Source: Ruminococcus sp.
GTDB lineage: Bacteria > Bacillota > Clostridia > Oscillospirales > Ruminococcaceae
Direction of reading: 5' to 3'
Length of the DNA: 64,000 nt
Assembly (NCBI GenBank): GCA_017471405.1
Contig: JAFUTK010000056.1
Location: 34,928-98,927, forward strand
This document shows, one piece after another, positions 1 through 64,000 of the stretch. A program made the position numbers and the translations under genes. Every line of letters begins with the position of its first letter. Position 1 is the first letter of the stretch. The notes below the pieces were generated by a model. That model was not told the DNA's origin. It ran no database searches and saw only the letters and a program-made list of their open reading frames with translations.

Positions 1-34
1 CGGCAAGCGCAAGTATAAGTATGGGTTTTCTCAT
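1..34 (-). CDS. lipoprotein N-terminus (partial, runs off window)
   Basis: Only the first 11 codons are present (MRKPILILALA), a lipoprotein signal-peptide start. The ribosome site and start context (GGGAGGG, then ATGAG) match those of the lipoproteins starting at 6548, 46058 and 54412, and the upstream block around 60-85 is nearly the same as the one upstream of the 46058 gene. From this I infer that it is another member of the same exported PepSY-like lipoprotein family. The mature protein lies outside the window, so this rests on the leader and signal peptide only. Confidence 0.6.
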   Translation of the reverse strand, partial: MRKPILILALA

Positions 35-376
35 AGCATACCCTCCCAAAAATGGCTTCTGAAAACATATACGACACAAAATCCGGTTTCCGCACGTTTT
101 CTGAAAAATTCTCTCTATTGTACAAAAATGGCGTTTTGATTTTGTGCAGTATTACGTTCCGGGAAGGTGATGCCTTACATAAGTATAGACGTATTTGCCC
201 TCAAAAACGTGATAGTTTTCAGGCGCTTTTCTGCGACTTTCTGCAATATGCACAATCAAGGAAGAGATTTATCGTAAAATATGACGGAAGTTTGGAGCCC
301 GTTTTTTCTTCTGCTGATATATACGACAGAAAAGCCGAAAAACCACACATTTTTTGAAAAAAATCTGATTTTTACG

Positions 377-418
377 CAAAAAATCAGCGGAATGCACAAA
401 TGTGCTCCCGCCGATTTA
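377..418 (-). terminator. intrinsic terminator after the 464-1252 gene
   Basis: Arms AAATCAGCGG and CCGCCGATTT enclose an inner GCAC/GTGC pairing, followed on the minus strand by a T run. The hairpin is nearly identical to the one at 6643-6683. The rest of the 35-463 gap holds the leader of the partial lipoprotein gene. A second copy of its ATATACGACA block sits near 318-330. I see no gene there. Confidence 0.75.
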
Positions 419-463
419 TTCAGAATGACCAGCTGTCTCCTGTTTTTCTCTGTCTGCATAAGG

Positions 464-1252
464 TCATTTCACTTTCGCTTCCTTGGAGGTTGCCGTCAAA
501 AGCTGCGGCTCGCCCTTTTCATCAATGATGTAGAACTCAAACTCCGCCCGGTAGGTCCCGGGTTCAAGGGAGGTGCCGTAATTCCAGCCGTAGAGGGTGA
601 GCTTCTCCGGCTCCATAGTATAGAAGAGCCCCAGCCCGGTTATCTTTTCCTCCTCGCTGCTATCCTCCGGGGGCTTGGGGACAAGCTCAATTTCTCCGGA
701 GGGGCTCTGGTAATAAAGGGTCGGCAGCTCCATGAGAAATATCTCCTGCATATCGCTCATAGTGCTTATTTTGAAAACTATCCTGTCATCATACTGCTTG
801 GGATTTTCTATTATCAAGAACTGCCCCTTCATATGCTCCTGATACTCCTGCGAGTAGACATACCGCTCCACCAGCCAAAAGGTCAGCGCCGCAAATATCA
901 GTACCCCGACAACGCCCGCCGCCCTCTTGACTGCCTTTCGTTTCACACCGCCGGAGGCGATGTATTCTCCCACGTTCTTTGAGATGTGCTCCTTCTCGGC
1001 GCGGGTAAGGCGGTATTTTTTCAGATCGGGCACACGCTTGCCCAGCATACCCTTCGCTCCCGCTTTTCGCAGCATATAGCGGTAGGCGGCGCTGCGTCCC
1101 TTGATGAATCGGCAGACCTCGCTGTAGCTGTTCAAAAGCTCCGTCAGGGCGTTAATGCCGTCGCCCCGGGTCATACCGCTGTCCACGAGAGTGGAGAAAA
1201 GCTCACTGCCGCCGTATTCGAGGAACTCCTCTATCTTACGCCTCTTGTCCAT
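464..1252 (-). CDS. single-pass membrane protein of unknown function
   Basis: I do not recognise this protein (about 262 residues). The N-terminal ~105 residues are basic and look cytoplasmic. One hydrophobic segment (AAGVVGVLIFAALTFWLV) follows, and then a ~130-residue C-terminal domain that appears extracytoplasmic and beta-rich and contains an acidic loop (PPEDSSEEEK). No signal peptidase site or catalytic motif is evident. The start is uncertain: an ATG at 1252 and an in-frame GTG at 1261 both lie inside the end of the upstream MutS-like gene. That overlap indicates translational coupling and a two-gene operon. A strong terminator follows. Confidence 0.6.
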   Translation of the reverse strand: MDKRRKIEEFLEYGGSELFSTLVDSGMTRGDGINALTELLNSYSEVCRFIKGRSAAYRYMLRKAGAKGMLGKRVPDLKKYRLTRAEKEHISKNVGEYIASGGVKRKAVKRAAGVVGVLIFAALTFWLVERYVYSQEYQEHMKGQFLIIENPKQYDDRIVFKISTMSDMQEIFLMELPTLYYQSPSGEIELVPKPPEDSSEEEKITGLGLFYTMEPEKLTLYGWNYGTSLEPGTYRAEFEFYIIDEKGEPQLLTATSKEAKVK

Positions 1253-2900
1253 GGCGGTCACCGTGCCTTATGTCCTCAAAGGTCGCGCCGAAGCGCCGGT
1301 AGATGGAGTAGGCGAAGCTCTCCCCGTCGGGCGGGCGGCGCTCAAATTTGTAAAGCCTCTGCTCCCCCTCCCCGGTCTCGGAAACGAGGCTGTCTATCTT
1401 GGTACGATATCCCTTCCCGTTCAGCTCCTGAGCCTTGTCATAAAGCCCAGTCAGGTGGGTGACATACAGTCCCCTGACCCCGGCGGCAGCCAGCAGCTCC
1501 AAGTGTATCTCTGCTATCCTCATACACTCCTCCGGGGTGGTGCTTTGCAGCGATTCGTTGAGTATCACAAGGCTCCTATCCGTTACGCCGCAGATGAGCT
1601 CTTTGAGCTCTTTTATTTCAGTGGTAAAGCGGCTGGTGTCGATGCCCAGCTTCTCGTCCCGGGGGAAGTGGGTGAAGATGCAGTCACAGAGGGATATCTC
1701 CGCACTCTCGGCAGGAACATAAAGCCCCGCCTGCGCCATTACCTGACACACTCCCACCGCTCTGGCAAGAGTAGTCTTGCCGCCGTTGTTGGCGCCGGTC
1801 ACAAGGTAAAAGCCCGCCTCACTGTCCAGCGTCACGTCGTTTGTGACTATCCTGCCGGTGAGCACCGAGCGGGGGTCCTCCCCCACGACTCGACGGTAAA
1901 AGCCAAGGTCGAACACGCCCCTGAGGGACGTCCTGCGCTCCTCCGGGGGCAGCAGCTTTGGGCGGCACATTGGCAGACCCCTTGCCCGGACGCTTTTGAC
2001 GAATGCTGCGGCGCCTTCATAGTAATCCAGCTGGCGCTCCAGCTCGCTGATGTCCGAAAAAAAGCTGGTGCGGTAGCTGCGGAGGGCTGCGGCTATCCTG
2101 CCGGCGTACTCCCGCGTGTAGTCGGAGAGCTCCCGGAACAGGGCGGTGTCGATGTCGGCAGGGGTGTGGCGGGTGGCAGAGTTCAGGTGCTCCTCGCCGG
2201 TGAACTTCTCCTTATCTCCCACAGCACCGTAGACCAGCCGCTCCAAGATGTTGCCCTTGGGGTATATCTTATCGTAGGATATCTCCAGTATCCCCGCGGA
2301 ATCCGGGGTCATATTCATATCGAAGTTGACCCCGACCTTTACGCTCCTGATAGTCTTTGAAAAGGACTCGTTCAGCTCCTTAAGGCAGCCGGCTATCTCG
2401 GTGAACTCAGGGCTTTGGGGCAGCCCTCCGAAGAATTCAAACAGCCCTCGCATAGCCTTTGAGCGCACTGTCTTGCCTATGCGCTTGTATATCCTGTTTA
2501 TCTCGTCGATGGAGGATAGAAAGAAGGACAGGTCGTCCATCTTCACCTTGATGTCGAAGAAGGCGTTGATGCTCTCATCACTTTCCGGGTCAAGGTCGGG
2601 GCGCCTGCCGGAAAGCTCGGCTATGATCTTGCGGAAGGTCTGCGCCAGATCGGGATTTCGGAGAAAGTCCTCGAAACAGTCAAGGCGGTATTCAATTACA
2701 TCCGGTTCGTCGGACAGCTCCTCCGCCAGGGCGATAAAGCGCTCCGAACCCGCAAGGGTGACGGTGCGTTTGATGTCCTCAAGCTTTAAGTCCTCGATAT
2801 AGCGGGAGCCGCTCTCACGCAGCTTTGCTCTGCGCTCTGCGGCGCGGCGGCGGCTCTCGCCGTCGGGGTAGAAAAGGTCGATGTGGTCGGTTATCCTCAT
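1236..2900 (-). CDS. MutS-family ATPase, C-terminal ATPase type
   Basis: This 554-residue protein has the MutS/ABC-type ATPase fold in its C-terminal third. The Walker A motif TGANNGGKTT is at residues 368-377 and the Walker B-like segment LVILNES at about 444-450. The helical region before it fits the MutS core/clamp (domain III-like). The N-terminal mismatch-recognition and connector domains of true MutS are missing. In MutS the Walker B reads DE; here it is NE, so hydrolysis may be altered. The family includes many MutS-like proteins of unknown role, and I do not assign mismatch repair. The start is set by AAAGGAG eight bases upstream of the ATG. The gene is co-transcribed with the membrane protein downstream. 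Confidence 0.8.
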   Translation of the reverse strand: MRITDHIDLFYPDGESRRRAAERRAKLRESGSRYIEDLKLEDIKRTVTLAGSERFIALAEELSDEPDVIEYRLDCFEDFLRNPDLAQTFRKIIAELSGRRPDLDPESDESINAFFDIKVKMDDLSFFLSSIDEINRIYKRIGKTVRSKAMRGLFEFFGGLPQSPEFTEIAGCLKELNESFSKTIRSVKVGVNFDMNMTPDSAGILEISYDKIYPKGNILERLVYGAVGDKEKFTGEEHLNSATRHTPADIDTALFRELSDYTREYAGRIAAALRSYRTSFFSDISELERQLDYYEGAAAFVKSVRARGLPMCRPKLLPPEERRTSLRGVFDLGFYRRVVGEDPRSVLTGRIVTNDVTLDSEAGFYLVTGANNGGKTTLARAVGVCQVMAQAGLYVPAESAEISLCDCIFTHFPRDEKLGIDTSRFTTEIKELKELICGVTDRSLVILNESLQSTTPEECMRIAEIHLELLAAAGVRGLYVTHLTGLYDKAQELNGKGYRTKIDSLVSETGEGEQRLYKFERRPPDGESFAYSIYRRFGATFEDIRHGDRHGQEA

Positions 2901-2947
2901 AAAGTCAGCTCCTTTGGGCAGGTGTATCTTTTTTTACAGCCTGATGA

Positions 2948-2974
2948 TACACTCTGCCCTCGGGGCAGTGTCAA
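2948..2974 (-). promoter_or_regulatory. promoter block shared with the 9.8 kb ABC operon
   Basis: On the minus strand this is TTGACA followed by a spacer with a CTGCCC/GGGCAG dyad and then TGTA, just upstream of the MutS-like gene. The 27 bp match the block at 9829-9855 at 24 positions. The -10 element is weak (TGTATC at 17 bp or TATCAT at 19 bp). Confidence 0.5.
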
Positions 2975-2986
2975 GGGGTAAAGAAA

Positions 2987-3025
2987 CAAATCGGAGAAAC
3001 CCACAATTTCAGGCAACCCGATTTG
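2987..3025 (-). terminator. probable terminator after the sigma-factor fusion gene
   Basis: CAAATCGG and CCGATTTG arms are followed on the minus strand by a T-rich stretch that C and G interrupt. It lies 20 bases past the stop codon. Confidence 0.5.
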
Positions 3026-3046
3026 TGTAAAAGGCACATACCTATA

Positions 3047-4936
3047 CTACGAGTCCTCGCTGTCCTTCTTGTAGGCTTTTTCGGTCTCGGCATTGACAAG
3101 ATATAATTCACCGGTCAGGGCATCGACATGAGCGGTATAGCGGGGAAAGTACTTGAAATGGAATTCCTCGTGAGTGTCGCTGTGACCTATGTTGTTGTCC
3201 TCAAGGGTGAAGCACCAGGTCGGGTGAAGCTCTCCCAGCGGCTTACCATAACTCGGACGGACACCGAAATACCGCAGCGCTGCTTCGGTGACGGTGAATT
3301 TCAGATTTTCCGCCAGCCCTTCTGCGAGTATCTTCTGCGCCTGCTCATAGTCTATGGCTATATCCACCTTCTCCTTTTTGTCAACACTGAAGGAATAGCA
3401 GTTGCGGATATAGCAGGGGTGACCGTTGCCCATGAAGAAAATATCAAACTCAGGGCTACAAACTCCCAGAGTGCCCTCATAGGGAAGAAATCCGTTGTCG
3501 TTGACAGTGAGCCCGAAGCGCTTCTGAACATAGTGCAGGTCAAAGACCGTCCTGCCTTCAATGTGCTGAACGCCTATGCGTGAAAGCTGAGGCTCCTCGC
3601 CCTCGTCAAACATATTGTTCTTTTTGAGAATGTCTATGGTCTTCTCCGCCTGCTTAAGCGCCTGCTCTATGGTGAACTTAGTGTCGTCGTACATATCATA
3701 GATTGTCTCAGGATAGAGGTCCGGCAGGTAGACCTCTCTTGAATCGTACATCAAAAGATATCCGCCGTCGTTCTTCCAGGTAGAAGACACAAAAAAGTTT
3801 GAAGAGTTTTCTTCTATCTCCCCGCCCCAGCTATAATCGCTGCTGTCAACACGGACTGTCTCATACCAGGATTCAGGGTCACGGCCCGGTATAGCATCGT
3901 AATACTGTTCTGTTGTGGAGAGCATTTTCTCCTTGTCGGCGTTTACTCCGAAGAGGTCGTAGAGCACATTGTGCAGCCTGGCCTTGGTGTCTGGGGACTG
4001 CTCCTTGGTGCCCTTTTTCGGGGTGAGGATATAAAGCTCCTCCGCATCATAGGGCTCCGGCTCACAGGCAAAGGCGATGTTGCCTATCTGCTCCTTTATC
4101 TCAAATACCGGGAAATACTTGTCGTCATAGGTGGGGACTGAAACGGAGTCCTTGGGGACGTAATTACCCAGCCCGTTATTATCGTTTATCTTGCTTATCC
4201 CGATGGGGACGCCCACCGCTATGGCAGCGACGGCGGCCCCGGCAGCTATCTTCACAGCTAAGCCTCCCGCCAGCCTTGCGCCTCCGGCGGGGAGGGCGGC
4301 CTCGGCTGCGGTATCGTCATAAGCGATGCCCAGCAGCGCTTCCAGCGGAGCCGCCGCGAACAGAGCTCCCCCTGCGCAGAGGCGCTCGATGCTCTCCTTT
4401 ATTTTATCTCTGGCACGCTGTAAGGTTTTGCGCACAGCCGGCTCCTTTTTGCCGGTGGCTTTGGATATCTCGGCAACGCTTTTCTGCTCGTAGTAGTACA
4501 TCAGCACCGCCGAGCGCTGGTCGGCCTTCAAGCCGCCAACTATCTCCCGGATACCGCTCCTGACGCTTTCGTTTACAGCGTAGTCCTCTGGCAGGGTCAA
4601 AGGCTCGTTGAGGGAGCGCTCCAGCACTGCCTCCTGCTCCTCGTCGGAGCCGAACTGCTCCTCCCTGCCCTCGCTGCGGAGGAAGTCGGCGCATTTGCTG
4701 TATGCTACCGAGTAGAGCCACCCGCCGAAGGCCTCCGGCGTTTTCAGCTCCCCGATATGCTCCATCACCGCCACAAAGGTCTCGGAGAGGATATCCTCCG
4801 CCGCCCTGTCGGTACCGGTCTGCCGGCAGATGAAGGCCGTCAGTCTGCCGCTCCACTCGTTGTAAAGCAGCTCCACTGCTTCCCTGTCGCCCTGCTGTGC
4901 GGCTCTCACCGCTCTGATAAGCTTTGCTCTCTCCAT
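3047..4936 (-). CDS. membrane-anchored ECF sigma factor fused to an exported sensor-like domain
   Basis: This 629-residue protein begins as an ECF sigma factor. Region 2 spans about residues 1-95 (AEDILSETFVAVMEH, FGGWLYSVAYSKCADFLR). Region 4 spans about 125-185 (VAEISKATGKKEPAVRKTLQ helix-turn-helix). A linker leads to one transmembrane helix at about 225-247 (LAVKIAAGAAVAAIAVGVPI), then ~380 residues predicted outside the cell. Ordinary ECF sigma factors end near residue 190. The outer domain aligns along its length with the lipoprotein encoded at 53241-54412 (IAFACEPEPYDAEELYIL versus VIACEAEPVNDDRFYIL) and ends in a PepSY-like segment (HPTWCFTL, VDALTGELY). I infer that an extracellular signal controls release or activity of the tethered sigma domain. 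No separate anti-sigma gene adjoins it. Confidence 0.85.
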   Translation of the reverse strand: MERAKLIRAVRAAQQGDREAVELLYNEWSGRLTAFICRQTGTDRAAEDILSETFVAVMEHIGELKTPEAFGGWLYSVAYSKCADFLRSEGREEQFGSDEEQEAVLERSLNEPLTLPEDYAVNESVRSGIREIVGGLKADQRSAVLMYYYEQKSVAEISKATGKKEPAVRKTLQRARDKIKESIERLCAGGALFAAAPLEALLGIAYDDTAAEAALPAGGARLAGGLAVKIAAGAAVAAIAVGVPIGISKINDNNGLGNYVPKDSVSVPTYDDKYFPVFEIKEQIGNIAFACEPEPYDAEELYILTPKKGTKEQSPDTKARLHNVLYDLFGVNADKEKMLSTTEQYYDAIPGRDPESWYETVRVDSSDYSWGGEIEENSSNFFVSSTWKNDGGYLLMYDSREVYLPDLYPETIYDMYDDTKFTIEQALKQAEKTIDILKKNNMFDEGEEPQLSRIGVQHIEGRTVFDLHYVQKRFGLTVNDNGFLPYEGTLGVCSPEFDIFFMGNGHPCYIRNCYSFSVDKKEKVDIAIDYEQAQKILAEGLAENLKFTVTEAALRYFGVRPSYGKPLGELHPTWCFTLEDNNIGHSDTHEEFHFKYFPRYTAHVDALTGELYLVNAETEKAYKKDSEDS

Positions 4937-5051
4937 AATCCGCTCTCTCCTTTCTTATAAATAAGATAGCCGATTATAAAACTCTGAAATCCCATAATTG
5001 CGGGTCACTTTTACAATTATGACTTTTGGTTTTCTCCGCTGTTTTATATGT

Positions 5052-5127
5052 CCTCGCCGCTGATGCGGCTCGGGAAGAGGCGGAAAAAGGTATTCTCCCC
5101 CTACGGGGGGAGATACCGTTTTTCCGC
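5052..5127. repeat. double-hairpin interspersed repeat, copy 1 (B then A)
   Basis: Module B is a CCTCGCCGC/GCGGCTCGG hairpin. Module A is a longer hairpin whose arms begin GCGGAAAAAGGTAT and end ATACCGTTTTTCCGC. It fills the 313-base gap between the sigma-fusion gene and the lipoprotein gene. The remainder of the gap is the leader of the sigma-fusion gene, with no further gene. Confidence 0.85.
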
Positions 5128-5249
5128 TTAAGCTTTACAATCGCCTCTATAAATAAGACGCATAGCCGGAGACCGGGGTGACCTGTTCGGGCGGATTTCT
5201 CTTATTTGCACAAAAACGGCTGCGGCAGATTGTGAGATATGGCAAGAGG

Positions 5250-6548
5250 TCAGTTAGAGGAATCAAACAGGAAGCTCTCCTGAAAATCGTCCCACAGGCG
5301 AACGGTGCCGTCGATGGCATCTATGTAGATAGCCTTTCGCTGCTCAAATTGAAGGAACTCGCAGTCCCTGTCATCGGTAAGAGTCAGGCACCACATCGGG
5401 CGGTACTCGTAGGGGACTATCTCATTCTTGGGCATCATTCCCTCCCCATCCAGGTATGCGCAATATTCAAGGGAGACCTTTTTTATCTTGTAGACCTCGA
5501 AGGGCGCCAGCAGCTTTTCGCCGTGAGCCAGCGCAGAATCAAGGGTTATGAGCTTTTCCTGCTCTGTCCTGCCGGTCTCAAAGAAGTTGTCCATGGCCAC
5601 CTTCCCGAACTTTCCGCGCTCATACATTAACAGCCAGAAAATTTCCCTCTGCATACGGTCCTTGCGCTGGTCGCGGGTGCCGTAGTTGGAGATAGGTATC
5701 CCGCCTACCGTCTGAACATACTTTATAAGATAGTAATAGTTTCCGGGCGTCTCCCCTATATCCTCATCGCCGAAGGCTTCCATAACGTACAGCTTCTGGG
5801 GGCGCACGCCGTCGCTGTTATCAAGAAACGGCTTAAGGCTCCCGCTTATGTAGCTGTCGGCATCCTTCAAGGCGTCGGCAAGGCTGTAGTCCTCCCCTGC
5901 AACACTGTAGGAGATATCCGGCAGCTCTCCCTTTCGCAGGTCATAGCTGAAAGCGGGGTCGGCAAGCGACTGCTTTCTTGACCAGTCGCTTAGGACAAAA
6001 GCAATTATTGCTCCCCCGGTGGACATCTCCACCATATAGCGCCTTGCATAGCCGAAGCCTGTCCTGCCGTATTCCGGAGGAAAAGAGGTCTTGTTGCCCC
6101 TTTCAAACAGCTCCCGGTCGTAAGGCTCTCTTCCGGCCTCTTCTGCCTTCTCCAGCTCCGCATCGTAGCTTTCGGTGGTAAAGGGAACGATGTGGGGCGG
6201 AATTTCCCCGACAAACATCATAGAGAAGTCCTCAAACCTTTTGTCGATGTCCACCCTGCCCTCATTCTCGTAGTTAGTCGCGCCGATGATGTATGCCCTT
6301 TCAGCAGGCTCCACATCGAAAACGCATTCCTCCGGGATAATGATATTCTGGTATTTGTTCTCCCTGACCGACTGAACATTCCTCGTCACGTTCTCCACCG
6401 TATCAAACACAAGGTCTGCATCAGGCTTGCTCTCCAGATCTTCTGTAACGGAGCTGTTCTCCGCCCGCTCCTTTACGGTCTCGGGGACGTCGGCGCAGGA
6501 GGTCAGGAGCAGCGCAGACAGTGCAAGCGTCAGTATAACTTTATTCAT
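5250..6548 (-). CDS. exported lipoprotein, PepSY-like C-terminus
   Basis: The 432-residue precursor has a type II signal peptide with lipobox LLTSC (Cys18). It is close to the equally long lipoprotein at 44760-46058 along the whole chain. Shared features are CADVP after the lipobox, RAENSSVT, DTVEN and NKYQNI early on, and TLDSALAHGEKLLAPFEVYK followed by PMW.LTL and QRKAIYIDAIDG late. The C-terminal segment resembles PepSY-type domains and also the end of the sigma-fusion protein. The start is fixed by GGAGGG seven bases upstream. Function is unknown. A role as an envelope sensor or as a partner of the ECF systems is inference from shared domains. Confidence 0.75.
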   Translation of the reverse strand: MNKVILTLALSALLLTSCADVPETVKERAENSSVTEDLESKPDADLVFDTVENVTRNVQSVRENKYQNIIIPEECVFDVEPAERAYIIGATNYENEGRVDIDKRFEDFSMMFVGEIPPHIVPFTTESYDAELEKAEEAGREPYDRELFERGNKTSFPPEYGRTGFGYARRYMVEMSTGGAIIAFVLSDWSRKQSLADPAFSYDLRKGELPDISYSVAGEDYSLADALKDADSYISGSLKPFLDNSDGVRPQKLYVMEAFGDEDIGETPGNYYYLIKYVQTVGGIPISNYGTRDQRKDRMQREIFWLLMYERGKFGKVAMDNFFETGRTEQEKLITLDSALAHGEKLLAPFEVYKIKKVSLEYCAYLDGEGMMPKNEIVPYEYRPMWCLTLTDDRDCEFLQFEQRKAIYIDAIDGTVRLWDDFQESFLFDSSN

Positions 6549-6642
6549 AGCTATCCCTCCCTATAAAATTTTGCCTCTATAAGAAAATACGTCAAAGAAC
6601 TGCAATTCTTACATTTTTTCGGCAAATAATTCTCTTTTGACG

Positions 6643-6683
6643 CAAAAATCAGCGGAGTGCACAACTTTGCACCCGCTGATTTG
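6643..6683 (-). terminator. intrinsic terminator of the ABC-2 operon
   Basis: AAATCAGCGG/CCGCTGATTT arms with an inner TGCA pairing and a minus-strand T run, 20 bases after the last gene. It is almost the same sequence as the terminator at 377-418. Confidence 0.8.
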
Positions 6684-6702
6684 TGATAAATGTCTATACC
6701 TT

Positions 6703-7431
6703 TCAGGCGTATTTTTCAATGAGCTGCCGTTTGGTCTCCAAGGCTCCCGCAAGGGTAGCTTCGTCGCGGCAGAAGAATTCGTTATCGGCGTAATTGCCGT
6801 AGTGCTCCTCCCCCGGCGGCTCGGTGACCAGCTTGTTTTCGTTATCTGCCAAGTCCAGCCAGCTTATGCGCTCCGGCAGGGTGCCGTAGTAGCGCCACTC
6901 GCCCTCCCTTTTAGTCACGCAGGAGACAAGATAGCTATGCCCCGGCTTCATAAAATTTGCGCCGTAGAGATAGAGTATGCTCATAAGTCTTTCTCCGGAT
7001 ATCTCCGGGTCAAGGTACTCGTTGTAGCGGTACTGCTCCTTGGGGCGGCGGAAGATGCCGCCGCTGACGGTCAGGTCTATCGTCTTGCCCGCCTCGGGGC
7101 AGATGCCGCTGACGCCCTTTTCTATCCTGACGCTCTGACTGTAAAAGCCGTTAGTGCAGCGGATATCTTCAAGTGCGGTGCAGACAAACATCGACTGGGT
7201 GTAGCTCCTGTCATAGAGAAACCCGTAGGCCATACCGCCCCCCTCAAAGGAGGAGAAGGGGTCACGGTCAAGCTCGTCAAGGCAGGTGATGCAGTCAAAA
7301 TCTATAGCTCTCACGTCCTCGGCGGAGCGGATATCCGTTATCCCGATATCGGGTATCATAGGTCTGATGATGCAGCCGGAGATGACCGCCACAGCCACTA
7401 TCAGCACCTGAACAGTCACAAATGCTCTCAT
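6703..7431 (-). CDS. putative lipoprotein of an ABC export operon
   Basis: I do not recognise the family. The 242-residue protein has a hydrophobic N-terminus ending in ISGC (Cys20), a plausible lipobox, so it is probably anchored to the outer face of the membrane. The rest is soluble, with several cysteines and no clear motif. It is the last gene of a four-gene operon: its ATG overlaps the stop of the ATPase gene (ATGA), which indicates translational coupling. It may be an accessory or self-protection lipoprotein of the exporter; this is inferred from position only. Confidence 0.6.
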   Translation of the reverse strand: MRAFVTVQVLIVAVAVISGCIIRPMIPDIGITDIRSAEDVRAIDFDCITCLDELDRDPFSSFEGGGMAYGFLYDRSYTQSMFVCTALEDIRCTNGFYSQSVRIEKGVSGICPEAGKTIDLTVSGGIFRRPKEQYRYNEYLDPEISGERLMSILYLYGANFMKPGHSYLVSCVTKREGEWRYYGTLPERISWLDLADNENKLVTEPPGEEHYGNYADNEFFCRDEATLAGALETKRQLIEKYA

Positions 7432-8078
7432 TGCTGTTCCTCCGTTATCTCCCGGCAGACCCCCGAGCGCATACTGTAAATTTTATCGCAGAGGCAGGAG
7501 ATATCCTCTCTGTTATGGCTGGCGATGAGCACCAGTGCGCCCCGCTGTTTTTCTTCAAGGATAAGCTGTCTTATCTGCTCCACGCCGTCCTCGTCGAGGG
7601 CGTTGGTGGGCTCGTCCAGCACCAGCACATCGGGGTGCTCCATAATGGCCTGCGCCAGCACTATCCTCTGGCGCATACCGAGGGAGTATTTGCGCACAGG
7701 GCGCTTGTCCTTCGGGTCAAGCCCAACTCTTTCTATGGCCTCTCTGATCTCGCTCTCACCGATGAGTGAGTTTATCTTAGCCAGCATTTTGAGATTTTGC
7801 AGACCGGTGAATTCGGGATACAGCCCCACATTCTCGATGACCAGCCCCAGCCGGGGGATAATATCCAGCTCGCTGCCAAGCACTTTGCCGTTGTAGCTCA
7901 CCGTTCCTGAGGTGGGTCTGATGAGGCCTGTCACAGTCCTGAAAAGCATAGTCTTACCGGAGCCGTTGCGCCCGATAAAGCCGTAGATGTTCCCGCTCTC
8001 GAAGTGCAGGGAGATATCCTTGAGCACCTCGCTGTCCTTTATGGTCTTGCTGACATTCTCTAAATCTAACGTGTTCAT
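7428..8078 (-). CDS. ABC transporter ATP-binding protein (ABC-2 exporter)
   Basis: This 216-residue ATPase subunit has Walker A GRNGSGKT, the signature YSLGMRQR, Walker B VLVLDEP and a switch histidine in ASHN. It resembles the short BcrA/CcmA-type ATPases that energise ABC-2 exporters. The start chosen is the ATG with AGGAGGTG four bases upstream; an upstream in-frame extension would run into the permease gene. The two preceding genes supply the membrane subunits and the next gene a lipoprotein. The substrate is not known. Confidence 0.88.
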   Translation of the reverse strand: MNTLDLENVSKTIKDSEVLKDISLHFESGNIYGFIGRNGSGKTMLFRTVTGLIRPTSGTVSYNGKVLGSELDIIPRLGLVIENVGLYPEFTGLQNLKMLAKINSLIGESEIREAIERVGLDPKDKRPVRKYSLGMRQRIVLAQAIMEHPDVLVLDEPTNALDEDGVEQIRQLILEEKQRGALVLIASHNREDISCLCDKIYSMRSGVCREITEEQQ

Positions 8079-8088
8079 TTGACACCTC

Positions 8089-8835
8089 CTAGAATATATG
8101 CTCGGCATTGACCAGCCCCAGCTCTTTTCGCTTTATCACAACAAGTCCGACGGTGAACAGGACCAATGCGTATGCTCCGTTGACACTGAGCTTACCTAAC
8201 ATCTGCACTGTGCTCTCCTCGGGGAGGAAGGCGCTGTTGTAGACTATGCTCATCACCCTTGCGGGGGAGGCTATCATCAGAATATTCAGCGCCGCAAAGA
8301 ACACCGCCACCGCCAGAGCAACGGTGCTGCCTACAAATATCCCCACGATGTTTGAGAGCATTATCAGCACGAAGGTGCAGAGTGTTATGGAGGCTGTTAC
8401 CAGAGCTATTCTGCCCAAGGGAACATTGCTCACATCAAAATAGAGGGTCAAAAGCGTCCCCAGCCCGCAGGTGAATATTGATATCAGCAGGCTGTACCAC
8501 AGCAGCGACAGGCATCTTTTGACATACCAGGATATCCTGCTGTTCTGACGGGTGAAAAGGTAGGTGCCGCTGATGCTCAGGTCTGCGGAGATATTCTGCC
8601 CGAAGAAGAGGGGGGCGGCGGCTAAAAATGTCAGCTGGGAGATATCCACCGCGTCAAGCCCCAGATCTACTCTGTTGAAGCCCAGAAGCAGTATGCTGAA
8701 AATGGAGGAAAAGTCGCCGCCGTAGTTTATCTCGAACTCATCGAGCCTTGAGTGCAGCTCCACTATATCCGAGAGGTCCAGCAGGAAGACGATCAGCACC
8801 ACTGCTCCCAGCCGGAAAAGGTTTCGTCTGTTCAT
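8089..8835 (-). CDS. ABC-2 type permease subunit
   Basis: This 248-residue integral membrane protein has about six hydrophobic segments. The first is at the N-terminus (LGAVVLIVFLLDL) and a pair lies near the C-terminus, ending in a basic tail. Layout and neighbours fit an ABC-2 exporter half. AAAGGAGG lies eight bases upstream of the ATG, 13 bases after the preceding permease gene. It probably pairs with that permease as a heterodimer. Confidence 0.75.
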   Translation of the reverse strand: MNRRNLFRLGAVVLIVFLLDLSDIVELHSRLDEFEINYGGDFSSIFSILLLGFNRVDLGLDAVDISQLTFLAAAPLFFGQNISADLSISGTYLFTRQNSRISWYVKRCLSLLWYSLLISIFTCGLGTLLTLYFDVSNVPLGRIALVTASITLCTFVLIMLSNIVGIFVGSTVALAVAVFFAALNILMIASPARVMSIVYNSAFLPEESTVQMLGKLSVNGAYALVLFTVGLVVIKRKELGLVNAEHIF

Positions 8836-8848
8836 AGCGCTGCCTCCT

Positions 8849-9715
8849 TTAATCCAGCCGGTCCCGGCGGGAGACGATAAGGGTCATCACCGCCGACAGG
8901 AGGATAATTGCTCCCACCGTCAGAGCGTAGAGCCAGATCGGTCTGCCATAGAATGGGTTGTCTGAGGATATGACGGCGTACTTCACCGGGTCTAGCTGAA
9001 AGTAGGTATAATCGTATTTCACCTTTATCACCGACTGACCCAGCTCGAACAGCTTGGTCAGTACATAAACGGGTACAAAAATTAGGACAGATACTCTTCC
9101 GAAGCAGTTGGAGAGCGCCAGCGCCAGCATACCGCAAGCCCCGGCATACAGGGAGAAAAGGAACGCCGCAAAGGTCTCCCCCAGAAAGGGAGAAAAGAAT
9201 ATGAGCTCCAGCGTTGTATCCCGCATTGAGAGGAAATCCTTGCCCCCCGCTGTGGCTTCACCATAATTGGGGTCGAAGAGATTGAGCATACCGGGAGCGT
9301 AAAAGATGTGGGTGAGGACATAGCTTACCATAATGGGGATAAAGAAAATCAGGAAGGACCCCACAAAGGCGGTCATCAGCTTGGAAAAGTAATAGCGCCG
9401 TCTGCCGCATCGGCTGATGACTATATCGCTGATACGGGTGCTCTTGTCCACATAAAGCGAAAAGGAAAAGGGCAGCACTGCAATGAAGGGAAAGAAAAAC
9501 AAAAGCGTGTCCAGCTGGCGCTCGCCCGACTCGTTTAAAAAGCCGGAATGAACAGCCCCCAGGTCGGCGTAGTCGAATACGTCGATATCGTTCATCGACT
9601 TGAACCAGAACTGCTGAACGAAGATATACATCACATAGAGCAGCACGACCGTAAAGCTCACCTGAAAGCCCCGCTTGCGGAGCATAAGGCTCATTTGTGC
9701 GCGGAACATTTTCAC
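8849..9715 (-). CDS. ABC-2 type permease subunit
   Basis: The protein is about 288 residues, with an N-terminal basic stretch (MLRKRGFQ) before the first membrane helix, a large loop, and a cluster of four to five helices in the C-terminal half. It is the first gene of the exporter operon. The most likely start is a GTG seven bases after GGGGG; an ATG lies six codons further upstream. A longer reading frame continues into the interspersed repeat at 9763-9807 and is not believable as protein. Confidence 0.7.
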   Translation of the reverse strand: MKMFRAQMSLMLRKRGFQVSFTVVLLYVMYIFVQQFWFKSMNDIDVFDYADLGAVHSGFLNESGERQLDTLLFFFPFIAVLPFSFSLYVDKSTRISDIVISRCGRRRYYFSKLMTAFVGSFLIFFIPIMVSYVLTHIFYAPGMLNLFDPNYGEATAGGKDFLSMRDTTLELIFFSPFLGETFAAFLFSLYAGACGMLALALSNCFGRVSVLIFVPVYVLTKLFELGQSVIKVKYDYTYFQLDPVKYAVISSDNPFYGRPIWLYALTVGAIILLSAVMTLIVSRRDRLD

Positions 9716-9762
9716 AGCATTACCCCCATTCATTTTATTATCCGATGAGCGTTCTTTCTGCT

Positions 9763-9807
9763 CCTCGCCGCTGATGCGGCTCGGAGAAGTGCGGGAAAGC
9801 ATATCAC
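9763..9807. repeat. double-hairpin interspersed repeat, copy 2 (truncated)
   Basis: A complete module B hairpin (CCTCGCCGC-TGAT-GCGGCTCGG) is followed by only the first arm of module A (GCGGGAAAGCATATC). It lies between the promoter block and the first exporter gene, so it would be in the transcribed leader. Confidence 0.7.
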
Positions 9808-9828
9808 GTAAGATTTACACATTTAGCT

Positions 9829-9855
9829 TACACTCTGCCCTTGGGGCGGAGTCAA
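9829..9855 (-). promoter_or_regulatory. promoter block of the ABC-2 exporter operon
   Basis: The minus strand reads TTGACT, a GC-rich spacer with a CCGCCCC/GGGCAG dyad, then TGTAAG. It is 24/27 identical to the block before the MutS-like gene, so the two operons may share a regulator. The -10 is poor. Confidence 0.5.
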
Positions 9856-9996
9856 TAGGCCGGGGAATATTTCGTCGGATATGACAATTGCTCCGCCTTG
9901 AGTTTGGGCATTTTCACCTGTACTGAAGCCATTATAGCTGAGGGAGGCAGAGGTGTCAAGGAAATCGGCGTGAGCTGCGTGATTTTGTCGTGAAAT

Positions 9997-10030
9997 GCAA
10001 AAAGCCTCCGGCTCAGACCGAAGGCTTTGC
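9997..10030 (-). terminator. intrinsic terminator of the two-component operon
   Basis: AAAGCCT-CCGG-CTCAGA-CCGA-AGGCTTT hairpin with a minus-strand T run, overlapping the last codons of the histidine kinase gene. Confidence 0.8.
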
Positions 10031-11329
10031 TATCATATCCACCCGGCAGCAGAACATTCCCTCCTCCTCGAAGAAGTCTGCCCTGCCGCCGTATCTTTCC
10101 GCTGTCTCCCTGATTATGGAGGTGCCGAAGCCATGCTCCGACTTATCCCTCTTGGAGGAGGCAAGCTCAGGGTTTTTATCCAATACGGAGCTGTCTATTG
10201 TATTCTTCACAGTGAAGGTGTAAAAGCGCTCCTGCTCGCAGCTTATCTCCAGTGACAGCTCCGGCGTTTCTCGTTTCGAGGACAGGCAGGCGGCGATGGC
10301 ATTATCCAGAGCGTTTCCGAGAACGCTGCAAAGGTCAGTGTCCCTTATGCCCTCTATCCTCTCTGCCGAGAGGCAGGAGACCCTTATTCCCTTGCCGGCG
10401 GCGTAGGACAGCTTTGAATTGACAAGGGCGTTGACCACCGGGTTTTTAGTCTGCACAAAGGGGCTCATCAGCGAGAGCCGCTCGCTGTTCTCCACCGCAA
10501 AGCTATAGGCTTTATCAGCCTCACCGGAGGCTATCAGCTCGCTTATGGTGAGAAATGAGTTCTTGGTGTCGTGCCGGAGTTTGCGAATCTGCTCGTATTG
10601 CTGGCGGGCATTTTCAATGTAGCCGGACTGATAATGCTCCCTTAAGGAGGATATCTCAAGGCTGCGTTCTAGCTCCTCCTTACGGCGGCGGTCGGCAATA
10701 AGGCGGTAGGCAAGCACATCCAGCACCGCGATGAGCAGCATAACCGTACTGCCGTAAAGGCCGGAATAGCTGCTGGGGAAGGTGTAGACGTTCAGCGTGT
10801 TGTGCAGCACCACCGTCATCACCAAAGAGATCATCAGCACCGCAATAACAGTGCTCACGCTGACGTCGTCAAGGCGCTCTCCGCGCTTCATTTCCAAGAG
10901 TATGCCGAACATATAAAAGCAGAGTATCTGCACCGAAACAATGACATAGAAGGACGAAGAAAGGTCGCTTAGCATCTGCCCCAGCGGCAAGCCGTGAAGT
11001 ATGGAGGTGGTGAACATCGAGATAAAGCTGACCGCCGCTCCCACAACTGACGGAAGAAGCGACAGTCCCAGCCGCTTGAATATATTACCCCGCAGGAAAA
11101 CAAAGGCCGCAGCGGCCAGCTCGGCTATGAGCAGCATATTCGCAAGGTAAGGGTAGCCGCTCAGAATATTGGAGAGCATAACCGCAAAGCCCTGAGCGCC
11201 TCCCACAAAAATAAGGAAGAATATCCTGTAGGCTGAATAACGGAAGGTCTTAAAGTGAGCTATGAAGGCTATGCACATCAGCGACTGGATAAGGTCAACA
11301 ATGCCGTGAAAGCCGGAGATATGGGTCAT
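10013..11329 (-). CDS. AgrC/LytS-type sensor histidine kinase
   Basis: This 438-residue protein has about six transmembrane helices in residues 5-210, then a coiled linker and a cytoplasmic kinase region. The phospho-acceptor is His253 in RKLRHDTKN. The N box is GNALDNAIAAC and the glycine-rich lid HGFGTSIIRETAERYGG, typical of GHKL kinases of the AgrC (HPK10) class. It would phosphorylate the LytTR regulator encoded just upstream; the two genes overlap by four bases. Exporters on both sides make a peptide or antimicrobial signal plausible, but no small signal-peptide gene was found beside it. Confidence 0.88.
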   Translation of the reverse strand: MTHISGFHGIVDLIQSLMCIAFIAHFKTFRYSAYRIFFLIFVGGAQGFAVMLSNILSGYPYLANMLLIAELAAAAFVFLRGNIFKRLGLSLLPSVVGAAVSFISMFTTSILHGLPLGQMLSDLSSSFYVIVSVQILCFYMFGILLEMKRGERLDDVSVSTVIAVLMISLVMTVVLHNTLNVYTFPSSYSGLYGSTVMLLIAVLDVLAYRLIADRRRKEELERSLEISSLREHYQSGYIENARQQYEQIRKLRHDTKNSFLTISELIASGEADKAYSFAVENSERLSLMSPFVQTKNPVVNALVNSKLSYAAGKGIRVSCLSAERIEGIRDTDLCSVLGNALDNAIAACLSSKRETPELSLEISCEQERFYTFTVKNTIDSSVLDKNPELASSKRDKSEHGFGTSIIRETAERYGGRADFFEEEGMFCCRVDMIAKPSV

Positions 11330-12060
11330 CGCGTCTCCCTCCTTAAATATTCGGTGAGGCGCCTGTCTGTCTCCTGCTTACAGCCCCGGCTCATAGGCAG
11401 CCGTCCGCCGGTCTTTAAGACCACCAGCTCACAGGTGAGGTCAAGGCTGAAAACATAGCGCAGATTTACAAGATACTTTTTATGTACTCTGACAAAATGC
11501 TTTTGGGAGAGCTCCCGCTCGCAGTCGGATATCCTGCCCCGGACCGCAAAGGGCTCGCTCCTGCCAATGATGTGGTAGAGGATATTGTGGTCGCTGCTCT
11601 CAATGAAGACAATCTCCCGAAGCGGCACCGAGAGCCTTCCCTGCTCCTTGTTTACAAGGTCGACGCGCTGGTCCTGGAGCATATTCTCCGACAGCCGGGA
11701 GATGACCCTTTCAAGCCTTGCGGCCACTGCCCCGCCGGCCTCCTTTACGATGAAATCAAGCGGGCGGAATTCAAAGCTGTCATAGACCAGCTCACTGTGG
11801 GAGGTGAAGAAGATGATATAGCAGGAGGGGGATATATCCGTAAGCACCTTTGCGGCTGTGAAACCGTCGGTGCCCGGCATATCAATGTCCAGAAAAACCA
11901 CATCGAAGGGCTGAGCTCTGTGGACCTCAAGCAGCACATCGCCGCTTGTGAAGGAGTCAACGCTGACGGCTATATCTCTTTTGGAAAATGCCTCGGAGGC
12001 TGCCCTTGAAAGCATACCAAGAAAGGCCTTGTCGTCATCACAGACAGCGACTCTTTTCAT
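11326..12060 (-). CDS. LytTR-family response regulator
   Basis: The 244-residue regulator has a receiver domain in residues 1-120, with acidic pocket D8-D10 and phospho-acceptor Asp58 in VVFLDIDMPG. The LytTR DNA-binding domain in about 140-240 contains FIESSDHNILYH and HKKYLVNLRYV. It is the AgrA-type partner of the kinase encoded next. It is first in the operon behind a promoter with exact 17-base spacing. Likely targets are the ABC operons on either side; that is inference. Confidence 0.9.
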   Translation of the reverse strand: MKRVAVCDDDKAFLGMLSRAASEAFSKRDIAVSVDSFTSGDVLLEVHRAQPFDVVFLDIDMPGTDGFTAAKVLTDISPSCYIIFFTSHSELVYDSFEFRPLDFIVKEAGGAVAARLERVISRLSENMLQDQRVDLVNKEQGRLSVPLREIVFIESSDHNILYHIIGRSEPFAVRGRISDCERELSQKHFVRVHKKYLVNLRYVFSLDLTCELVVLKTGGRLPMSRGCKQETDRRLTEYLRRETR

Positions 12061-12109
12061 CTAATGTCCCTCCCTTTTGAATGTACTCGTCTAGGTTTCA
12101 GCTATGAAC

Positions 12110-12138
12110 ATCATAGCACATATCCGGCTTCGGGTCAA
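12110..12138 (-). promoter_or_regulatory. sigma-A promoter of the two-component operon
   Basis: Minus strand TTGACC, 17 bases, TATGAT, about 50 bases upstream of the regulator start codon. Confidence 0.65.
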
Positions 12139-12170
12139 GCAAAAAAGAGCCCCCTCAGTGGGAGCTCTTA
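12139..12170 (-). terminator. intrinsic terminator of the double-ATPase ABC operon
   Basis: Minus strand AAGAGCTCCC-ACTG-AGGGGGCTCTT hairpin followed by TTTTTT, just after the permease stop codon. Confidence 0.85.
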
Positions 12171-12176
12171 TATTCG

Positions 12177-12935
12177 TTATAAAGGCAGGTCCTTCCTTGC
12201 GAACACCAGCCTTCCGGCGGCAAAGGCCGCAAGGGCAATGGCTGCGGGGAAGATGAGCTTGCTTATCCAGTCGGTGCTGCCTGCGAGAACAGACTGATAA
12301 TCGTAGAAGCTGCAAAGGGTCAGGTACTTGAAGTTCTTAAGCCCCTCAACTCCCAGATTTCCAAACATCGCCAGCATATTAGCCAGTATGGAAACTCCAA
12401 TGAAGGCACCGCTCATTCCGATGGAATACTTGGTGGAGTTGAACACTCCCGAGAACATGAAGCACACCGCAGCCAAAGCTATGCAGACCATAAGCGCCGA
12501 GAGGTTCACCTGCAATATCATCTTGCTTGTCAGTTCCCCTGCCAGTGAGCTGTAGGCAAGCTCACCAAGCGCCAAGGGCTTTACGCGATTTACCAGCAGG
12601 TGCGCCAGTGTCTGTATGCCGAACATCGCCACAAGGGAGTTGACAAGGTAAAAGGCTTGGGTAAAGGTCACCGATGATCGCTTTGTCGGGGTTGAGAGGA
12701 CGTATGCCATAGAGCCGCGGTCAACCTGAGATGCCAGCAGCTTGTTGGCAGTAACCAGAACATAGATGCCCGGAAGAATAGTAGTCATCATTCCGTAGAA
12801 GATAGTAAACAGCAGCGAGCGGGTCATATCCAGCGAGGAGAACTGCACGCACAGCAGCGTCATAACTCCCGTCATGCTCCCCCACATAACTGAATTGGAT
12901 TTGATGGACTGTTTTAAAAGCGGTAAACTAAGCAC
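12177..12935 (-). CDS. ABC-2 type permease with two dedicated ATPases upstream
   Basis: The 252-residue polytopic membrane protein has about six hydrophobic segments. It starts with GTG eight bases after GGGAGG and overlaps the preceding ATPase gene by eight bases. Its motif-poor sequence and position mark it as the membrane half of an ABC exporter. One permease gene follows two different ATPase genes, so the complex may carry an ATPase heterodimer on a permease homodimer. Substrate unknown; lipid, peptide or antimicrobial export are all possible. Confidence 0.75.
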   Translation of the reverse strand: MLSLPLLKQSIKSNSVMWGSMTGVMTLLCVQFSSLDMTRSLLFTIFYGMMTTILPGIYVLVTANKLLASQVDRGSMAYVLSTPTKRSSVTFTQAFYLVNSLVAMFGIQTLAHLLVNRVKPLALGELAYSSLAGELTSKMILQVNLSALMVCIALAAVCFMFSGVFNSTKYSIGMSGAFIGVSILANMLAMFGNLGVEGLKNFKYLTLCSFYDYQSVLAGSTDWISKLIFPAAIALAAFAAGRLVFARKDLPL

Positions 12936-13839
12936 TTCTTTTTCCTCCCTTTTCTATTACGTCGGTGTAGTAGCCCTCAAGCGTGAAGGGCCTTTCACGC
13001 AGGTATCTTATGTCAAAGCCGGAGAGCTCTCCGAAAAGCTGTTCAAGTCCGTTTTCTTGGACAGATATATCAATGTGGAGCGCGTCTCTGTTGGTATGTG
13101 TTACGGCCATTTTAGTGGTCAGCAGAAAGCGGTCGATATCCCTTCCGGACTTGAAGCCCACCCGGTAGGCCTTGGGCAGGCCGGCGGTGAGGGTGCCGGT
13201 CTCGATGAGGTCGAGCTTCTTACCGTCCTCGATGAAGAGCACGCGGTCGGCAGTGTCGTCCAGTTCCTTAAAAATGTGGCTGGACATAAGCACTGCGGCT
13301 CCCCTCTTCTTTTCCTTGAGTATCAGCTCGGTGAGGGTGTCCCTCATCAGCGGGTCGAGGCCGGTGCTGGGCTCGTCAAGCAGCAGCACGTCCGGACGGG
13401 ACATAAACGCCGCCACCAGAGCCGTTTTCTGCTTCATTCCCTTGCTCATTCGCTTAAGGGGAGCATCAGAATCCAGACGAAACATATCCACCAGCTCGCC
13501 GATGTAGCGGCTGTCCTTTATCCCCAGATACTCCGCCCTGAGCTTTAAAAAACTGGTGCCGGAGCCCATGTCCGGGAAATCTATCTCCCCGGGGACGTAG
13601 CCCACCCGGCTCATAAAACTGCCGGAGGAGCGGGTGCAGTCGCTATCAAAGATGGAGCAGCTACCGCTGTCCGGTCTGATGAAGCCCATTAGCTGCCGGA
13701 GGGTGGTGGTCTTGCCGGAGCCGTTGGTACCCACCAGCCCGAACACCTCTCCCTGGCGGACGGAGAAGCTCAGGTCGAACACTCCCCGCCCGGAGCCGTA
13801 GTCTTTGGTAAGGCTCTCCGCCTTGATTATATCACGCAT
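12928..13839 (-). CDS. ABC transporter ATP-binding protein (BcrA-like)
   Basis: This 303-residue ATPase has Walker A GTNGSGKTT, signature MSKGMKQKTA, Walker B VLLLDEPSTGLD and a switch histidine in MSSHIF. The C-terminal ~80-residue extension is typical of BcrA-type exporters. It is about 40 percent identical by eye to the ATPase encoded immediately upstream, which suggests a tandem duplication. The two genes overlap by eight bases, and the permease gene overlaps its 3' end. Confidence 0.88.
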   Translation of the reverse strand: MRDIIKAESLTKDYGSGRGVFDLSFSVRQGEVFGLVGTNGSGKTTTLRQLMGFIRPDSGSCSIFDSDCTRSSGSFMSRVGYVPGEIDFPDMGSGTSFLKLRAEYLGIKDSRYIGELVDMFRLDSDAPLKRMSKGMKQKTALVAAFMSRPDVLLLDEPSTGLDPLMRDTLTELILKEKKRGAAVLMSSHIFKELDDTADRVLFIEDGKKLDLIETGTLTAGLPKAYRVGFKSGRDIDRFLLTTKMAVTHTNRDALHIDISVQENGLEQLFGELSGFDIRYLRERPFTLEGYYTDVIEKGGKRSA

Positions 13840-14743
13840 AGCTCACACCTCCGAAGGTCTTGTTGCTTTTGTAGAAGTGCATAAAGTACTCCTCCAGCGT
13901 TACCGAGTGCTCCTCGAAAGAGCGTATTGCAAAGCGCTTGATGGCTTTGATGAAGCGGTTGATGTCGCTGTCGTCCACCACTACCGAGCATTTGAGGGAG
14001 GAGCGGTCCCGGAGCCTGAAATCGAAGCTGCCGTTGCCAAACTCCGCAAAGTCCTTCTCATTCTCAAAGCCCACTGTGATGATGTTGTTCAGGCCGTGCC
14101 TTATCTCGGCGGCGTCCACAGTAGAGACCAGCCTGCCGTCCTTGATAATGGCTATCCTGTCGCAGAGGGCTTCCACCTCCGCGAAGATGTGGCTGGAAAG
14201 GAGCACCGTTCTGCCCCGCTGCTTTTCCTCCTTTATGAGGGAGATGAACTCCTCCTGCATTATGGGGTCAAGGCCGCTGGTGGGCTCGTCTAAGAGAAGT
14301 ATCTCCGGGTCGCCCATAAAGGCTGCGGCAACTGCCAGCTTGCGTTTTTCTCCGATGCTCATTCGCTTAACACTTCCGGAAGGGTCCAGCTTGAAGCGCT
14401 CCAGCAGCTCCTGCGCTCTCCTGTCGATGCCGCCGCCCCTAAGCTCGTTCATCATTTTTAGGAAGCCCGCTCCGGTAAGTCCGTCAGGGAGGGCGACCTC
14501 TCCGGGCAGGTAGCCCACCCGTTTCATTATCTCGCTGCTCTGTCTCGTGCAGTCGAGACCGTCTATGGTGGCGCTGCCGCTCTGGGGCTTGGAAAAGCCC
14601 ATCAGGTGGCGCATAGTGGTGGATTTGCCGGCACCGTTGGGGCCGAGAAATCCCAGCGTCTCGCCCTTATCTACATCAAAGCTCACCTCGAATACTCCTC
14701 TGCCGTGTCCGTAATCATGAGTAAGCTCGTTTACATTTATCAT
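13832..14743 (-). CDS. ABC transporter ATP-binding protein (BcrA-like)
   Basis: The 303-residue ATPase has Walker A GPNGAGKST, signature MSIGEKRKLA, Walker B ILLLDEPTSGLD and the switch histidine in LSSHIF. It opens the two-ATPase, one-permease operon. GGAGGA precedes its ATG. Its length equals that of the neighbouring ATPase, and the shared YGxGRGVF start supports a duplication. Three AAATGTT repeats at 11-base spacing lie 57-85 bases upstream and may bind an activator. Confidence 0.88.
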   Translation of the reverse strand: MINVNELTHDYGHGRGVFEVSFDVDKGETLGFLGPNGAGKSTTMRHLMGFSKPQSGSATIDGLDCTRQSSEIMKRVGYLPGEVALPDGLTGAGFLKMMNELRGGGIDRRAQELLERFKLDPSGSVKRMSIGEKRKLAVAAAFMGDPEILLLDEPTSGLDPIMQEEFISLIKEEKQRGRTVLLSSHIFAEVEALCDRIAIIKDGRLVSTVDAAEIRHGLNNIITVGFENEKDFAEFGNGSFDFRLRDRSSLKCSVVVDDSDINRFIKAIKRFAIRSFEEHSVTLEEYFMHFYKSNKTFGGVSYA

Positions 14744-14799
14744 AGCTCTTCCTCCGTTTCCGTTTGGTATGTCTGTATGATACCCCCGGAATTTTTTTG

Positions 14800-14828
14800 A
14801 AATGTTTGAGAAATGTTTGCAAAATGTT
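14800..14828. promoter_or_regulatory. three 11-bp-period direct repeats (AAATGTT)
   Basis: AAATGTT begins at 14800, 14811 and 14822. On the strand of the leftward ABC operon this reads TTAACA, CAAACA, CAAACA with 5-base gaps, a pattern like boxes of OmpR/PhoP-class activators. It lies between divergent genes and could control either. Confidence 0.4.
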
Positions 14829-14882
14829 AAAGCAGGAAAATAACAGGCATTTTTTTCTTTTTCTTGCTGCCCCCTCCTTTTC

Positions 14883-14911
14883 TTGACAAACCTATGCCGG
14901 TGTGGTAAATT
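14883..14911 (+). promoter_or_regulatory. promoter of the lipoprotein-DUF3810-tsaEB operon
   Basis: TTGACA, 17 bases, TAAATT. A better -10 hexamer (TATAAT) sits 7 bases further on at non-ideal spacing. The GTG start codon is 37 bases beyond. Confidence 0.5.
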
Positions 14912-14947
14912 ATATAATAGGTATCTGTTTAAAAAGGGGGCGATGAT

Positions 14948-16657
14948 GTGAGAAGGCTGCTTGTCTGCGCGGCAGCGGTGTGTCTGCTGCTTTCCGGCTG
15001 CACTATGAATAAGGGCGGCAGGAATGACGACACAGAGGAAAAGGCCACTACTACTATCTCCATCAACCCCTCCACCGAGTCGGAGATAGCCGACACCGGC
15101 AGCGATATCCTCTACGACCGCTGTGGCGTGACTGTCCGGGCGACAGGCTACAACGGAAAAGCCTTGACCCTCACCTTCACCAACAGCTCCGACAAGGAGC
15201 TCTCCCCCGAGACCCTTTACATCGAAAAGGACGGTTTCTGCGAGAGCGGAGATTATCTGTATGTCCCTGACTTGTCGCCGGGAGCCACAGAGACCGCGGA
15301 AATAGACGGGCTTGACGGCGTAGGGACGCTTAAGCTGAGGTTCTATCTCAGCGAGGAATACAATTTCGTCGAGAACAGCTTGTCCGACGTCATATCTGTG
15401 GGGCTTGACAGATACAGCACCCTGCGCTCCCAGCCCCTGACTATCCCGGTGTATGAGGACGATAGGCTGAAAATAAGCCTCTCACAGGTAAGCTACAGGG
15501 AAAGCAGCAACCGGGTGAGCCTCAGCCTCATCGCCCGCAGCAAGACCGATGAGGACCTGCTGCTCATCTCAAAGAATGTAAGATGCGTCCACGAGGATTA
15601 TTTTGCCACCCTTTCAGGATTCCTTCCCGCCAAAGGGCAGGCGGAATTCCGTATGATAGCCCTGACCTCCAACGCCACCTTAGGCGCCGAGGCGCTGGAC
15701 AGCATCACCATGGGCCTTACCGCCTACAAGGCTGATGATTACATAAAGGACCCCTATTCCGACGAGCTTGCTCCCCTCTTTGAAACTGAGGAAATGACAG
15801 TTGCGCTGCCGGGCTACGGCAGACCGGAAAATGAAGTGCCGACGCAGCTCACTGAGGCGCAGCCCCTTTCCGAGTTCCGCTCGGAGGTGCTATCCGACAG
15901 CAGCCTGACCGAATTTGCTCCCGTCTACGCCGACAGCTTCTCGGACGAAAATGCCAAGCTTGACTTCTGCTTTGCCGCTAAGGAGACCAGCGACAGCAGG
16001 ACGAGATACCACTTTTACTTCAAGGCGGCAAACCTCCTTGACAAGCAGATAAAGCTGGTGCCCTACGGCATCTTTAACGGGGCCACTGCTTCATTTGTAT
16101 GCAGCAGCAGCGTTCCGGCTATGACTGAGGAATATGTGGATATCCGCTGCGACCTGCTGCCGGACACCCTCCTGGGCGACCTGACAGATGCGGAGCTGAT
16201 GATAGAGCTCCGCTATGATGACGGTCACGACGACGATTCCTCCCGCATAGGCTACACCGGTGGCATAAGGCTTGCCTTTGCGAATAAGCCCTACCGCGCC
16301 GCTGACCCTGCTCCCGAGCAGATGCTGCTCTCCGATGCCGGAGTAACGGTATATGCCACAGGCGTTATGGAAATAAACGACACCCGCTCGGCGCTTAAGC
16401 TATTTATAAAGAATGAAACGGCAGCCCCCGTCTATGTTCACGTCTATACAGTTGATGACGACAGCCTATACAGCTTCTATGGATATGTCCTCGCCTACTC
16501 CGGGACACTTTCGGAGGGAACGGTATCGCTCTACTCTGATGATGATACTGCTCCGACAGCGGAGGATATAGACGGGCTTAAGGTAACGGTATTCACGCAG
16601 ACTACCGACGGAGATACGATATCCTCAGGTGAAGGAGTAATAAAATGCATAAGCTGA
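14948..16657 (+). CDS. large lipoprotein of unknown function
   Basis: The 569-residue precursor begins with GTG eight bases after GGGGG. It has a type II signal peptide with lipobox LLSGC (Cys18) and a Thr/Ser-rich linker. The mature part appears to be a chain of beta-sandwich repeats: similar segments recur four times, each near a YDRCGVTVRATGYN or SDAGVTVYATGV type motif ([VI]YATG..). No catalytic motif was seen. It overlaps the DUF3810 gene by 13 bases, so both are probably made together at the membrane. I do not recognise the family. Confidence 0.7.
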   Translation: MRRLLVCAAAVCLLLSGCTMNKGGRNDDTEEKATTTISINPSTESEIADTGSDILYDRCGVTVRATGYNGKALTLTFTNSSDKELSPETLYIEKDGFCESGDYLYVPDLSPGATETAEIDGLDGVGTLKLRFYLSEEYNFVENSLSDVISVGLDRYSTLRSQPLTIPVYEDDRLKISLSQVSYRESSNRVSLSLIARSKTDEDLLLISKNVRCVHEDYFATLSGFLPAKGQAEFRMIALTSNATLGAEALDSITMGLTAYKADDYIKDPYSDELAPLFETEEMTVALPGYGRPENEVPTQLTEAQPLSEFRSEVLSDSSLTEFAPVYADSFSDENAKLDFCFAAKETSDSRTRYHFYFKAANLLDKQIKLVPYGIFNGATASFVCSSSVPAMTEEYVDIRCDLLPDTLLGDLTDAELMIELRYDDGHDDDSSRIGYTGGIRLAFANKPYRAADPAPEQMLLSDAGVTVYATGVMEINDTRSALKLFIKNETAAPVYVHVYTVDDDSLYSFYGYVLAYSGTLSEGTVSLYSDDDTAPTAEDIDGLKVTVFTQTTDGDTISSGEGVIKCIS

Positions 16658-17772
16658 AACTGAAAAAAAGCACCTGGGCGCTTATCGCGGTCTTTGCCGC
16701 CTGTGTGCTGCTGAATATACTCGCGTGGGTATCCACCTCCTTCTCAGAATGGTACGGAGTACATATCTTCCCCATATGGGTCAGCGCTTTTGGCAGACCC
16801 ATAGCCCTGCTGCCATTCTCACTGGGAGAGTTTATGATAATCGCGGCGATAGCCATTGTTCTGCTGACGCCGGTGGTGCTCGCTGTTCTGCTGATAGTTT
16901 TGAAGGGAAGGCGGAAAAAGGTGCTGAAGGTCACCGGGCTCATCTGGCTTTGGATAATCGCCTTCATACTCGTCACCGAGACCCTCAACTGCTTTATTCT
17001 ATATCACCGCCGCACCTTCGGGGAGACCTACGGCATAGAAAAGGGCGGCCACACCAACGCCGAGTTGCTTGAGCTGTGCGACTACCTCACTGCCAACACC
17101 AATGCCCTGTCAGAGCTGGTGCAGCGGGAGGAGGACGGTAAGTTCATACTCACCACCGACCTTGACAAGACCTGCCGCAAGGCTATGGAAGCGCTGGGGG
17201 AGGAGTTCCCGCTGCTCGACGGCTACTACGTGACCCCCAAGCCGGTGATAAACTCCTTCTTTATGAGCCAGCAGTATCTTATGGGGATATACTTCCCCTT
17301 CTCGCTGGAGGCCAACTACAATCAGGAGATGTACCCCTCCAACCTGCCGGAGACTGTCTGCCATGAGCTCGCCCACACCAAGGGCTTCATGCTGGAAGAC
17401 GAGGCAAACTTCATCGCCTTTCTCGCCTGCGACCGAAGTGATGATATCGAGTACCGCTACAGCGGCTATCTGCGGGCGCTGAAATATGTGCTCTCACAGG
17501 TGAGGAGCAACTGCTCCGATGCGGATATCAGTCGGGTCTACGGCGCTCTCGCGCCGGGAGTAGTGGTGGACATAAACGGCAACGTGGACTACTGGCAGAG
17601 CGTTCAGGAAAGCGACGAGGGGCTGCTGCCCTCAAAGACCGTCGCCAAGGTGTCCGACGCGGCTATGGAGGCTTCCCTGAAAATGAACGGCGTCGAGGAC
17701 GGCAAGAAGAGCTACGGCAGAATGGTGGATATGCTGCTGGGCTACGGCGTCGGAAGGAACAACGGAGAATGA
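16645..17772 (+). CDS. DUF3810 membrane protein with HExxH motif
   Basis: The 375-residue protein has three hydrophobic segments in its first ~120 residues, then a ~250-residue domain with HELAHTKGF at about residue 238, a zinc-metallopeptidase-type HExxH motif, and a downstream EDEANF that can supply the third ligand. This matches DUF3810 membrane proteins, whose substrate is unknown. Topology suggests that the active site faces outward. It sits between a lipoprotein gene and tsaE, with one base to the tsaE start codon. Confidence 0.8.
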   Translation: MHKLKLKKSTWALIAVFAACVLLNILAWVSTSFSEWYGVHIFPIWVSAFGRPIALLPFSLGEFMIIAAIAIVLLTPVVLAVLLIVLKGRRKKVLKVTGLIWLWIIAFILVTETLNCFILYHRRTFGETYGIEKGGHTNAELLELCDYLTANTNALSELVQREEDGKFILTTDLDKTCRKAMEALGEEFPLLDGYYVTPKPVINSFFMSQQYLMGIYFPFSLEANYNQEMYPSNLPETVCHELAHTKGFMLEDEANFIAFLACDRSDDIEYRYSGYLRALKYVLSQVRSNCSDADISRVYGALAPGVVVDINGNVDYWQSVQESDEGLLPSKTVAKVSDAAMEASLKMNGVEDGKKSYGRMVDMLLGYGVGRNNGE

Positions 17773-17773
17773 T

Positions 17774-18220
17774 ATGACATACACCTTTGAAACAAGCTCC
17801 CCCGGCGAGACGATAGTTCTCGGAAGGGAGATAGGCGCACTCCTGCGGGGAGGCGAATGCATCGCCTATCGCGGCGACTTAGGCGCCGGAAAAACGACTA
17901 TGACCCGGGGCATAGCCCTCGGAATAGGGCTTGATGACGACGTCACCTCCCCCACCTTTGCCCTCGTCAACGAATATCGGGGCGGGAGGCTCTCTCTCTG
18001 CCACTTTGATATGTACCGAATAACCTCTTCGGCAGATTTGGAGACCACAGGCTTCTTTGACTATATGGACGACGACACTGTGCTGGCGGTGGAGTGGAGC
18101 GAGAACATTGAGGACGCCCTGCCACCCGGTACTATTATCATCACACTTGAACGCACTGGTGACGACACCAGAAAAATAACGATAGACGGAGATGAACGCT
18201 TTGCTCTGCTTAGGCATTGA
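17774..18220 (+). CDS. tsaE: tRNA threonylcarbamoyladenosine biosynthesis ATPase TsaE
   Basis: The 148-residue protein is the normal TsaE length. Walker A is GDLGAGKTT, and SPTFALVNEY and HFDMYR are hallmark TsaE motifs, with VEWSEN near the C-terminus. It works with TsaB and TsaD to make the universal t6A37 modification of ANN-decoding tRNAs. Its 3' end overlaps tsaB by 29 bases, the usual coupling; tsaD is not in the window. Confidence 0.95.
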   Translation: MTYTFETSSPGETIVLGREIGALLRGGECIAYRGDLGAGKTTMTRGIALGIGLDDDVTSPTFALVNEYRGGRLSLCHFDMYRITSSADLETTGFFDYMDDDTVLAVEWSENIEDALPPGTIIITLERTGDDTRKITIDGDERFALLRH

Positions 18221-18890
18221 CACCTCCGGCAAGGTGGCCTCCTGCGCCCTTATGAGCGAGGACAAGCTGCTTGCCGAGAAAATACTTTTTACCAAGCTCA
18301 CCCATTCGCAGATAATACTTCCCATGGTCACTGAGCTTATGGACGGCTGCGGGCTCACCTTTGAGGACATCGACGCAGTGGTCTGTGCCGCAGGCCCCGG
18401 CAGCTACACTGGTCTTAGAATAGGCATTGCAGCCGTCAAGGGGATAGTTATGGGGGCGCCCTTGCTGAAATGCGCGGCGGTATCCACGCTTGAGGCGCTG
18501 TGCTATAATGTTGCTGCCTATCAGGGAAAGATTGTCCCGGTGATGTATGCTCGTCCGGGGGTTGTTTACGCCGGGGAATATATGAGCCGGGGAGGGGTCA
18601 TCACTCTCCTTTCTGAGGACAGAGTAACAGGCGAGGAGGAGTTCTTCCGCTCACTTGATATAACAGGCGGGATAATGCTGACTGGAGACCGCTGCACAGA
18701 AATCAAGCAGCTTTACTTTTCAGACAGAGAGGACGTACTCTGTGCGCCGGCAGCGGACAGGCTGCAGCGAGCCTCCTCGCTGTGTGCGGCATATCTTACA
18801 AACCCTGAAAGAGCTGTCTCTCCGCAGGAGCTTTCGGCAAGCTATTTGCAGGCGACGAAGGCAGAAAAGAGCAAGGGCGTTTCGCAATGA
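18192..18890 (+). CDS. tsaB: tRNA threonylcarbamoyladenosine biosynthesis protein TsaB
   Basis: The 232-residue protein shows the TsaB/YeaZ N-terminus (CLGIDTSGKVASCAL) and the AGPGSYTGLRIGIAA loop of the ASKHA fold. TsaB is the non-catalytic scaffold that dimerises with TsaD for t6A formation. It starts inside tsaE and is the last gene of the operon, ending in a hairpin terminator that overlaps its stop codon. Confidence 0.95.
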   Translation: MNALLCLGIDTSGKVASCALMSEDKLLAEKILFTKLTHSQIILPMVTELMDGCGLTFEDIDAVVCAAGPGSYTGLRIGIAAVKGIVMGAPLLKCAAVSTLEALCYNVAAYQGKIVPVMYARPGVVYAGEYMSRGGVITLLSEDRVTGEEEFFRSLDITGGIMLTGDRCTEIKQLYFSDREDVLCAPAADRLQRASSLCAAYLTNPERAVSPQELSASYLQATKAEKSKGVSQ

Positions 18891-18907
18891 AACGCCCTTG
18901 CTCTTTT
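18865..18907 (+). terminator. intrinsic terminator at the end of tsaB
   Basis: A perfect 18-bp stem (AAAAGAGCAAGGGCGTTT and its complement) with a CGCAATG-type loop, ending CTCTTTT. It includes the last tsaB codons. Confidence 0.85.
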
Positions 18908-18929
18908 GCGGGGAGAATTAGATAAATCA

Positions 18930-19237
18930 GAATTTGCGGGGCAACGAACGCGGAGCGCGTTAAAAGTTTCGGTCGGCTCAAGGAACTTGAGCCTGCCTTT
19001 CTTCAAAGGCTTGCGGGTCAAGGGCAGAGCCCTTGCGGAGCTCGAGGCAGAGCCTCGTTTGCGGCGCCAGCCGCAACTCGGCGCTGCGCAAAGCACCAAA
19101 AAGGCACAACACTTTCCAATCACACCAAGCTTTGGGGAACAAACCAATTTCGCAGCGCCGAAAAGCTGGCGTCCTGCACTCGCAGGAAACAGTGAGCGTC
19201 AGCGAACGTTTTTCCGTCCCCAGACGCACAAAGTGAG
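18930..19237 (+). repeat. ~300 bp palindrome-rich interspersed element, copy 1
   Basis: Non-coding block built of short dyads: AACGCGGAGCGCGTT, CAAGGGCAGAGCCCTTG, CTCGAGGCAGAGCCTCG and GCGGCGCCAGCCGC, then a conserved TTTCGCAGCGCCGAAAAG segment and GTGAGCGTCAGCGAACG. Copies 2 and 3 keep the same order. It fills most of the 486-base gap after tsaB. Open frames across it are GC-driven and not conserved. Confidence 0.8.
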
Positions 19238-19248
19238 GGCGCCCGGCT

Positions 19249-19327
19249 CCTCGCCGCTGACGCGGCTCAGAGACAGTCCGGAAAAGGATATTACCTCCGC
19301 CGAAGGCGGAGGAATACCCTTTTCCGG
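19249..19327. repeat. double-hairpin interspersed repeat, copy 3 (B then A)
   Basis: Module B reads CCTCGCCGC-TGAC-GCGGCTCAG. Module A has arms CCGGAAAAGGATATT and AATACCCTTTTCCGG around a CCTCCGCC/GGCGGAGG core. It directly adjoins the long repeat, so the two repeat types are nested here. Confidence 0.85.
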
Positions 19328-19344
19328 CAAGAACCTATCAAAAC

Positions 19345-19375
19345 AAAAAGCTCCCCTTATAGGGGAGCTTTTATT
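19345..19375. terminator. bidirectional intrinsic terminator
   Basis: AAAAAGCTCCCC-TTAT-AGGGGAGCTTTTA hairpin with A and T runs on both sides, two bases beyond the deacetylase stop codon. Confidence 0.85.
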
Positions 19376-19376
19376 T

Positions 19377-20036
19377 TCACCAATTAGTTGTCTGCAAGCA
19401 GTTGGAGTAAATGAACCTATCCTTGCCGGTACGGGGGGTAATGCCCTTGGCATAGAACAGCTCGGAAACAGTCACGAATTCATACCCCCGGGAAAGCAGC
19501 TCCGGGATTATCGTTTCCAGCGCCTCAACTGTCTTGAAGTTGAATTTCTGGTCGTGCATAAGGATTATCACGCCGTCCTCTACCTGCGAAAGCACCCTGT
19601 CGATTCGCTCCTGCGCGGAGACGCTCTCCTCCCAGTCCTCGCAGCCCTTGCCGCTGATAAAGGGCAGGTCAACGCTGTCAAACAGTGTGTCGCTGACAGC
19701 TATAAAGGGCGGACGGAAAAACCTCGGCGGCTCGCCTACCGTCTGCTCTATGAGCTTGGAGGTGTACTCCACCTCCGCCTTTATCTGACGGGTGGTGAAG
19801 CTGTCCATCGGCTGATGTGAGCGGGAGTGGTTGTTTATCTCGCAGCCCATGGCATAGGCGCGTTTTACCACCTCTGCGCTCTGCTCGTCGATGTTGTCGC
19901 CTATCAGGAAGAATGACGCCCTGATGCCGTACTTCTCCAGCAAGTCCAGCACCTTTGGGGTGCAGGTCACATTGGGGCCGTCATCAAAGGTGAGGGCGAT
20001 GACCTTGCCATATTCCTTCGGATCCTTGAAGGCCAT
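19377..20036 (-). CDS. polysaccharide deacetylase (NodB domain)
   Basis: The 219-residue protein is almost only a NodB homology domain. Motif 1 is TFDDGP, motif 2 NHSRSHQ (zinc-binding HxxxH), motif 3 RPPF and the late motif LMHD. Such enzymes remove N- or O-acetyl groups from peptidoglycan or other glycans. It has no signal peptide or membrane anchor, which is unusual for an envelope enzyme. The start is the ATG one base after the yebC stop. A longer frame reading into yebC has no support. Confidence 0.88.
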   Translation of the reverse strand: MAFKDPKEYGKVIALTFDDGPNVTCTPKVLDLLEKYGIRASFFLIGDNIDEQSAEVVKRAYAMGCEINNHSRSHQPMDSFTTRQIKAEVEYTSKLIEQTVGEPPRFFRPPFIAVSDTLFDSVDLPFISGKGCEDWEESVSAQERIDRVLSQVEDGVIILMHDQKFNFKTVEALETIIPELLSRGYEFVTVSELFYAKGITPRTGKDRFIYSNCLQTTNW

Positions 20037-20037
20037 A

Positions 20038-20784
20038 TCAGTCCTCTTCCTCGTCCTCGGGCATATTGCCCCAGTTGTGGAACACATTCTGCACGTCGTC
20101 GTTGTCCTCCAGATGCTCAAGGAGCAGTCCCATCTTTCTGATGGCTTCCTCGTCATCGAGATTGGTGTAGGTGGAGGGCACCTTTTCAGCCTCGGCTGAA
20201 AGCACGTTGTAGCCCAGCCCCTCCAGCGCCTCTCTTACAGCGCCTACGGAGTTGGGGTCGCAGCTGACCTCGATAACATCGTCCTCGACGCTGAAATCGT
20301 CGGCTCCTGCCTCCATGCAGTCCTCCATCACCTTGTCCTCATCGGCACCGGTGTTTTCCAGAATGACGGTGCCCTTATCGCTGAACATAAAGGACACGCA
20401 GCCGCTGGTGCCGAGGTTGCCGCCGAACTTGTCGAAGTAGTGGCGGATATCTCCGGCGGTGCGGTTCTTGTTATCGGTAAGGCACTCTACGATAACGGCA
20501 ACTCCGCTGGGGCCGTAGCCCTCGTATACCATATCCTCGTAGTTGTTCTTTTCGCCGTCACCGGCTGCCTTCTTGATTATACGGTCGATATTATCGTTGG
20601 GAACGTTGTTTGCCTTTGCCTTTGCGATGAGGTCGCGCAGCTTGGCGTTATTGGCAGGGTCGGGACCGCCCTCCTTGACAACGACTGCCATTTCTCTGCC
20701 TATCTTGGTGAATATCTTCGCCTTGGCGGAGTCGGTAGCCTCCTTCTTACGCTTGATGTTAGCCCATTTTGAATGTCCTGACAT
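20038..20784 (-). CDS. yebC: YebC/TACO1-family protein
   Basis: The 248-residue protein begins with the diagnostic MSGHSKWANIKRKK and contains DPANNAKL and YEGYGP(S)GVAV family motifs. Members were long annotated as transcription regulators. More recent work on the TACO1/YebC group points to a role at the ribosome during difficult translation. The start is the ATG after AAGGAG; upstream in-frame codons include the promoter and are not coding. The deacetylase gene follows after one base. Confidence 0.93.
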   Translation of the reverse strand: MSGHSKWANIKRKKEATDSAKAKIFTKIGREMAVVVKEGGPDPANNAKLRDLIAKAKANNVPNDNIDRIIKKAAGDGEKNNYEDMVYEGYGPSGVAVIVECLTDNKNRTAGDIRHYFDKFGGNLGTSGCVSFMFSDKGTVILENTGADEDKVMEDCMEAGADDFSVEDDVIEVSCDPNSVGAVREALEGLGYNVLSAEAEKVPSTYTNLDDEEAIRKMGLLLEHLEDNDDVQNVFHNWGNMPEDEEED

Positions 20785-20824
20785 ATTATCTCGCTCCTTG
20801 CATTGATTTTGACTTAACTGTTTT

Positions 20825-20853
20825 ATTATACTACATATTGGATAATTAGTCAA
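20825..20853 (-). promoter_or_regulatory. sigma-A promoter of yebC
   Basis: Minus strand TTGACT, 17 bases, TATAAT, 40 bases before the yebC start codon. Confidence 0.75.
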
Positions 20854-20885
20854 GTTTTTTCTTTGCCCGGCACATAAATGAATGG

Positions 20886-20940
20886 ATACGTAAAAAGGTG
20901 TTCTCCCCGCCTGCGGCGAGGAAACACCATTTTTCCGACG
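20886..20940. repeat. double-hairpin interspersed repeat, copy 4 (module A only)
   Basis: GTAAAAAGGTGTT and AACACCATTTTTCCG arms around a CCCCGCC/GGCGAGG core. Module B is missing. It lies between the yebC promoter and the end of the nucleoside kinase gene, where it may also terminate transcription. Confidence 0.75.
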
Positions 20941-20973
20941 TGAATATAAAACCGTTCTCCGTATCCGGCAGCC

Positions 20974-21912
20974 TTAATAAACAAGCTCGCTGCCGCCGAT
21001 GAATTCTCTGATAAGAGAGGTGCCGGGGACAAGGTCCTCTGGGACGCGCTCAAGATATTCAAGGATATCTATCATCAGGTCTAAGCTCGGGAACTCAAAG
21101 CCGCTGTCCCGCGCGCCACGCAGGTCGTCCAGCAGCCAGTCCTTGTAGACCGAAGGCTCGTAGGGCATAAAGGTGTTGATGGAGTACTGTGAAAAGCGCT
21201 TGTAGGGCATTATGTACTTGTCCTCACCGCGCTCTACGGAGGGGAACATCTTCATAGTGGCGATGCAATCCCGCCCGCGGAACAGCTTGTCGCGGATTAT
21301 CCGGCGCATCAGGCGCAGATGTGAGGGGTGCAGCAGCTCACCGCTCTTGCTTTCAAGCCTCGTTCTCACGCTGACGTAAACGCCGTTGGCAATATCGGCG
21401 TGAGCGCCCATAACTGCGGGGTTCAGGGCGTGGATGCCCTCAAAGATTATCATTTCCCCTTCGTCGATGTGCAGCCTTCTGACCTCCTCGCCCCGGGTCT
21501 GATGAGTGAAATCAAAGGTGGGTATCTCTATCTCCTCGCCCCGGGAGAGCATCTCCATATGCTTGCCCAGCAGCTCGATATCCAGCCGGGAGGGGGATTC
21601 AAAATCTATCCTGCCCTCCTCGTCGCGCTCGGCGGTGGCCTCGTCCAGCGGGAGGAAATAGTTGTCCATTGAAATGGTGTGGGTCTCCATTCCCGCCTTG
21701 TCAAGGTACTCCTCCAAGCGCAGGGCGGAGGTAGTCTTGCCGGAGCCGGAGGGCCCCGCCAGCAGGATTATGGGCTTTGAGCCGCGGCTCTCAGCGATGG
21801 AGTCCGCCACCGTCTCTATCTGCAAACGGTAGTCCTCCTCGCACCTGCGGACAAAGCTGGTCACCTTTTTGTGTATCTTCTGATTTATGGTAAGACAGGC
21901 TATTCGTTTCAT
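20974..21912 (-). CDS. uridine/nucleoside kinase-like P-loop protein
   Basis: The 312-residue protein has Walker A GPSGSGKTT at about residue 53. MDNYFLP, DFESPSRLD and IIFEGIHALNP are typical of the uridine kinase/phosphoribulokinase family, and an arginine-rich lid region follows (RLMRRIIRDKLFRGRD). An N-terminal ~45-residue extension precedes the kinase. In Clostridia such proteins are usually called nucleoside kinases and are often linked to a ThrRS-like TGS region, which is absent here. The substrate is probably uridine or cytidine, but this is unproven. AAGGAG precedes the ATG. Confidence 0.82.
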   Translation of the reverse strand: MKRIACLTINQKIHKKVTSFVRRCEEDYRLQIETVADSIAESRGSKPIILLAGPSGSGKTTSALRLEEYLDKAGMETHTISMDNYFLPLDEATAERDEEGRIDFESPSRLDIELLGKHMEMLSRGEEIEIPTFDFTHQTRGEEVRRLHIDEGEMIIFEGIHALNPAVMGAHADIANGVYVSVRTRLESKSGELLHPSHLRLMRRIIRDKLFRGRDCIATMKMFPSVERGEDKYIMPYKRFSQYSINTFMPYEPSVYKDWLLDDLRGARDSGFEFPSLDLMIDILEYLERVPEDLVPGTSLIREFIGGSELVY

Positions 21913-22099
21913 TGTTATTTCTCCTTGTTACAGTTTATCATATGTTACAGAACATATTCCCTATCGTGCAGCATCAACACGCCTCACCTTGTGGAATGCG
22001 AGTACCAAAGGTCAAAGCGCGAACAAGCCCCGGTTGCGGAACAAAGACTGCCTGCCCGCAGGCACCCAAGCGACCAACGGGAGCGCAGCGCGACGTAAA

Positions 22100-23683
22100 T
22101 TAATCTTGCCACTTCTGGCAGAGGTTGGCTATGGTGTCGGCCATCTTGCCCAGTTCCTTGTTGGTGAGCCCCTTGCTGGACTGGACTATGGCGGTCAGGC
22201 GGTCAAGCGACGCCACCAGCCGCTGATATGCGGTGGAGGGCTTGGCTGTCCTTGTGACGTAAACAGGCTCGGTATTGTTAAATTCACCGGTCAGCAGGTC
22301 AAGCTCCGCACCGCTGTAGGGGGCATAGGCGTCAAGCCCCATATCCTCCCTAAGGTGCAGGGTGTACTGGTCGGCAACGGCGCTCTCACCGTGGTTGACG
22401 AATACCTTTTTCAGCCCTGAGATGTGCCCTATCCACTCGTCCAGACCCGCCTTGTCGGCGTGTCCGCTGACACCGGGGAGGATAGTCACCTCAGCGCGGA
22501 CACTTATCTCCTCACCGAAGAGCTTCACCTTTTTAACTCCCTCACAGAGGCTTCTTCCCAGCGTGTTGGCTGCCTGATATCCCACGAATACCACAGTGCA
22601 TTCCGGGCGCCAGAGGTTGTGCTTTAGGTGATGCTTTATCCTGCCCGCCTCGCACATTCCGCTGGCGGAGATTATGACCTTGGGTATCCGGTCAAAGTTG
22701 ATAGCTCTGGACTCGTCACTGGTGACCGCAAGGCGCAGGCCGTCGAACTTCACCGGGTTTATCCCCTTGGAAACGTATTCCAGTGCCTCCTTGTCATAGC
22801 AGGAGTGCTTGTTGCGCATAAAGATGTTGGTGGCCTCTATCGCTAAAGGAGAGTCCACATAAACCGGGAAATCCTCGTGGCCCTCCACTAAATTCTGTTC
22901 CTTTATCTGCCTGAGGAAATAAAGCATCTCCTGCGTCCTGCCTACCGCAAATGAGGGAATGACCACATTGCCGCCCCGGTCAAAGGTGCGCTTTAACACC
23001 TCCGCCAGAGCCTTGGCATAATCGGCGGGGCGCTCGTGGAGGCGGGTGCCGTAGGTGGACTCCATAACGGCGTAGTCGGCGTCATCAATATACTGCGGGT
23101 CGCGGATAAGGGGCTGGCGCTTGTTGCCGATATCGCCGGAGAAAACTATCTTGCGGGTCTGCCCCTCCTCGGTGAGCCAGAGCTCTATGCTGGAGGAGCC
23201 CAGCAGGTGCCCTGCATCGGTGAAGCGCACCTTTATCCCCTCGCTGATGTCGATTATCTCATCGTATTCGTGAGGGACAAGGCATTTGATAGCTCCCTCA
23301 GCATCGTTGATATCGTAGAGGGGCTCCACGTTGTCCTGACCCTTGCGCTTTGCCTTGCGGGAGCGCCACTCCGACTCAAACTCCTGAATGTGGGCGGAGT
23401 CTCTTAGCATAATGGCGCAGAGGTCGGCTGTCGCCTCGGTGCAGTGTATCTCGCCGTGGAAGCCGCCGGCATAGAGCAGCGGCAGCAGGCCGGAGTGGTC
23501 GATATGTGCGTGGGTGAGTAGCACAAAATCTATATTTGAAGGAGCGGTAGGCACCTGAGCGTTCTCGAAAACATCTGTGCCCTGCTCCATGCCGAAGTCA
23601 ACGAGGAAGTGCATACCGCAGGCATTGAGGTAGGTACAGCTGCCTGTAACCTCGTGATCGGCTCCGATAAAGTTAAGCTTCAT
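22100..23683 (-). CDS. metallo-beta-lactamase/beta-CASP ribonuclease
   Basis: The 528-residue protein has the MBL zinc motif THAHIDHSG at about residue 56, a later Asp/His ligand set (FTDAGHLLGS, FSGDIG) and the beta-CASP domain with ASGMCEAGRIKHH and PGVSGHADK. It resembles CPSF73/Ysh1-type RNA-processing nucleases, which cleave and trim RNA. A ~60-residue helical C-terminal tail follows. The start is the ATG seven bases after GGAGGAG. The open frame continues another 96 codons upstream, but only through repeat DNA at 23.7-24.0 kb, so I do not count it. Confidence 0.9.
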   Translation of the reverse strand: MKLNFIGADHEVTGSCTYLNACGMHFLVDFGMEQGTDVFENAQVPTAPSNIDFVLLTHAHIDHSGLLPLLYAGGFHGEIHCTEATADLCAIMLRDSAHIQEFESEWRSRKAKRKGQDNVEPLYDINDAEGAIKCLVPHEYDEIIDISEGIKVRFTDAGHLLGSSSIELWLTEEGQTRKIVFSGDIGNKRQPLIRDPQYIDDADYAVMESTYGTRLHERPADYAKALAEVLKRTFDRGGNVVIPSFAVGRTQEMLYFLRQIKEQNLVEGHEDFPVYVDSPLAIEATNIFMRNKHSCYDKEALEYVSKGINPVKFDGLRLAVTSDESRAINFDRIPKVIISASGMCEAGRIKHHLKHNLWRPECTVVFVGYQAANTLGRSLCEGVKKVKLFGEEISVRAEVTILPGVSGHADKAGLDEWIGHISGLKKVFVNHGESAVADQYTLHLREDMGLDAYAPYSGAELDLLTGEFNNTEPVYVTRTAKPSTAYQRLVASLDRLTAIVQSSKGLTNKELGKMADTIANLCQKWQD

Positions 23684-23729
23684 AATATCTCCTCCGTGAG
23701 AAAAAATAGGGATTGCAAGGTAGGGATAG

Positions 23730-24000
23730 CAAAACGCGAAGCGCATTAAAAAGCGCGCGATCAAGCCTCGCGCCAGAGGCTTGCGGGGTGTCGAGGCAGC
23801 GCCCTGACCGGAGCTCGAGGCAGAGCCTCGTTCGCGGCGCCAGCCGCGCCCCGGCGCTGCAAAGGCTCCGCCTTTTCCTGCCATATCACAGAAGCAAGAA
23901 CAAACAAATTTCGCAGCGCCGAAAAGTAATAGCTCTGATAACACAGGAAAAGAGGGAGCGTCAGCGACCAATTTTTCCGTTCCTAGGACACGCCTGGAGC
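23730..24000 (+). repeat. ~300 bp palindrome-rich interspersed element, copy 2
   Basis: Same order of dyads as copy 1: AACGCGAAGCGC, AAGCCTCGCGCCAGAGGCTT, CTCGAGGCAGAGCCTCG, GCGGCGCCAGCCGC, then TTTCGCAGCGCCGAAAAG and GGGAGCGTCAGCGACC. It occupies the first half of the 600-base gap between the beta-CASP gene and the DUF2325 gene. The second half holds the promoter and operators listed separately. Confidence 0.8.
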
Positions 24001-24134
24001 CCCTCCGGCGCTTATCAGCGCCCTCCCTACTACTATATTATATCATATCGTCTATATTTTTGCAATATATTTTGATAAGAATTGTGTACTTTTCATATGC
24101 TTTCCGAGGGTGCCAAAATTTTTAGCAAAATCTC

Positions 24135-24163
24135 TTGACAAAATCGCCGCCATCTGTTATAAT
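24135..24163 (+). promoter_or_regulatory. sigma-A promoter of the DUF2325-DUF3793 operon
   Basis: Consensus TTGACA, exactly 17 bases, consensus TATAAT. The start codon is 121 bases downstream, leaving a long leader that contains the operators. Confidence 0.85.
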
Positions 24164-24171
24164 CATTGTAG

Positions 24172-24243
24172 GTTAGCAAAAGCTAACTATATTTTCAGAC
24201 GTTTAGTTAGCGTATGCTAACGAATAAGTCAGCATTAGCTGCA
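24172..24243 (+). promoter_or_regulatory. tandem palindromic operators GTTAGC-N4-GCTAAC
   Basis: Two perfect 16-bp palindromes lie at 24172-24187 (spacer AAAA) and 24206-24221 (spacer GTAT). A degenerate third (GTCAGC-ATTA-GCTGCA) is at 24228-24243. The first begins 8 bases after the -10, where a bound repressor would block initiation. The same palindrome recurs at 49301-49316 before the MacB-like ABC genes. The GTTAGC half-site resembles half-sites of DtxR/MntR-class metal regulators. Metal control is inference. Confidence 0.75.
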
Positions 24244-24284
24244 CATAATAATTCCGGCAAGACCGGATAGAACGGAAGGCTTTT

Positions 24285-24569
24285 ATGAGCATTGTTATAG
24301 TCGGCGGTAACGACAGAATGGTCCGCCAGTATAAGGATATCTGCGAGGACAGCGGCTGTACCGCTAAGGTCTTCACACAAATGACAGGGCTTAAGGAGAA
24401 GATCGGGTCCCCCGACCTGCTGGTGCTATTCACCGGCACTACATCCCATAAGATGGTAAAAACAGCCCTGAGCGCTACCTACGGACAAAGCACAACTGTG
24501 GTAAGGTCACATTCCAGCTCCGCATCAGCTTTGAGAAATATCCTGAAAAATCACGCTTTGGAGGCATAA
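24285..24569 (+). CDS. DUF2325 protein
   Basis: The 94-residue protein has the DUF2325 pattern: IVIVGGNDRM at the start, YKDICEDSGCTAKVF, then DLLVLFTGTTSHKMVKTAL and the RSHSSSASAL signature. The fold is Rossmann-like and the function is unknown. In Clostridia, DUF2325 and DUF3793 genes are often found together near ferrous-iron uptake genes. The DUF3793 gene follows after one base, behind the same tandem operators. Confidence 0.85.
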   Translation: MSIVIVGGNDRMVRQYKDICEDSGCTAKVFTQMTGLKEKIGSPDLLVLFTGTTSHKMVKTALSATYGQSTTVVRSHSSSASALRNILKNHALEA

Positions 24570-24570
24570 A

Positions 24571-25125
24571 ATGTCGGACGAGACAATCGTGCGCTACTGC
24601 TCGCCCACACTGGCGGGCATCAAAACAGGCAGCCTCTTCGGCTGCGAGTTCTCCTCCCGTGAGGAGCTTTACTCCGAGATAAGAAGGTTCAATTCCATAC
24701 TCTCCTGCAAGGGACTGCGGGTGCTGCCGTTACAGTTCAAGAACGGCAGAGCTCTAATCTATATCTACCGTCCCTCCCAGCTGGAGTGCGATTTGAACGG
24801 CGAGCTCTCCTGCCGGCTGCTGCGCCGCAACGGCTATACAGGCCATAGCTGCGAACATTGCATCAGAGAGCTTATGGCGCGGCTCTGCTCCTCAAAGGAG
24901 TTTCCCCACGAGATAGGCCTGTTTCTGGGCTACCCGCCCGAGGACGTCGACGGTTTCATTGAGCACGGCGCCAGAGGCTGCAAGTGCGTCGGCACCTGGA
25001 AGGTCTACGGCGACGTGGACAAGGCCCGCCGCACCTTTGCAAGGTACAAGAAATGCACCGAGCTTTATCTCCGCCAGCTGCGCCGCGGCAGCACTCTCGA
25101 TAAGCTGGCAGTAAGAGTTAGCTGA
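24571..25125 (+). CDS. DUF3793 protein
   Basis: The 184-residue protein carries the DUF3793 core FPHEIGLFLGYPPEDV, then CKCVGTWKVYGD and YKKCTELY near the C-terminus. It is cysteine-rich (SCEHC, CKC), which could suit metal binding. Function is unknown; the family co-occurs with iron-uptake and flavodoxin genes in Clostridia. It follows DUF2325 with a single-base gap and ends in a strong terminator. Operators upstream suggest metal repression; this is not proven. Confidence 0.82.
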   Translation: MSDETIVRYCSPTLAGIKTGSLFGCEFSSREELYSEIRRFNSILSCKGLRVLPLQFKNGRALIYIYRPSQLECDLNGELSCRLLRRNGYTGHSCEHCIRELMARLCSSKEFPHEIGLFLGYPPEDVDGFIEHGARGCKCVGTWKVYGDVDKARRTFARYKKCTELYLRQLRRGSTLDKLAVRVS

Positions 25126-25148
25126 CAAGTAAAGTAAATATTTCCCCC

Positions 25149-25187
25149 TCCGGCTGCATATCTTAGGGTATGCAGCCGGGCTTTTAT
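25149..25187 (+). terminator. intrinsic terminator after DUF3793
   Basis: CCGGCTGCATA and TATGCAGCCGGG arms with an 8-base loop, then CTTTTAT. It separates this operon from the birA promoter six bases later. Confidence 0.85.
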
Positions 25188-25192
25188 CTTCG

Positions 25193-25224
25193 TTGTAAAC
25201 CTTTGCAAAATCTATGGTTGACAT
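25193..25224 (+). promoter_or_regulatory. BirA (biotin) operator
   Basis: TTGTAAACC, 14 bases, GGTTGACAT. The known BirA site is TTGTAAACC-N14/15-GGTTTACAA, so the left half is perfect and the right half matches 7 of 9. The right half covers the -35 of the birA-bioY promoter, the position expected for biotin-dependent repression. Confidence 0.8.
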
Positions 25225-25246
25225 TTTTGAAAAGTTGTGATATAAT
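25218..25246 (+). promoter_or_regulatory. sigma-A promoter of birA-bioY
   Basis: TTGACA, 17 bases, TATAAT. The -35 lies inside the BirA operator. Confidence 0.85.
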
Positions 25247-25298
25247 GAGGTCTGTCAGGGCGGTGCAGCCCTATATTCTCAGCAAAGGAGCATACCGT

Positions 25299-26270
25299 AT
25301 GAAAGTCAGACAGCAGCTTATCACGATATTTGAAAATAATCGGGGCAGCTTTCTTTCCGGTGAGGAGCTGGCCTCCCGCCTAGGATGCTCCCGGGCAGCA
25401 GTCTGGAAGGCGGTCAACGCTCTGCGGGCACAGGGCTACAGAATATCCGCCTCCACAAACAAGGGCTATGTCCTCGAGCCGGAGAACGACGTCATCTCCG
25501 CGGCGGCCATTAAGAGATATCTGGGAAATCTCGCTGACAGGTTTGACATCAGAGCCTTTGCATCGGTGGACTCCACTAACATCGTTATCCGCGACCTTGC
25601 CTCAAAGGGTGCTCCCGAGTGGACTGCCGCCATCGCAGGTATGCAGACCGCCGGGCGGGGACGTCTGGGGCGGAGCTTCTTCTCTCCCTCCGACACCGGG
25701 CTTTACTTAAGTATTCTTTTAAAGCCGGATATGCCCGCCGATGAGGCCGTGAGGATAACCACCGCCGCAGCCGTCGCCGTAGCTCAGACCATCGAGGAGG
25801 TCTCCGGCAGAGAGACTGCCATCAAATGGGTCAACGATGTTTACATTGAAGGGCGTAAGGTCTGCGGTATTCTCACCGAGGCCTCCTTCTCCCCGGAGAC
25901 AGGAGGGCTGGAATACGCTGTGGTAGGCATAGGCGTCAACGCCTATGAGCCGGAGGGCGGTTTCCCGGAGGCGATAAGGGACATCGCGGGAGCGGTGCTC
26001 ACCGAGCGTCAGGAGGATATGCGCAACCGTCTGGCGGGAGGTATACTCAAACGGCTCTATCTGGCCTGTCAGGACCTGTCCTCCACCATTACGCTGGCTG
26101 AATATCGCCGCAGGCTTATGTGGATAGGCGAGCGGGCGGTGACCCAGGGCGCCCTTCAGCTGGAGGGCGAGATAACGGGCGTTGACGAGAACTACGCCCT
26201 GAAGCTGAGGCTGGACGACGGCACCGAAAAGGCTGTCCGCAGCGGAGAAATAAGCATTAGGAGAAAATAA
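25299..26270 (+). CDS. birA: bifunctional biotin-protein ligase / biotin repressor BirA
   Basis: The 323-residue protein has an N-terminal winged helix (GEELASRLGCSRAAVWKAVN) that reads DNA, then the ligase core. This includes the biotinyl-AMP loop TAGRGRLGRSFFS, the catalytic IKWVNDVY, and a C-terminal SH3-like domain. It attaches biotin to carboxylase carrier proteins and represses transcription when loaded with biotin. The start is the ATG after AAAGGAG, downstream of a consensus promoter that a BirA box overlaps, so it represses its own operon. bioY follows after one base. Confidence 0.95.
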   Translation: MKVRQQLITIFENNRGSFLSGEELASRLGCSRAAVWKAVNALRAQGYRISASTNKGYVLEPENDVISAAAIKRYLGNLADRFDIRAFASVDSTNIVIRDLASKGAPEWTAAIAGMQTAGRGRLGRSFFSPSDTGLYLSILLKPDMPADEAVRITTAAAVAVAQTIEEVSGRETAIKWVNDVYIEGRKVCGILTEASFSPETGGLEYAVVGIGVNAYEPEGGFPEAIRDIAGAVLTERQEDMRNRLAGGILKRLYLACQDLSSTITLAEYRRRLMWIGERAVTQGALQLEGEITGVDENYALKLRLDDGTEKAVRSGEISIRRK

Positions 26271-26271
26271 T

Positions 26272-26874
26272 ATGACAACTCAGGCAAAGACCTTCGACCA
26301 CAAAAAGACCTTCACCCTCTGCCTCTGCGCGCTGTTTACGGCGCTGGCGGCGGTGGGAGCATTCATAAAAATACCTATCCCCCATCTGCCCATCACATTG
26401 CAGACCTTCTTCACCACCCTTGCGGGACTGCTGCTGGGAGGCGAGCTGGGAGCCGCCAGCGTGGCAGTTTACGTTATCCTCGGACTTATCGGAGTACCCA
26501 TATTCACCGAGGGAGGCGGCTTCACCTATGTGCTCAAGCCCAGCTTCGGCTATTTGGTGGCCTTCATCATCGGTGCCTACGTCACCGGAAAGATAGCCAA
26601 CGCCAAGCGAGAGCCCTCACTCATAAGACTTCTCATTGCCTGCTTTGCGGGGACGGCTGTTATCTATGCCGTAGGTATGGGATATTTTTACGCCGCCAAG
26701 AACCTCTGGGTAGCCGGCGACGGAATGAGCGTAAAGGCGCTGTTTGCAGCCTGCTTCTTCCCCGTAATCCCCGGTGACTGCGTAAAATGCGTGGCCGCAG
26801 CACTTCTTGCAAAGCGGCTGATACCCCTCACCCAGCGCTACAGAATGCTGCTGCGCTCGGAGGCCAAGGACTGA
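26272..26874 (+). CDS. bioY: biotin transporter BioY (ECF-type S component)
   Basis: The 200-residue membrane protein has about six helices and the BioY hallmarks: ITLQTFFTTLAGLLLG, GVPIFTEGGG, and PGDCVKC in the last third. It is the biotin-binding S component of an energy-coupling-factor importer. No EcfA or EcfT genes are nearby, so it either uses a shared module or works alone. Co-transcription with birA behind a BirA operator couples uptake to biotin need. Confidence 0.95.
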   Translation: MTTQAKTFDHKKTFTLCLCALFTALAAVGAFIKIPIPHLPITLQTFFTTLAGLLLGGELGAASVAVYVILGLIGVPIFTEGGGFTYVLKPSFGYLVAFIIGAYVTGKIANAKREPSLIRLLIACFAGTAVIYAVGMGYFYAAKNLWVAGDGMSVKALFAACFFPVIPGDCVKCVAAALLAKRLIPLTQRYRMLLRSEAKD

Positions 26875-26880
26875 TAAATG

Positions 26881-26916
26881 CCCGCCGCTCCTCTCACGCC
26901 GAGAGGGGCGGTTTTT
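26881..26916 (+). terminator. intrinsic terminator of birA-bioY
   Basis: CCGCCGCTCCTCTC-ACGCC-GAGAGGGGCGG stem followed by TTTTTAAAT. Confidence 0.85.
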
Positions 26917-26952
26917 AAATTGTGCCTAAATTGAAAATTTTTCTTTTCCGAC

Positions 26953-26981
26953 TTGATTTTTAGGCGTATATATTATATAAT
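26953..26981 (+). promoter_or_regulatory. sigma-A promoter of pgk
   Basis: TTGATT, 17 bases, TATAAT, then a ~85-base leader with a partly paired GGGTCGT/ACGACTCCC stem ahead of the start codon. Confidence 0.75.
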
Positions 26982-27072
26982 AGAAAAGGTGGGTCGTGAA
27001 ATTTTTAACGACTCCCGGAAATGTTGTTTATTCGGGCTTTTCCGAAAATTTATAATGAGAGGATGTCACATC

Positions 27073-28293
27073 ATGGCAGGATTGAACAAGGTATCAGTTG
27101 ACGACATTAATGTTAAGGGCAAGAAGGTGCTCGTAAGAGTTGACTTCAACGTTCCGCTGAAGGACGGCGTTATCACCAACGATAACAGAATCACAGCGGC
27201 TCTGCCCACTATCAATAAGCTGGTCGCAGACGGCGGCAAGGTAGTTCTTTGCTCGCATCTCGGCAAGCCCAAGAACGGCCCGGAGGACAAGTTCTCCCTG
27301 GCTCCCGCAGCTGCAAGACTTGCAGAGCTGGTTTCCGCTAAGGTAACCTTCGCAAAGGACGACACCGTTGTAGGCGACAACGCCAAGAAGGCTGTTGCTG
27401 AGATGGCTGAGGGCGAGATCGTTGTTCTGGAGAACACCCGCTTCCGCGGCGCTGAGGAGACCAAGAACGGCGAGGAGTTCGCTAAGGAGCTGGCTGACCT
27501 GGTTGACGGCGAGGTTTTCGTAATGGACGCTTTCGGCTCCGCTCACAGAGCTCACGCTTCCACCGCAGGCGTTACCAAGTTCGTCAAGGAGACCGCTGTA
27601 GGCTACCTGATGCAGAAGGAGATCAACTTCCTCGGCAACGCTGTTGAGGATCCCGTTCGTCCCTTCGTTGCTATCCTTGGCGGCGCTAAGGTTGCTGACA
27701 AGCTCAATGTTATCAACAACCTCATCGAGAAGTGCGACACCCTCATCATCGGCGGCGGTATGGCTTACACCTTCCTGAAGGCTCAGGGCCTAGAGGTCGG
27801 CACCTCCCTCGTTGACGACACCAAACTTGACTACTGCAAGGAAATGATCGAGAAGGCAAAGGCTGCCGGCAAGAAGCTGCTCCTGCCTGTTGATACCACC
27901 ATTGCAAAGGCATTCCCTGATCCTATCGACGCTCCCATCGACGTTACCGTTGTTGACTCCGACAAGATCCCTGCTGACCAGATGGGTCTTGACATCGGCA
28001 CAAAGACCGCTGAGCTCTATGCTGAGGCTGTAAAGAGCGCAAAGACCGTTGTTTGGAACGGACCTATGGGCGTATTCGAGAATCCTATTCTTGCTAAGGG
28101 CACCATCGCAGTTGCCAAAAGCCTTGCTGACACCGATGCTACCACGATCATCGGCGGCGGCGACAGCGCAGCAGCAGTTATTCAGCTGGGCTTCTCCGAC
28201 AAGATGAGCCACATCTCCACCGGCGGCGGAGCTTCCCTTGAGTACCTCGAGGGCAAGGTGCTCCCCGGCATCGACGTTATCGCCGACAAGTAA
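27073..28293 (+). CDS. pgk: phosphoglycerate kinase
   Basis: The 406-residue enzyme has [11 protein letters not shown] near the start, the SHLGKPK substrate loop, [14 protein letters not shown], and the C-terminal GGGDSAAAV nucleotide segment. It transfers phosphate from 1,3-bisphosphoglycerate to ADP. The start is the ATG opening MAGLNKVS; in-frame codons before it are leader. Codon choice is heavily biased to GTT and GCT, unlike most genes in the window, which fits very high expression. It leads a glycolytic cluster but ends in its own terminator. Confidence 0.97.
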
Positions 28294-28331
28294 TTCAAGG
28301 GACGATCCTGCCCCTGACACAGTAAAAACGT

Positions 28332-28368
28332 GGGGCAGACTATGAATGTAGTCTGCCCCTGCTTTATT
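28332..28368 (+). terminator. intrinsic terminator of pgk
   Basis: GGGGCAGACTA-TGAATG-TAGTCTGCCCC stem followed by TGCTTTATT, 38 bases after the stop codon. Confidence 0.85.
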
Positions 28369-28378
28369 GGTGAGCTAT

Positions 28379-28981
28379 ATGGATATAACCGCACTTTTAC
28401 ACATCCTCGTGGAGGAAAGCGAGGAGGAGGGCACCGCCATTGCAAAGGCCGGCTTCTTTGCCGACTATATGTGGATAGTGGGACTGGTGCTGGCGGCTGT
28501 GGGTCTGATCGTGATGTATTTCGGCATCAAGGTTGGTAAAGGCTACCGCTTTATGCCGGAGTTAAACGAGCCTGTGGTCGTAGAGGACGAGCTCCCCTCC
28601 GCCAATGCCGAGATAGTCGAGCGCCGCAGCACAGAGGTGCCGGACTACAGCCAAAACGGTGAAGGTAAGCTGGTATTTAAGGAGATGCTCATACGCTTCA
28701 CCGCCGAAGGCCAGAGCTTTGAGGAGTGGGTGAACGACTCCGGTGAGTATACCGATACCGTCCCGGTGAAGTACAATCCCAACAACCCCAATGAATTCCA
28801 CATCTATGAGGGCGACAGCGACTTCAAGGGCATACCTGACGAGAACGGCTCCCTCGACGGCAACGAGGACGAGGAGGATATCCCCGAGGGCAGCAAAAGC
28901 ATTATGCTGACACTGCTGGGCGTGGGACTTATTATCCTCGCAATCGGTATCTTCGTGCTGATAGACGGGCTTTCAAAGTAA
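28379..28981 (+). CDS. DUF3592-like membrane protein
   Basis: The 200-residue protein has one helix near residues 31-50 (WIVGLVLAAVGLIVMYFGI) and a second at the C-terminus. A soluble ~100-residue domain lies between them, with PVKYNPNNPNEFHI, the pattern of DUF3592 proteins. Function is unknown. Several start codons are possible (TTG, GTG, ATG within 12 bases); I chose the ATG that gives MDITALLH. It lies between pgk and tpiA. Confidence 0.65.
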   Translation: MDITALLHILVEESEEEGTAIAKAGFFADYMWIVGLVLAAVGLIVMYFGIKVGKGYRFMPELNEPVVVEDELPSANAEIVERRSTEVPDYSQNGEGKLVFKEMLIRFTAEGQSFEEWVNDSGEYTDTVPVKYNPNNPNEFHIYEGDSDFKGIPDENGSLDGNEDEEDIPEGSKSIMLTLLGVGLIILAIGIFVLIDGLSK

Positions 28982-29011
28982 ATTATGCCGAATTGCTGAA
29001 TTTATATTCCG

Positions 29012-29087
29012 GCGGAAAAGCATATCTCCGCCGTTAGGCGGAGGATATGCTTTTCCGCACTTTGCCGAGCCGCGTCAGCGGCGAGGC
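29012..29087. repeat. double-hairpin interspersed repeat, copy 5 (A then B)
   Basis: Module A: GCGGAAAAGCATATCTCCGCC and its complement, 21 bases per arm, nearly perfect. Module B: CCGAGCCGC-GTCA-GCGGCGAGG. It lies between the DUF3592 gene and tpiA. Confidence 0.9.
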
Positions 29088-29131
29088 TCAAACAGCAGTC
29101 AGGCAAAACAAATACAAAGGAGTAAATCACA

Positions 29132-29908
29132 ATGAAAAAGAGTGTCAGAAAGGCGATAATCGCCGGCAACTGGAAAATGAACAAGACCAGACCCGAGGCA
29201 AAGGAGCTCATCGAGGCAATCAAGCCCCTGGTAGCCAACGCTGAGGGCAAGGTAGAGGTCATCACCTGCGTACCCTTCACCAATCTTGAGACCGCTGTTG
29301 CAGCCACCGCAGGCAGCAACGTAAAGGTTGGAGCTGAGAACGTTCACTTTGAGAAGAGCGGCGCCTTCACCGGAGAGATCTCCGCTGATATGCTAGTAGA
29401 GGTAGGCGTTGAGTACGTCGTTATCGGCCACAGCGAAAGAAGACAGTACTTCGGCGAGACCGACGAGACCGTAAACAAGAGAACTCTTGCAGCTCTGAAC
29501 GCCGGCCTCAAGCCCATCGTATGTGTAGGCGAGCTGAAGTGGGAGCGTCAGTGCAACATCACTGAGGAGGTTATCGCACGTCAGATCAAGCTTGACCTCT
29601 GGGACGTTACCGCTGAGCAGGTAAAGAACGTTGTCATCGCTTACGAGCCTGTATGGGCTATCGGCACCGGCCTTACCGCTACTCCCGACCAGGCCGAGGA
29701 GGTCTGCGCATTTATCCGTGCACAGCTGGCTAAGCTCTATGACGAGGCTACCGCAGAGGCTGTTACTATCCAGTACGGCGGCTCTATGAACGCCGGCAAC
29801 GCAGCAGAGCTGCTTGCAAAGCCCAACATCGACGGCGGACTCATCGGCGGCGCTTCCCTGAAGGCCCCCGACTTCAACACCATCGTACAGGCTGCTGTAA
29901 ACGGCTGA
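29132..29908 (+). CDS. tpiA: triosephosphate isomerase
   Basis: The 258-residue TIM barrel has the catalytic Lys in AGNWKMNK, His in IGHSERRQYF and Glu in AYEPVWAIGTG, with the phosphate-binding GGS and GLIGGASL loops. It interconverts dihydroxyacetone phosphate and glyceraldehyde 3-phosphate. AAAGGAG lies nine bases upstream of the ATG. Codon use is biased as in pgk. A double-hairpin repeat flanks the gene on each side. Confidence 0.97.
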   Translation: MKKSVRKAIIAGNWKMNKTRPEAKELIEAIKPLVANAEGKVEVITCVPFTNLETAVAATAGSNVKVGAENVHFEKSGAFTGEISADMLVEVGVEYVVIGHSERRQYFGETDETVNKRTLAALNAGLKPIVCVGELKWERQCNITEEVIARQIKLDLWDVTAEQVKNVVIAYEPVWAIGTGLTATPDQAEEVCAFIRAQLAKLYDEATAEAVTIQYGGSMNAGNAAELLAKPNIDGGLIGGASLKAPDFNTIVQAAVNG

Positions 29909-29927
29909 TAGACCCGAAAATATTACC

Positions 29928-30003
29928 GCGCAAAACCGTGTCCCCGCCGTCAGGCGGGAGATATGCTTTTGCGTAACTCCGCCGAGCCGCCTAAGCGGCG
30001 AGG
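29928..30003. repeat. double-hairpin interspersed repeat, copy 6 (A then B)
   Basis: A degenerate module A (GCGCAAAACCGTGT with GATATGCTTTTGCG) and a good module B (CCGAGCCGC-CTAA-GCGGCGAGG), between tpiA and gpmA. Confidence 0.75.
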
Positions 30004-30055
30004 CTCCCAGTGAACAAACCCGCAAGGGAATCATAAACGAAAGGAACTTACAACT

Positions 30056-30805
30056 ATGAGCATGAAACTTGTACTTATCCGCCACGGCGAGAGCGAGTGG
30101 AACAAGGAAAACAAATTCACCGGCTGGACTGACGTTGAGCTGTCCGAGAACGGCGTTGAGGAGGCCAAGAAGGGCGGCCGCGCTCTTAAAGAGGCTGGCT
30201 TCGACTTCGACCTCTGCTACACCTCCTACCTTAAGAGAGCTATCCACACCCTGAACAATGTTCTGGCTGAAATGGACAGAGAGTGGCTGCCCGTTATTAA
30301 GAGCTGGAAGCTCAACGAGCGTCACTACGGTGCTCTGCAGGGTCTGAACAAGAGCGAGACCGCTGCAAAGTACGGCGAGGAGCAGGTAAAGATCTGGAGA
30401 CGTTCCTTTGATATTCCTCCCATGGCTCTGACCGAGGACGATGACAGAAATCCTGCAAAGGACCCCAAGTACCGCGAGGTTGACCCCAAGGAGCTGCCCC
30501 TTCAGGAGAGCCTTAAGGACACCATCGCAAGAGCTGTTCCCTACTTTGAGGAGGAGATCAAGCCCCAGATGAAGGCCGGCAAGCGCGTTCTTATCGCTGC
30601 TCACGGCAACAGCCTCCGCGCTCTTGTAAAGTACTTCGACAATATGAGTGATGCCGACATCATCAACGAGAACATTCCTACCGCTATCCCGCTGGTATAT
30701 GAGTTCGACGATGATTTCAAGGTGCTCTCCAAGAGCTACCTCTGCGACCCCGACGAGCTGGCTGCCAAGATGGCAGGCGTTGCAAATCAGGGCAAGGCTA
30801 AGTAA
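30056..30805 (+). CDS. gpmA: 2,3-bisphosphoglycerate-dependent phosphoglycerate mutase
   Basis: The 249-residue enzyme has the phosphohistidine motif [10 protein letters not shown] at the start, [10 protein letters not shown], and the second catalytic His in [10 protein letters not shown], as in cofactor-dependent mutases. It converts 3- to 2-phosphoglycerate. AAAGGAAC precedes the ATG. Codon bias matches pgk and tpiA. It follows tpiA across a hairpin repeat, and a strong terminator closes the cluster. gap and eno are not in the window. Confidence 0.97.
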
Positions 30806-30819
30806 TTTCAGACTTACAC

Positions 30820-30854
30820 AAAAAGGCTCCCCCTTGCGAGGGGGAGCTTTTTTG
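30820..30854 (+). terminator. intrinsic terminator after gpmA
   Basis: AAAGGCTCCCCC-TTGCGA-GGGGGAGCTTTTTT hairpin. Confidence 0.9.
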
Positions 30855-30903
30855 CCTATGCAATGTACACAAATCTAGTATAAAATTTTTTTCCAAAATC
30901 CTA

Positions 30904-30932
30904 TTGACAAACACAATATCTTGTGCTATAAT
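30904..30932 (+). promoter_or_regulatory. consensus sigma-A promoter of the NrdD-like small gene
   Basis: TTGACA, 17 bases, TATAAT, followed by a ~110-base leader before the start codon. Confidence 0.85.
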
Positions 30933-31051
30933 AATTCTTGCAGGCACAAATATGGGACAGTTGAGGTTTGCGGGCCTGTAAGAATATGAAACTTAAAGCT
31001 GCTTGACTATGCGGCTTGTAATATGAATTGAAACAAAGGAGTAATGGAAAA

Positions 31052-31327
31052 ATGGTAAACGTAAACGTTAAGAACGGCACACTGTCGCAGGCAGAGATTG
31101 ATGCATACATTGCAAGAGCCAACACCCTTTATCCGGGCAAGACCGTTGAGGCTATCGACCTCACAGTTGACGGCGAGTATGTTGATGTAGACTATCACTT
31201 TGCTGATATCCCCTTCCAGAGAATTCGTCGCATCACCGGATATCTTGTAGGAACCGTTGACCGCTTCAACAATGCAAAGCGCGCAGAGGTAGGCGACAGA
31301 GTTAAGCACGGAGTATCCGCTTCGTAA
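31052..31327 (+). CDS. short NrdD C-terminal (glycyl-radical) domain protein
   Basis: The 91-residue protein ends with RRITGYLVGTVDRFNNAKRAE and VGDRVKHG. This closely parallels the glycyl-radical end of class III ribonucleotide reductase NrdD (RRISGYLG ... FN.GK..E...RVKH). The N-terminal half (LSQAEIDAYIARANTLYPGK) has no match to the NrdD barrel, and the NrdD zinc cysteines are absent. It could be a stand-alone radical domain, by analogy with GrcA for pyruvate formate-lyase. That is inference. It has its own consensus promoter, AAAGGAG site and terminator, so it is a well-expressed single gene. Confidence 0.7.
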   Translation: MVNVNVKNGTLSQAEIDAYIARANTLYPGKTVEAIDLTVDGEYVDVDYHFADIPFQRIRRITGYLVGTVDRFNNAKRAEVGDRVKHGVSAS

Positions 31328-31348
31328 GCAAGCCTTATATCAGACGTC

Positions 31349-31383
31349 AAAGCCGGGCAGCAGAGAGCTGTCTGGCTTTTTTA
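31349..31383 (+). terminator. intrinsic terminator of the NrdD-like gene
   Basis: AGCCGGGCAGC-AGAGA-GCTGTCTGGCT stem followed by TTTTTT. Confidence 0.85.
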
Positions 31384-31404
31384 TGGCCTTTAAAGTGGTA
31401 TTCT

Positions 31405-31705
31405 TTCAGGGCGGGGCGCTCCTCACTTTGCGTACTGGGGGACGGAAAAACGTTCGCTGCGCTCACTGTTTCCTGTGAGTGCAGGACGGCAGCTTTTCGG
31501 CGCTGCGAAATGGTTTGTTCTTGATAACTTAGAGCAGTCGTAAAACGTAGTGCCTTTTCGTTTCTTGTCGCAGCGCCGTCTCGCGGCTGGCGCCGCGACC
31601 TGGGGCGCCGCCCCAGACCCTGCAAGGGCTCTGCCCTTGACCCGCAAGCCTCTAGCGCGAGGCTTGACCGCGCGCTTTTTAACGCGCTTCGCGTTCGTTA
31701 TCCTC
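31405..31705 (-). repeat. ~300 bp palindrome-rich interspersed element, copy 3 (inverted)
   Basis: Reverse-strand copy of the elements at 18930 and 23730, with the same order: AACGCGAAGCGCGTT, AAGCCTCGCGCTAGAGGCTT, CAAGGGCAGAGCCCTTG, GCGGCGCCAGCCGC, TTTCGCAGCGCCGAAAAG, GTGAGCGCAGCGAACG. It fills the gap between two convergent genes and begins 14 bases after the acylphosphatase stop. Confidence 0.82.
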
Positions 31706-31718
31706 ACAGCTGCGGTTT

Positions 31719-31988
31719 TTACCGTATCTCAAAGCTATGGTCATTGTGCACCGGTATGCGCTTGACCTCCATATCGGTGATGCACACAAACCTGCCGGAA
31801 CCTACTTGCTCAACTGTGCGGTCAATGGCGCTCTCCTCGCCCTCCAGCTCCGCCTCCACCGAACCGTCGTATTCGTTCCTCACCCAGCCGGAAACGCCGT
31901 TGCTGCGGGCGGCATAGTACATTCTGTACCGAAACCCCACTCCCTGAACATCTCCCCGAAAGACGATGTGCTTGCGTATCCTCTCCAT
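31719..31988 (-). CDS. acyP: acylphosphatase
   Basis: The 89-residue protein is of standard length. It has the phosphate loop GDVQGVGFRYRM (catalytic Arg in GFR) and GWVRNEYDGSVE (catalytic Asn), both diagnostic. It hydrolyses acyl phosphates such as carbamoyl or 1,3-bisphosphoglyceroyl phosphate. Its ATG lies one base after the stop of the upstream AlkZ-related gene, so it is last in a four-gene operon. Confidence 0.95.
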   Translation of the reverse strand: MERIRKHIVFRGDVQGVGFRYRMYYAARSNGVSGWVRNEYDGSVEAELEGEESAIDRTVEQVGSGRFVCITDMEVKRIPVHNDHSFEIR

Positions 31989-31989
31989 A

Positions 31990-32712
31990 TCACAGCGCCT
32001 CTCTGCGGATGGTCTTGTCGTCAGCCTCCGGGTAAAGCTCCCGCATACGGGTGATTATCCTCTCACCTGAGCGCTCCGGCTCCTCACCATAGCAGGAGGA
32101 CAGCAGCTCATACCCCCAGATGCTCTCCGGGGTCTGCAAGCCCGCCACCGGCATACCGTACTCCTCTCCCCGCTTGTTTTTACGGCGGCGAAAATTGGTG
32201 ATTACAAGGTAAAGCTGCATTTGCAGGTCCGTTATCATTCCGCTGAAATTTTTAAGCCCTCCCTTTCCGAAGCCGGCGAGGGATTTTATTTCATAGGAGT
32301 AGAGCCGCTCCTGCTTGTCGAACAGCTCCATTATAGCCTTTGCTCTGCCCTTGGCAAGCCCCTCCTCATAGAGGCTGTCAAAGTCGTAGCCGTCCCGGCG
32401 GAGGTTTGCGAACACCGGCAGCCAATCCAAGGATATGAAACCGGCCCTGCCCCGGAAGAACTTGCCGTATGCCACCTTGCCTGACTGTGCCGCCTGCTCG
32501 CGCCACTCCCATGGGTCGCGCTCGGCATTGCCTGTCCACCAGTAGCGCGCGTCGGCGTGTTCCTCAGCGGAAAAACCCTCGATATCGTTGGAGAACAGCG
32601 GCAGGAAGCCCACCCTGTTCACATATTCTATCAGCTCATCGCAGTTGTGTATCAGCGACTTGGAGCACGGAGATGCACCCTTCATTATCCATTCGCCGTT
32701 CTCGACTATCAT
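31990..32712 (-). CDS. AlkZ-related protein
   Basis: This 240-residue protein has GFLPLF, RYWWTG, RDPWEWRE, YGKFF and a YDFDSLYEEG segment. They recall the family annotated as AlkZ-related, distant relatives of HTH DNA glycosylases. No catalytic role is established for these shorter proteins. It is coupled by ATGA overlap to the HAD phosphatase gene upstream and is one base from acyP downstream. Confidence in the family is moderate and in a DNA-repair role low. Confidence 0.6.
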   Translation of the reverse strand: MIVENGEWIMKGASPCSKSLIHNCDELIEYVNRVGFLPLFSNDIEGFSAEEHADARYWWTGNAERDPWEWREQAAQSGKVAYGKFFRGRAGFISLDWLPVFANLRRDGYDFDSLYEEGLAKGRAKAIMELFDKQERLYSYEIKSLAGFGKGGLKNFSGMITDLQMQLYLVITNFRRRKNKRGEEYGMPVAGLQTPESIWGYELLSSCYGEEPERSGERIITRMRELYPEADDKTIRREAL

Positions 32713-33512
32713 TTTCCGTCCTCCCCGAAAAATCCGAAATGCTCCATTGCTTTGTATACGCCGTCGTGATGAATGTCGTCGGTGACGTAGCCGGCGTAGG
32801 GGATAAGCATTTTTCCGTTGCCCATGGCAATGCCGGTGCCTACCGCATCAAACATTGGCAGGTCATTGAGGCTGTCACCGATGGCGTAGGCGTCGCTCTT
32901 ATCAATGCCGTAATATGAAAGCACCGCGGTGATGCCGTAGGCCTTCGAGCAGGGCTTGGGTACTATCTCTGCAAAGCCCTCGCCCCTGTCTATCCAGAAG
33001 AAGTGCCGCTCTATCTCAGGACGCAGTCTGGCTATATCCGACCGTTCATCATAGCAAATTATGAACTTGTCAAAGGAGAAGTCCTTATCCTCCGTTGAAT
33101 GGGAGACGTCCTTGCCCTGTGCGGCAAAGTCGTCGCGGACAGCTCTTATCATCGGCATCTCCCGGCTCTGAATATCGAAGAGCACACAGTCCCGCCGCTC
33201 GTACATGGGGACGGCATCACATTCCCGCAGCAGCTCCACAGTTTCAAGGCAAAGCTCCCGGGAAACGGTGGTGTAGGATATTTCCTTCCCCTCGCAGAAA
33301 ATATTGGTGCCGCAGCCGCAAACATATCCGTCAAAGCCGAGGCTTGTGATGTCTGTGTTCACGTTGCAGAGGGGTCTGCCGGTGTTTATAAACAGCAGGC
33401 TCCCGGCGGTACGGGCAAGCTCCAAAGCCTTAACTGTGCTTTCGGGGACCTCCCCTCCCGGCTCCTCGGGAATTAGGGTGCCATCGATATCAAAAAACAT
33501 TATCTTGCGCAT
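32709..33512 (-). CDS. HAD-superfamily (Cof-type) phosphatase
   Basis: The 267-residue protein has motif I FFDIDGTLI, motif II INTGRPLC, motif III Lys in the SKAYGI region, and motif IV IGDSLNDLPMF. This is the type IIB (Cof) cap layout. Such enzymes dephosphorylate sugar phosphates or flavin-type metabolites with broad specificity. Its start codon follows the upstream hydrolase stop by three bases, with GGAGTAAACT as the ribosome site. Confidence 0.92.
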   Translation of the reverse strand: MRKIMFFDIDGTLIPEEPGGEVPESTVKALELARTAGSLLFINTGRPLCNVNTDITSLGFDGYVCGCGTNIFCEGKEISYTTVSRELCLETVELLRECDAVPMYERRDCVLFDIQSREMPMIRAVRDDFAAQGKDVSHSTEDKDFSFDKFIICYDERSDIARLRPEIERHFFWIDRGEGFAEIVPKPCSKAYGITAVLSYYGIDKSDAYAIGDSLNDLPMFDAVGTGIAMGNGKMLIPYAGYVTDDIHHDGVYKAMEHFGFFGEDGK

Positions 33513-33515
33513 AGT

Positions 33516-34283
33516 TTACTCCGTACAGCCCTCCGGCTGCTCTGTCAGAAATTTTTTCAGTTCCCTGAGGTATGCCCGCTTGCGGGAGCGGAGCATCTGA
33601 CCGTGGCCGAAGCCCCTGAACACCCTCACCCGCATATCCGGCAGATATTTTTCCAAAGCCCGGGCGCTGCGCTTGGGATAGGTCTCGTCGCTGCCGCACC
33701 AGTACTGCACAGCTCCGGTGTAGTCCTTGAGCTCCCTTGAGGGTCTGTAGGAATAGACCTCATTGCAGACGTTCTTTATTGTCTCCTCCTCAATGCCTCT
33801 GTAGATAAGGTCTGTCATTCCGGCGTTGCCCTTGCCGAACACCTTCTCCACTGCGATGACCGGCAGCTTATGCCCGTGCTTAAGGTAGTCGATGCCCTTG
33901 GTGAACAGCAGAGTGTAGGGTGTCTTCATCAGTCCAAGGCTGGTGCAGAAGGCGGCGTCCAGATGAACTCTATCTATGATGATATTCCCGCGCCTTATCA
34001 GCTCCAGCGTTACAGTCCCGCCCAGCGACATACCGCTGACGGCAAAGAGCCTGCCGCCGTACCGTCTGTTCACATACCGCTCTATATGCTCGCACTCCTG
34101 CTCTATGGTCTCAAAAATGCTGTTTGCGTAGGGGTCGTGCCCATCGAGGCAGGCAAGTATTACGCGGTAGCTTTTCGCAAGCTCGCGCGCAATATCAAGA
34201 TAGCATTTCTCGGCAGTGGTCGCCATTCCGTGAATGAGCATCACCGCCGGAGCGTCCACATTGCCCAGCAGCCGGAAGTTCAT
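33516..34283 (-). CDS. alpha/beta hydrolase
   Basis: The ~255-residue protein has the oxyanion segment LIHGMATTAE and the nucleophile elbow SGMSLGG (GxSxG). A late acid in CGSDETYP and a C-terminal GFGHGQML histidine complete a Ser-Asp-His triad. The substrate is unknown. The start is the second ATG of MSMNF, six bases after GAGAGGTG. It opens the operon hydrolase, HAD phosphatase, AlkZ-related, acyP. Confidence 0.85.
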   Translation of the reverse strand: MNFRLLGNVDAPAVMLIHGMATTAEKCYLDIARELAKSYRVILACLDGHDPYANSIFETIEQECEHIERYVNRRYGGRLFAVSGMSLGGTVTLELIRRGNIIIDRVHLDAAFCTSLGLMKTPYTLLFTKGIDYLKHGHKLPVIAVEKVFGKGNAGMTDLIYRGIEEETIKNVCNEVYSYRPSRELKDYTGAVQYWCGSDETYPKRSARALEKYLPDMRVRVFRGFGHGQMLRSRKRAYLRELKKFLTEQPEGCTE

Positions 34284-34329
34284 TGACATCACCTCTCTGT
34301 TGATCAGTATCTCCGTATTCCACATTAAT

Positions 34330-34358
34330 ATGATACCATTTTTACTCCCCTTTGTCAA
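34330..34358 (-). promoter_or_regulatory. sigma-A promoter of the hydrolase-HAD-acyP operon
   Basis: Minus strand TTGACA, 17 bases, TATCAT, 47 bases upstream of the start codon. Confidence 0.75.
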
Positions 34359-34363
34359 CGAGA

Positions 34364-34395
34364 GAAAAAAGCAGCCGGACGTAATGTCCGGCTGA
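34364..34395 (-). terminator. intrinsic terminator of the zinc-ribbon gene
   Basis: Minus strand CAGCCGGAC-ATTAC-GTCCGGCTG followed by CTTTTTT, just upstream of the next operon's promoter. Confidence 0.85.
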
Positions 34396-34412
34396 AATGC
34401 GCTTATTATTTC

Positions 34413-35255
34413 TTATCCTCTGATGATGAGGTTATCGGTGTTGGGGTTGTAAGCTACGCTGTAGCCCTTACCGTCGTTCATAAAGAAGTAGTAGAACTTA
34501 ACGGAGCCCTGAGCGGAATCCTCTGCTCTGAAGGTGTAGTTGTTAACACCTGTGTCGTTGTATGCCTTGAGAGCCTCAGCTATCTTGTTAACTATCTCGT
34601 CATTGTTTGCAGGAATATCTGCAACAGGAACGGAGGACTCATCGGGAGTGCTGCTGTCTGCAACGGACTCGTCCGGCTGGCTGGTCTCAGTAACGCTGCT
34701 GGTGTCGTCAGGTGTGGAAACATCGGATGTGCTGTCATCGGGAGCCTGAGAATCGTCAGTGCTGTCGGGTGTAGATACTGATGTATCGGCAGGAGCCGCA
34801 GACTGGCTATCCGGCTTGCTCTCGGGCAGCACCATGCTGCTGTTAAGAGCCGGCGCTTTTGAGTCGTCATTTCCCTTGCCGCCGAAAATCTTATAGCCTG
34901 CAAAGATAGCGATTATGACTATCAGCAGCACGCCGAAGGTGATTATTGCAGCTGTGATAAAGGTCTTCTTTGCTGCGCTCTCGTCGTAATCGTCATCGTC
35001 GTCATCATCGTAGTCATCGTCATCGTCATATTCGTCATCATCGTAATCGTCATAGCTCTGGCTCTGCTGCTGATTGCTGCTCTTCACAGCCTCCGCAGAG
35101 GAGAAGATTCTGGTGCGCTCGTCGTTATCGTTTTCGGGAGTATACTCTGCTGTTTCCTCCTCATCGTCCTCGGTGAGAAGGTTGTGGCAATATTTGCAGA
35201 GGATAGCATCCTCCGAGATTTCTTCATGGCAATAAGGACATTTCTTGGTGTTCAT
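34413..35255 (-). CDS. zinc-ribbon membrane protein with Asp-rich and Ser/Thr-rich linkers
   Basis: The 280-residue protein starts with a zinc ribbon (CPYCHEEI...CKYC) and passes through a near-continuous Asp/Tyr tract at about residues 65-92. It crosses the membrane once (TFITAAIITFGVLLIVIIAIFAG region) and continues outside as a Ser/Asp/Pro-rich stalk ending in a ~70-residue globular domain. Similar zinc-ribbon proteins are common in Firmicutes without known function. The poly-Asp tract comes from GAC/GAT codon repeats. The start is the ATG of MNTKKCPYC, after an AAAGGA site. Confidence 0.75.
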   Translation of the reverse strand: MNTKKCPYCHEEISEDAILCKYCHNLLTEDDEEETAEYTPENDNDERTRIFSSAEAVKSSNQQQSQSYDDYDDDEYDDDDDYDDDDDDDYDESAAKKTFITAAIITFGVLLIVIIAIFAGYKIFGGKGNDDSKAPALNSSMVLPESKPDSQSAAPADTSVSTPDSTDDSQAPDDSTSDVSTPDDTSSVTETSQPDESVADSSTPDESSVPVADIPANNDEIVNKIAEALKAYNDTGVNNYTFRAEDSAQGSVKFYYFFMNDGKGYSVAYNPNTDNLIIRG

Positions 35256-35488
35256 ACATTCCATTCCTTTCCGGTTTCCTGCCTCAGCCTGTGGGCATTT
35301 TGGCATTGTTTTACACAATATATAGTTATCTGTATATAAATATAACACATATTTCGGCAAATTGCAATAGCAAATAGAAATTTTTTTAATTTTAGCATAT
35401 CATTAAAACAGAGCGCACATAATTGTGAATTTTTATTGAAATAGTACACCTGATGACATTATTTGTATTATCTGTCCTCCCTGTCGGC

Positions 35489-35517
35489 TTGAAATCTTCC
35501 GCAGAATATGTTATCAT
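35489..35517 (+). promoter_or_regulatory. promoter of the GTPase-nuclease fusion gene
   Basis: TTGAAA, 17 bases, TATCAT, 32 bases upstream of the start codon. Confidence 0.6.
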
Positions 35518-35548
35518 TATCACAGCAAGAAAAATATGGGAGGGCGCT

Positions 35549-38125
35549 ATGAAAAAGGCTGTCATCGGCATACTCGCTCACGTTGACTCGGGCAAGACCA
35601 CCCTTTCCGAGGCGATGCTCTTCACCTGCGGAGCCATCAGAAGGCTGGGGCGTGTAGACCACAAAAACACATTCCTTGATACTGACGCCATCGAGCGGGA
35701 CAGAGGGATAACCATATTCTCCAAGCAGGCGCTCTTTGAGTACGGCGACACTGCCTTTACCCTGCTGGATACTCCCGGGCACGTTGACTTCTCCGGTGAG
35801 ACGGAGCGGGTGCTCTCGGTCATAGATGCGGCAGTGCTGGTGGTAAGCGGCGTCAGCGGGGTGCAGAGCCATACCCGAACACTGTGGAGGCTTTTGGAGC
35901 GCTACGGCGTCCCCACCTTCATCTTCATAAACAAGACGGATATGCCCGGAGCGGATAAATCCACCGCTATGCGGGACATTGAAGCGAAGCTAGGCCCCTG
36001 CTGCGTTGATTTCTCCCGCCCCAGGGAGGAGCTGCTGGAAAGCCTTTCCCTTTGCAGCGAGCCGATGCTTGAGCAGCTGCTGGACACCGGAGACATCTCC
36101 GATGAACTGATAAAGGAGGCAATATCGGAGCGCCGGGTGGTGCCCTGCCTTTCCGGCTCAGCGCTTAAGTCCGAGGGCGTGGAGCGGCTACTCTCCCTGC
36201 TGGATAAATTTATCACCGTACCGGAGCCCCGGGAGAGCTTCGGCGCCAGAGTATTCAAGATAACCACCGAGGAATCAGGTGCGAGGCTAACTCATATGCG
36301 CATCACCGGCGGGAGCCTCTCTGTAAGGGACGCCGTTGCCTACACCTCTCAAAACGGCGAGGAGCTTACTGAGAAGGTCAGCCGCATACGTATATACAAC
36401 GGAGAAAAATTCCGTAGCACCGAGACTGTCTCTCAGGGAGAGGTCTGCGCGGTGCTGGGGCTTTCCGCCTGCCCTGCGGGACAGGGTCTGGGAGATGAGG
36501 AAAGCGCGCAGGCTCCCTCGCTTACGCCGGTGCTTAACTACAGCGTCTTGCCGCCGGAGGGGGTGGACACCCACAGAATGTTGGGTATAATGCGCACCCT
36601 AGAGGCCGAGGACCCCACCCTGACCGTAGGCTTTAACGAGCAGACCGGCGAGATAACTGCCTCTCTTATGGGAGAGGTGCAGCTTGAAGTCCTCTCCCGG
36701 ATACTCTCCGAGCGCTTCGGAGTAGATGCCCGATTCGGTGAGGGCAGGATAGCCTACTGGGAGACCATAGCCGAGCCTGTGGAGGGTGCAGGGCATTTCG
36801 AGCCCCTGCGCCACTATGCTGAGGTGCACCTGCGTTTGGAGCCCCTGCCACTGGGCAGCGGACTGGAATTTGACAGCGAATGCAGAGAGGACACCCTCTC
36901 CCGCAACTGGCAGAGGCTTATCCTCACCCATCTGCGGGAGCGGGTACACAAGGGCGTGCTGACAGGCTCACCTATCACAGATATGAGGATAACCCTGACC
37001 GCCGGCAAGGCACATCTAAAGCACACCGAGGGCGGAGATTTCCGGCAGGCTACATACCGCGCCGTAAGGCAGGGGCTTAGATATGCCAAAAGCGTGCTGC
37101 TGGAGCCCTATTACAGCTTCCGGCTGGAGATACCGGCCTCCGCCACCGGCAGGGCTCTGACCGACCTTGAACGCCTCGGCGCGGAGATAGACCCTCCCGA
37201 AACGCAGGAGAGCCTCACCGTCATCACCGGCAGAGCGCCGGTCTCTAAGCTGAGATACTATCACACCGATGTGGCGGGCTACACCAAGGGCGAGGGCAGG
37301 CTTTACTGCGAGGCTGCGGGCTACGGCATCTGCACCGAACAGGAAAAGGCCGCAGCCGAAAGCGGCTACGACCCTGATAATGATATTGCAAATACGGCGG
37401 ATTCTGTGTTCTGCTCCCACGGGGTGGGGCACACCGTCCCCTGGAACGAGGCCAACGCCCTTATGCACGTGGGTCCCGAAGCAAGAAAAAGAAGCGAGCA
37501 GCAGGCGTTGGAGCTTAAATCCCGGGCTGACAGCTTTGTGCGCCGCGCCGCCGAGGACGAAGAGCTTATGGCTATCTTCGAGCGCACCTACGGCACCATC
37601 GACCGCAAAAGGCGGGACGCTCTCCACACTCCCAAGGAGCCGCCAAGACAGAAACAGAAGCCGGTACCCCTGCCCAAGGGGCCGGAATATCTGCTGGTGG
37701 ACGGCTACAACATCATCTTCGCCTGGGAGGAGCTCAAACGCCTTGCGGACAAGAGCCTAGACCTTGCCCGCAACGAGCTAATCAACCGCCTATGCAGCTA
37801 CCGCGGATTTAAGCAGTGTGAGCTTATACTGGTGTTCGATGCCTACCGCGTTAAGGAGCGGGAGCGAAGTGTTGAGAACATCAGCGGCATCAGCGTGGTC
37901 TACACCAAGGAGGCGGAGACCGCCGACAGCTACATCGAAAAGACCGCTCACGACCTCTCAAAGGGACACCGCGTTCGGGTAGCCACCTCCGACGGGCTGG
38001 AGCAGGTCATCATAATGGGAGACGGCGCGCTGAGGGTCTCCGCCAGCGAGTTCAAGGCAGAGGTTGAACAGGCAGAGCGTGCCGTTAAGGACTTCATCGA
38101 GGGGCTGGGAAGGCAAAGGCTGTGA
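35549..38125 (+). CDS. Tet(M)-like ribosomal GTPase fused to a Rae1/YacP-like A-site endoribonuclease
   Basis: The 858-residue protein has two parts. Residues 1-~640 are a translational GTPase of the Tet(M)/Tet(O) ribosome-protection type: G1 AHVDSGKTT, switch I RDRGITIF, G3 DTPGHVDF, G4 NKTD, then EF-G-like domains II-V (PLPLGSGLEF; TYRAVRQGL). Residues ~711-858 are a NYN/PIN nuclease close to B. subtilis Rae1 (LLVDGYNII, LVFDAYRV, TKEAETADSYIEK, ATSDGLEQ, GALRVSA), keeping all four acidic residues. Rae1 cuts mRNA in the ribosomal A site. A basic, proline-rich linker joins them. The domain IV tip lacks the YSPV loop of Tet(M), so tetracycline resistance is unlikely. I infer a ribosome-rescue or quality-control enzyme. 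Confidence 0.9.
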   Translation: MKKAVIGILAHVDSGKTTLSEAMLFTCGAIRRLGRVDHKNTFLDTDAIERDRGITIFSKQALFEYGDTAFTLLDTPGHVDFSGETERVLSVIDAAVLVVSGVSGVQSHTRTLWRLLERYGVPTFIFINKTDMPGADKSTAMRDIEAKLGPCCVDFSRPREELLESLSLCSEPMLEQLLDTGDISDELIKEAISERRVVPCLSGSALKSEGVERLLSLLDKFITVPEPRESFGARVFKITTEESGARLTHMRITGGSLSVRDAVAYTSQNGEELTEKVSRIRIYNGEKFRSTETVSQGEVCAVLGLSACPAGQGLGDEESAQAPSLTPVLNYSVLPPEGVDTHRMLGIMRTLEAEDPTLTVGFNEQTGEITASLMGEVQLEVLSRILSERFGVDARFGEGRIAYWETIAEPVEGAGHFEPLRHYAEVHLRLEPLPLGSGLEFDSECREDTLSRNWQRLILTHLRERVHKGVLTGSPITDMRITLTAGKAHLKHTEGGDFRQATYRAVRQGLRYAKSVLLEPYYSFRLEIPASATGRALTDLERLGAEIDPPETQESLTVITGRAPVSKLRYYHTDVAGYTKGEGRLYCEAAGYGICTEQEKAAAESGYDPDNDIANTADSVFCSHGVGHTVPWNEANALMHVGPEARKRSEQQALELKSRADSFVRRAAEDEELMAIFERTYGTIDRKRRDALHTPKEPPRQKQKPVPLPKGPEYLLVDGYNIIFAWEELKRLADKSLDLARNELINRLCSYRGFKQCELILVFDAYRVKERERSVENISGISVVYTKEAETADSYIEKTAHDLSKGHRVRVATSDGLEQVIIMGDGALRVSASEFKAEVEQAERAVKDFIEGLGRQRL

Positions 38126-38129
38126 GGAC

Positions 38130-38861
38130 TCACTGCTCCGTCAGGAATTTTAATATACCATCAGCGATGACGAAGCCCACCTCCCGCTGATAGGACATAG
38201 ATTCCAGCTTAGCCGCCTCCTCCGGGTTGGAGAGAAAGCCGCACTCCGCCATCACAGCGGGACACTGTGCATTGTGGATAAGAAACAGCTCATCGCCCAC
38301 CGGCTTGGTCTCCCTCTCGTTCTCCGGCTGGAGGTGGTTGCGGAAACGCTCCTTTAAGGTTTCAGCCAGACGGAGGCTTTCGTCGCTGTCAGCGCGGTAG
38401 AACATCTGCGCGCCGTGATACTGGGGGTCGGTGAACTGGTTCTGATGTATCGACACCGCCAGCAGCGCCCCACTGCCGTTGATGACCGCAAGGCGGTTGT
38501 CCATATCGGATATTTTCTGCCGGCGCAATCCCTCGATGCCCGCATCGTGGATAGAAACGTCGGTCTCTCTGGTGCAGACCACGTTATACCCCAGCAGCGA
38601 GAGGATATCCCGGGTGGTAAGCATAATGGAGAGGTTTATGCCCTTTTCCGGGACGCCGTCCACCGAGACACAGCCCCCATCGGCGCCTCCGTGACCGGCA
38701 TCCAGCACGACGGTGGGACGCTCCACCACAGCAGAGGCGGAAGCGGCGACGCTCTCTGCTCCCTTTTTAACGGCGTTTTCGGCTAAGTGTCCTCCTATCA
38801 CTCCTGTGGCGAGGACTGCCCCCGCGCAGAGGTATGTCATAAGCTTCTGTTTCAGCTTCAT
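38130..38861 (-). CDS. N-acetylmuramoyl-L-alanine amidase, CwlD-like
   Basis: The 243-residue Amidase_3 enzyme has an N-terminal membrane anchor or signal (residues ~8-28). Its zinc and catalytic motifs are VVLDAGHGG, the Glu in EKGINL, His in SIHQNQF, and the late Glu in MAECGFLSN. It cleaves the lactyl-amide bond of peptidoglycan. Length and layout match CwlD of spore-formers, which makes muramic delta-lactam, but related non-sporulation amidases exist. Its stop lies four bases from the convergent fusion gene. Confidence 0.88.
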   Translation of the reverse strand: MKLKQKLMTYLCAGAVLATGVIGGHLAENAVKKGAESVAASASAVVERPTVVLDAGHGGADGGCVSVDGVPEKGINLSIMLTTRDILSLLGYNVVCTRETDVSIHDAGIEGLRRQKISDMDNRLAVINGSGALLAVSIHQNQFTDPQYHGAQMFYRADSDESLRLAETLKERFRNHLQPENERETKPVGDELFLIHNAQCPAVMAECGFLSNPEEAAKLESMSYQREVGFVIADGILKFLTEQ

Positions 38862-38972
38862 AGCAATGCTCCCTTCAAAATAAAAGTGTCAGTAAATAAT
38901 ATGCTCGCCTGTCCGGAATATGCACAGGCGGGCATTATGTTTTGTATATTCGTCTATGCTGCCGATTATCAG

Positions 38973-39050
38973 GCGGAAAAAGTATTCCCCCGCCGTCAGG
39001 CGAGGGAGATACTTTTTCCGCAAGTCCCGAGCCGCCGCCGGCGGCGAGGG
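38973..39050. repeat. double-hairpin interspersed repeat, copy 7 (A then B)
   Basis: Module A arms GCGGAAAAAGTATTCCC and GAGATACTTTTTCCGC. Module B CCCGAGCCGCC-GCC-GGCGGCGAGGG. It lies in the 364-base gap between the amidase and the DUF4358 lipoprotein. The rest of that gap holds their promoters. Confidence 0.9.
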
Positions 39051-39156
39051 CAGAAAAAGGAACAGAATGAAATGCTGCTTGGGTCTGGTTATGTTTTTTG
39101 TCAACCTTTGCGGAAACTAACTATCATACAAGGGGCATCTTTAGCATTTATTACTA

Positions 39157-39185
39157 TTGAATTTATAGGCACGTGATGGTATAAT
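39157..39185 (+). promoter_or_regulatory. sigma-A promoter of the DUF4358 lipoprotein
   Basis: TTGAAT, 17 bases, TATAAT, 40 bases before the start codon. Confidence 0.75.
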
Positions 39186-39225
39186 ATCCTTATAAATGAT
39201 AAAATACAAATGAGAGGACAACATT

Positions 39226-39810
39226 ATGAAAAAACTGACAGCAATACTTGTAGCTCTCTGCCTGACGCTGGCTCTTGCCGGATGCGGAAGCGGGGAAAGC
39301 TCCTCCGAAAAAGAGGAGAGCAAGCCCTCCGAGAGCGTGACACAGACCACTCCCAAGGAGACAGACAGCCTCTCCGAGGACACCTCCTCCGAAGTGGAAC
39401 AGACCGTAGAAAGCAAGCTGCCCGCACTGGCGGAGAAGCTGGCTGCCGACTATCCGGAGGTATTCACCGGCTCGGCGCTCTACGGCAGCGCGGTGTTTGA
39501 AAAGAACTGCAAAAAGCTCTTTGCCTGCGAAGCTACTGACCTTAAGGACGGAATGATAATCTTCAGCAACGGCGGCGGCATCGCAGATGAGGTATCGGTG
39601 GTCTACCCTGCCGACGGCAACGCCCAGGGACAGACTAAAATGCTGGAGGCCCGCAAGGAGATCCGTTACGGCGACTTCAACGGCTACGTCCCGGAGGAGC
39701 TGCCGAAGATAGAGGCCGGCAAGGTCTTTACCGTCGGGGACGCAGCGGTGCTCATCATCTCTGATGACGCGGACGCCATCGAAAAAACAGTAAGAGAAAT
39801 ACTGGGATAG
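39226..39810 (+). CDS. DUF4358 lipoprotein
   Basis: The 194-residue precursor has a signal peptide with lipobox LALAGC (Cys20) and a Ser/Thr/Glu-rich linker to about residue 65. A ~125-residue domain with LFACEATDLKDGMIIFS and MLEARKEIRYGDFNGY follows, the DUF4358 pattern found in exported Clostridia lipoproteins. Function is unknown. It has its own promoter and a GAGAGG site, and a hairpin repeat separates it from the next gene. Confidence 0.8.
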   Translation: MKKLTAILVALCLTLALAGCGSGESSSEKEESKPSESVTQTTPKETDSLSEDTSSEVEQTVESKLPALAEKLAADYPEVFTGSALYGSAVFEKNCKKLFACEATDLKDGMIIFSNGGGIADEVSVVYPADGNAQGQTKMLEARKEIRYGDFNGYVPEELPKIEAGKVFTVGDAAVLIISDDADAIEKTVREILG

Positions 39811-39831
39811 TACAGACGGCTGTAAATCCAA

Positions 39832-39909
39832 GCGGAAAAACGGTATCTCCCCCCGCAGGGGGAGAATACCTTTCTCCGCACCTTCCCGAGCCGCCGCAGG
39901 CGGCGAGGG
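39832..39909. repeat. double-hairpin interspersed repeat, copy 8 (A then B)
   Basis: Module A arms GCGGAAAAACGGTATCTCCCC and GGAGAATACCTTTCTCCGC. Module B CCCGAGCCGCC-GCA-GGCGGCGAGGG. It follows the DUF4358 gene by 21 bases. Confidence 0.9.
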
Positions 39910-39928
39910 CTTACTGAAAGCGGAGAAA

Positions 39929-39982
39929 ACCGAATTGCAAAAATGAACCCGTCTCGTGTTTAGGGGTAATTTTGCAATCGGC
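39929..39982 (+). promoter_or_regulatory. structured leader of the transglutaminase-like gene
   Basis: CCGAATTGCAAAA pairs with TTTTGCAATCGG across a ~28-base interior that contains an ACCC/GGGT pairing. It sits 32 bases before the start codon. Without a downstream T run it looks more like a 5' leader structure than a terminator. Confidence 0.4.
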
Positions 39983-40013
39983 TGACTGAGATAACAGAAA
40001 AGGAGAACAAAAA

Positions 40014-41240
40014 ATGAAAACAAACGTAACTAAGCGCATCTGCGCGGCTGCGGCGGCACTTATGATGCTTTCCTGCACAGCCTGCGCTAACAGCGACAGC
40101 AGCTCCGAAAGTGAAAAGGAGAAGGAGACCACTACCACAACCACCGCCAAGACCAATGAGGAAAAGGCAAGCTCCGACAGCAATGAAAGCTCCGGTGACG
40201 GCTCCGAGCTTATCAAGAGCCTGACCGACAAGATCAAGGAGCTCTCCAACCGCCTTGACGATCTTGAAGAGAACGGCAATTTCGACTTTGATGAGGATAT
40301 CCACGAGGTGTATGACGACACCGCCGTGGTGGAGGCCTACAAGAAGAAGGACCCCTCCGGTCTTACCGACAGCAAGGACAAGTACATATACGACTGCCTT
40401 GTGAAGGCTGTAGACGAGATCATCGAGGACGGTATGACCGACTACGAAAAGGAGCTGGCGGTCTACAATTATATGTTCGACGCCACCCGCTACAGCTATG
40501 AAAACCTGAACCCCATCGACCTTGACGACGAGGAGGACTGGTCCCACACACCCTATGGCTTTTTCACCACCGGTCAGACCATCTGCGTGGGTAATGCCAC
40601 CACCTTTAAGCTGTTTATGGACGTTCTGGGCATCGACTGCGAGATAATCCACTCCACTGAGGAGGGCGAGCACGCCTGGAATATCGTAAAGATCGACGGC
40701 GACTGGTACCATGTTGACCTGACCTTCGACAACGGCGACAAGCACCCTCTCTACAGCAACTTCAACGTCACCGACGCTTTGAAGATGGAGATGAGCTACC
40801 CCTGGAACATAGAGGACTTCCACGAGTGTACCTCCACCAAGTACAACTATATGGTAATGCACGCCGTAGACTGCGACGATATCTATGCTCTGCCAAAAAT
40901 GCTTAAGGATACTCTTGACAAGGGCGAGAATGTGCTCTATGTTACCCTTAAGAATGAAGACAGCACAGAGCTTTACTCTACTATCTCTGAGCTCTCCGAC
41001 ATATACTATGCCATAGAAAGTGACCGCTACAGCATAACCGCCGGTGAGCCGCTGTTCAACGATGACTACACCGAGGCCACACTTGCCATTGAAATCACCG
41101 ACATCACTGAAATTGATGACGATGACTACCCCGACTACCCGGAAGAGACCATTGACATTGATAAGCTGGCTGATGCCTTCAACGATGCCTTTGACGGCGA
41201 GATAACAATCTCCGACGGAAGATACTACTGGGATTGGTAA
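40014..41240 (+). CDS. transglutaminase-like lipoprotein
   Basis: The 408-residue precursor has an N-terminal signal (about residues 8-27; SCTAC offers a lipobox-like cysteine), a Ser/Thr/Glu-rich linker, and a transglutaminase-core fold. The catalytic Cys is in GQTICVGNATTF, His in GEHAWNIV and Asp in WYHVDLTFD, so the triad is complete. Exported members act as proteases or peptide cross-linking/hydrolysing enzymes on the cell surface; the substrate here is unknown. The last ~150 residues are acidic and lack a recognised domain. A bidirectional terminator follows. Confidence 0.85.
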   Translation: MKTNVTKRICAAAAALMMLSCTACANSDSSSESEKEKETTTTTTAKTNEEKASSDSNESSGDGSELIKSLTDKIKELSNRLDDLEENGNFDFDEDIHEVYDDTAVVEAYKKKDPSGLTDSKDKYIYDCLVKAVDEIIEDGMTDYEKELAVYNYMFDATRYSYENLNPIDLDDEEDWSHTPYGFFTTGQTICVGNATTFKLFMDVLGIDCEIIHSTEEGEHAWNIVKIDGDWYHVDLTFDNGDKHPLYSNFNVTDALKMEMSYPWNIEDFHECTSTKYNYMVMHAVDCDDIYALPKMLKDTLDKGENVLYVTLKNEDSTELYSTISELSDIYYAIESDRYSITAGEPLFNDDYTEATLAIEITDITEIDDDDYPDYPEETIDIDKLADAFNDAFDGEITISDGRYYWDW

Positions 41241-41249
41241 TAATACATA

Positions 41250-41290
41250 TAAAACGACCTCCGGGCTGCCTGTCCGGAGGTCGTTTTATA
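41250..41290. terminator. bidirectional intrinsic terminator
   Basis: AAAACGACCTCCGG and CCGGAGGTCGTTTT arms, between two convergent genes. Confidence 0.9.
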
Positions 41291-41304
41291 TTTGATGGAT
41301 AGTT

Positions 41305-44300
41305 TTAGCTATGAGTTACTTCAATGCTGTTGAGAGTAAATCTGTTGCGGCTGCCGGTAAAGCTAAGCCCCTCCTCCGAGAAGATGTCGGAGCCTATCTT
41401 GTTGTGGACCGTCCACTTGACGTCACTATTGATGAAGGAGATGCTCTGCTTGTCGTTGTAACCGCCCACTGCCAGCGCCTGGTCGCCGGAGTTCTCTATT
41501 TTCAGCACCGAACCGGTGAGCTCCAGCTCTGTCCTTCCGGTGAGGGCGCCTATGCCTGTGAGCCGCACAGCGCTCAGACTTATCATCAGGCTGGACTCTA
41601 TTACCTTAGTGACGGTGCTCTGCCCGTAGAGGGTGCCTATACCCGCATTGCTGCTGCCGTCGCCGTAGAGCTTAAACGCGCAATTGGCTATGAGCACCTC
41701 CGCATTGCCGGAGACAGACCCCACTCCGACACCGTCGGTGGCGGCAAATTCCAGCGAGATGTTGCAGCTGCGAAGCTCCGCCTTCGTCTCCCCCTCAAGA
41801 GAGCCGATGCACACGCCCTTGTTGCCGTTGGCCTCCAGCACATAAAGCCCGCTGGCTATCTTTATCTCGCCGCCCAGCCCGGAGCCTATGCAGACGCCAT
41901 TGGTGCCGCGGCCCAGTATCTCCACCGAGCCGGTGGGCTCGAAGAACAGCTGCCCGTGCTTCTCCCCGGCGGGAGCGCCGATACCGTAATATTCGGGAGA
42001 GTTCAGCTGTAATCTGATGCTGCCGCCGCCCTCCACAGTGAGCGAGGCCGTTTCGGGGACGTAGATGCCGGTGTTGTGCAGTATATTTTCGCCCACAATC
42101 ACCAGCGTCACCTCAGCGTCCTTTTCAAGCTCTATGCAGGGACGGTTCTTGACGTTGGAGAGGTAAGCATCCTCCAGAGTTATCCTGCCGGAGTAGCCGG
42201 CCTCCACCCTGATATGTATATCCGTTTTCAGGCCGGGAGTGCCGATAACGGCGATATCCTTGTAAACCATAGTCCCCTGCCCCACGACGATCTCGGTGCA
42301 GCCTGACCTTGCCAGTGAGGACAGCGATACTCGGTTGGTCTTTCCGGCGATGTATATCTGGTTGGCAGTGCCCTCCACCTTCTCGCGGTGGAACTGCCTG
42401 ATTTCTTTTCTTACTCGCTCATCTATCTCACTTATGAAGGTGTCCTTGGGGGTGCCGGTGTAGTAGCCTTGGATAAGGTCAGCTCCCATATAGATGACCT
42501 CCCGCAGCTCGTCCACCGTCTCAACTCCCTCCGCCAGAGCCTTGATGCCGTTGTCGTGGCAGAAGTCTATTACCTCCCGGACAAAGTGCTGCTTCTGGGG
42601 CTTATCCTGTATCTCGCTCAGAAGTGCGCGGTCTATCTTGACGTAGTTGGGCATATACCTCAGCAGGTTATTGACGTTTGAATAGCCGGTGCCGTAGTCG
42701 TCGATGGCGGTCTCTATGCCCAGCCTCTCGAAGAAGCCCTTGAGACGGTCCAGATCCTTGTCGTTGAGCTCCGCCTCTTCGGTAAGCTCCACCACCACGC
42801 TGTCGGAGAGCTCTTCAAAATAGCTCTCCAGAGTATCGAAATCTCTGTCGGTTACCCGAACTCCGGGTATGCTGTTGATGAATACCTTTCTGCCGTTCAG
42901 CCTGTCCCTGTTCTCAGCCACTGCTTTGAGGACATTTAAGAAGGTGGCCTTTTCAACGTCAGCAAGGCGCCCCTGCATATCGGCATACTTGATTATCAGC
43001 AGCGGAGGCAGATACTTTTCGGTATTGGAGCGCATCAGCGCCTCGTAGGAGTAGATACCGCCGTCGGTGGTGTTGACAATAGGCTGGAAGCGGTAGGAGA
43101 ACAGGTTATCCTCCAGCACCTTCTCCACCAGGTCGTAGTCGTGCTTCTCCCCGTCGGAGAGGCTGTCGTAAAGCACACGCAGGTCGGCGAATTTGTTGCT
43201 CTGTATCTTCTCCAGCTGCTCGGTGACGTTCTGCATCACCAGATAGCGCCTGAGATTTTCAAAGGCTCGGGATACCAGCCCTATCCAGCGGCGGTAGTTG
43301 GCATCGTAGCTCCTTGCCTCATTTCCGTAGGAGACCACAGCATAGCCAAAGCACTGGTCCTCACAGAATACAGGCGTGAAGAAGTAGGCCGCGGGAGCGT
43401 CCCTCTTCTCGGAAAGCTCCGGCAGCAGAGCGCTGCGCTCAAAGGTGTTGTAGAGCCCTACGTGGCCGTCCTTGCGGTCCCAGTTGTACCTGACGGCATA
43501 GATCATCTTGGCAGGGTAGCCGTCGCTCTTGATGTGCAGCCTGAAATCGTGCTCCATATTCTTCCACGGAGCCGAAAGGCAAAGGTGAAAGCTCTTAGCC
43601 CCTCTAATCTGATAGGCATAGGAATAGATGGTGCCCAGATACTCATTCAGAGAGGTCTGAGCCATCAGGTTCTCCACCATAGTATTGTTGACGGAATCGT
43701 AGCCCTCCTCAGAGATCTCGGTGTCCCAGCGGTCACGCTTAAGGGTAAACTCGGGGATAGTGGTCTCCCTGCAGCCGCAGCTCTCGCCTATGACCAGCTT
43801 TGACTTGACATCGAAGGGAGGGGTCTCCCTGCCGGCGAGCTTATCGAAAATGTACTGCGCCGAATACTCTCCCACCTCCTCGGCGGGTATCATTGATGAG
43901 GTTATGGACTTGGGCGCCGTCTGCCCCTCGAAGGAGGAGTCATAGCTCAGAACTGCGATGTCCTCCGGGATGCGGCAGCCCCGCTGTGTCAGCCCCTTGC
44001 AGAGACCTATAGCCATAGGGTCGTTGGCGCAGACCACTGCCTGAGGCAGCTTGCCCTTTGCCAGCAGCTGCTCGGCGCAGAGCTCACCGCTCTGATACCA
44101 GAAGTCTCCGTAGATGACCCTGTCCTCCGGGACGGTCAGCCCGTGAGCCGCCATTGAGTCCCGGTAGGCCTGCAAGCGCTGCTGGGAGTGCTTGTGCCAG
44201 CGTTTACCTGTCAGGAAGGCGATATCCGTAAAGCCGTGTACCTCGATGAGGTGGTCCACCAGCTCCACCACTGCGCTGTAGCCGTCGGTGAATACGCTGG

Positions 44301-44634
44301 GGAAGTAGGGGCTGTCCTTCTCGATGACCAGCACAGGCTTGCCCTCAAAGCTCTCGTGGAGACGCTCCTCAAGGCGCTGCGCCTCGCCGGCGGTCTGGAT
44401 AGTATCCTCAAGAATCACCACTCCGTCAAAGGCAGAGGGCTCCACCAATGTAAATATATTAGCCTCGCCGCGCTCACGCTCGACGGTGTCCTGATATTTT
44501 CTGTACATCGAAAAGATACAGACGTCCATATCAAAGCCGAAGGCCTTTTTCAGAAATCCTGAGATAAAGCTGCTCTGGTATGCCTCGTCGGCCTGTCCGA
44601 CAAGCAATGCGATGCGGGTCCTGCGGTCTGCCAC
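41305..44634 (-). CDS. sugar-sensor / EAL phosphodiesterase / beta-helix fusion protein
   Basis: The 1109-residue protein lacks signal peptide and membrane helices, so it is cytoplasmic. Residues ~5-285 are a LacI/periplasmic-binding-like sensor without the LacI helix-turn-helix. A ~200-residue middle part is GAF-like in layout. Residues ~500-745 form an EAL domain with its catalytic set intact: E531 (EAL), N587, E616, D645-D646 (DDYGTGYSN), K666, E702 and Q722, so it should hydrolyse c-di-GMP. Residues ~760-1095 are glycine-patterned repeats ([AV]CIGS..GE, GVGVGSVSG, AGIGTLYG), consistent with a right-handed beta-helix. It starts with GTG after AGGAGG, behind a TTGCAT-17-TATAAT promoter. Confidence 0.85.
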   Translation of the reverse strand: MADRRTRIALLVGQADEAYQSSFISGFLKKAFGFDMDVCIFSMYRKYQDTVERERGEANIFTLVEPSAFDGVVILEDTIQTAGEAQRLEERLHESFEGKPVLVIEKDSPYFPSVFTDGYSAVVELVDHLIEVHGFTDIAFLTGKRWHKHSQQRLQAYRDSMAAHGLTVPEDRVIYGDFWYQSGELCAEQLLAKGKLPQAVVCANDPMAIGLCKGLTQRGCRIPEDIAVLSYDSSFEGQTAPKSITSSMIPAEEVGEYSAQYIFDKLAGRETPPFDVKSKLVIGESCGCRETTIPEFTLKRDRWDTEISEEGYDSVNNTMVENLMAQTSLNEYLGTIYSYAYQIRGAKSFHLCLSAPWKNMEHDFRLHIKSDGYPAKMIYAVRYNWDRKDGHVGLYNTFERSALLPELSEKRDAPAAYFFTPVFCEDQCFGYAVVSYGNEARSYDANYRRWIGLVSRAFENLRRYLVMQNVTEQLEKIQSNKFADLRVLYDSLSDGEKHDYDLVEKVLEDNLFSYRFQPIVNTTDGGIYSYEALMRSNTEKYLPPLLIIKYADMQGRLADVEKATFLNVLKAVAENRDRLNGRKVFINSIPGVRVTDRDFDTLESYFEELSDSVVVELTEEAELNDKDLDRLKGFFERLGIETAIDDYGTGYSNVNNLLRYMPNYVKIDRALLSEIQDKPQKQHFVREVIDFCHDNGIKALAEGVETVDELREVIYMGADLIQGYYTGTPKDTFISEIDERVRKEIRQFHREKVEGTANQIYIAGKTNRVSLSSLARSGCTEIVVGQGTMVYKDIAVIGTPGLKTDIHIRVEAGYSGRITLEDAYLSNVKNRPCIELEKDAEVTLVIVGENILHNTGIYVPETASLTVEGGGSIRLQLNSPEYYGIGAPAGEKHGQLFFEPTGSVEILGRGTNGVCIGSGLGGEIKIASGLYVLEANGNKGVCIGSLEGETKAELRSCNISLEFAATDGVGVGSVSGNAEVLIANCAFKLYGDGSSNAGIGTLYGQSTVTKVIESSLMISLSAVRLTGIGALTGRTELELTGSVLKIENSGDQALAVGGYNDKQSISFINSDVKWTVHNKIGSDIFSEEGLSFTGSRNRFTLNSIEVTHS

Positions 44635-44672
44635 GTTTATCCTCCTAACGGTAAAAGAGTTATGCTTTTTTA

Positions 44673-44701
44673 ATTATAACATATATAATATTAAAATGCA
44701 A
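44673..44701 (-). promoter_or_regulatory. promoter of the EAL fusion gene
   Basis: Minus strand TTGCAT, 17 bases, TATAAT, 38 bases upstream of the GTG start. Confidence 0.7.
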
Positions 44702-44759
44702 ACATTTTTTCTCCGTCCCGGAGCGTCCTAGCTTATCTTATAACAGCTGCCCTCCCATT

Positions 44760-46058
44760 TCAGGCTTCCCCACCGAACAGAAAACGTCCCTGCCCGTCGT
44801 CCCAGAGCATAACATCTCCGGTGACGGCATCGATAAAGATCGCCCGGCGCTGTTCAAAGGTTACGTCGATTTTGTTCATATCAGTATCGCTGAGCGTCAG
44901 CACCCACATAGGGTGGAATTCATAGCTGACATCGCTGCCGTCCGTCTGAGTGATCATATGATCGCTGTATTCCAGCGATATCCGTACCGGCTTGTACACC
45001 TCAAAGGGAGCCAGCAGCTTTTCAGCGTGAGCAAGGGCGGACTCCAAGGTTATCAGCTTGTCCTGCTCATTTTTCTCCGATACAAAGAAATCGCACTTGC
45101 CAAGCTGCTCCACCTTTCCCGGAGCAAAGATGCCTATATGAAGATACTCCTTGGCCATATACTCCGGTTTCTGAGCGAAACCGTACCGCGAGAACGGGAT
45201 ATTCCCCACTGTCTGCTCGTACACAAAATAATAGTAATGATTTCCCGGGTCGGTGACCTCCTCACCGTTGCCGCTGCCGTCGCCTATATAGACCTTTACG
45301 GCTCTCGCTCCGTCATAGTTTTCAAGGAAAGGAGCAAGCTCGTTTTTAACATAGCTGTCGGCAAATTCCAGCGCTTCGGTCAGAGGATAGTCCTCCCCCG
45401 CAACACTGTAGGATACCCCCTCAATGTCGTCCTTCAGAAGGTCGTAAGACCTGATGTAGGGGAAAAAATTTGAGCCCTTTATTCTCCACTCGTCAGTATA
45501 GTAAGCTGTAATATCTCCGCCGGAGGTGATGTTGACCGAATACTTGTCAATGCCGTAGGCGGAATAGCCGCAGCCGTCGGGCAACATCGGCTGCTGATCT
45601 TGATAGCCCTCATAATTCACCCCGAAGTCCGAGGGGTCCAGCCCCTGTGATAGATACGGCGCCGCATCGACCTCATAGCTCCTTATTCCATATGGGACAA
45701 CATACTGCGGCTTTTCGCCCGCGAACATAAGGGTAAAATCCTCGAGCATTTTATCAAGGTCGGCTGCTCCCTCGTCTGCAAAGCCGCTGCCCTTAATGAT
45801 GTAAGCCTTTTCTGCCGGAGCCACATCAAGCAGCATGTCCTCAGAAAGGACTATATTCTGATATTTGTTCCCCAGCACGTTTGCCGCATTCTTCGTCGCG
45901 TTCTCCACCGTATCATATACAAGATCAGAGTCAGCCTTGCTTTCAAGGCTGTCGGTAACGGAGCTGTTCTCCGCACGCTCCCTGACGGTGTCGGGGACGT
46001 CGGCGCAGGCTGACAGCATCAATGCGGCAAGGGTAAGTGTAAGTATATTTTTTCTCAT
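44760..46058 (-). CDS. exported lipoprotein, PepSY-like C-terminus
   Basis: The 432-residue precursor has lipobox LMLSAC (Cys18) and equals the 5250-6548 product in length. The two align throughout (NKYQNIVLSED, VAPAEKAYII, TLESALAHAEKLLAPFEVYK, FHPMWVLTL, QRRAIFIDAVTGDVMLWDD). The final ~90 residues resemble a PepSY-type domain. The start is the ATG after GGAGGG. The frame stays open 47 codons further upstream, through the conserved leader. Function is unknown. Duplicates at distant loci suggest a family with varied ligands. Confidence 0.75.
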   Translation of the reverse strand: MRKNILTLTLAALMLSACADVPDTVRERAENSSVTDSLESKADSDLVYDTVENATKNAANVLGNKYQNIVLSEDMLLDVAPAEKAYIIKGSGFADEGAADLDKMLEDFTLMFAGEKPQYVVPYGIRSYEVDAAPYLSQGLDPSDFGVNYEGYQDQQPMLPDGCGYSAYGIDKYSVNITSGGDITAYYTDEWRIKGSNFFPYIRSYDLLKDDIEGVSYSVAGEDYPLTEALEFADSYVKNELAPFLENYDGARAVKVYIGDGSGNGEEVTDPGNHYYYFVYEQTVGNIPFSRYGFAQKPEYMAKEYLHIGIFAPGKVEQLGKCDFFVSEKNEQDKLITLESALAHAEKLLAPFEVYKPVRISLEYSDHMITQTDGSDVSYEFHPMWVLTLSDTDMNKIDVTFEQRRAIFIDAVTGDVMLWDDGQGRFLFGGEA

Positions 46059-46208
46059 AGCTATCCCTCCTGAAAACATATACGACAAAAATCCGGGTTT
46101 ACGCAAAAAATTTCTGCTTTTACTGATAAATTCTCCGTTATGCACAATCCCGGAACTGATGTTTTGGGTAATCTGCTGATGATTATACTGCCTTTCCATC
46201 TTCGGGCA

Positions 46209-46242
46209 TAAAAAAGACGCCGGCGCAGGCCAGCGTCTTTAA
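46209..46242 (-). terminator. intrinsic terminator of the MacB-like operon
   Basis: Minus strand AAAGACGCTGG-CCTG-CGCCGGCGTCTTTTTT hairpin, 18 bases past the permease stop. Confidence 0.85.
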
Positions 46243-46259
46243 GTTTTTCAGCAGATGTA

Positions 46260-48557
46260 TTACTCCATTCCCTTCAGCACGCCTACCATATCAATGTGCT
46301 TTATGCGGCGCGAAAAGAGGAAGCCTACCAGTATTGACACGCCCATTACGAAGGCCGCGGCCAGCAGGTAGGAGCTTAGGCTCATAGCGCAGGGCCAGTC
46401 GATGGAGTCGCCGTTGGAGTCCATCATCGCCTGCAATGCCATCTTGCCGAAGGGCATTCCGCAGAGAACTCCGATAATCGAGAGCCAAAGATTCTGTGTG
46501 GAGATGAGCCTGCGTATCTGCGAGCTAGTAAAGCCCATTACCTTTAAAGTCGCCAGCTCCTTTTCACGCTCGTTGAAGCTGAGGTTGCCGGAGTTGTAAA
46601 GCACCACCACAATCAGTATCACTGCGAACAGCACCATAAAGTACACCAACAGGTCCATTACCTCCATACTCTTGTCGAAAGATGCGCGAAGGTCTGTCAT
46701 ACTGTGAACGGCGGAAACGCACTCGTCGCCCTTGACGAAGGTGCAGTCGTTTTTTGATACCATCATTACCGGCCTGAACTCCAGCCCCAGCGCTTCGTAG
46801 TCCTCCCGCAGCATCGTGATGCCGGTAACGGAGGGGTGTCGTGAGATGAGCCCTACGGTGCTTTCGTTCCAGCTGCTGCCGTCGGCGGTCTTCCAGTAGA
46901 CCTTGTCGCCCTTTTTGAGCGCCAGCTTGTCGGCCTGTTTCATCGTCAGGGCAACGGTGCCCTTCTCTATGGGAACTACGTCCAGCTCCCGGTCAGAGAC
47001 GCGGTAAAGCCCCTTCCCCTCAGACACTGCCAGCTTGCAGCTGATTATCTCGTCAGAGGTGGGACGTGAGCTGGCAGCGATGGATATGGGCTGCATCGAG
47101 ATGAGCTCGCCGTCTATCTGTGCTCTTAGGTCCTCTGCCTGCTCAAGGGTGGCATTGTCCTTGAACAGCACCTGATAGGAGTAATTCTGTATGTCGGAGA
47201 AGTACCACTCCTTGACGTAATCCACCGTATCGTATGCGCCGAGACCCAGCAGCATTACTATCATACCCATCATAGTGCCGAACACGCCCATAACTGCCCG
47301 CAGCTTTGAGCGGGAAACGTCCCTGAGGTTGTAGCGAGTGTTGAAGCCCAGCTTGTTCCAGAAGGGGAGCTTCTCGAAAATGCAGGGGTCGGCGGAAACG
47401 GTGACCGCCGGGCGCAGAGCCTCGGAGGGATGTATTTTCAGTATCCTGCGGCAGCTGATAAAGGCAGCTCCGGAGCATATGAGCACTATCACCGCTGCCA
47501 GAATAACGCTCTTAAGGTCATACCCTGCCTTCCAGTTCGGGACGGAGTAGAACTCCCCGCCGAACATATCCACCATTATCTTGCCAAGAGTGAAAATGCC
47601 GAGGATAATTCCCGCGATGCAGCCCAGCGCCGAAAGCACAAGGCTAAAGCTGACGTAGTGGCGGATTATCTTGCCGTTGCGCATTCCCAGCGCGTTGAGG
47701 GTGCCTATCTGGGTGCGCTGCTGGGCTACCATTCTCTTCATAGTGGTGGTGATGACGAGCAGCGCTATCGCTACGAACACAAAGGAGAACACATAAGAAA
47801 AGCTGTCGTGCTGGGCAAGCTCATCGGTGAGGCGGTTGTAGCCGTCGATGCTCTTGCGGTCTGCAAGGTAGGCATAGCCGCCGTCCAGTGCCTTGGAGAT
47901 ATCCTCCTCCAGCTTGAGGGGGTCGCCCTTGCAGGTGAATACCATCTCGTTATATACCCGCAGCTCCTCCGGCAACACGTTCATCGAAAGATATGCAAAG
48001 CCGATGTTGTGGAAGTCTGTATCGGTATCTGTGGAGGCGCAGGCGAACTCATATTCCGGTGTCGCCACAAAGCCCCTGATAGTCTTTTCGATATCCTGCC
48101 CCAGAACGTGAACGGTGAAGCTGTCGCCTATTTTCAGGTTCCACGCCTTGGCGAAGCGGTAGAACAGCCACACGCCCTCGGTATCTGTGGGGTCGTAGTC
48201 TGCGCCCTCCATCGTGTAGGGCTTGGTGACGGTATTATCAGTCTGGAAGTAGCAGTATACCTCGGCGGTGTTGAAGCTCTCGTCCGCCTTGCCCAGTACC
48301 TCAGTCCTCAGCTGGACGTCCTCTATTCCGTCGACACCGGAGAGCTTTGCAGCACTTTCGCTGTCAAAGCCCGCCCCGAAGAGCCAGCCGTCGGAGAAAT
48401 TGGTGTCCTTATTGAACTGCTCCCTTGCCTTTCCGCCGCCGATGACATTCGCCTGAAAGCCGGTGTAGCACCACATCGCCACCAGCGACAGCAGGAAAAT
48501 GGAAAAGAACTGTGCGAGATTGCTTCTGATATCCCGCAGCATTTTTCTGTTAAGCAT
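46260..48557 (-). CDS. MacB/FtsX-type ABC permease (two FtsX domains)
   Basis: The 765-residue permease starts with a membrane helix (residues ~15-35), a large extracytoplasmic region, and a three-helix FtsX core at about 255-370. A second outer domain and a second FtsX core at the C-terminus end in the motif GVLKGME. This double layout is typical of mechanotransmission-type permeases that act on lipoproteins, peptides or antimicrobials at the cell surface rather than moving solutes across. The ATPase gene lies 12 bases upstream. The operon is headed by a GTTAGC palindrome shared with the DUF2325 operon. Confidence 0.88.
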   Translation of the reverse strand: MLNRKMLRDIRSNLAQFFSIFLLSLVAMWCYTGFQANVIGGGKAREQFNKDTNFSDGWLFGAGFDSESAAKLSGVDGIEDVQLRTEVLGKADESFNTAEVYCYFQTDNTVTKPYTMEGADYDPTDTEGVWLFYRFAKAWNLKIGDSFTVHVLGQDIEKTIRGFVATPEYEFACASTDTDTDFHNIGFAYLSMNVLPEELRVYNEMVFTCKGDPLKLEEDISKALDGGYAYLADRKSIDGYNRLTDELAQHDSFSYVFSFVFVAIALLVITTTMKRMVAQQRTQIGTLNALGMRNGKIIRHYVSFSLVLSALGCIAGIILGIFTLGKIMVDMFGGEFYSVPNWKAGYDLKSVILAAVIVLICSGAAFISCRRILKIHPSEALRPAVTVSADPCIFEKLPFWNKLGFNTRYNLRDVSRSKLRAVMGVFGTMMGMIVMLLGLGAYDTVDYVKEWYFSDIQNYSYQVLFKDNATLEQAEDLRAQIDGELISMQPISIAASSRPTSDEIISCKLAVSEGKGLYRVSDRELDVVPIEKGTVALTMKQADKLALKKGDKVYWKTADGSSWNESTVGLISRHPSVTGITMLREDYEALGLEFRPVMMVSKNDCTFVKGDECVSAVHSMTDLRASFDKSMEVMDLLVYFMVLFAVILIVVVLYNSGNLSFNEREKELATLKVMGFTSSQIRRLISTQNLWLSIIGVLCGMPFGKMALQAMMDSNGDSIDWPCAMSLSSYLLAAAFVMGVSILVGFLFSRRIKHIDMVGVLKGME

Positions 48558-48569
48558 CTGCCCACCGCC

Positions 48570-49277
48570 TTACCATTCGATCTCGCTGACCGAGAGGGGC
48601 TTTTCGTTGGTCCTGACGGAGCTTATCTTGCCGTTGCGCATATGTATCACCTTGTTGGCGCACTTGGCGATGTCGGCGTTATGTGTAACTAGGATAACAG
48701 TATTGCCCTCCTCAGTGGAGAGCTTCTGGAGCATCTCGATGACCAGCTTGCCGGTCTCGGAATCCAGCGCTCCGGTGGGCTCGTCGCCTAAGATTATCTT
48801 GGGATTTTTAGCCAGCGCTCTGGCAATTGACACCCTCTGCTGCTGACCGCCGGACATCTGCGAGGGGAACTTTTTCTTCTGGTCGGAAAGCCCTACCCGG
48901 TCAAGCATCTCGTCCGGGTCGAGGGCGTCCTTTTTGATGTCGCGCACCAGCGCTACGTTCTCATAGGCCGTCAACCCCGGAAGAAGATTATAGAACTGGA
49001 ATATAAAGCCGATGGTATCGGCGCGGTAGTGGGAAAGCTGCTTGTCGCTGTAGGCGGAGATGTCGTTGCCGTCCACGATGACCTTGCCCTCAGTGGGAAC
49101 GTCCATTCCTCCCAGCATATTCAGCACTGTGGATTTACCTGCTCCCGAGCGCCCGAGTATCACCACGAACTCGCCCTTGTCGATAGTGAAGCTGACGTGG
49201 TCTACAGCCACCTGCAAGCCCTCGCCCTTACCGTAGGTCTTGACTACATCTTTAAATTCTACTGCTGTATTGCTCAT
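48570..49277 (-). CDS. MacB/LolD-type ABC ATPase
   Basis: The ~235-residue ATPase has Walker A GRSGAGKST, signature MSGGQQQRVSIARAL and Walker B IILGDEPTGALDS, with the FQFYNLLPGLTAYENV Q-loop of the LolD/MacB class. It drives the FtsX-type permease encoded next. I chose the ATG five bases after GGTGAG; an in-frame GTG lies three codons upstream. The promoter (TTGACT-17-TATACT) carries a palindromic operator just after the transcription start. Confidence 0.92.
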   Translation of the reverse strand: MSNTAVEFKDVVKTYGKGEGLQVAVDHVSFTIDKGEFVVILGRSGAGKSTVLNMLGGMDVPTEGKVIVDGNDISAYSDKQLSHYRADTIGFIFQFYNLLPGLTAYENVALVRDIKKDALDPDEMLDRVGLSDQKKKFPSQMSGGQQQRVSIARALAKNPKIILGDEPTGALDSETGKLVIEMLQKLSTEEGNTVILVTHNADIAKCANKVIHMRNGKISSVRTNEKPLSVSEIEW

Positions 49278-49300
49278 TTTACTCACCCCTGTAAATATAT

Positions 49301-49316
49301 GTTAGCTAATGCTAAC
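49301..49316 (-). promoter_or_regulatory. palindromic operator GTTAGC-TAAT-GCTAAC
   Basis: A perfect 16-bp palindrome identical in its arms to those at 24172 and 24206, placed 11 bases after the -10 hexamer of the MacB-like operon. This points to one repressor controlling both operons. Confidence 0.75.
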
Positions 49317-49327
49317 CCCAATTTGAC

Positions 49328-49356
49328 AGTATAGCACATATTCTGAGAAAAGTCAA
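49328..49356 (-). promoter_or_regulatory. promoter of the MacB-like operon
   Basis: Minus strand TTGACT, 17 bases, TATACT, 51 bases upstream of the start codon. Confidence 0.75.
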
Positions 49357-49377
49357 GCTTACAGGGAATTTTATTAG

Positions 49378-49520
49378 GGAAATCAATTTTCATAGAATAT
49401 TTGTACAAAATTGCCGCTGCGCGGCAATTTGGGGGCTCTGAAAAGGGTATTCCCCCTGCCGCAGGGGGGGAATACCCTTTTCCGCAGAAATATGTCTTAA
49501 TAATTCAAAAATTGATTTCC
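49378..49520. repeat. inverted-repeat-bounded block with internal hairpins (includes repeat copy 9)
   Basis: A 13-bp perfect inverted repeat (GGAAATCAATTTT / AAAATTGATTTCC) bounds the block. Inside are an AAATTGCCGC-TGC-GCGGCAATTT hairpin at about 49408-49431 and a module A hairpin of the interspersed family at 49437-49486 (GAAAAGGGTATTCCCCC core). This makes up most of the 314-base gap between the ABC ATPase and the AraC gene; no gene is present. Confidence 0.65.
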
Positions 49521-49591
49521 GTGGGGTTTTTATTTGTATCTTAAGGACGTTCCGAACATTTTAAGCCTCCGCACTTTTTGAATACATCACC

Positions 49592-50383
49592 TCATCTGCC
49601 ACTGGGTTTCTCACCGAAGCGCTTAACATATGCCTTGTAAAACACAGAATAATCCTTGAAGCCGCATTTCTCTGCGGCTCTTTTGGCACTCTCCCCGCCT
49701 TGCAGCAGCTCCCTTGCCCTTACCAGCCGCTTGGCGGTGATGTAAGCCCAAGGGGAGGCGCCTGTAGCCGCCTTAAACAGTCGGGAGAACTGTGAGGTGC
49801 TGAGAAAGAAATGCTCCGCCAGCAGCTCCACTGTTATATCCCTGCAAAGCATATCGTTGACGTATCTGACTATGTATTCTGATAGTGTCAGCTCTGCGGA
49901 GGGCTTATGCCCGGTCTGTTCTCCCAGCCTTTCCATAAGGCTCGAAAGCCTTGTGATGAACAGGAGCGTTCTGCCGTAGCTGTCGCCGTCGAAATATGCC
50001 AGCTCCCGCAAAGTGCCTTCAAGCTCCGGCAGGAAGTAAAGGTTTTGCCTTCCCAGCGGACGCTCTGTATACGGGCGCAGAAGCCTGCGCTCCGGGTCGA
50101 AGCCGTCGAACAGCGAAAGAGGGAAATTCACCGCGTAGCGCTCATACCTCTCCGCACTCAAAAAGCGGATGCAGTGTGCCTCCCCGGGGCGCATTATCAG
50201 CAAGCTTCCCCGCTGTAGCGGATAAACAGAGCCCTCCACCAGATACTCTGCATTCCCCGAGATGAAACAGAATACCTCGCACCTATCGTGAATGTGAAAA
50301 TCAACGCCCCTGTTGTCAGGCGCCTCGTCTATGGCGTGACGGATATACAAGCCGTCCCGGTCAATTTCTCTGAGAAAGTCCAT
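49592..50383 (-). CDS. AraC-family transcription regulator
   Basis: The 263-residue regulator has an N-terminal cupin sensing domain (HIHDRCEVFCFISG, RPGEAHCIRF) and a C-terminal pair of helix-turn-helices (LLAEHFFLSTSQFSRLFKAATG; AAEKCGFKDYSVFYKAYVKRFG). It is divergent from the isomerase/dehydrogenase operon, which it probably activates in response to a sugar. The start is the ATG after GGGAGG; an earlier ATG in frame lies in the promoter region. Two TTGCAA motifs 22 bases apart in the gap are candidate binding sites. Confidence 0.88.
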   Translation of the reverse strand: MDFLREIDRDGLYIRHAIDEAPDNRGVDFHIHDRCEVFCFISGNAEYLVEGSVYPLQRGSLLIMRPGEAHCIRFLSAERYERYAVNFPLSLFDGFDPERRLLRPYTERPLGRQNLYFLPELEGTLRELAYFDGDSYGRTLLFITRLSSLMERLGEQTGHKPSAELTLSEYIVRYVNDMLCRDITVELLAEHFFLSTSQFSRLFKAATGASPWAYITAKRLVRARELLQGGESAKRAAEKCGFKDYSVFYKAYVKRFGEKPSGR

Positions 50384-50427
50384 ACTCTCGCCTCCCTTGT
50401 TATCATCATAGCACATTATGCGCGAAA

Positions 50428-50484
50428 TTGCAATATATATTGATGATTTTTGCAATTGTAATGCAAATCATTCTATGCTATTAT
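50428..50484 (+). promoter_or_regulatory. AraC-type operator region and isomerase promoter
   Basis: TTGCAA occurs at 50428-50433 and 50450-50455 (22-base period) and ATGCAA follows. The rightward promoter is TTGTAA, 17 bases, TATTAT (50456-50484). Direct repeats next to a weak -35 fit AraC-type activation. Confidence 0.45.
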
Positions 50485-50516
50485 TATCTCAACAAAACAG
50501 CTTGGAGGTAGTCACT

Positions 50517-51338
50517 ATGAGTTTCAGACTTGCAGCATTCGCAGACGAAGCGGCAAACGACCTGACCGGTCAGATAGCCGCTATGCAGGAAAACGGCGTG
50601 GAGCTTTTAGAAATAAGAGGCGTTGACGGGCAGAACATAGATAAGATATCAAACGAGAAGGCCCGGGAGATTCGCCGCCGTCTCGACGACGCGGGGCTTG
50701 GGGTATGGTCGCTGGGCTCCCCCTTCGGAAAGATTGGCATCGGAGATGATTTCGCTCCCCACCTTGACAGCTTCAAGCACAGCCTAGAGCTAGCGGACAT
50801 TCTTGGTACAAAGCACATACGCCTGTTCAGCTTTTACGGCACATCGGATATCGGCCCGGTGCTGGAGCGGCTGAACGCATTTATAGAAGCAGCAAAGGGA
50901 ACAGGCATCGTTCTCTGTCACGAGAACGAGAAGGGCATCTACGGCGACAAGGCGGCGAAGTGTCTCAAAATTCACAAGGCCCTGCCGGAGCTGAAAGCCA
51001 TCTTCGACCCGGCAAACTTTATCCAGTGCGGACAGGACACCCGCGAGGCCTGGGAGCTGCTTTCGCCCTATGTGGAGTATATGCACATCAAGGACGCTCT
51101 GCCGGACGGCTCGGTGGTGCCTGCGGGAAAGGGCGCAGGCGAGCTGCCCTGGCTGCTCTCACAGTATAAGGGCGAGGTGCTGACAGTTGAGCCTCACCTC
51201 TCAGTATTCGAGGGGCTCTTCAAGCTCGAAGCGGAGCAAAAGACCAAAATGCGCTTTACCTACCCCGACTCACGCTCTGCTTTTTCGGCGGCGGTAAATG
51301 CGCTCAAGGACATCATAGGAGGGAATAAGAATGGATAA
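50517..51338 (+). CDS. sugar phosphate isomerase/epimerase (xylose isomerase-like TIM barrel)
   Basis: The 273-residue protein has the pattern of this family: a TIM barrel with metal ligands in LCHENEKGIYGD (Glu), IFDPANFIQCG (Asp), YMHIKDALPDG (His-Lys-Asp) and VLTVEPHLS (Glu). Such enzymes isomerise or epimerise keto-sugars or inositol derivatives. TTGGAGG precedes the ATG. The next gene starts eight bases before its stop, so the pair is translationally coupled and likely acts on one sugar pathway. Confidence 0.85.
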   Translation: MSFRLAAFADEAANDLTGQIAAMQENGVELLEIRGVDGQNIDKISNEKAREIRRRLDDAGLGVWSLGSPFGKIGIGDDFAPHLDSFKHSLELADILGTKHIRLFSFYGTSDIGPVLERLNAFIEAAKGTGIVLCHENEKGIYGDKAAKCLKIHKALPELKAIFDPANFIQCGQDTREAWELLSPYVEYMHIKDALPDGSVVPAGKGAGELPWLLSQYKGEVLTVEPHLSVFEGLFKLEAEQKTKMRFTYPDSRSAFSAAVNALKDIIGGNKNG

Positions 51339-52503
51339 GCTCAGACTTGGAATTATCGGAATGGGAAATATGGGCAGCGGACATTTAGGCTATATCCTTA
51401 ACGGCGAATGCCCACGAATTGAGGTCACAGCCTTCGCCGACATCGACCCCGACAAGCTGAAAAGAGCCAGCGAAAGGCTCCCCTCCGCGGCGGCCTTTGA
51501 CAACGCCGACGCCCTTATGGATAGCGGTCTTGTCGATGCCGTTCTGATAGCCGTTCCCCACTACGACCACCCGACTATTGCGATAAAGGCCTTTGAGAAG
51601 GGGCTGCACGTTCTCACCGAAAAGCCTGCGGGGGTTTACACCCGTCAGGTGAGGGAGATGAACAAGGCGGCAAAGCGCTCCGGCAGATGCTTTGGGATTA
51701 TGTTCAACCAGCGCACCAATCCTATTTACGCAAGGGCAAGGGAGATAGTTCACAGCGGCCAGTTGGGGGATACCAAGCGGCTGGTGTGGATAGTCACCAA
51801 CTGGTACCGCACCCAGGCTTACTACGACTCCGGCAGCTGGCGCGCCACCTGGAACGGAGAGGGCGGCGGAGTGCTGCTCAATCAGGCGCCCCACAACCTC
51901 GACCTCTGGCAGTGGATATTCGGCCTTCCCAAGCGCATCCGAGCCTTTTGCACCATCGGCAAGTATCACGACATCGGCGTTGAGGACGATGTGACCATTT
52001 ACGGCGAGTACGAAAACGGCGCGACGGCAACCTTCATCACCACCACCGGCGAGGCTCCCGGCTCCAACAGGCTGGAGATATCAGGAACCAAAGGCAAGCT
52101 GATCTTAGAGGACGGCAAGCTCAAATGGTGGCGCCTCAAGGAGGACGAGCGCATCACCTGTGCTGAGTGCAAGAACGGCTTTGTATGGCCGGAGAGCGAC
52201 TACGAGGAATTCACCGCTCCCGAGCCTGACGGCCACCCGGAGATACTCAACAACTTCGCAGACCATATCCTTGACGGCGCTCCCCTGCTGGCTCCCGGCG
52301 AGGAGGGGCTGAACTCCCTATCCATATCCAATGCCGCCTATCTTTCCTCTTGGACTGACAGCTGGGCGGATATTCCCGTAGCGGAGGACGTTTTTGAAGA
52401 GCACCTTGCCAAGCTTTGTCACAGCGAGAGACAGACCAAAAAGCCTCCACTCGTCAGCGAGCCGGCGGAAAAGCTGGCCGAGCGCTGGAAGGTACGCTGG
52501 TAA
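51331..52503 (+). CDS. Gfo/Idh/MocA-family oxidoreductase
   Basis: The 390-residue protein has an N-terminal Rossmann fold (GIIGMGNMGSGH, then D in AFADIDP for NAD binding) and the family's catalytic Lys in TEKPAG. The C-terminal domain contains GGGVLLNQAPHNLDLWQW with the catalytic His. Members oxidise or reduce sugars and inositols with NAD(P). It pairs with the isomerase upstream and would be controlled by the AraC regulator, possibly also by the TetR encoded next. The exact substrate cannot be read from the sequence. Confidence 0.9.
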   Translation: MDKLRLGIIGMGNMGSGHLGYILNGECPRIEVTAFADIDPDKLKRASERLPSAAAFDNADALMDSGLVDAVLIAVPHYDHPTIAIKAFEKGLHVLTEKPAGVYTRQVREMNKAAKRSGRCFGIMFNQRTNPIYARAREIVHSGQLGDTKRLVWIVTNWYRTQAYYDSGSWRATWNGEGGGVLLNQAPHNLDLWQWIFGLPKRIRAFCTIGKYHDIGVEDDVTIYGEYENGATATFITTTGEAPGSNRLEISGTKGKLILEDGKLKWWRLKEDERITCAECKNGFVWPESDYEEFTAPEPDGHPEILNNFADHILDGAPLLAPGEEGLNSLSISNAAYLSSWTDSWADIPVAEDVFEEHLAKLCHSERQTKKPPLVSEPAEKLAERWKVRW

Positions 52504-52510
52504 CTTATCA

Positions 52511-52546
52511 TTGACTGTCATCACCTTTTGTGGTATAATAGCCACA
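52511..52546 (+). promoter_or_regulatory. TetR gene promoter with overlapping palindrome
   Basis: TTGACT, 17 bases, TATAAT. The -10 sits inside TGTGGTATAATAGCCACA, an 18-bp palindrome (arms TGTGG/CCACA), a likely site for autorepression by the TetR protein. Confidence 0.65.
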
Positions 52547-52560
52547 GTGGGGTGACATCA

Positions 52561-53118
52561 ATGAAACGAAAGACCACAAAGTATATACTCGCCGAATCTT
52601 TTTTAGAGCTTGCCGAGGCTAAGCGCATCGACAAGATAAGGGTGAGCGATATAACCTCCAACTGCGGAATGTCGGCGCCGACTTTCTACAATCATTTCAA
52701 GGATAAGTACGACCTTATCGTGTGGATACACACGCACAGGGTCAGCGAGGTAATGTCCAAAATAGACAAGAACGGCTACGGGTGGAGGGACACTCTCCTT
52801 GACGGCGCTAAATACTACTATGAAAACCGAAGCTATATCATCAATGCCCTCAAGCACACCAGCGGGCATGACTCCTTTGTGGGATATGTCACCAGAAACA
52901 ACATCGAGGTGCTTGCAAAGGAAGTGCGCCGCAAGCTGATGACCGAGCATCTCCCCTCCGAGATATACGGCCTTATCAAGATATATGTTTACGGCACTGT
53001 GCATTTTATGCTGGACTGGCTTATGGAGGACGCCACCCTCACCCCGGAGCAGGTGGCACAAATGTGGGAGAACGGCCTTCCCCAGCCTCTTAAGCAGTAC
53101 CTCTATGACGAGCAATGA
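52561..53118 (+). CDS. TetR-family regulator
   Basis: The 185-residue protein has an N-terminal helix-turn-helix (RVSDITSNCGMSAPTFYNHFKDKYDLIVWI) and an all-helical C-terminal part like the TetR_C_8 group (DhaS-type). GGGGTGA lies six bases upstream of the ATG. It has its own promoter with a -10 palindrome, so it probably represses itself. Its location after the oxidoreductase gene suggests a link to that module; this is inference. A bidirectional terminator follows. Confidence 0.88.
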   Translation: MKRKTTKYILAESFLELAEAKRIDKIRVSDITSNCGMSAPTFYNHFKDKYDLIVWIHTHRVSEVMSKIDKNGYGWRDTLLDGAKYYYENRSYIINALKHTSGHDSFVGYVTRNNIEVLAKEVRRKLMTEHLPSEIYGLIKIYVYGTVHFMLDWLMEDATLTPEQVAQMWENGLPQPLKQYLYDEQ

Positions 53119-53189
53119 TTTTTTATTTTCACCGGCAAGCACTCAAAAACCTGTATTTGACATTATCTCCTGCTTACGGTCATAATTGT

Positions 53190-53231
53190 AAAGAAGAGGC
53201 ATATCAGCCTGAGCTGGTATGCCTCTTTTTC
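53190..53231. terminator. bidirectional intrinsic terminator
   Basis: AGAGGCATATCAGC-CTGA-GCTGGTATGCCTCT stem with T run, between the TetR gene and the convergent lipoprotein gene. Confidence 0.9.
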
Positions 53232-53240
53232 ATATCATAA

Positions 53241-54412
53241 TTATCCTGCCTTTTCGATAATATGCATTTCGTAATCGCTGTAATATACATCACCGTTTAC
53301 GGCATCGACGTAGCCCATTATCCGCGGGCGGGGGTATTGCAGATAGTTTTTATTGTTCTGATGCTCCTTGAGGACAAACGTCCACATCGGATGATATGTG
53401 AATTCGGTATCCCCCTCGGTGTAATAGCAGCAGTATTTCAGTGCAGCTTCATTGACCGTAAAACCATATTCTCTGCAAGACTGCTTGTAAGCTTTGTGCA
53501 CGCTTCATCAAATGACAGGATATCTGTTATCTCCTGCTTTGTTTCAAATCGTGCATCAAAGAAATTCTCGACTGTCATAGGGTGCTCTGCTTCTCCCCAA
53601 AAGAATCTCAGGCAGCTGGAACGCATAGCACTTTCGGCTTCAATACCGTCTTCAGGCACTGCCGGGAACGCTATAAAGCCGCCGTCATCGAGGGGAAGTC
53701 CGTAATGCACTCGGTCATAGGTGATGTTCATCATTGTTCCGTATCCCGTATCTGCGATATATACTGCCGAGAGAACAAGCTCCTCATTTTCGTCAAACAT
53801 ACCGAGCTCCTTTAGCTCCTTGATATACTCATCAGAGCGGCTGACTGCATCGGCGGGTGAAAGCTGTTTGCCGTCAAGCATAGTAAGTTTTTCTGAAGGA
53901 ACATTGTCCGGTGAATATCTGACATAATCATAGCTGCCGATATCATTTACCTGCTCCGGAAAAGCAAAATCAACACAGCCGAGTAAAAAGCCCGCCCTGT
54001 TATTGTCAAACTGTGCGGAGCAATTATCTAAAGCTATCGAGGCTCCGGGCAGCTCATGCTGCTGTATCGGATTGCCGGAGTTATCGAATTCTGTCCAGAG
54101 ATCACGCACCGATCTGTCATCAGGATCCACCTCTATCCCAAACACTGTTTTAACAGCATCGCATAGCATCTTCATGTTGCCCTCTGGCTCATCTGCAAGC
54201 AGTGAGCTGCTCAAAATATAGAATCTGTCATCATTAACAGGCTCCGCCTCACAGGCTATTACTATGCCTGATTTTATCTCATCTTGATCATCAGCTGTAG
54301 CTTTTGAATTGTTTACTGTACTGTCAGTTCTTGATTTTACATTTTCCGGGGTCTCAGCGCAGGATATCAGGAACAGTCCTGCAAGTGCAAGTGCCATTAT
54401 GCTTTTCCTCAT
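53241..54412 (-). pseudogene. lipoprotein homologous to the sigma-fusion ectodomain, broken by a frameshift
   Basis: The first frame encodes a lipoprotein (lipobox FLISC, Cys18) that aligns with the outer domain of the 3047-4936 sigma fusion: VIACEAEPVNDDRFYIL, MFDENEELVLS, FDEACTKLTSSLAENMV. It then stops after LRSMKLH. The expected continuation (FTVNEAALKYCC, YHPMWTFVL, GYVDAVNGDVYYSD) is intact in the next frame. The break falls at an AAAA run (plus strand 53460-53463), consistent with loss of one base from a five-base run. Restoring it gives ~390 residues. It may be a true pseudogene, a phase-variable tract or a sequencing error. Confidence 0.8.
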
Positions 54413-54602
54413 AGCTATCACTCCTTAAAACCGCTTTTGAAAACATAGACGAAAAATAACAGTTAAACGTCACCGATTTTCATAGCCGTTTTTATTTTAA
54501 AGAGCTTTTCTCCTTTATGCACAATCAGAAAGCAATAGATTTAAGCAATGCGCTGAACGATATTCTGGTTTACAGTATCAGCCCTTGTATACAGCGAAGA
54601 AA

Positions 54603-55715
54603 TCACACATTAACGATATACTCCACCTCGCCGGTTACACAGTTCACAGCTGCAAGAACCTCGTGCCACCAGTCAAGCCTGTCGTAAAGCACCCAATAGG
54701 GGGTGAGCCTGATGACGTCGCCGGGTTTATTTCCGCCTCCGGGCTCGGTACCGTCAAGGCTCTCGGTGCAGGTGGGAAAGTAGACCAGCTCCTCCCTCAC
54801 TGCCTCAAAGGAGATGCGTTCCGCCAGCTTCTCGCTTATGAGCCTCACCGCCTCGGCGGGAGAGATGAGGCTGTCCAGCTCCCGGACGCATTTGAAGTCC
54901 TCATAGTCGCAGAAAATTGAGAGCTGTCCTACAGTGCTGCCCTCGGTGAATGTCACCGTCGATAGTCCGGGGCAGGCTATCGGCTCGCTGTATTCTTCAC
55001 TGCCGACTGACATAGTATCAAATACCGGCACTCCCTTGTAAATGCTCCGGCAGTGCATTATCCCCGCAATACTGCCGTCCTCAAGGCGCTGTGTTGAAAA
55101 GGCAAAGGGCTCCAGTCCGCAGTTCCTTCCGGCAGCACCGATAAAGCCGGATATCGCGTCCTCGCTGCTTTTGACGACCTCGCCAAGCGTGGTCTTTGAG
55201 GCGCCCAGTTCCAGCTCCCTTGCAGGGTCAGCCCAAGCAGGAACGGTCTCCAAAAAGTCGGTTTCCGTTCCGTAGAACACCTTGTTGAGGCTGCTTCTGT
55301 CGCTGAACACAAAGCCGCCAATGGAGGTGATGAGCGCAAAGGCCTTCTCGTCGTCCTCATATCTTGCGCTGCCGACGCTGCCCTCCGGCTTATTTGAAAT
55401 GACCTTGGACGGGTCATACCCGGGGATATATTTTTCAAGCAGCGTGAGAGCCCCTTCGTCATAGTCCTTAGGATAGACCACATCGTAGACCCCCAGCTTG
55501 TCAAGATCCGGAACGACAAGATCAAAGTCCTCGCTTATGGTGATATTGTCGTACCCGGCTGACCTTATCTCGTCAAGCTGTTCGCTGACGCTCGTTTTGA
55601 GCTTTTCAGCCGGAAAAGCGTTATCAGCGGGCTCCTCCGACGGCTCCCCTCCCTGTGCCACACAGGAGCACAGCAGCATCACAGCCAGTGTAATCACAGA
55701 TATTATTCGTTTCAT
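54603..55715 (-). CDS. lipoprotein of the ECF-B operon (PepSY-like end)
   Basis: The 370-residue precursor has lipobox MLLCSC (Cys18). YDNITISEDFDLVVPD near the N-terminus recalls NKYQNIVLSED in the family lipoproteins at 44.8 and 5.3 kb. SLISPAEAVRLISEKL, then LTPYWVLY and VNCVTGEVEYIV at the end resemble PepSY-type modules. It is the last gene of the second ECF operon and is paralogous to the preceding lipoprotein. Function is unknown. An outer sensor or the target of the sigma regulon is plausible. Confidence 0.75.
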   Translation of the reverse strand: MKRIISVITLAVMLLCSCVAQGGEPSEEPADNAFPAEKLKTSVSEQLDEIRSAGYDNITISEDFDLVVPDLDKLGVYDVVYPKDYDEGALTLLEKYIPGYDPSKVISNKPEGSVGSARYEDDEKAFALITSIGGFVFSDRSSLNKVFYGTETDFLETVPAWADPARELELGASKTTLGEVVKSSEDAISGFIGAAGRNCGLEPFAFSTQRLEDGSIAGIMHCRSIYKGVPVFDTMSVGSEEYSEPIACPGLSTVTFTEGSTVGQLSIFCDYEDFKCVRELDSLISPAEAVRLISEKLAERISFEAVREELVYFPTCTESLDGTEPGGGNKPGDVIRLTPYWVLYDRLDWWHEVLAAVNCVTGEVEYIVNV

Positions 55716-55727
55716 TTTTCCTCCTGT

Positions 55728-56789
55728 TTACATATTGTTTATCATCAGCACCTCGCTGCCGTCGGGGCTGACAAGGCCGAACTTCTCGGTGTCGCTGTTC
55801 TCCACCTCGAACCACACCGCCCAGTAGGGCCTGAGCCTTACGGTGCTTCCCGCAGCGGTCTCGGGCGTCCCCTCACAAAGGTAGACAAGCTCCATACCCA
55901 CGGCTTCGAGCTCTACATAAGAGGAGAGCTTTTCGCTGAGCCTCTTCAGCGCCTCCGCCGGGGAGATGATGCTGTCGTATTCCCTCAGGGTGCTTTTATC
56001 CTTTAGCACCAGCTCATTTACAAACAGCATCAGTCCGCCCTCGGTGTCGGTATATGCAAACCCGGACATAAAACCGCTTAAGCCTGTGTCCGTACCGGTG
56101 TCGCCGTTTCTTGCATTAAGGATACAGCTTATCGGCACACCCCTGTACTCTGCCCGCAGGTCTGTGCGGATAAAGCCCTGACCCTCAAAAATTTCTGAGC
56201 GGAAGGGCGTGAGGCTGATATCCTTTCCTGCCGCCTGCGAGAGCCTTTTTGTTAAGTCTGCCACCGTTTCATACCCCTTGACGGCAGCGGGCGGCGCCTC
56301 CTTTACATAGCAGGAGGTGTGCTCGTATCTTTGCCCGGTCTCACTGTCATAATCGTAAATAAAGCCGCTGTCGCCGATGCCCCGGCTGTAGCTGAAAAAT
56401 CCGTTCTCACCCATATCAATACGGATATCCGTCTCCGGGTCATAGAAGGTAGGTCCTACGGGCACATAGGTCTCGTTGAAGGTGACCTTTTCATCGGAAT
56501 ATGCTCCCTCCGGCAGCAGGCTGTCATATATCGCCTGCCGGCAGTCGTTGAAGTCGGAGATGACCTCGACCTCATATTCTCCCAGCTGCTGCGGTATGCT
56601 TATCTCAAAGTCTCCGGACAGTCTTATATTTTTAAGCTCCAGAGCCTTGACCTCATCTGAAAGCGCGGAGCCCTCCGCCCGCAGCTTTGACAGTGAACGG
56701 AGCTCGTCCTCCTCCGGCGCGGATCTGTCAGCGCTGCAGGAGCACAGCAGCATCGCAGCCATAACTGCGGCTGTTACACGAATAAACAT
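55728..56789 (-). CDS. lipoprotein of the ECF-B operon (PepSY-like end)
   Basis: The 353-residue precursor has lipobox MLLCSC (Cys18). It is a paralogue of the next gene product, sharing the C-terminal SIISPAEALKRLSEKL, the LEAVGMELVYL segment and RLRPYWAVWF. AAAGGAGA precedes its ATG. A GGGTGCGG/CCGCACCC hairpin lies between the anti-sigma gene and this gene and may adjust expression of the two lipoproteins relative to the regulators. Confidence 0.75.
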   Translation of the reverse strand: MFIRVTAAVMAAMLLCSCSADRSAPEEDELRSLSKLRAEGSALSDEVKALELKNIRLSGDFEISIPQQLGEYEVEVISDFNDCRQAIYDSLLPEGAYSDEKVTFNETYVPVGPTFYDPETDIRIDMGENGFFSYSRGIGDSGFIYDYDSETGQRYEHTSCYVKEAPPAAVKGYETVADLTKRLSQAAGKDISLTPFRSEIFEGQGFIRTDLRAEYRGVPISCILNARNGDTGTDTGLSGFMSGFAYTDTEGGLMLFVNELVLKDKSTLREYDSIISPAEALKRLSEKLSSYVELEAVGMELVYLCEGTPETAAGSTVRLRPYWAVWFEVENSDTEKFGLVSPDGSEVLMINNM

Positions 56790-56813
56790 ATCTTATCTCC
56801 TTTCATAGAAACA

Positions 56814-56837
56814 GGGTGCGGAAATCTTCCCGCACCC
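56814..56837 (-). promoter_or_regulatory. intra-operon hairpin (attenuator or processing site)
   Basis: GGGTGCGG and CCGCACCC arms with an 8-base loop, followed on the minus strand by TGTTTCT. It is too weak for certain termination and sits just before the ribosome site of the first lipoprotein gene. Confidence 0.45.
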
Positions 56838-56876
56838 AATATGACGCTTATATCCGCCCGTCTGTGATATGCCGAT

Positions 56877-57584
56877 TCACTTTTCTTTGATTTTCAGCTC
56901 TCTGCACAGTTTGAGCACCTCATTTTTGGGCAATGTGCTGTTTACGAGGAAAACATATTCTCCGTTGTTCCAGACAAGCAGCGTGACTTTTTCATCCGTA
57001 GCCGAATCCTTCGGAACGGGGACGATATACTCTCTGTCCTCGCCGTCGGTGAGGGTCTCAAAGTCGTAGAAGTTTTCGTCCAGCTCCACCACATAGTGGT
57101 CGATAACAAACTGCCCGAGAATGAAAAGCTCGCCCTCCCGGGTGTACTCCCTCATAATGCTTTCCCCCTCCGGGTAGGAGAAATGTTCGCTCAGAAGCTC
57201 CCAGCTCTCCTCAAGCTCCGGAATAGTGTATTCGTCCTTGATAATCTTAGGATAGGCGGAGTCAGTTCTGCTGACGGTGAGCTCTCTGGCACTGTCGGTC
57301 TCCTCTATTTTGAAATCGTAGGCACGCTTGATGACCGCCCCTGCCGTCAAGGGTGCACCTATCAGAATGATGACAGCCACAGCGGTGCAGGCTGCCCGCC
57401 TTCCTGCCGTTGAGATAAGGGCAAAGTAGGACTTTCTACGGCGCTTTATCAGCTTATCCATTTTCTGCTGATAATTAGCGGAGAGCTCCGGCTCGGTGTC
57501 GGTATCTAATGAGGCGATATAGCTGTCGTACCTTTCGCCAAGCGACTCCTCGGCGGCGCGGCAAAGCATTTCCTGTTCGGTCAT
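56877..57584 (-). CDS. anti-sigma-like membrane protein with DUF4367 domain
   Basis: The 235-residue protein has a ~60-residue cytoplasmic N-terminus, one helix at about 64-86 (AACTAVAVIILIGAPLTAGAVI), and an outer domain whose last ~70 residues show the DUF4367 pattern (VTLLVWNNGEYVFLVNSTLPKNEVLKLC). Its ATG overlaps the sigma gene stop by four bases, the usual arrangement for an ECF sigma and its anti-sigma. No zinc-anti-sigma HxxxCxxC motif is seen, so it is of a non-ZAS type. Confidence 0.78.
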   Translation of the reverse strand: MTEQEMLCRAAEESLGERYDSYIASLDTDTEPELSANYQQKMDKLIKRRRKSYFALISTAGRRAACTAVAVIILIGAPLTAGAVIKRAYDFKIEETDSARELTVSRTDSAYPKIIKDEYTIPELEESWELLSEHFSYPEGESIMREYTREGELFILGQFVIDHYVVELDENFYDFETLTDGEDREYIVPVPKDSATDEKVTLLVWNNGEYVFLVNSTLPKNEVLKLCRELKIKEK

Positions 57585-58105
57585 TTCTCTCCCTCCTTCA
57601 GCAGCTTTTTCAGATGCGCCCTTGCATATTGCAGACGCTTGCGCACAGTGGCGCGTTCAATGCCCAGGGCTGCGGCAGTCTCCTTGTGGTCAAAGCCCAG
57701 CCCGTAGATAAGATACACCACATCTGCCTCGGCATCGGTGAGCCTTGATAGGCAGTCGCGAAGCTCCGTATACTGGAATGCCGTCAGTTCCTTATCACTG
57801 ACGGTGAGCTCAGCGTCCAGCCCAGGGTCAGCCTGCTCGCGTTTTTCCTGCCGCAGCAGCTCAATGGCAGTGTTCCTGCTTACTATGACGATATATCTCT
57901 GCTGTTTGTGATATTCGAGAGAAGAAATTTTTTTGAAGCTCCGGGCAATCTTCAAAAAGCTCTCCGCCGCTGCGTCCTCTGCAAGGGAGCTGTCCTTGAG
58001 GATATCCAGCGCTACAGCATAGACCAGCCGGTAATATTTCCGGTAGAGCTTTTCAAAATCGGCTTCCTCCTCCGCAGGCATAGCCGCAAAGCAGACCGGC
58101 AGCAT
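57581..58105 (-). CDS. ECF sigma factor (ECF-B)
   Basis: The ~174-residue sigma-70 family protein has region 2 (YRLVYAVALDILKDSSLAEDAAAESFLKIAR) and region 4 (LSRLTDAEADVVYL, HKETAAALGIERATVRKRLQ). It directs RNA polymerase to a small stress regulon. I chose the ATG giving MLPVCF after GGGAGG; an earlier in-frame ATG overlaps the -10 of its promoter and cannot be used. The operon continues with the anti-sigma-like gene and two lipoproteins. Confidence 0.9.
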   Translation of the reverse strand: MLPVCFAAMPAEEEADFEKLYRKYYRLVYAVALDILKDSSLAEDAAAESFLKIARSFKKISSLEYHKQQRYIVIVSRNTAIELLRQEKREQADPGLDAELTVSDKELTAFQYTELRDCLSRLTDAEADVVYLIYGLGFDHKETAAALGIERATVRKRLQYARAHLKKLLKEGEK

Positions 58106-58139
58106 ATCATCACTTCCTCCCTCACAAGCTTCAAAAACC

Positions 58140-58168
58140 ATTGTATCACAAAGCTCGGAACAAATCAA
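58140..58168 (-). promoter_or_regulatory. promoter of the ECF-B operon
   Basis: Minus strand TTGATT, 17 bases, TACAAT, just after the end of the ECF-A operon, so ECF-B can be expressed on its own. Confidence 0.7.
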
Positions 58169-58186
58169 GGAGAAAAAATATTTATA

Positions 58187-58852
58187 TCAGCTTACTATCT
58201 CCCCATCGGATATCTCAATGACCCTTCCGCACTGCTCCGCCACTTTCGTGTCGTGGGTAACGATGACCACTGTGCGACCCTGCTCATTAAGCGAGCGGAA
58301 CAGCTCCATTATCTCGGCAGAGGTCTTGGTGTCCAGGGCTCCGGTGGGCTCATCGGCGAGTATCATTGCCGGCTCGTTGACGATAGCTCTTGCTATGGCT
58401 ACCCTCTGCTTTTGTCCTCCGGAGAGCTTATTGCAGGGTTTCTTCGCCAAGTCCTCAATGCCTACCGAACGTAAGGCGGCGAGGGCTTTTTCCTTTTTGT
58501 TCGGTATCTTCTTTTTCGAGAAGTTGAGAGGTATCATCACGTTTTCAAGCGCGGTGAAATCCTCTACGAGGGCGAAGTCCTGCATTACCATTCCTATCTT
58601 TTCATTGCGTATCTTCGCATACTGCCGCTCGCTTAAATTCTTGACGAGAGTTCCGTCAATCGAATATTCACCTTCTTGGTAGCTGTCAATGCAGGCGAGG
58701 ATATGCAGGAGGGTGCTTTTGCCTGCTCCCGACTTGCCGATGACGGCTACCAGCTCGCCGTCCTGTATCTCGGCGGAAACGCCGTGTAAGGCTTCAAATT
58801 CGTTGGCTTTCTTGGGGTTGTATATCTTCACGATGTTTTTAAGCTCTATCAT
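58187..58852 (-). CDS. LolD/MacB-type ABC ATPase of the ECF-A operon
   Basis: The 221-residue ATPase has Walker A GKSGAGKST, signature LSGGQKQRVAIARAI and Walker B MILADEPTGALDT, with the switch histidine in VTHDTKV. It is the energy subunit for the two FtsX-like proteins encoded just upstream. AGGAGG precedes the ATG, nine bases after the second permease gene. It is the last gene of the ECF-A operon. Confidence 0.92.
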   Translation of the reverse strand: MIELKNIVKIYNPKKANEFEALHGVSAEIQDGELVAVIGKSGAGKSTLLHILACIDSYQEGEYSIDGTLVKNLSERQYAKIRNEKIGMVMQDFALVEDFTALENVMIPLNFSKKKIPNKKEKALAALRSVGIEDLAKKPCNKLSGGQKQRVAIARAIVNEPAMILADEPTGALDTKTSAEIMELFRSLNEQGRTVVIVTHDTKVAEQCGRVIEISDGEIVS

Positions 58853-58861
58853 AACTGCCTC

Positions 58862-60052
58862 CTACTCAATTTTCAGTATGTCCCTGACCTCGCTGCGACC
58901 TATCATCAGTGCCGGAACCGCAAGCGACACCGCTATGAACAGCGCCGCGATGACAGTCTCTCCCGCCAGCAGAAGCAGGTCGGTATGAAGATAAAACCGG
59001 TCGGGATATATCCTCACAATAATGGCTGCGCTCACAGCCGTCAGTGCTCCCGCCGCGGCAAGAGTGATGATGCTCTGTATCAGTCCGATGAGGGTACAGC
59101 TCCGCTTTTGCAGACCGCAGAGGGTGAACACCGCATAGTCTCCCAGCTGCCGCCGCGTGGAGAGCGCCGCTGTGCTTATGCTCCCCACAAACGCCATAAT
59201 GCAGAGTATCACGATAAGCGGCAGCAGCTCGTAAATGCGCTCAGCAAGATAGCGGCGGCTGTTTTTATCCACCTCGCTCATAGATACAGAGTAAAGGCTC
59301 CCGGCTGCCGAGAGCCGCCCAGTGAGCTCGCTCTCGTCTGCATCCGGATAGCTTATCAGCAGCGCGCCGATGTATGCCCTGGGCAGATCATCGGGGAGGG
59401 TGCTTTCATCGATAAGCAGCAGCCCCTTTGATGAGTCGTCATTTGATGCGCTGCCGTAGAACAGCTCAAAGGTATCCTTTTGCGCACCCTCATTATCGCA
59501 GGAAAGCCCCGGGAGCCTTGCGTCCTTTTTTATCACCGCTGTGACTGCGGCGGTAAGCTGTCTCTCTGTATTGTCGGCTGTGAAATATTCAAGCGCTATA
59601 CTGTCTCCTACAGAATATCCGCAGCCCTCTGTGACCACCGCACAGATGCCCTTATCCGCAAACCATCTGCCCTCTGACAGCTCCGGCTCGTAGCTTTCGA
59701 TGATATCTCTGTCCGCACTGCGCACGTTCAGGCTGCTCCCCCTTACCTCCGCTCCGCACAGATGCGTCCCGAGGACCTTGACCTCCGTTCCCAGATAGGC
59801 GGACATTTCCTCAGCTGTGTTTATCATCGTAAACGAGCCCGAAAGGTCGCCGTCGTGAGCGAACTGCCCGAATACTGCCAGCCGCCCGCCGGCTGTGAGC
59901 TCTTCCTCAAAAGGCATATATCTCAACAGCCGCAGCGAGACAGAGCTCACCATAAAAGCCGTCATAGTCAGCGCCGCCGTCAGCTGAATGACCGTCAGCA
60001 AATTGATAAAAGCATACCTCCGCAGCGACTTCACTGCATAGCGAAAAAGCAT
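58862..60052 (-). CDS. FtsX-like ABC permease
   Basis: The 396-residue protein has a first helix at about residues 15-38, a ~240-residue outer domain, and three C-terminal helices forming an FtsX core (LLPLIVILCIMAFVGSISTAAL onward). It pairs with the 419-residue permease gene four bases upstream as a heterodimer. Proteins of this layout act on envelope targets such as peptidoglycan hydrolases, lipoproteins or cell-wall-active antibiotics. Confidence 0.82.
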   Translation of the reverse strand: MLFRYAVKSLRRYAFINLLTVIQLTAALTMTAFMVSSVSLRLLRYMPFEEELTAGGRLAVFGQFAHDGDLSGSFTMINTAEEMSAYLGTEVKVLGTHLCGAEVRGSSLNVRSADRDIIESYEPELSEGRWFADKGICAVVTEGCGYSVGDSIALEYFTADNTERQLTAAVTAVIKKDARLPGLSCDNEGAQKDTFELFYGSASNDDSSKGLLLIDESTLPDDLPRAYIGALLISYPDADESELTGRLSAAGSLYSVSMSEVDKNSRRYLAERIYELLPLIVILCIMAFVGSISTAALSTRRQLGDYAVFTLCGLQKRSCTLIGLIQSIITLAAAGALTAVSAAIIVRIYPDRFYLHTDLLLLAGETVIAALFIAVSLAVPALMIGRSEVRDILKIE

Positions 60053-60056
60053 ATCC

Positions 60057-61316
60057 TCACCCCCTCTTTTTTACCGCCGCAGAAATGCTCCCGCGGATAT
60101 TCACACTGACAGTTACCGCCAGCAGCATCATCAGCAGAACGATATACGCCGCGAATATCAGCGCATAGACTGCGGCGCTGTACGCTCCCTGCATATAAGG
60201 GAAGATGTCCGCAAGGACGTGCTTCATCAGCGGGATAAACACCCCAAGCCCGACGGCAAATGCGGGAACACTAATCACGAGACATTCCGCGATGTACTGC
60301 ATCGCCGCCCTTTTCAGACTGCACCCGCAAAGGCGCATTATCGCAAGAGAGCGCCTTCGCAGCAGCAGGATACAACGATAAAGCATCACAAAATTCACCG
60401 CCGACATCACCGCAATAAGCAGCGAGATAAGAATGATGTTGTTGTAGACATAAATGCTGTCCCGGTCGGGGAAGCTGATATCCTCAAAACGGAACATTCC
60501 CGGCAGGACGGCTTCAGCTGTATTTTTCAGGTCGGAATACTCCGTTTTGGTCAGTGCATTCAAAAAGTACAGATTTAAATGCGGCATAAGAACAAGGTCG
60601 TCGGGGGCGGCGGTTATCGGCGGAGTGGGCAGAGCGTTGGCATCTGATGCCCCGATGATATCGTACTGCTCGCCCCAGAGCCACACCTTGCCGTTTTCAA
60701 ACAGGAAGCTCAACCTTTCGTTAGTCATTACAGCAGTGCTTGTCCCGACTGCGGCGTGGGCGCCGGAGTTGTATTCCTCATCGGACCAGAACCGCCCGCT
60801 GATGAGTGTTCTTCCGTCGTGAAGCGATTCTTCGGGCAGCTCGATATATTTATATCCGCCGTCCTTATACCGAAAGCGGAAATAGAATATCGCGCCGTTG
60901 TAGTCGGTGAGGACGGTGTTTTCATCAAAGCTGAAGGAGCGCCCCTCCTCATCGGTCATAACCTCTCCGCCGTATTTTTCCGCAAGCTCGTTGTGCAGCT
61001 CCTCTGTCACCGGGCGGTGGTCGGCGATACTGCCGGAAGCCGCATTGACAAGGAATATCTCCACATTGTCCGCTGTTGCTCTCGGCAGAGCTTCAACGAA
61101 AGAACAAAGCCCGCCCTTGGTGAGAGTCTGTCCCTCGCCTACCTCCAAAACCAGCTCCTTGTACTCGGTGCTGTTCTCGATGAGCCTGACGTTATAGTTC
61201 TGATATAGCCCATAGGAAAAGTAAAGCAGCAGCGCCGATGAGAATACCGTTATAAGCATTACCGCAAACAGCCCCGGCTCGTTTTTCACAAGCCCTCTTA
61301 TATTTCTGAACACCAT
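60057..61316 (-). CDS. FtsX-like ABC permease
   Basis: The 419-residue protein has the same one-plus-three helix layout as its partner: an N-terminal helix (FAVMLITVFSSALLLYFSYG), a large outer domain and a C-terminal FtsX core (ISLLIAVMSAVNFVMLYRCILL onward). An ECF-type promoter copy (TGCACA-17-CGTATAC) lies 20 bases before its ATG, so the ABC genes can be induced separately from the sigma/anti-sigma pair. GAGGGGG is the ribosome site. Confidence 0.8.
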   Translation of the reverse strand: MVFRNIRGLVKNEPGLFAVMLITVFSSALLLYFSYGLYQNYNVRLIENSTEYKELVLEVGEGQTLTKGGLCSFVEALPRATADNVEIFLVNAASGSIADHRPVTEELHNELAEKYGGEVMTDEEGRSFSFDENTVLTDYNGAIFYFRFRYKDGGYKYIELPEESLHDGRTLISGRFWSDEEYNSGAHAAVGTSTAVMTNERLSFLFENGKVWLWGEQYDIIGASDANALPTPPITAAPDDLVLMPHLNLYFLNALTKTEYSDLKNTAEAVLPGMFRFEDISFPDRDSIYVYNNIILISLLIAVMSAVNFVMLYRCILLLRRRSLAIMRLCGCSLKRAAMQYIAECLVISVPAFAVGLGVFIPLMKHVLADIFPYMQGAYSAAVYALIFAAYIVLLMMLLAVTVSVNIRGSISAAVKKRG

Positions 61317-61323
61317 AAAATGA

Positions 61324-61352
61324 CCCCCTCATTCCGTATACGAATGAGGGGG
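61324..61352 (-). promoter_or_regulatory. hairpin between anti-sigma and ABC genes
   Basis: CCCCCTCATTC and GAATGAGGGGG arms around a GTATAC centre. The minus-strand T run is short. The hairpin includes both the candidate ECF -10 and the ribosome site of the permease gene, so read-through RNA could hide that site. Confidence 0.5.
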
Positions 61353-61365
61353 CTCAAACTGTGCA
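61336..61365 (-). promoter_or_regulatory. candidate ECF-A promoter, copy 2
   Basis: Minus strand TGCACA, exactly 17 bases, CGTATAC. The same two elements at the same spacing precede the ECF-A sigma gene (62728-62757), and CCTCATT is also shared just before the -10. Confidence 0.65.
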
Positions 61366-61366
61366 T

Positions 61367-62221
61367 TTATTTTTCCGAAAGTTTCCTCGTCAGTTCAGAG
61401 ATACGCTCGCGGTTCAGGGCTCTTATGACGATCCCGGGTTCGGCGCTTATGGAAAGCGTGCTGCCGTCCAGCGTTTCAAGTACGACATTAAAATCATCGG
61501 TGGTAATACCGTCCGAGGGCAGCTTTATGACCGAGAGCTCATCGGGCGGCAGACTGATTTGCGAAAAAGCCAGGTCGCAGAGCTTTTCGCCGGTCTGATT
61601 TCTGTGGGCTCTTCCGCTGCCGGTCAGGTCTATCTCCTTCCCGGTCTTGTTGATAACGTAGAGCGAAAGCGTGTCCTCCCCCTCATATTTTACTACCTCC
61701 AAAAGGTAGCAGCTCATAGAGGAGTTGGTCTCTTCCAGAAAGCTCACCGCCGCCTGACAAACCTCCGCATAGGGGTAGATCATATCGGAGACACTCTTTT
61801 TGAGCACATCGCTGTCCTTGCCGGAGGCTATGGCGCTGTCGTAGTATCTCAGCAGCTCGTGGGAAGCTTTCTCCGCCTCGCGGTATTTTTCCATAGCGGT
61901 CTCTGCGTCAGGAAAGGTCTTAGTCAGAGAGATGTCCCCGGGGACAGTTAAGGTCGGGTCGCTGTCCAAGGTCAGAATACTGTCTGCGGGGGTCTCGTCC
62001 TTTTTCAGATGCCCTGCTGCAAATACAGCTCCCGCACCGATACATACCGCCAGCACCGCCGCCGCGATATATGCTCCAAATCTGGGACGGACGTATGCCG
62101 CCGGCTTATTTTCTTTCTCCGTCTCGGGTGATGTGACGTCCTCATCAGCAAAGGGGTTATCCCTTGCGGACAGCCTGCCTATCCCGCTGATATAGCTATT
62201 TACGGCATTGTTCCTGCGCAT
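61367..62221 (-). CDS. anti-sigma-like membrane protein of the ECF-A operon
   Basis: The 284-residue protein has a ~47-residue cytoplasmic N-terminus, one helix at about 48-70 (FGAYIAAAVLAVCIGAGAVFAAG), and a ~210-residue outer domain that is helical first (ETAMEKYREAEKASHELLRYY) and beta-rich later. Its start codon overlaps the sigma gene stop by one base. Position and topology indicate an anti-sigma factor or co-sensor. I do not recognise the family of the outer domain. Confidence 0.7.
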   Translation of the reverse strand: MRRNNAVNSYISGIGRLSARDNPFADEDVTSPETEKENKPAAYVRPRFGAYIAAAVLAVCIGAGAVFAAGHLKKDETPADSILTLDSDPTLTVPGDISLTKTFPDAETAMEKYREAEKASHELLRYYDSAIASGKDSDVLKKSVSDMIYPYAEVCQAAVSFLEETNSSMSCYLLEVVKYEGEDTLSLYVINKTGKEIDLTGSGRAHRNQTGEKLCDLAFSQISLPPDELSVIKLPSDGITTDDFNVVLETLDGSTLSISAEPGIVIRALNRERISELTRKLSEK

Positions 62222-62697
62222 CAGTATCCCTCCTTTTCATAAGCCTTTTGCAGAAGCTTTCTGCCCCGTCTGATAATAGAGGCGGTGGTGTTGAAGCCCT
62301 TGCCCAGCAGCCGCGCAGTTTCCAGTATGGTATACCCTTCGGCAAGGTGAAGATAAAGCGGTAGACGGTAGCGCTCATCGAGCGAAAGCATAGCTCGCAT
62401 TGCGGCGCGCTCCGAAAGCAGGGCTTCGTCGTCTGTGGGGCTGTCAAAGGCGTCCTCCAGCGGGACGGTGCGGCTGTGCTCAAAGGCTTTCATACTGTCC
62501 TTGGCGCAGTTGACCGCCGTCCGAATGAGCCAGGGCAACACCCGTCCCCCCTCCATATCCTCCTGCTGCATAAGCCGGAGAAACGCTTCCTCGGCGCAAT
62601 CCTGTGCTGAGTGCAGGCTGCCGGTGTAGTGCCACGCCGCCCGAGTTACGGTATCGGCATACTGTTCATAAAGCCCGGCAACACGCTTCCTGTCCAT
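62221..62697 (-). CDS. ECF sigma factor (ECF-A)
   Basis: The 158-residue sigma factor has region 2 (TRAAWHYTGSLHSAQDCAEEAFLRLMQQ, VLPWLIRTAVNCAKD) and region 4 (LSLDERYRLPLYLHLAEGYTILETARLLG...TTASIIRRGRKLL). The start is the ATG six bases after AAAGGAGG. Upstream are a sigma-A promoter and an ECF-type element, implying basal expression plus self-activation. It heads a five-gene operon: sigma, anti-sigma-like, two FtsX-like permeases, ATPase, a layout known from envelope-stress and bacitracin-type detoxification systems. Confidence 0.9.
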   Translation of the reverse strand: MDRKRVAGLYEQYADTVTRAAWHYTGSLHSAQDCAEEAFLRLMQQEDMEGGRVLPWLIRTAVNCAKDSMKAFEHSRTVPLEDAFDSPTDDEALLSERAAMRAMLSLDERYRLPLYLHLAEGYTILETARLLGKGFNTTASIIRRGRKLLQKAYEKEGY

Positions 62698-62727
62698 AGC
62701 GTTCCTCCTTTCAGCTGCTCTCACATT

Positions 62728-62757
62728 GTATACGAATGAGGCGAGGAAATATGTGCA
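62728..62757 (-). promoter_or_regulatory. candidate ECF-A autoregulated promoter, copy 1
   Basis: Minus strand TGCACA, 17 bases, CGTATAC, 31 bases before the sigma start codon. It is identical in elements and spacing to 61336-61365. Confidence 0.65.
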
Positions 62758-62765
62758 GCAGATTT

Positions 62766-62794
62766 ATTATATCATCAAATTTTTCTGATGTAAA
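62766..62794 (-). promoter_or_regulatory. sigma-A promoter of the ECF-A operon
   Basis: Minus strand TTTACA, 17 bases, TATAAT, just upstream of the ECF-type promoter. Confidence 0.65.
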
Positions 62795-62799
62795 TATTA

Positions 62800-63030
62800 T
62801 TAGGTCCGTATCCGGAATATTATCTGATACGAAAAAGCCGTCCACTCCCCGTCTACCACAGTGAGCACCTTGCCGTCATCGGCAGCGGTGACCTCCGGCA
62901 GCTCTGCGGCACCGCCTCCGGAGACGTGCTCCGCGATGGCGTCAATGATCTTCGCAGCGGTATCGCCGGAGGGCAGCTCTCCGCCGCCCAGCGCCTTGTA
63001 GAGCTTCTTCAAAGCCTCTGTCTTTTTCAT
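62800..63030 (-). CDS. small phage-structural-like protein
   Basis: The 76-residue protein has a helical start ([13 protein letters not shown]), then [20 protein letters not shown], a phrase common in tail/head-fibre proteins of Firmicutes phages. AGGGAGGT lies six bases upstream of the ATG. It is probably a short remnant of a phage fibre or collar protein. It follows the toxin-immunity genes of the phage fragment and is the last phage-like gene before the ECF operon. Confidence 0.5.
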
Positions 63031-63063
63031 CTTCTTACCTCCCTTTCATTGGATTTTTGGCAT

Positions 63064-63098
63064 AATAAAAGCGCCAAGCCCGGGGGCGTGACGCTTGT
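63064..63098 (-). terminator. probable intrinsic terminator
   Basis: AAGCG/CGCTT outer stem with an inner GCCC/GGGC stem and minus-strand TTTTATTATG. It follows the 26-residue gene by 10 bases. Confidence 0.6.
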
Positions 63099-63107
63099 GA
63101 ACGTATT

Positions 63108-63188
63108 TTATCGGCTTAATTTCTTCATAAGCCATTGTGTGAATAGATCATCGGGCGGACGGATATCCGGCGAATAATAGCTGTGCAT
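63108..63188 (-). CDS. 26-residue protein of the phage fragment
   Basis: A very short frame encodes MHSYYSPDIRPPDDLFTQWL and ends MKKLSR. It has an excellent ribosome site (AGAGGTGAG, 3 bases before the ATG) and its own terminator, so I regard it as probably translated. No family is recognised. It lies between the candidate immunity gene and the fibre-like gene. Confidence 0.45.
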   Translation of the reverse strand: MHSYYSPDIRPPDDLFTQWLMKKLSR

Positions 63189-63218
63189 ATGCTCACCTCT
63201 TTCTGTTTTTGGGTATAA

Positions 63219-63245
63219 GAAAACCGCCTTGTTATGGGCGGTTTA
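63219..63245 (-). terminator. intrinsic terminator after the candidate immunity gene
   Basis: AAACCGCC-CATAACAA-GGCGGTTTTC on the minus strand. It overlaps the stop codon, closing the toxin-immunity transcript. Confidence 0.75.
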
Positions 63246-63431
63246 TCCTGTTATTTCAATTGTTTTAATTTCGTGAGCATCAAGCCATATGCTGTTATTA
63301 ACCACAATTGCATCTTCGTTTTCATCGTTATCTTTTGCCGGAGTGAAAAGAGTAACTTTACCAGCTATTATTTCACCATCGGATGTAACGATGCTTACAG
63401 GCTTGTTCTCATATTGTGATAATTTAAGCAT
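63243..63431 (-). CDS. candidate immunity protein for the Ntox50-type toxin
   Basis: The 62-residue protein is rich in beta-strand patterns: KPVSIVTSDGEIIAGKVTLF, an acidic loop (KDNDENED), then AIVVNNSIWLDAHEIKTIEI, reminiscent of small Sm-like barrels. Its ATG lies inside the last codons of the toxin gene (8-base overlap), and GAGGAG nine bases before sets the start. Size, acidity, coupling and a terminator right after it suggest an immunity or antidote protein. That role is inferred from position; no known immunity family is recognised. Confidence 0.6.
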   Translation of the reverse strand: MLKLSQYENKPVSIVTSDGEIIAGKVTLFTPAKDNDENEDAIVVNNSIWLDAHEIKTIEITG

Positions 63432-64000
63432 TATTATCATCTCCTCTTCTCGCAGGAACGATATGTGTTCTGCTCTTTGAATAGTGAATAGTTGCTCTGT
63501 TAGTAGTGCCGAGATTGTTTCCATCCTCGTCAAGTATATATGCTATACCTTCTGGAATTTCAATAATCTCTTTTATTTGACCACTACGTTTTATAAGGAC
63601 CTCACCTGTAGCGAATTTGTTATCCACTATCTCTTGAATAGCATCTTGCGAAATTGTAAAATAGCTTTTCTTTTGGCTTTCATCATATCTTGGCGAGCCA
63701 AGTATATGAGGGGATTGTTTTGGCTCGAAAAGTGTTTTAGTAATGTCACCTTTTGCTATCTTGTTTTTAAGTATATCTTGTTTTTCTTCGTTTGTCAAGA
63801 TTTTGTACTTCCCCTGCCCGACATTCCCCAGCCCGTCCACCGTCACCCTCTCTCGCTGCTGAGGGATATCCATTGCCTTTGAGAACCGTTCATACTCGTC
63901 CGAGGTCTTACGGTATCTTGCACGGGCTTCGATAAGGGAGTCCTCATCAGCTCCGCCCCCTTTGAGCAGCTTTATCTCCTGCCGCTGGGCTCTCATAGTC
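63424..64000 (-). CDS. phage minor capsid (MuF-type) protein with C-terminal Ntox50-like toxin domain (5' end outside window)
   Basis: The visible ~192 C-terminal residues begin with the end of a phage minor-capsid protein (ARYRKTSDEYERFSKAMDIPQQRERV), then a linker and a ~100-residue toxin domain. QSPHILGSPRYDESQKKSYF, EIVDNKFATGEVL, and TNRATIHYSKSRTHIVPAR match the pattern I recall for polymorphic toxin type 50 (Ntox50), a predicted nuclease. In MuF proteins such toxins are injected or released with phage particles. The gene continues upstream beyond the window. Base composition is visibly more AT-rich than that of its neighbours, as expected for acquired DNA. Confidence 0.72.
   Translation of the reverse strand, partial: TMRAQRQEIKLLKGGGADEDSLIEARARYRKTSDEYERFSKAMDIPQQRERVTVDGLGNVGQGKYKILTNEEKQDILKNKIAKGDITKTLFEPKQSPHILGSPRYDESQKKSYFTISQDAIQEIVDNKFATGEVLIKRSGQIKEIIEIPEGIAYILDEDGNNLGTTNRATIHYSKSRTHIVPARRGDDNNA

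Follow-up and report, generated by a model that had tools for sequence, protein, structure and literature searches.

What task could be performed by a protein in which a translational GTPase of the Tet(M)/EF-G type and a nuclease of the Rae1 type share one polypeptide chain? The question is raised by a gene in a 64,000-nucleotide stretch of Ruminococcus sp. DNA (hereafter the window), for which a sequence-only reading had proposed a single machine that recognises a stalled or drug-bound ribosome and cuts the message. According to the frame listing and translation of the window, the reading frame opens at ATG 35549 and continues without a break as far as the stop codon at 38123-38125. This ATG is preferred over the in-frame ATG 35453 because a ribosome-binding site, GGGAGGG, lies just upstream of it, at 35538-35544. 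The gene and its parts are as follows.

35549..38125, + strand: GTPase-NYN fusion gene, 858 amino acids (protein P0001), stop codon included
35561..36214, + strand: GTP-binding domain, residues 5-222 (GTP_EFTU, PF00009, E 2.4e-49), with AHVDSGKTT, RGIT, DTPGH and NKTD
36215..36739, + strand: EF-G-type domains II and III, residues 223-397 (PF22042; PF14492, E 4.2e-13)
36743..37087, + strand: domain IV, residues 399-513 (EFG_IV, PF03764, E 8.9e-21), which in TetM/EF-G extends into the A site
36791..36817, + strand: domain IV loop GHFEPLRHY, residues 415-423 (pattern GH[FY]EPL[RK]HY)
37022..37045, + strand: domain IV tip HTEGGDFR, residues 492-499, standing where TetM has SPVSTPADF in the alignment with TetM
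37094..37345, + strand: domain V, residues 516-599 (EFG_C, PF00679, E 1.3e-14)
37346..37468, + strand: C-terminal extension with an FCxxG...VxW motif, residues 600-640 (pLDDT 86-91 by blocks of ten)
37478..37684, + strand: tether, a helix (residues 644-681) followed by a poorly ordered hinge to about residue 712 (pLDDT 39-69 for residues 641-710, by blocks of ten)
37685..38122, + strand: NYN nuclease domain of the YacP/Rae1 type, residues 713-858 (PF05991, E 2.8e-49), without the basic LExxRR-type tail

The five-domain, EF-G-like architecture with intact G motifs is present in the fusion, domain II lying just below its Pfam cut-off (EF-G_D2, PF22042, residues 232-310, 25.5 bits against 27) and domain III being matched by EFG_III at residues 326-397. 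The motifs AHVDxGKTT, RGIT, DTPGH and NKxD are retained in 36/36 aligned fused sequences, the window's own included. NYN_YacP matches residues 715-849 with 167.7 bits, far above the Pfam cut-off of 24.6. In the PDB sequence search TetM (3j9y) was the best solved sequence match of the fusion (E 3.2e-78), its alignment extending to residue 634, and the NYN part matched Bacillus subtilis YacP (5mq9, E 8.7e-27); EF-G relatives and TetM are also among the structural matches of the fold search, where the matches listed cover the GTPase part. The single-frame fusion claimed by the sequence-only reading is thus borne out by the 858-residue frame, the Pfam domains and the PDB matches. Its further statements, that all G motifs are present and that the C-terminal NYN domain keeps the Rae1 residues, likewise hold for the window protein, in which AHVDSGKTT, RGIT, DTPGH and NKTD are seen and 9/9 active-site positions are kept. 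The predicted model of the whole chain (pTM 0.67) leaves the position of the NYN domain unfixed, with pLDDT 39-53 in the hinge, and residues 817-821 beside the active site have pLDDT below 50. No Rfam match at gathering score, and with it no RNA leader or riboswitch, was found at positions 30000-44000.

Both halves of the protein have known relatives. Rae1 is described as an endoribonuclease of the ribosomal A site, with possibly greater access on stalled ribosomes (PMC6613710), and Tet proteins overlap the site of EF-G and reach the A site (PMC8161019). Their combination has been published: Atkinson 2015 (PMC4342817) reports the acquisition of a YacP-like NYN RNase domain by Tet proteins of ten Clostridiales species and suggests a new, RNase-based resistance mechanism. 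The architecture is therefore already known, and P0001, which unites these two types of domain and comes from the same broad bacterial group, is by architecture a further member of these Tet-NYN proteins. The published account (PMC4342817), as far as it is drawn on here, comprises the ten species and the guess at antibiotic resistance. Among open-licence PMC papers we found no other paper on the fusion by title or abstract, no functional test of it and no paper testing tetracycline resistance of its clade. What is new here is the prevalence of the fusion, its exclusion of a separate rae1, its clade with a shared domain IV tip, the constancy of its active site and the loss of the Rae1 tail.

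The fusion is common. A scan of genome contigs yielded at least 595 relatives, 80 of which were kept as named loci, and at 79/80 of these GTPase and NYN sequence stand in one frame, so the fusion is not an assembly artefact. The exception (L086) lies on a short contig and has the two parts in different frames; at two further loci (L118, L148) the fusion frame is broken off by the contig end and its N-terminal part is absent. In a sample of 393 genomes of the class, NYN_YacP has a match in 250 and the GTPase of the fusion's clade in 164 at E 1e-50; 136 genomes carry the fusion, 29 the unfused GTPase and 228 neither. Genomes were sorted by frame length among the matches listed, those unlisted or doubtful being searched again; the fused group includes contig-edge or frameshifted copies (G044, G062, G071, G156, G172, G185, G190, G235, G295), one fragment (G203) was placed with the unfused and another (G261) left out. 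A sample of the phylum (398 genomes) holds 28 fused and 7 unfused genomes, 8 of the 28 overlapping with the class sample and 20 being new.

Genomes with the fusion almost never have a separate rae1. With genomes with standalone rae1 counted as NYN_YacP genomes minus fused genomes, the gene is found in 1/136 fused genomes of the class against 113/257 others, and in the phylum sample in 0/28 (0/20 of the new ones) against 187/370. The corresponding Fisher p values, 1.6e-24 and 1.6e-8, ignore kinship and overstate the evidence, as the fusion apparently has a single origin and few independent events then lie behind the genome counts. The single genome with both genes is G284; in another (G370) the fusion is accompanied by two short NYN fragments, of 26.5 and 21 bits, which were not counted as a rae1 gene. 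In the window's own genome the only NYN_YacP match is the fusion itself, which is weak evidence because that genome is 64% complete. The genome survey that the sequence-only reading had called for, of the fusion and of the loss of separate rae1, thus came out in its favour, with near-complete exclusion, and the fusion appears to replace the separate gene.

Surroundings of the genes were compared as well. In three genomes with rae1 (G060, G180, G284) the order is rlmB, rae1 and a sigma-factor-like gene, and in two fused genomes (G018, G299) the sigma-factor-like gene, recognised by eye here as in the former, directly follows rlmB. In four further fused genomes rlmB is followed by a different frame. 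One of these is the genome of the window, where rlmB is on contig C42 and the fusion on contig C38, so the fusion does not directly follow rlmB. As rlmB encodes a 23S methyltransferase, its adjacency to rae1 in the three genomes examined lends some weight to the idea that rRNA or tRNA is cut instead of mRNA, the fusion acting in ribosome maturation or quality control by delivering an RNase to ribosomes that are immature or damaged; a role of the YacP-like NYN domain in rRNA and tRNA maturation has been proposed, as cited by Atkinson 2015 (PMC4342817). The characterised relative, Rae1, is however described as an endonuclease of A-site mRNA (PMC6613710), and we regard this explanation as improbable. 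The neighbourhood of the fusion gene supports neither side: in a clustering of flanking frames of the named loci and the window, up to 81 loci in all, no nearby gene family was shared by more than 9, many loci having short flanks and those whose gene was not relocated being skipped. An operon or functional neighbourhood was therefore dropped as a clue for any reading.

Is the fused nuclease still an enzyme? Nine positions (D718, N721, D764, T791, D793, E797, T813, D815 and Q819) are conserved in 55/55 fused and 30/30 standalone proteins, the latter from 34 loci, the other loci of which carry fusions; this set also served for the tail comparisons below. Across the window and the 76 named fusions longer than 800 residues, D718, N721, D764, T791, D793 and E797 are found in 77/77, D815 in 76/77 (Y in L097), Q819 in 76/77 (R in L151) and T813 in 75/77 (S in L107 and L121). 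Such near-constancy suggests that selection maintains the nuclease as an enzyme in nearly all of the fused group.

Compared with Rae1/YacP of B. subtilis (PDB 5mq8, 5mq9), the fusion has the same NYN domain by sequence and the same active-site residues, but the domain stands behind a GTPase, the gene is not beside rlmB and the basic C-terminal tail is absent. This tail, recognised by the motif L[EDQ]xxR[RKL] in the last 14 residues, is present in 30/30 standalone proteins, at a near-fixed distance of 67-70 residues from the core, and in 0/55 fused ones, the window's included. The last 12 residues carry a net charge of +2.5 on average in standalone proteins and of -0.1 in fused ones. When LExxR[RKL] is sought anywhere in the last 45 residues, it occurs in 3/76 named fusions, and one or two of these three matches may be remnants. 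B. subtilis YacP aligns in the tail as EKLRR (162-166), and rae1 R166P is among the loss-of-function suppressors of an efp deletion in that species (PMC6613710). From this we infer that the tail may serve Rae1 as its ribosome anchor and may have been made superfluous by the GTPase, with the reservation that R166P might only destabilise Rae1. Retention of the NYN residues, the nearly constant absence of rae1 and loss of the tail together suggest that anchoring to the ribosome passed from the tail to the GTPase. The functional proposal of the sequence-only reading is thereby partly supported, with replacement of rae1 and loss of the tail as the strengthening findings.

Alternatively, two independent functions could have come to lie on one chain, the NYN domain continuing housekeeping mRNA decay as Rae1 does and the GTPase pursuing a ribosome task of its own, co-localised but without control of cleavage by GTP. 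A long, poorly conserved and disordered hinge would suit such an arrangement, as would the separate occurrence of the partners elsewhere: the unfused GTPase is found without rae1 in 7/29 genomes of the class and in 3/7 of the phylum sample, and rae1 without the GTPase in 91/228 genomes of the class, so the two need not co-occur in general. Against it, lack of the Rae1 tail in 55/55 fusions leaves the NYN domain without its own presumed anchor, and none of the 393 class genomes has both a fused and an unfused GTPase (E 1e-50). We consider two independent functions somewhat unlikely.

That the fusion would be a translational GTPase carrying the nuclease of Rae1 and doing the job of Rae1 is the explanation we favour, at about even odds; that job would probably be cleavage of A-site mRNA on stalled ribosomes.

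How could both parts act on one ribosome? The C-terminal helix of TetM lies near the decoding region. This location, the A-site activity of Rae1 and the reach of Tet proteins into the A site lead to a hand-over model. We propose, at a probability of roughly 0.4, that the fusion may be a GTP-gated nuclease for A-site mRNA: its GTPase would survey ribosomes whose A site is empty and then hand the vacated site to its own NYN domain. The protein would have taken the place of Rae1 in much of the Clostridia after one fusion, the ribosome-binding tail being traded for the GTPase. Judging from fold and family, the Tet/EF-G body in its GTP form would occupy the factor site of a paused or stalled ribosome and place domain IV in the empty A site, where the nearly invariant HTxGGDFR tip might read the decoding centre. 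GTP hydrolysis would then pull domain IV out, and the NYN domain, carried by the helix and flexible hinge after the C-terminal extension, could move into the vacated A site and cut the mRNA. Simultaneous action of domain IV and NYN is unlikely because both compete for one A site; since they cannot share it, either such a hand-over or a cut elsewhere on nearby mRNA would be needed.

RelE-type toxins and SmrB are also known to cleave mRNA within the ribosome or close to it. We know of no RelE-type toxin or SmrB-like ribosome mRNA nuclease joined to a translational GTPase, and if the hand-over model is true, the fusion would to our knowledge be the first case of a translational GTPase that carries an mRNA nuclease of its own. 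It would imply that mRNA decay linked to the ribosome is timed by GTP in many Clostridia. The recognition target and the anchoring of Rae1 would also become testable, the tail having been swapped for a factor with a well-known binding site.

The GTPase part itself belongs to a distinct clade. In comparison with TetM and TetO, the fusion has another domain IV tip, the FCxxG...VxW extension and the nuclease, and it scores below the NCBIfam tet_protect cut-off. Most members of the unfused clade, for example LSL_RS10690 on plasmid pMP118 of L. salivarius, share the tip and the C-terminal extension but stop just after the latter and are without NYN. The tip HTxGGDFR is found in 55/55 fused, 28/29 unfused and 0/12 other Tet-like proteins, as well as in 76/76 named fusions longer than 800 residues. 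For GH[FY]EPL[RK]HY the corresponding counts are 54/55, 24/29 and 0/12, and for FCxxG...VxW 55/55, 26/29 and 0/12. Domain IV is also the most conserved domain among the 55 fused proteins, with a mean pairwise identity of 0.738, compared with 0.581 for the G domain, 0.565 for the C-terminal extension, 0.559 for NYN, 0.489-0.527 for domains II, III and V, and 0.223 for the tether (643-712). As the unfused relatives share the tip, whatever it recognises would seem to predate addition of the nuclease.

These features bear on the possibility, raised by Atkinson 2015 and implied by database names, that the protein confers tetracycline resistance by ribosomal protection, with the RNase as an accessory. 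TetM is, after all, its best solved sequence match, and 13/15 plasmid relatives among the matches listed (2 fused and 13 unfused of 15) are labelled as TetM/TetW/TetO/TetS family, a name that may be wrong for the whole clade. The sequence-only reading had argued against simple resistance from the non-conserved SPV tip. The tip does differ: the TetM loop SPVSTPADF occurs in 2/12 other Tet-like proteins and is missing in 55/55 fused ones, the window having KHTEGGDFR instead. Its loss alone is nevertheless a weak argument, since substitutions of SPV are tolerable in TetM: activity is stated to be possible for the single mutant S508A as well as for the triple mutant S508A/P509A/V510A (PMC4750697). 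A different, nearly invariant tip common to fused and unfused relatives argues more strongly; resistance is a disfavoured explanation. The NCBIfam tet_protect score of 417.8 bits against a cut-off of 775 points the same way, as does the presence of the fusion in a third of the sampled class genomes, which looks more core-like than acquired. Taken together, we hold tetracycline resistance to be very unlikely.

A mobile resistance gene was rejected too, tblastn searches of plasmids and phages giving little sign of an acquired element. Among 72,556 plasmid records P0001 was matched with at least 80% query coverage in 2, on replicons of 518 kb and 252 kb, and among 50,697 phage records there were 2 matches, both unannotated faecal 'Bacteriophage sp.'. 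Concerning an identity of the unfused clade with TetB(P), no Clostridium perfringens record was among the 40 matches listed of the 1351 that an unfused class protein had in plasmids.

A tree based on the first 600 residues was built for 55 fused and 29 unfused proteins together with 12 other Tet-like ones. It used 19/76 named fusions longer than 800 residues, taken at every fourth locus number, and omitted L186, L187 and L188 (cut or broken), L032 (the window copy) and L049 (a fragment); its 29 unfused proteins are not those of the 29 unfused class genomes and include the plasmid proteins L224 and L226, and L048. A further set (A3) consisted of P0001 and 61/72 named candidates. A branch with SH-aLRT 100 unites all fused proteins with a single unfused one, from the L. 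salivarius megaplasmid; the remaining 28 unfused proteins are outside. A slower mixture-model tree of 43 sequences gave the same branch with 100/100. Both trees nest the L. salivarius protein within the fused clade, and a clade of fused proteins only was found in 0/200 bootstrap trees. Its placement as sister to the fused clade was retained in the AU test (p 0.314), so this GTPase may either have lost its NYN domain or have branched off before the fusion.

The simplest account would be one fusion in an ancestor in which the GTPase and rae1 were still separate genes, followed by loss of the free rae1. For the origin of the fused NYN domain the NYN tree gives 2 changes from 140 columns, too few for this question. 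Among extant genomes of the class, rae1 is found in 22/29 with the unfused GTPase against 91/228 with neither form (p 3e-4, kinship ignored), and in 4/7 with the unfused GTPase in the phylum sample, a weak association of the unfused GTPase with Rae1.

Relatives of the fusion's GTPase that lack the C-terminal NYN nuclease domain, here called unfused GTPases, were found in 29 genomes of the class sample. Seven of these genomes (G025, G028, G054, G068, G178, G203 and G288) gave no NYN_YacP match, and the unfused GTPase may therefore have a task of its own that is independent of Rae1. An unfused GTPase gene also lies on a megaplasmid of L. salivarius:

L224:3511-5902, unfused GTPase gene, megaplasmid pMP118 of L. 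salivarius UCC118

Its neighbour on pMP118, encoded on the other strand, is annotated as rpsN (30S protein S14), and a link of the unfused GTPase to ribosome variants is possible.

Among the 136 class genomes with the fused form, G284 (locus L217) is the only one that also carries a standalone rae1 gene, placed after rlmB. The NYN sequence from this genome, which is long-branched, retains the basic tail, the C-terminal L[EDQ]xxR[RKL] stretch of standalone Rae1. At locus L203 (G190), the fusion gene is interrupted by a single in-frame stop codon despite the genome being assembled in one contig, which represents either a read error or a decaying copy. In the named fusion of locus L097, the NYN domain is missing the aspartate equivalent to the conserved active-site residue D815, and this domain may be an inactive nuclease.

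The whole fusion is also present in two unannotated faecal records deposited as 'Bacteriophage sp.', MT835563 (53% identity) and MT835514 (47%); both may be bacterial contigs deposited as phage.

Two other genes of the window were inspected:

41305-44634, minus strand, 1109-aa protein with LacI-type sugar-binding domain followed by EAL domain (Pfam)
34413-35360, minus strand, gene adjoining the fusion on the other strand (features by eye)

In the first protein, the approximately 380 residues after the EAL domain have no Pfam match, and no DNA-binding domain was reported by the Pfam search. The second protein, likewise without Pfam match, shows by eye CxxC motifs close to the N-terminus, together with a strongly acidic segment and a probable transmembrane helix.
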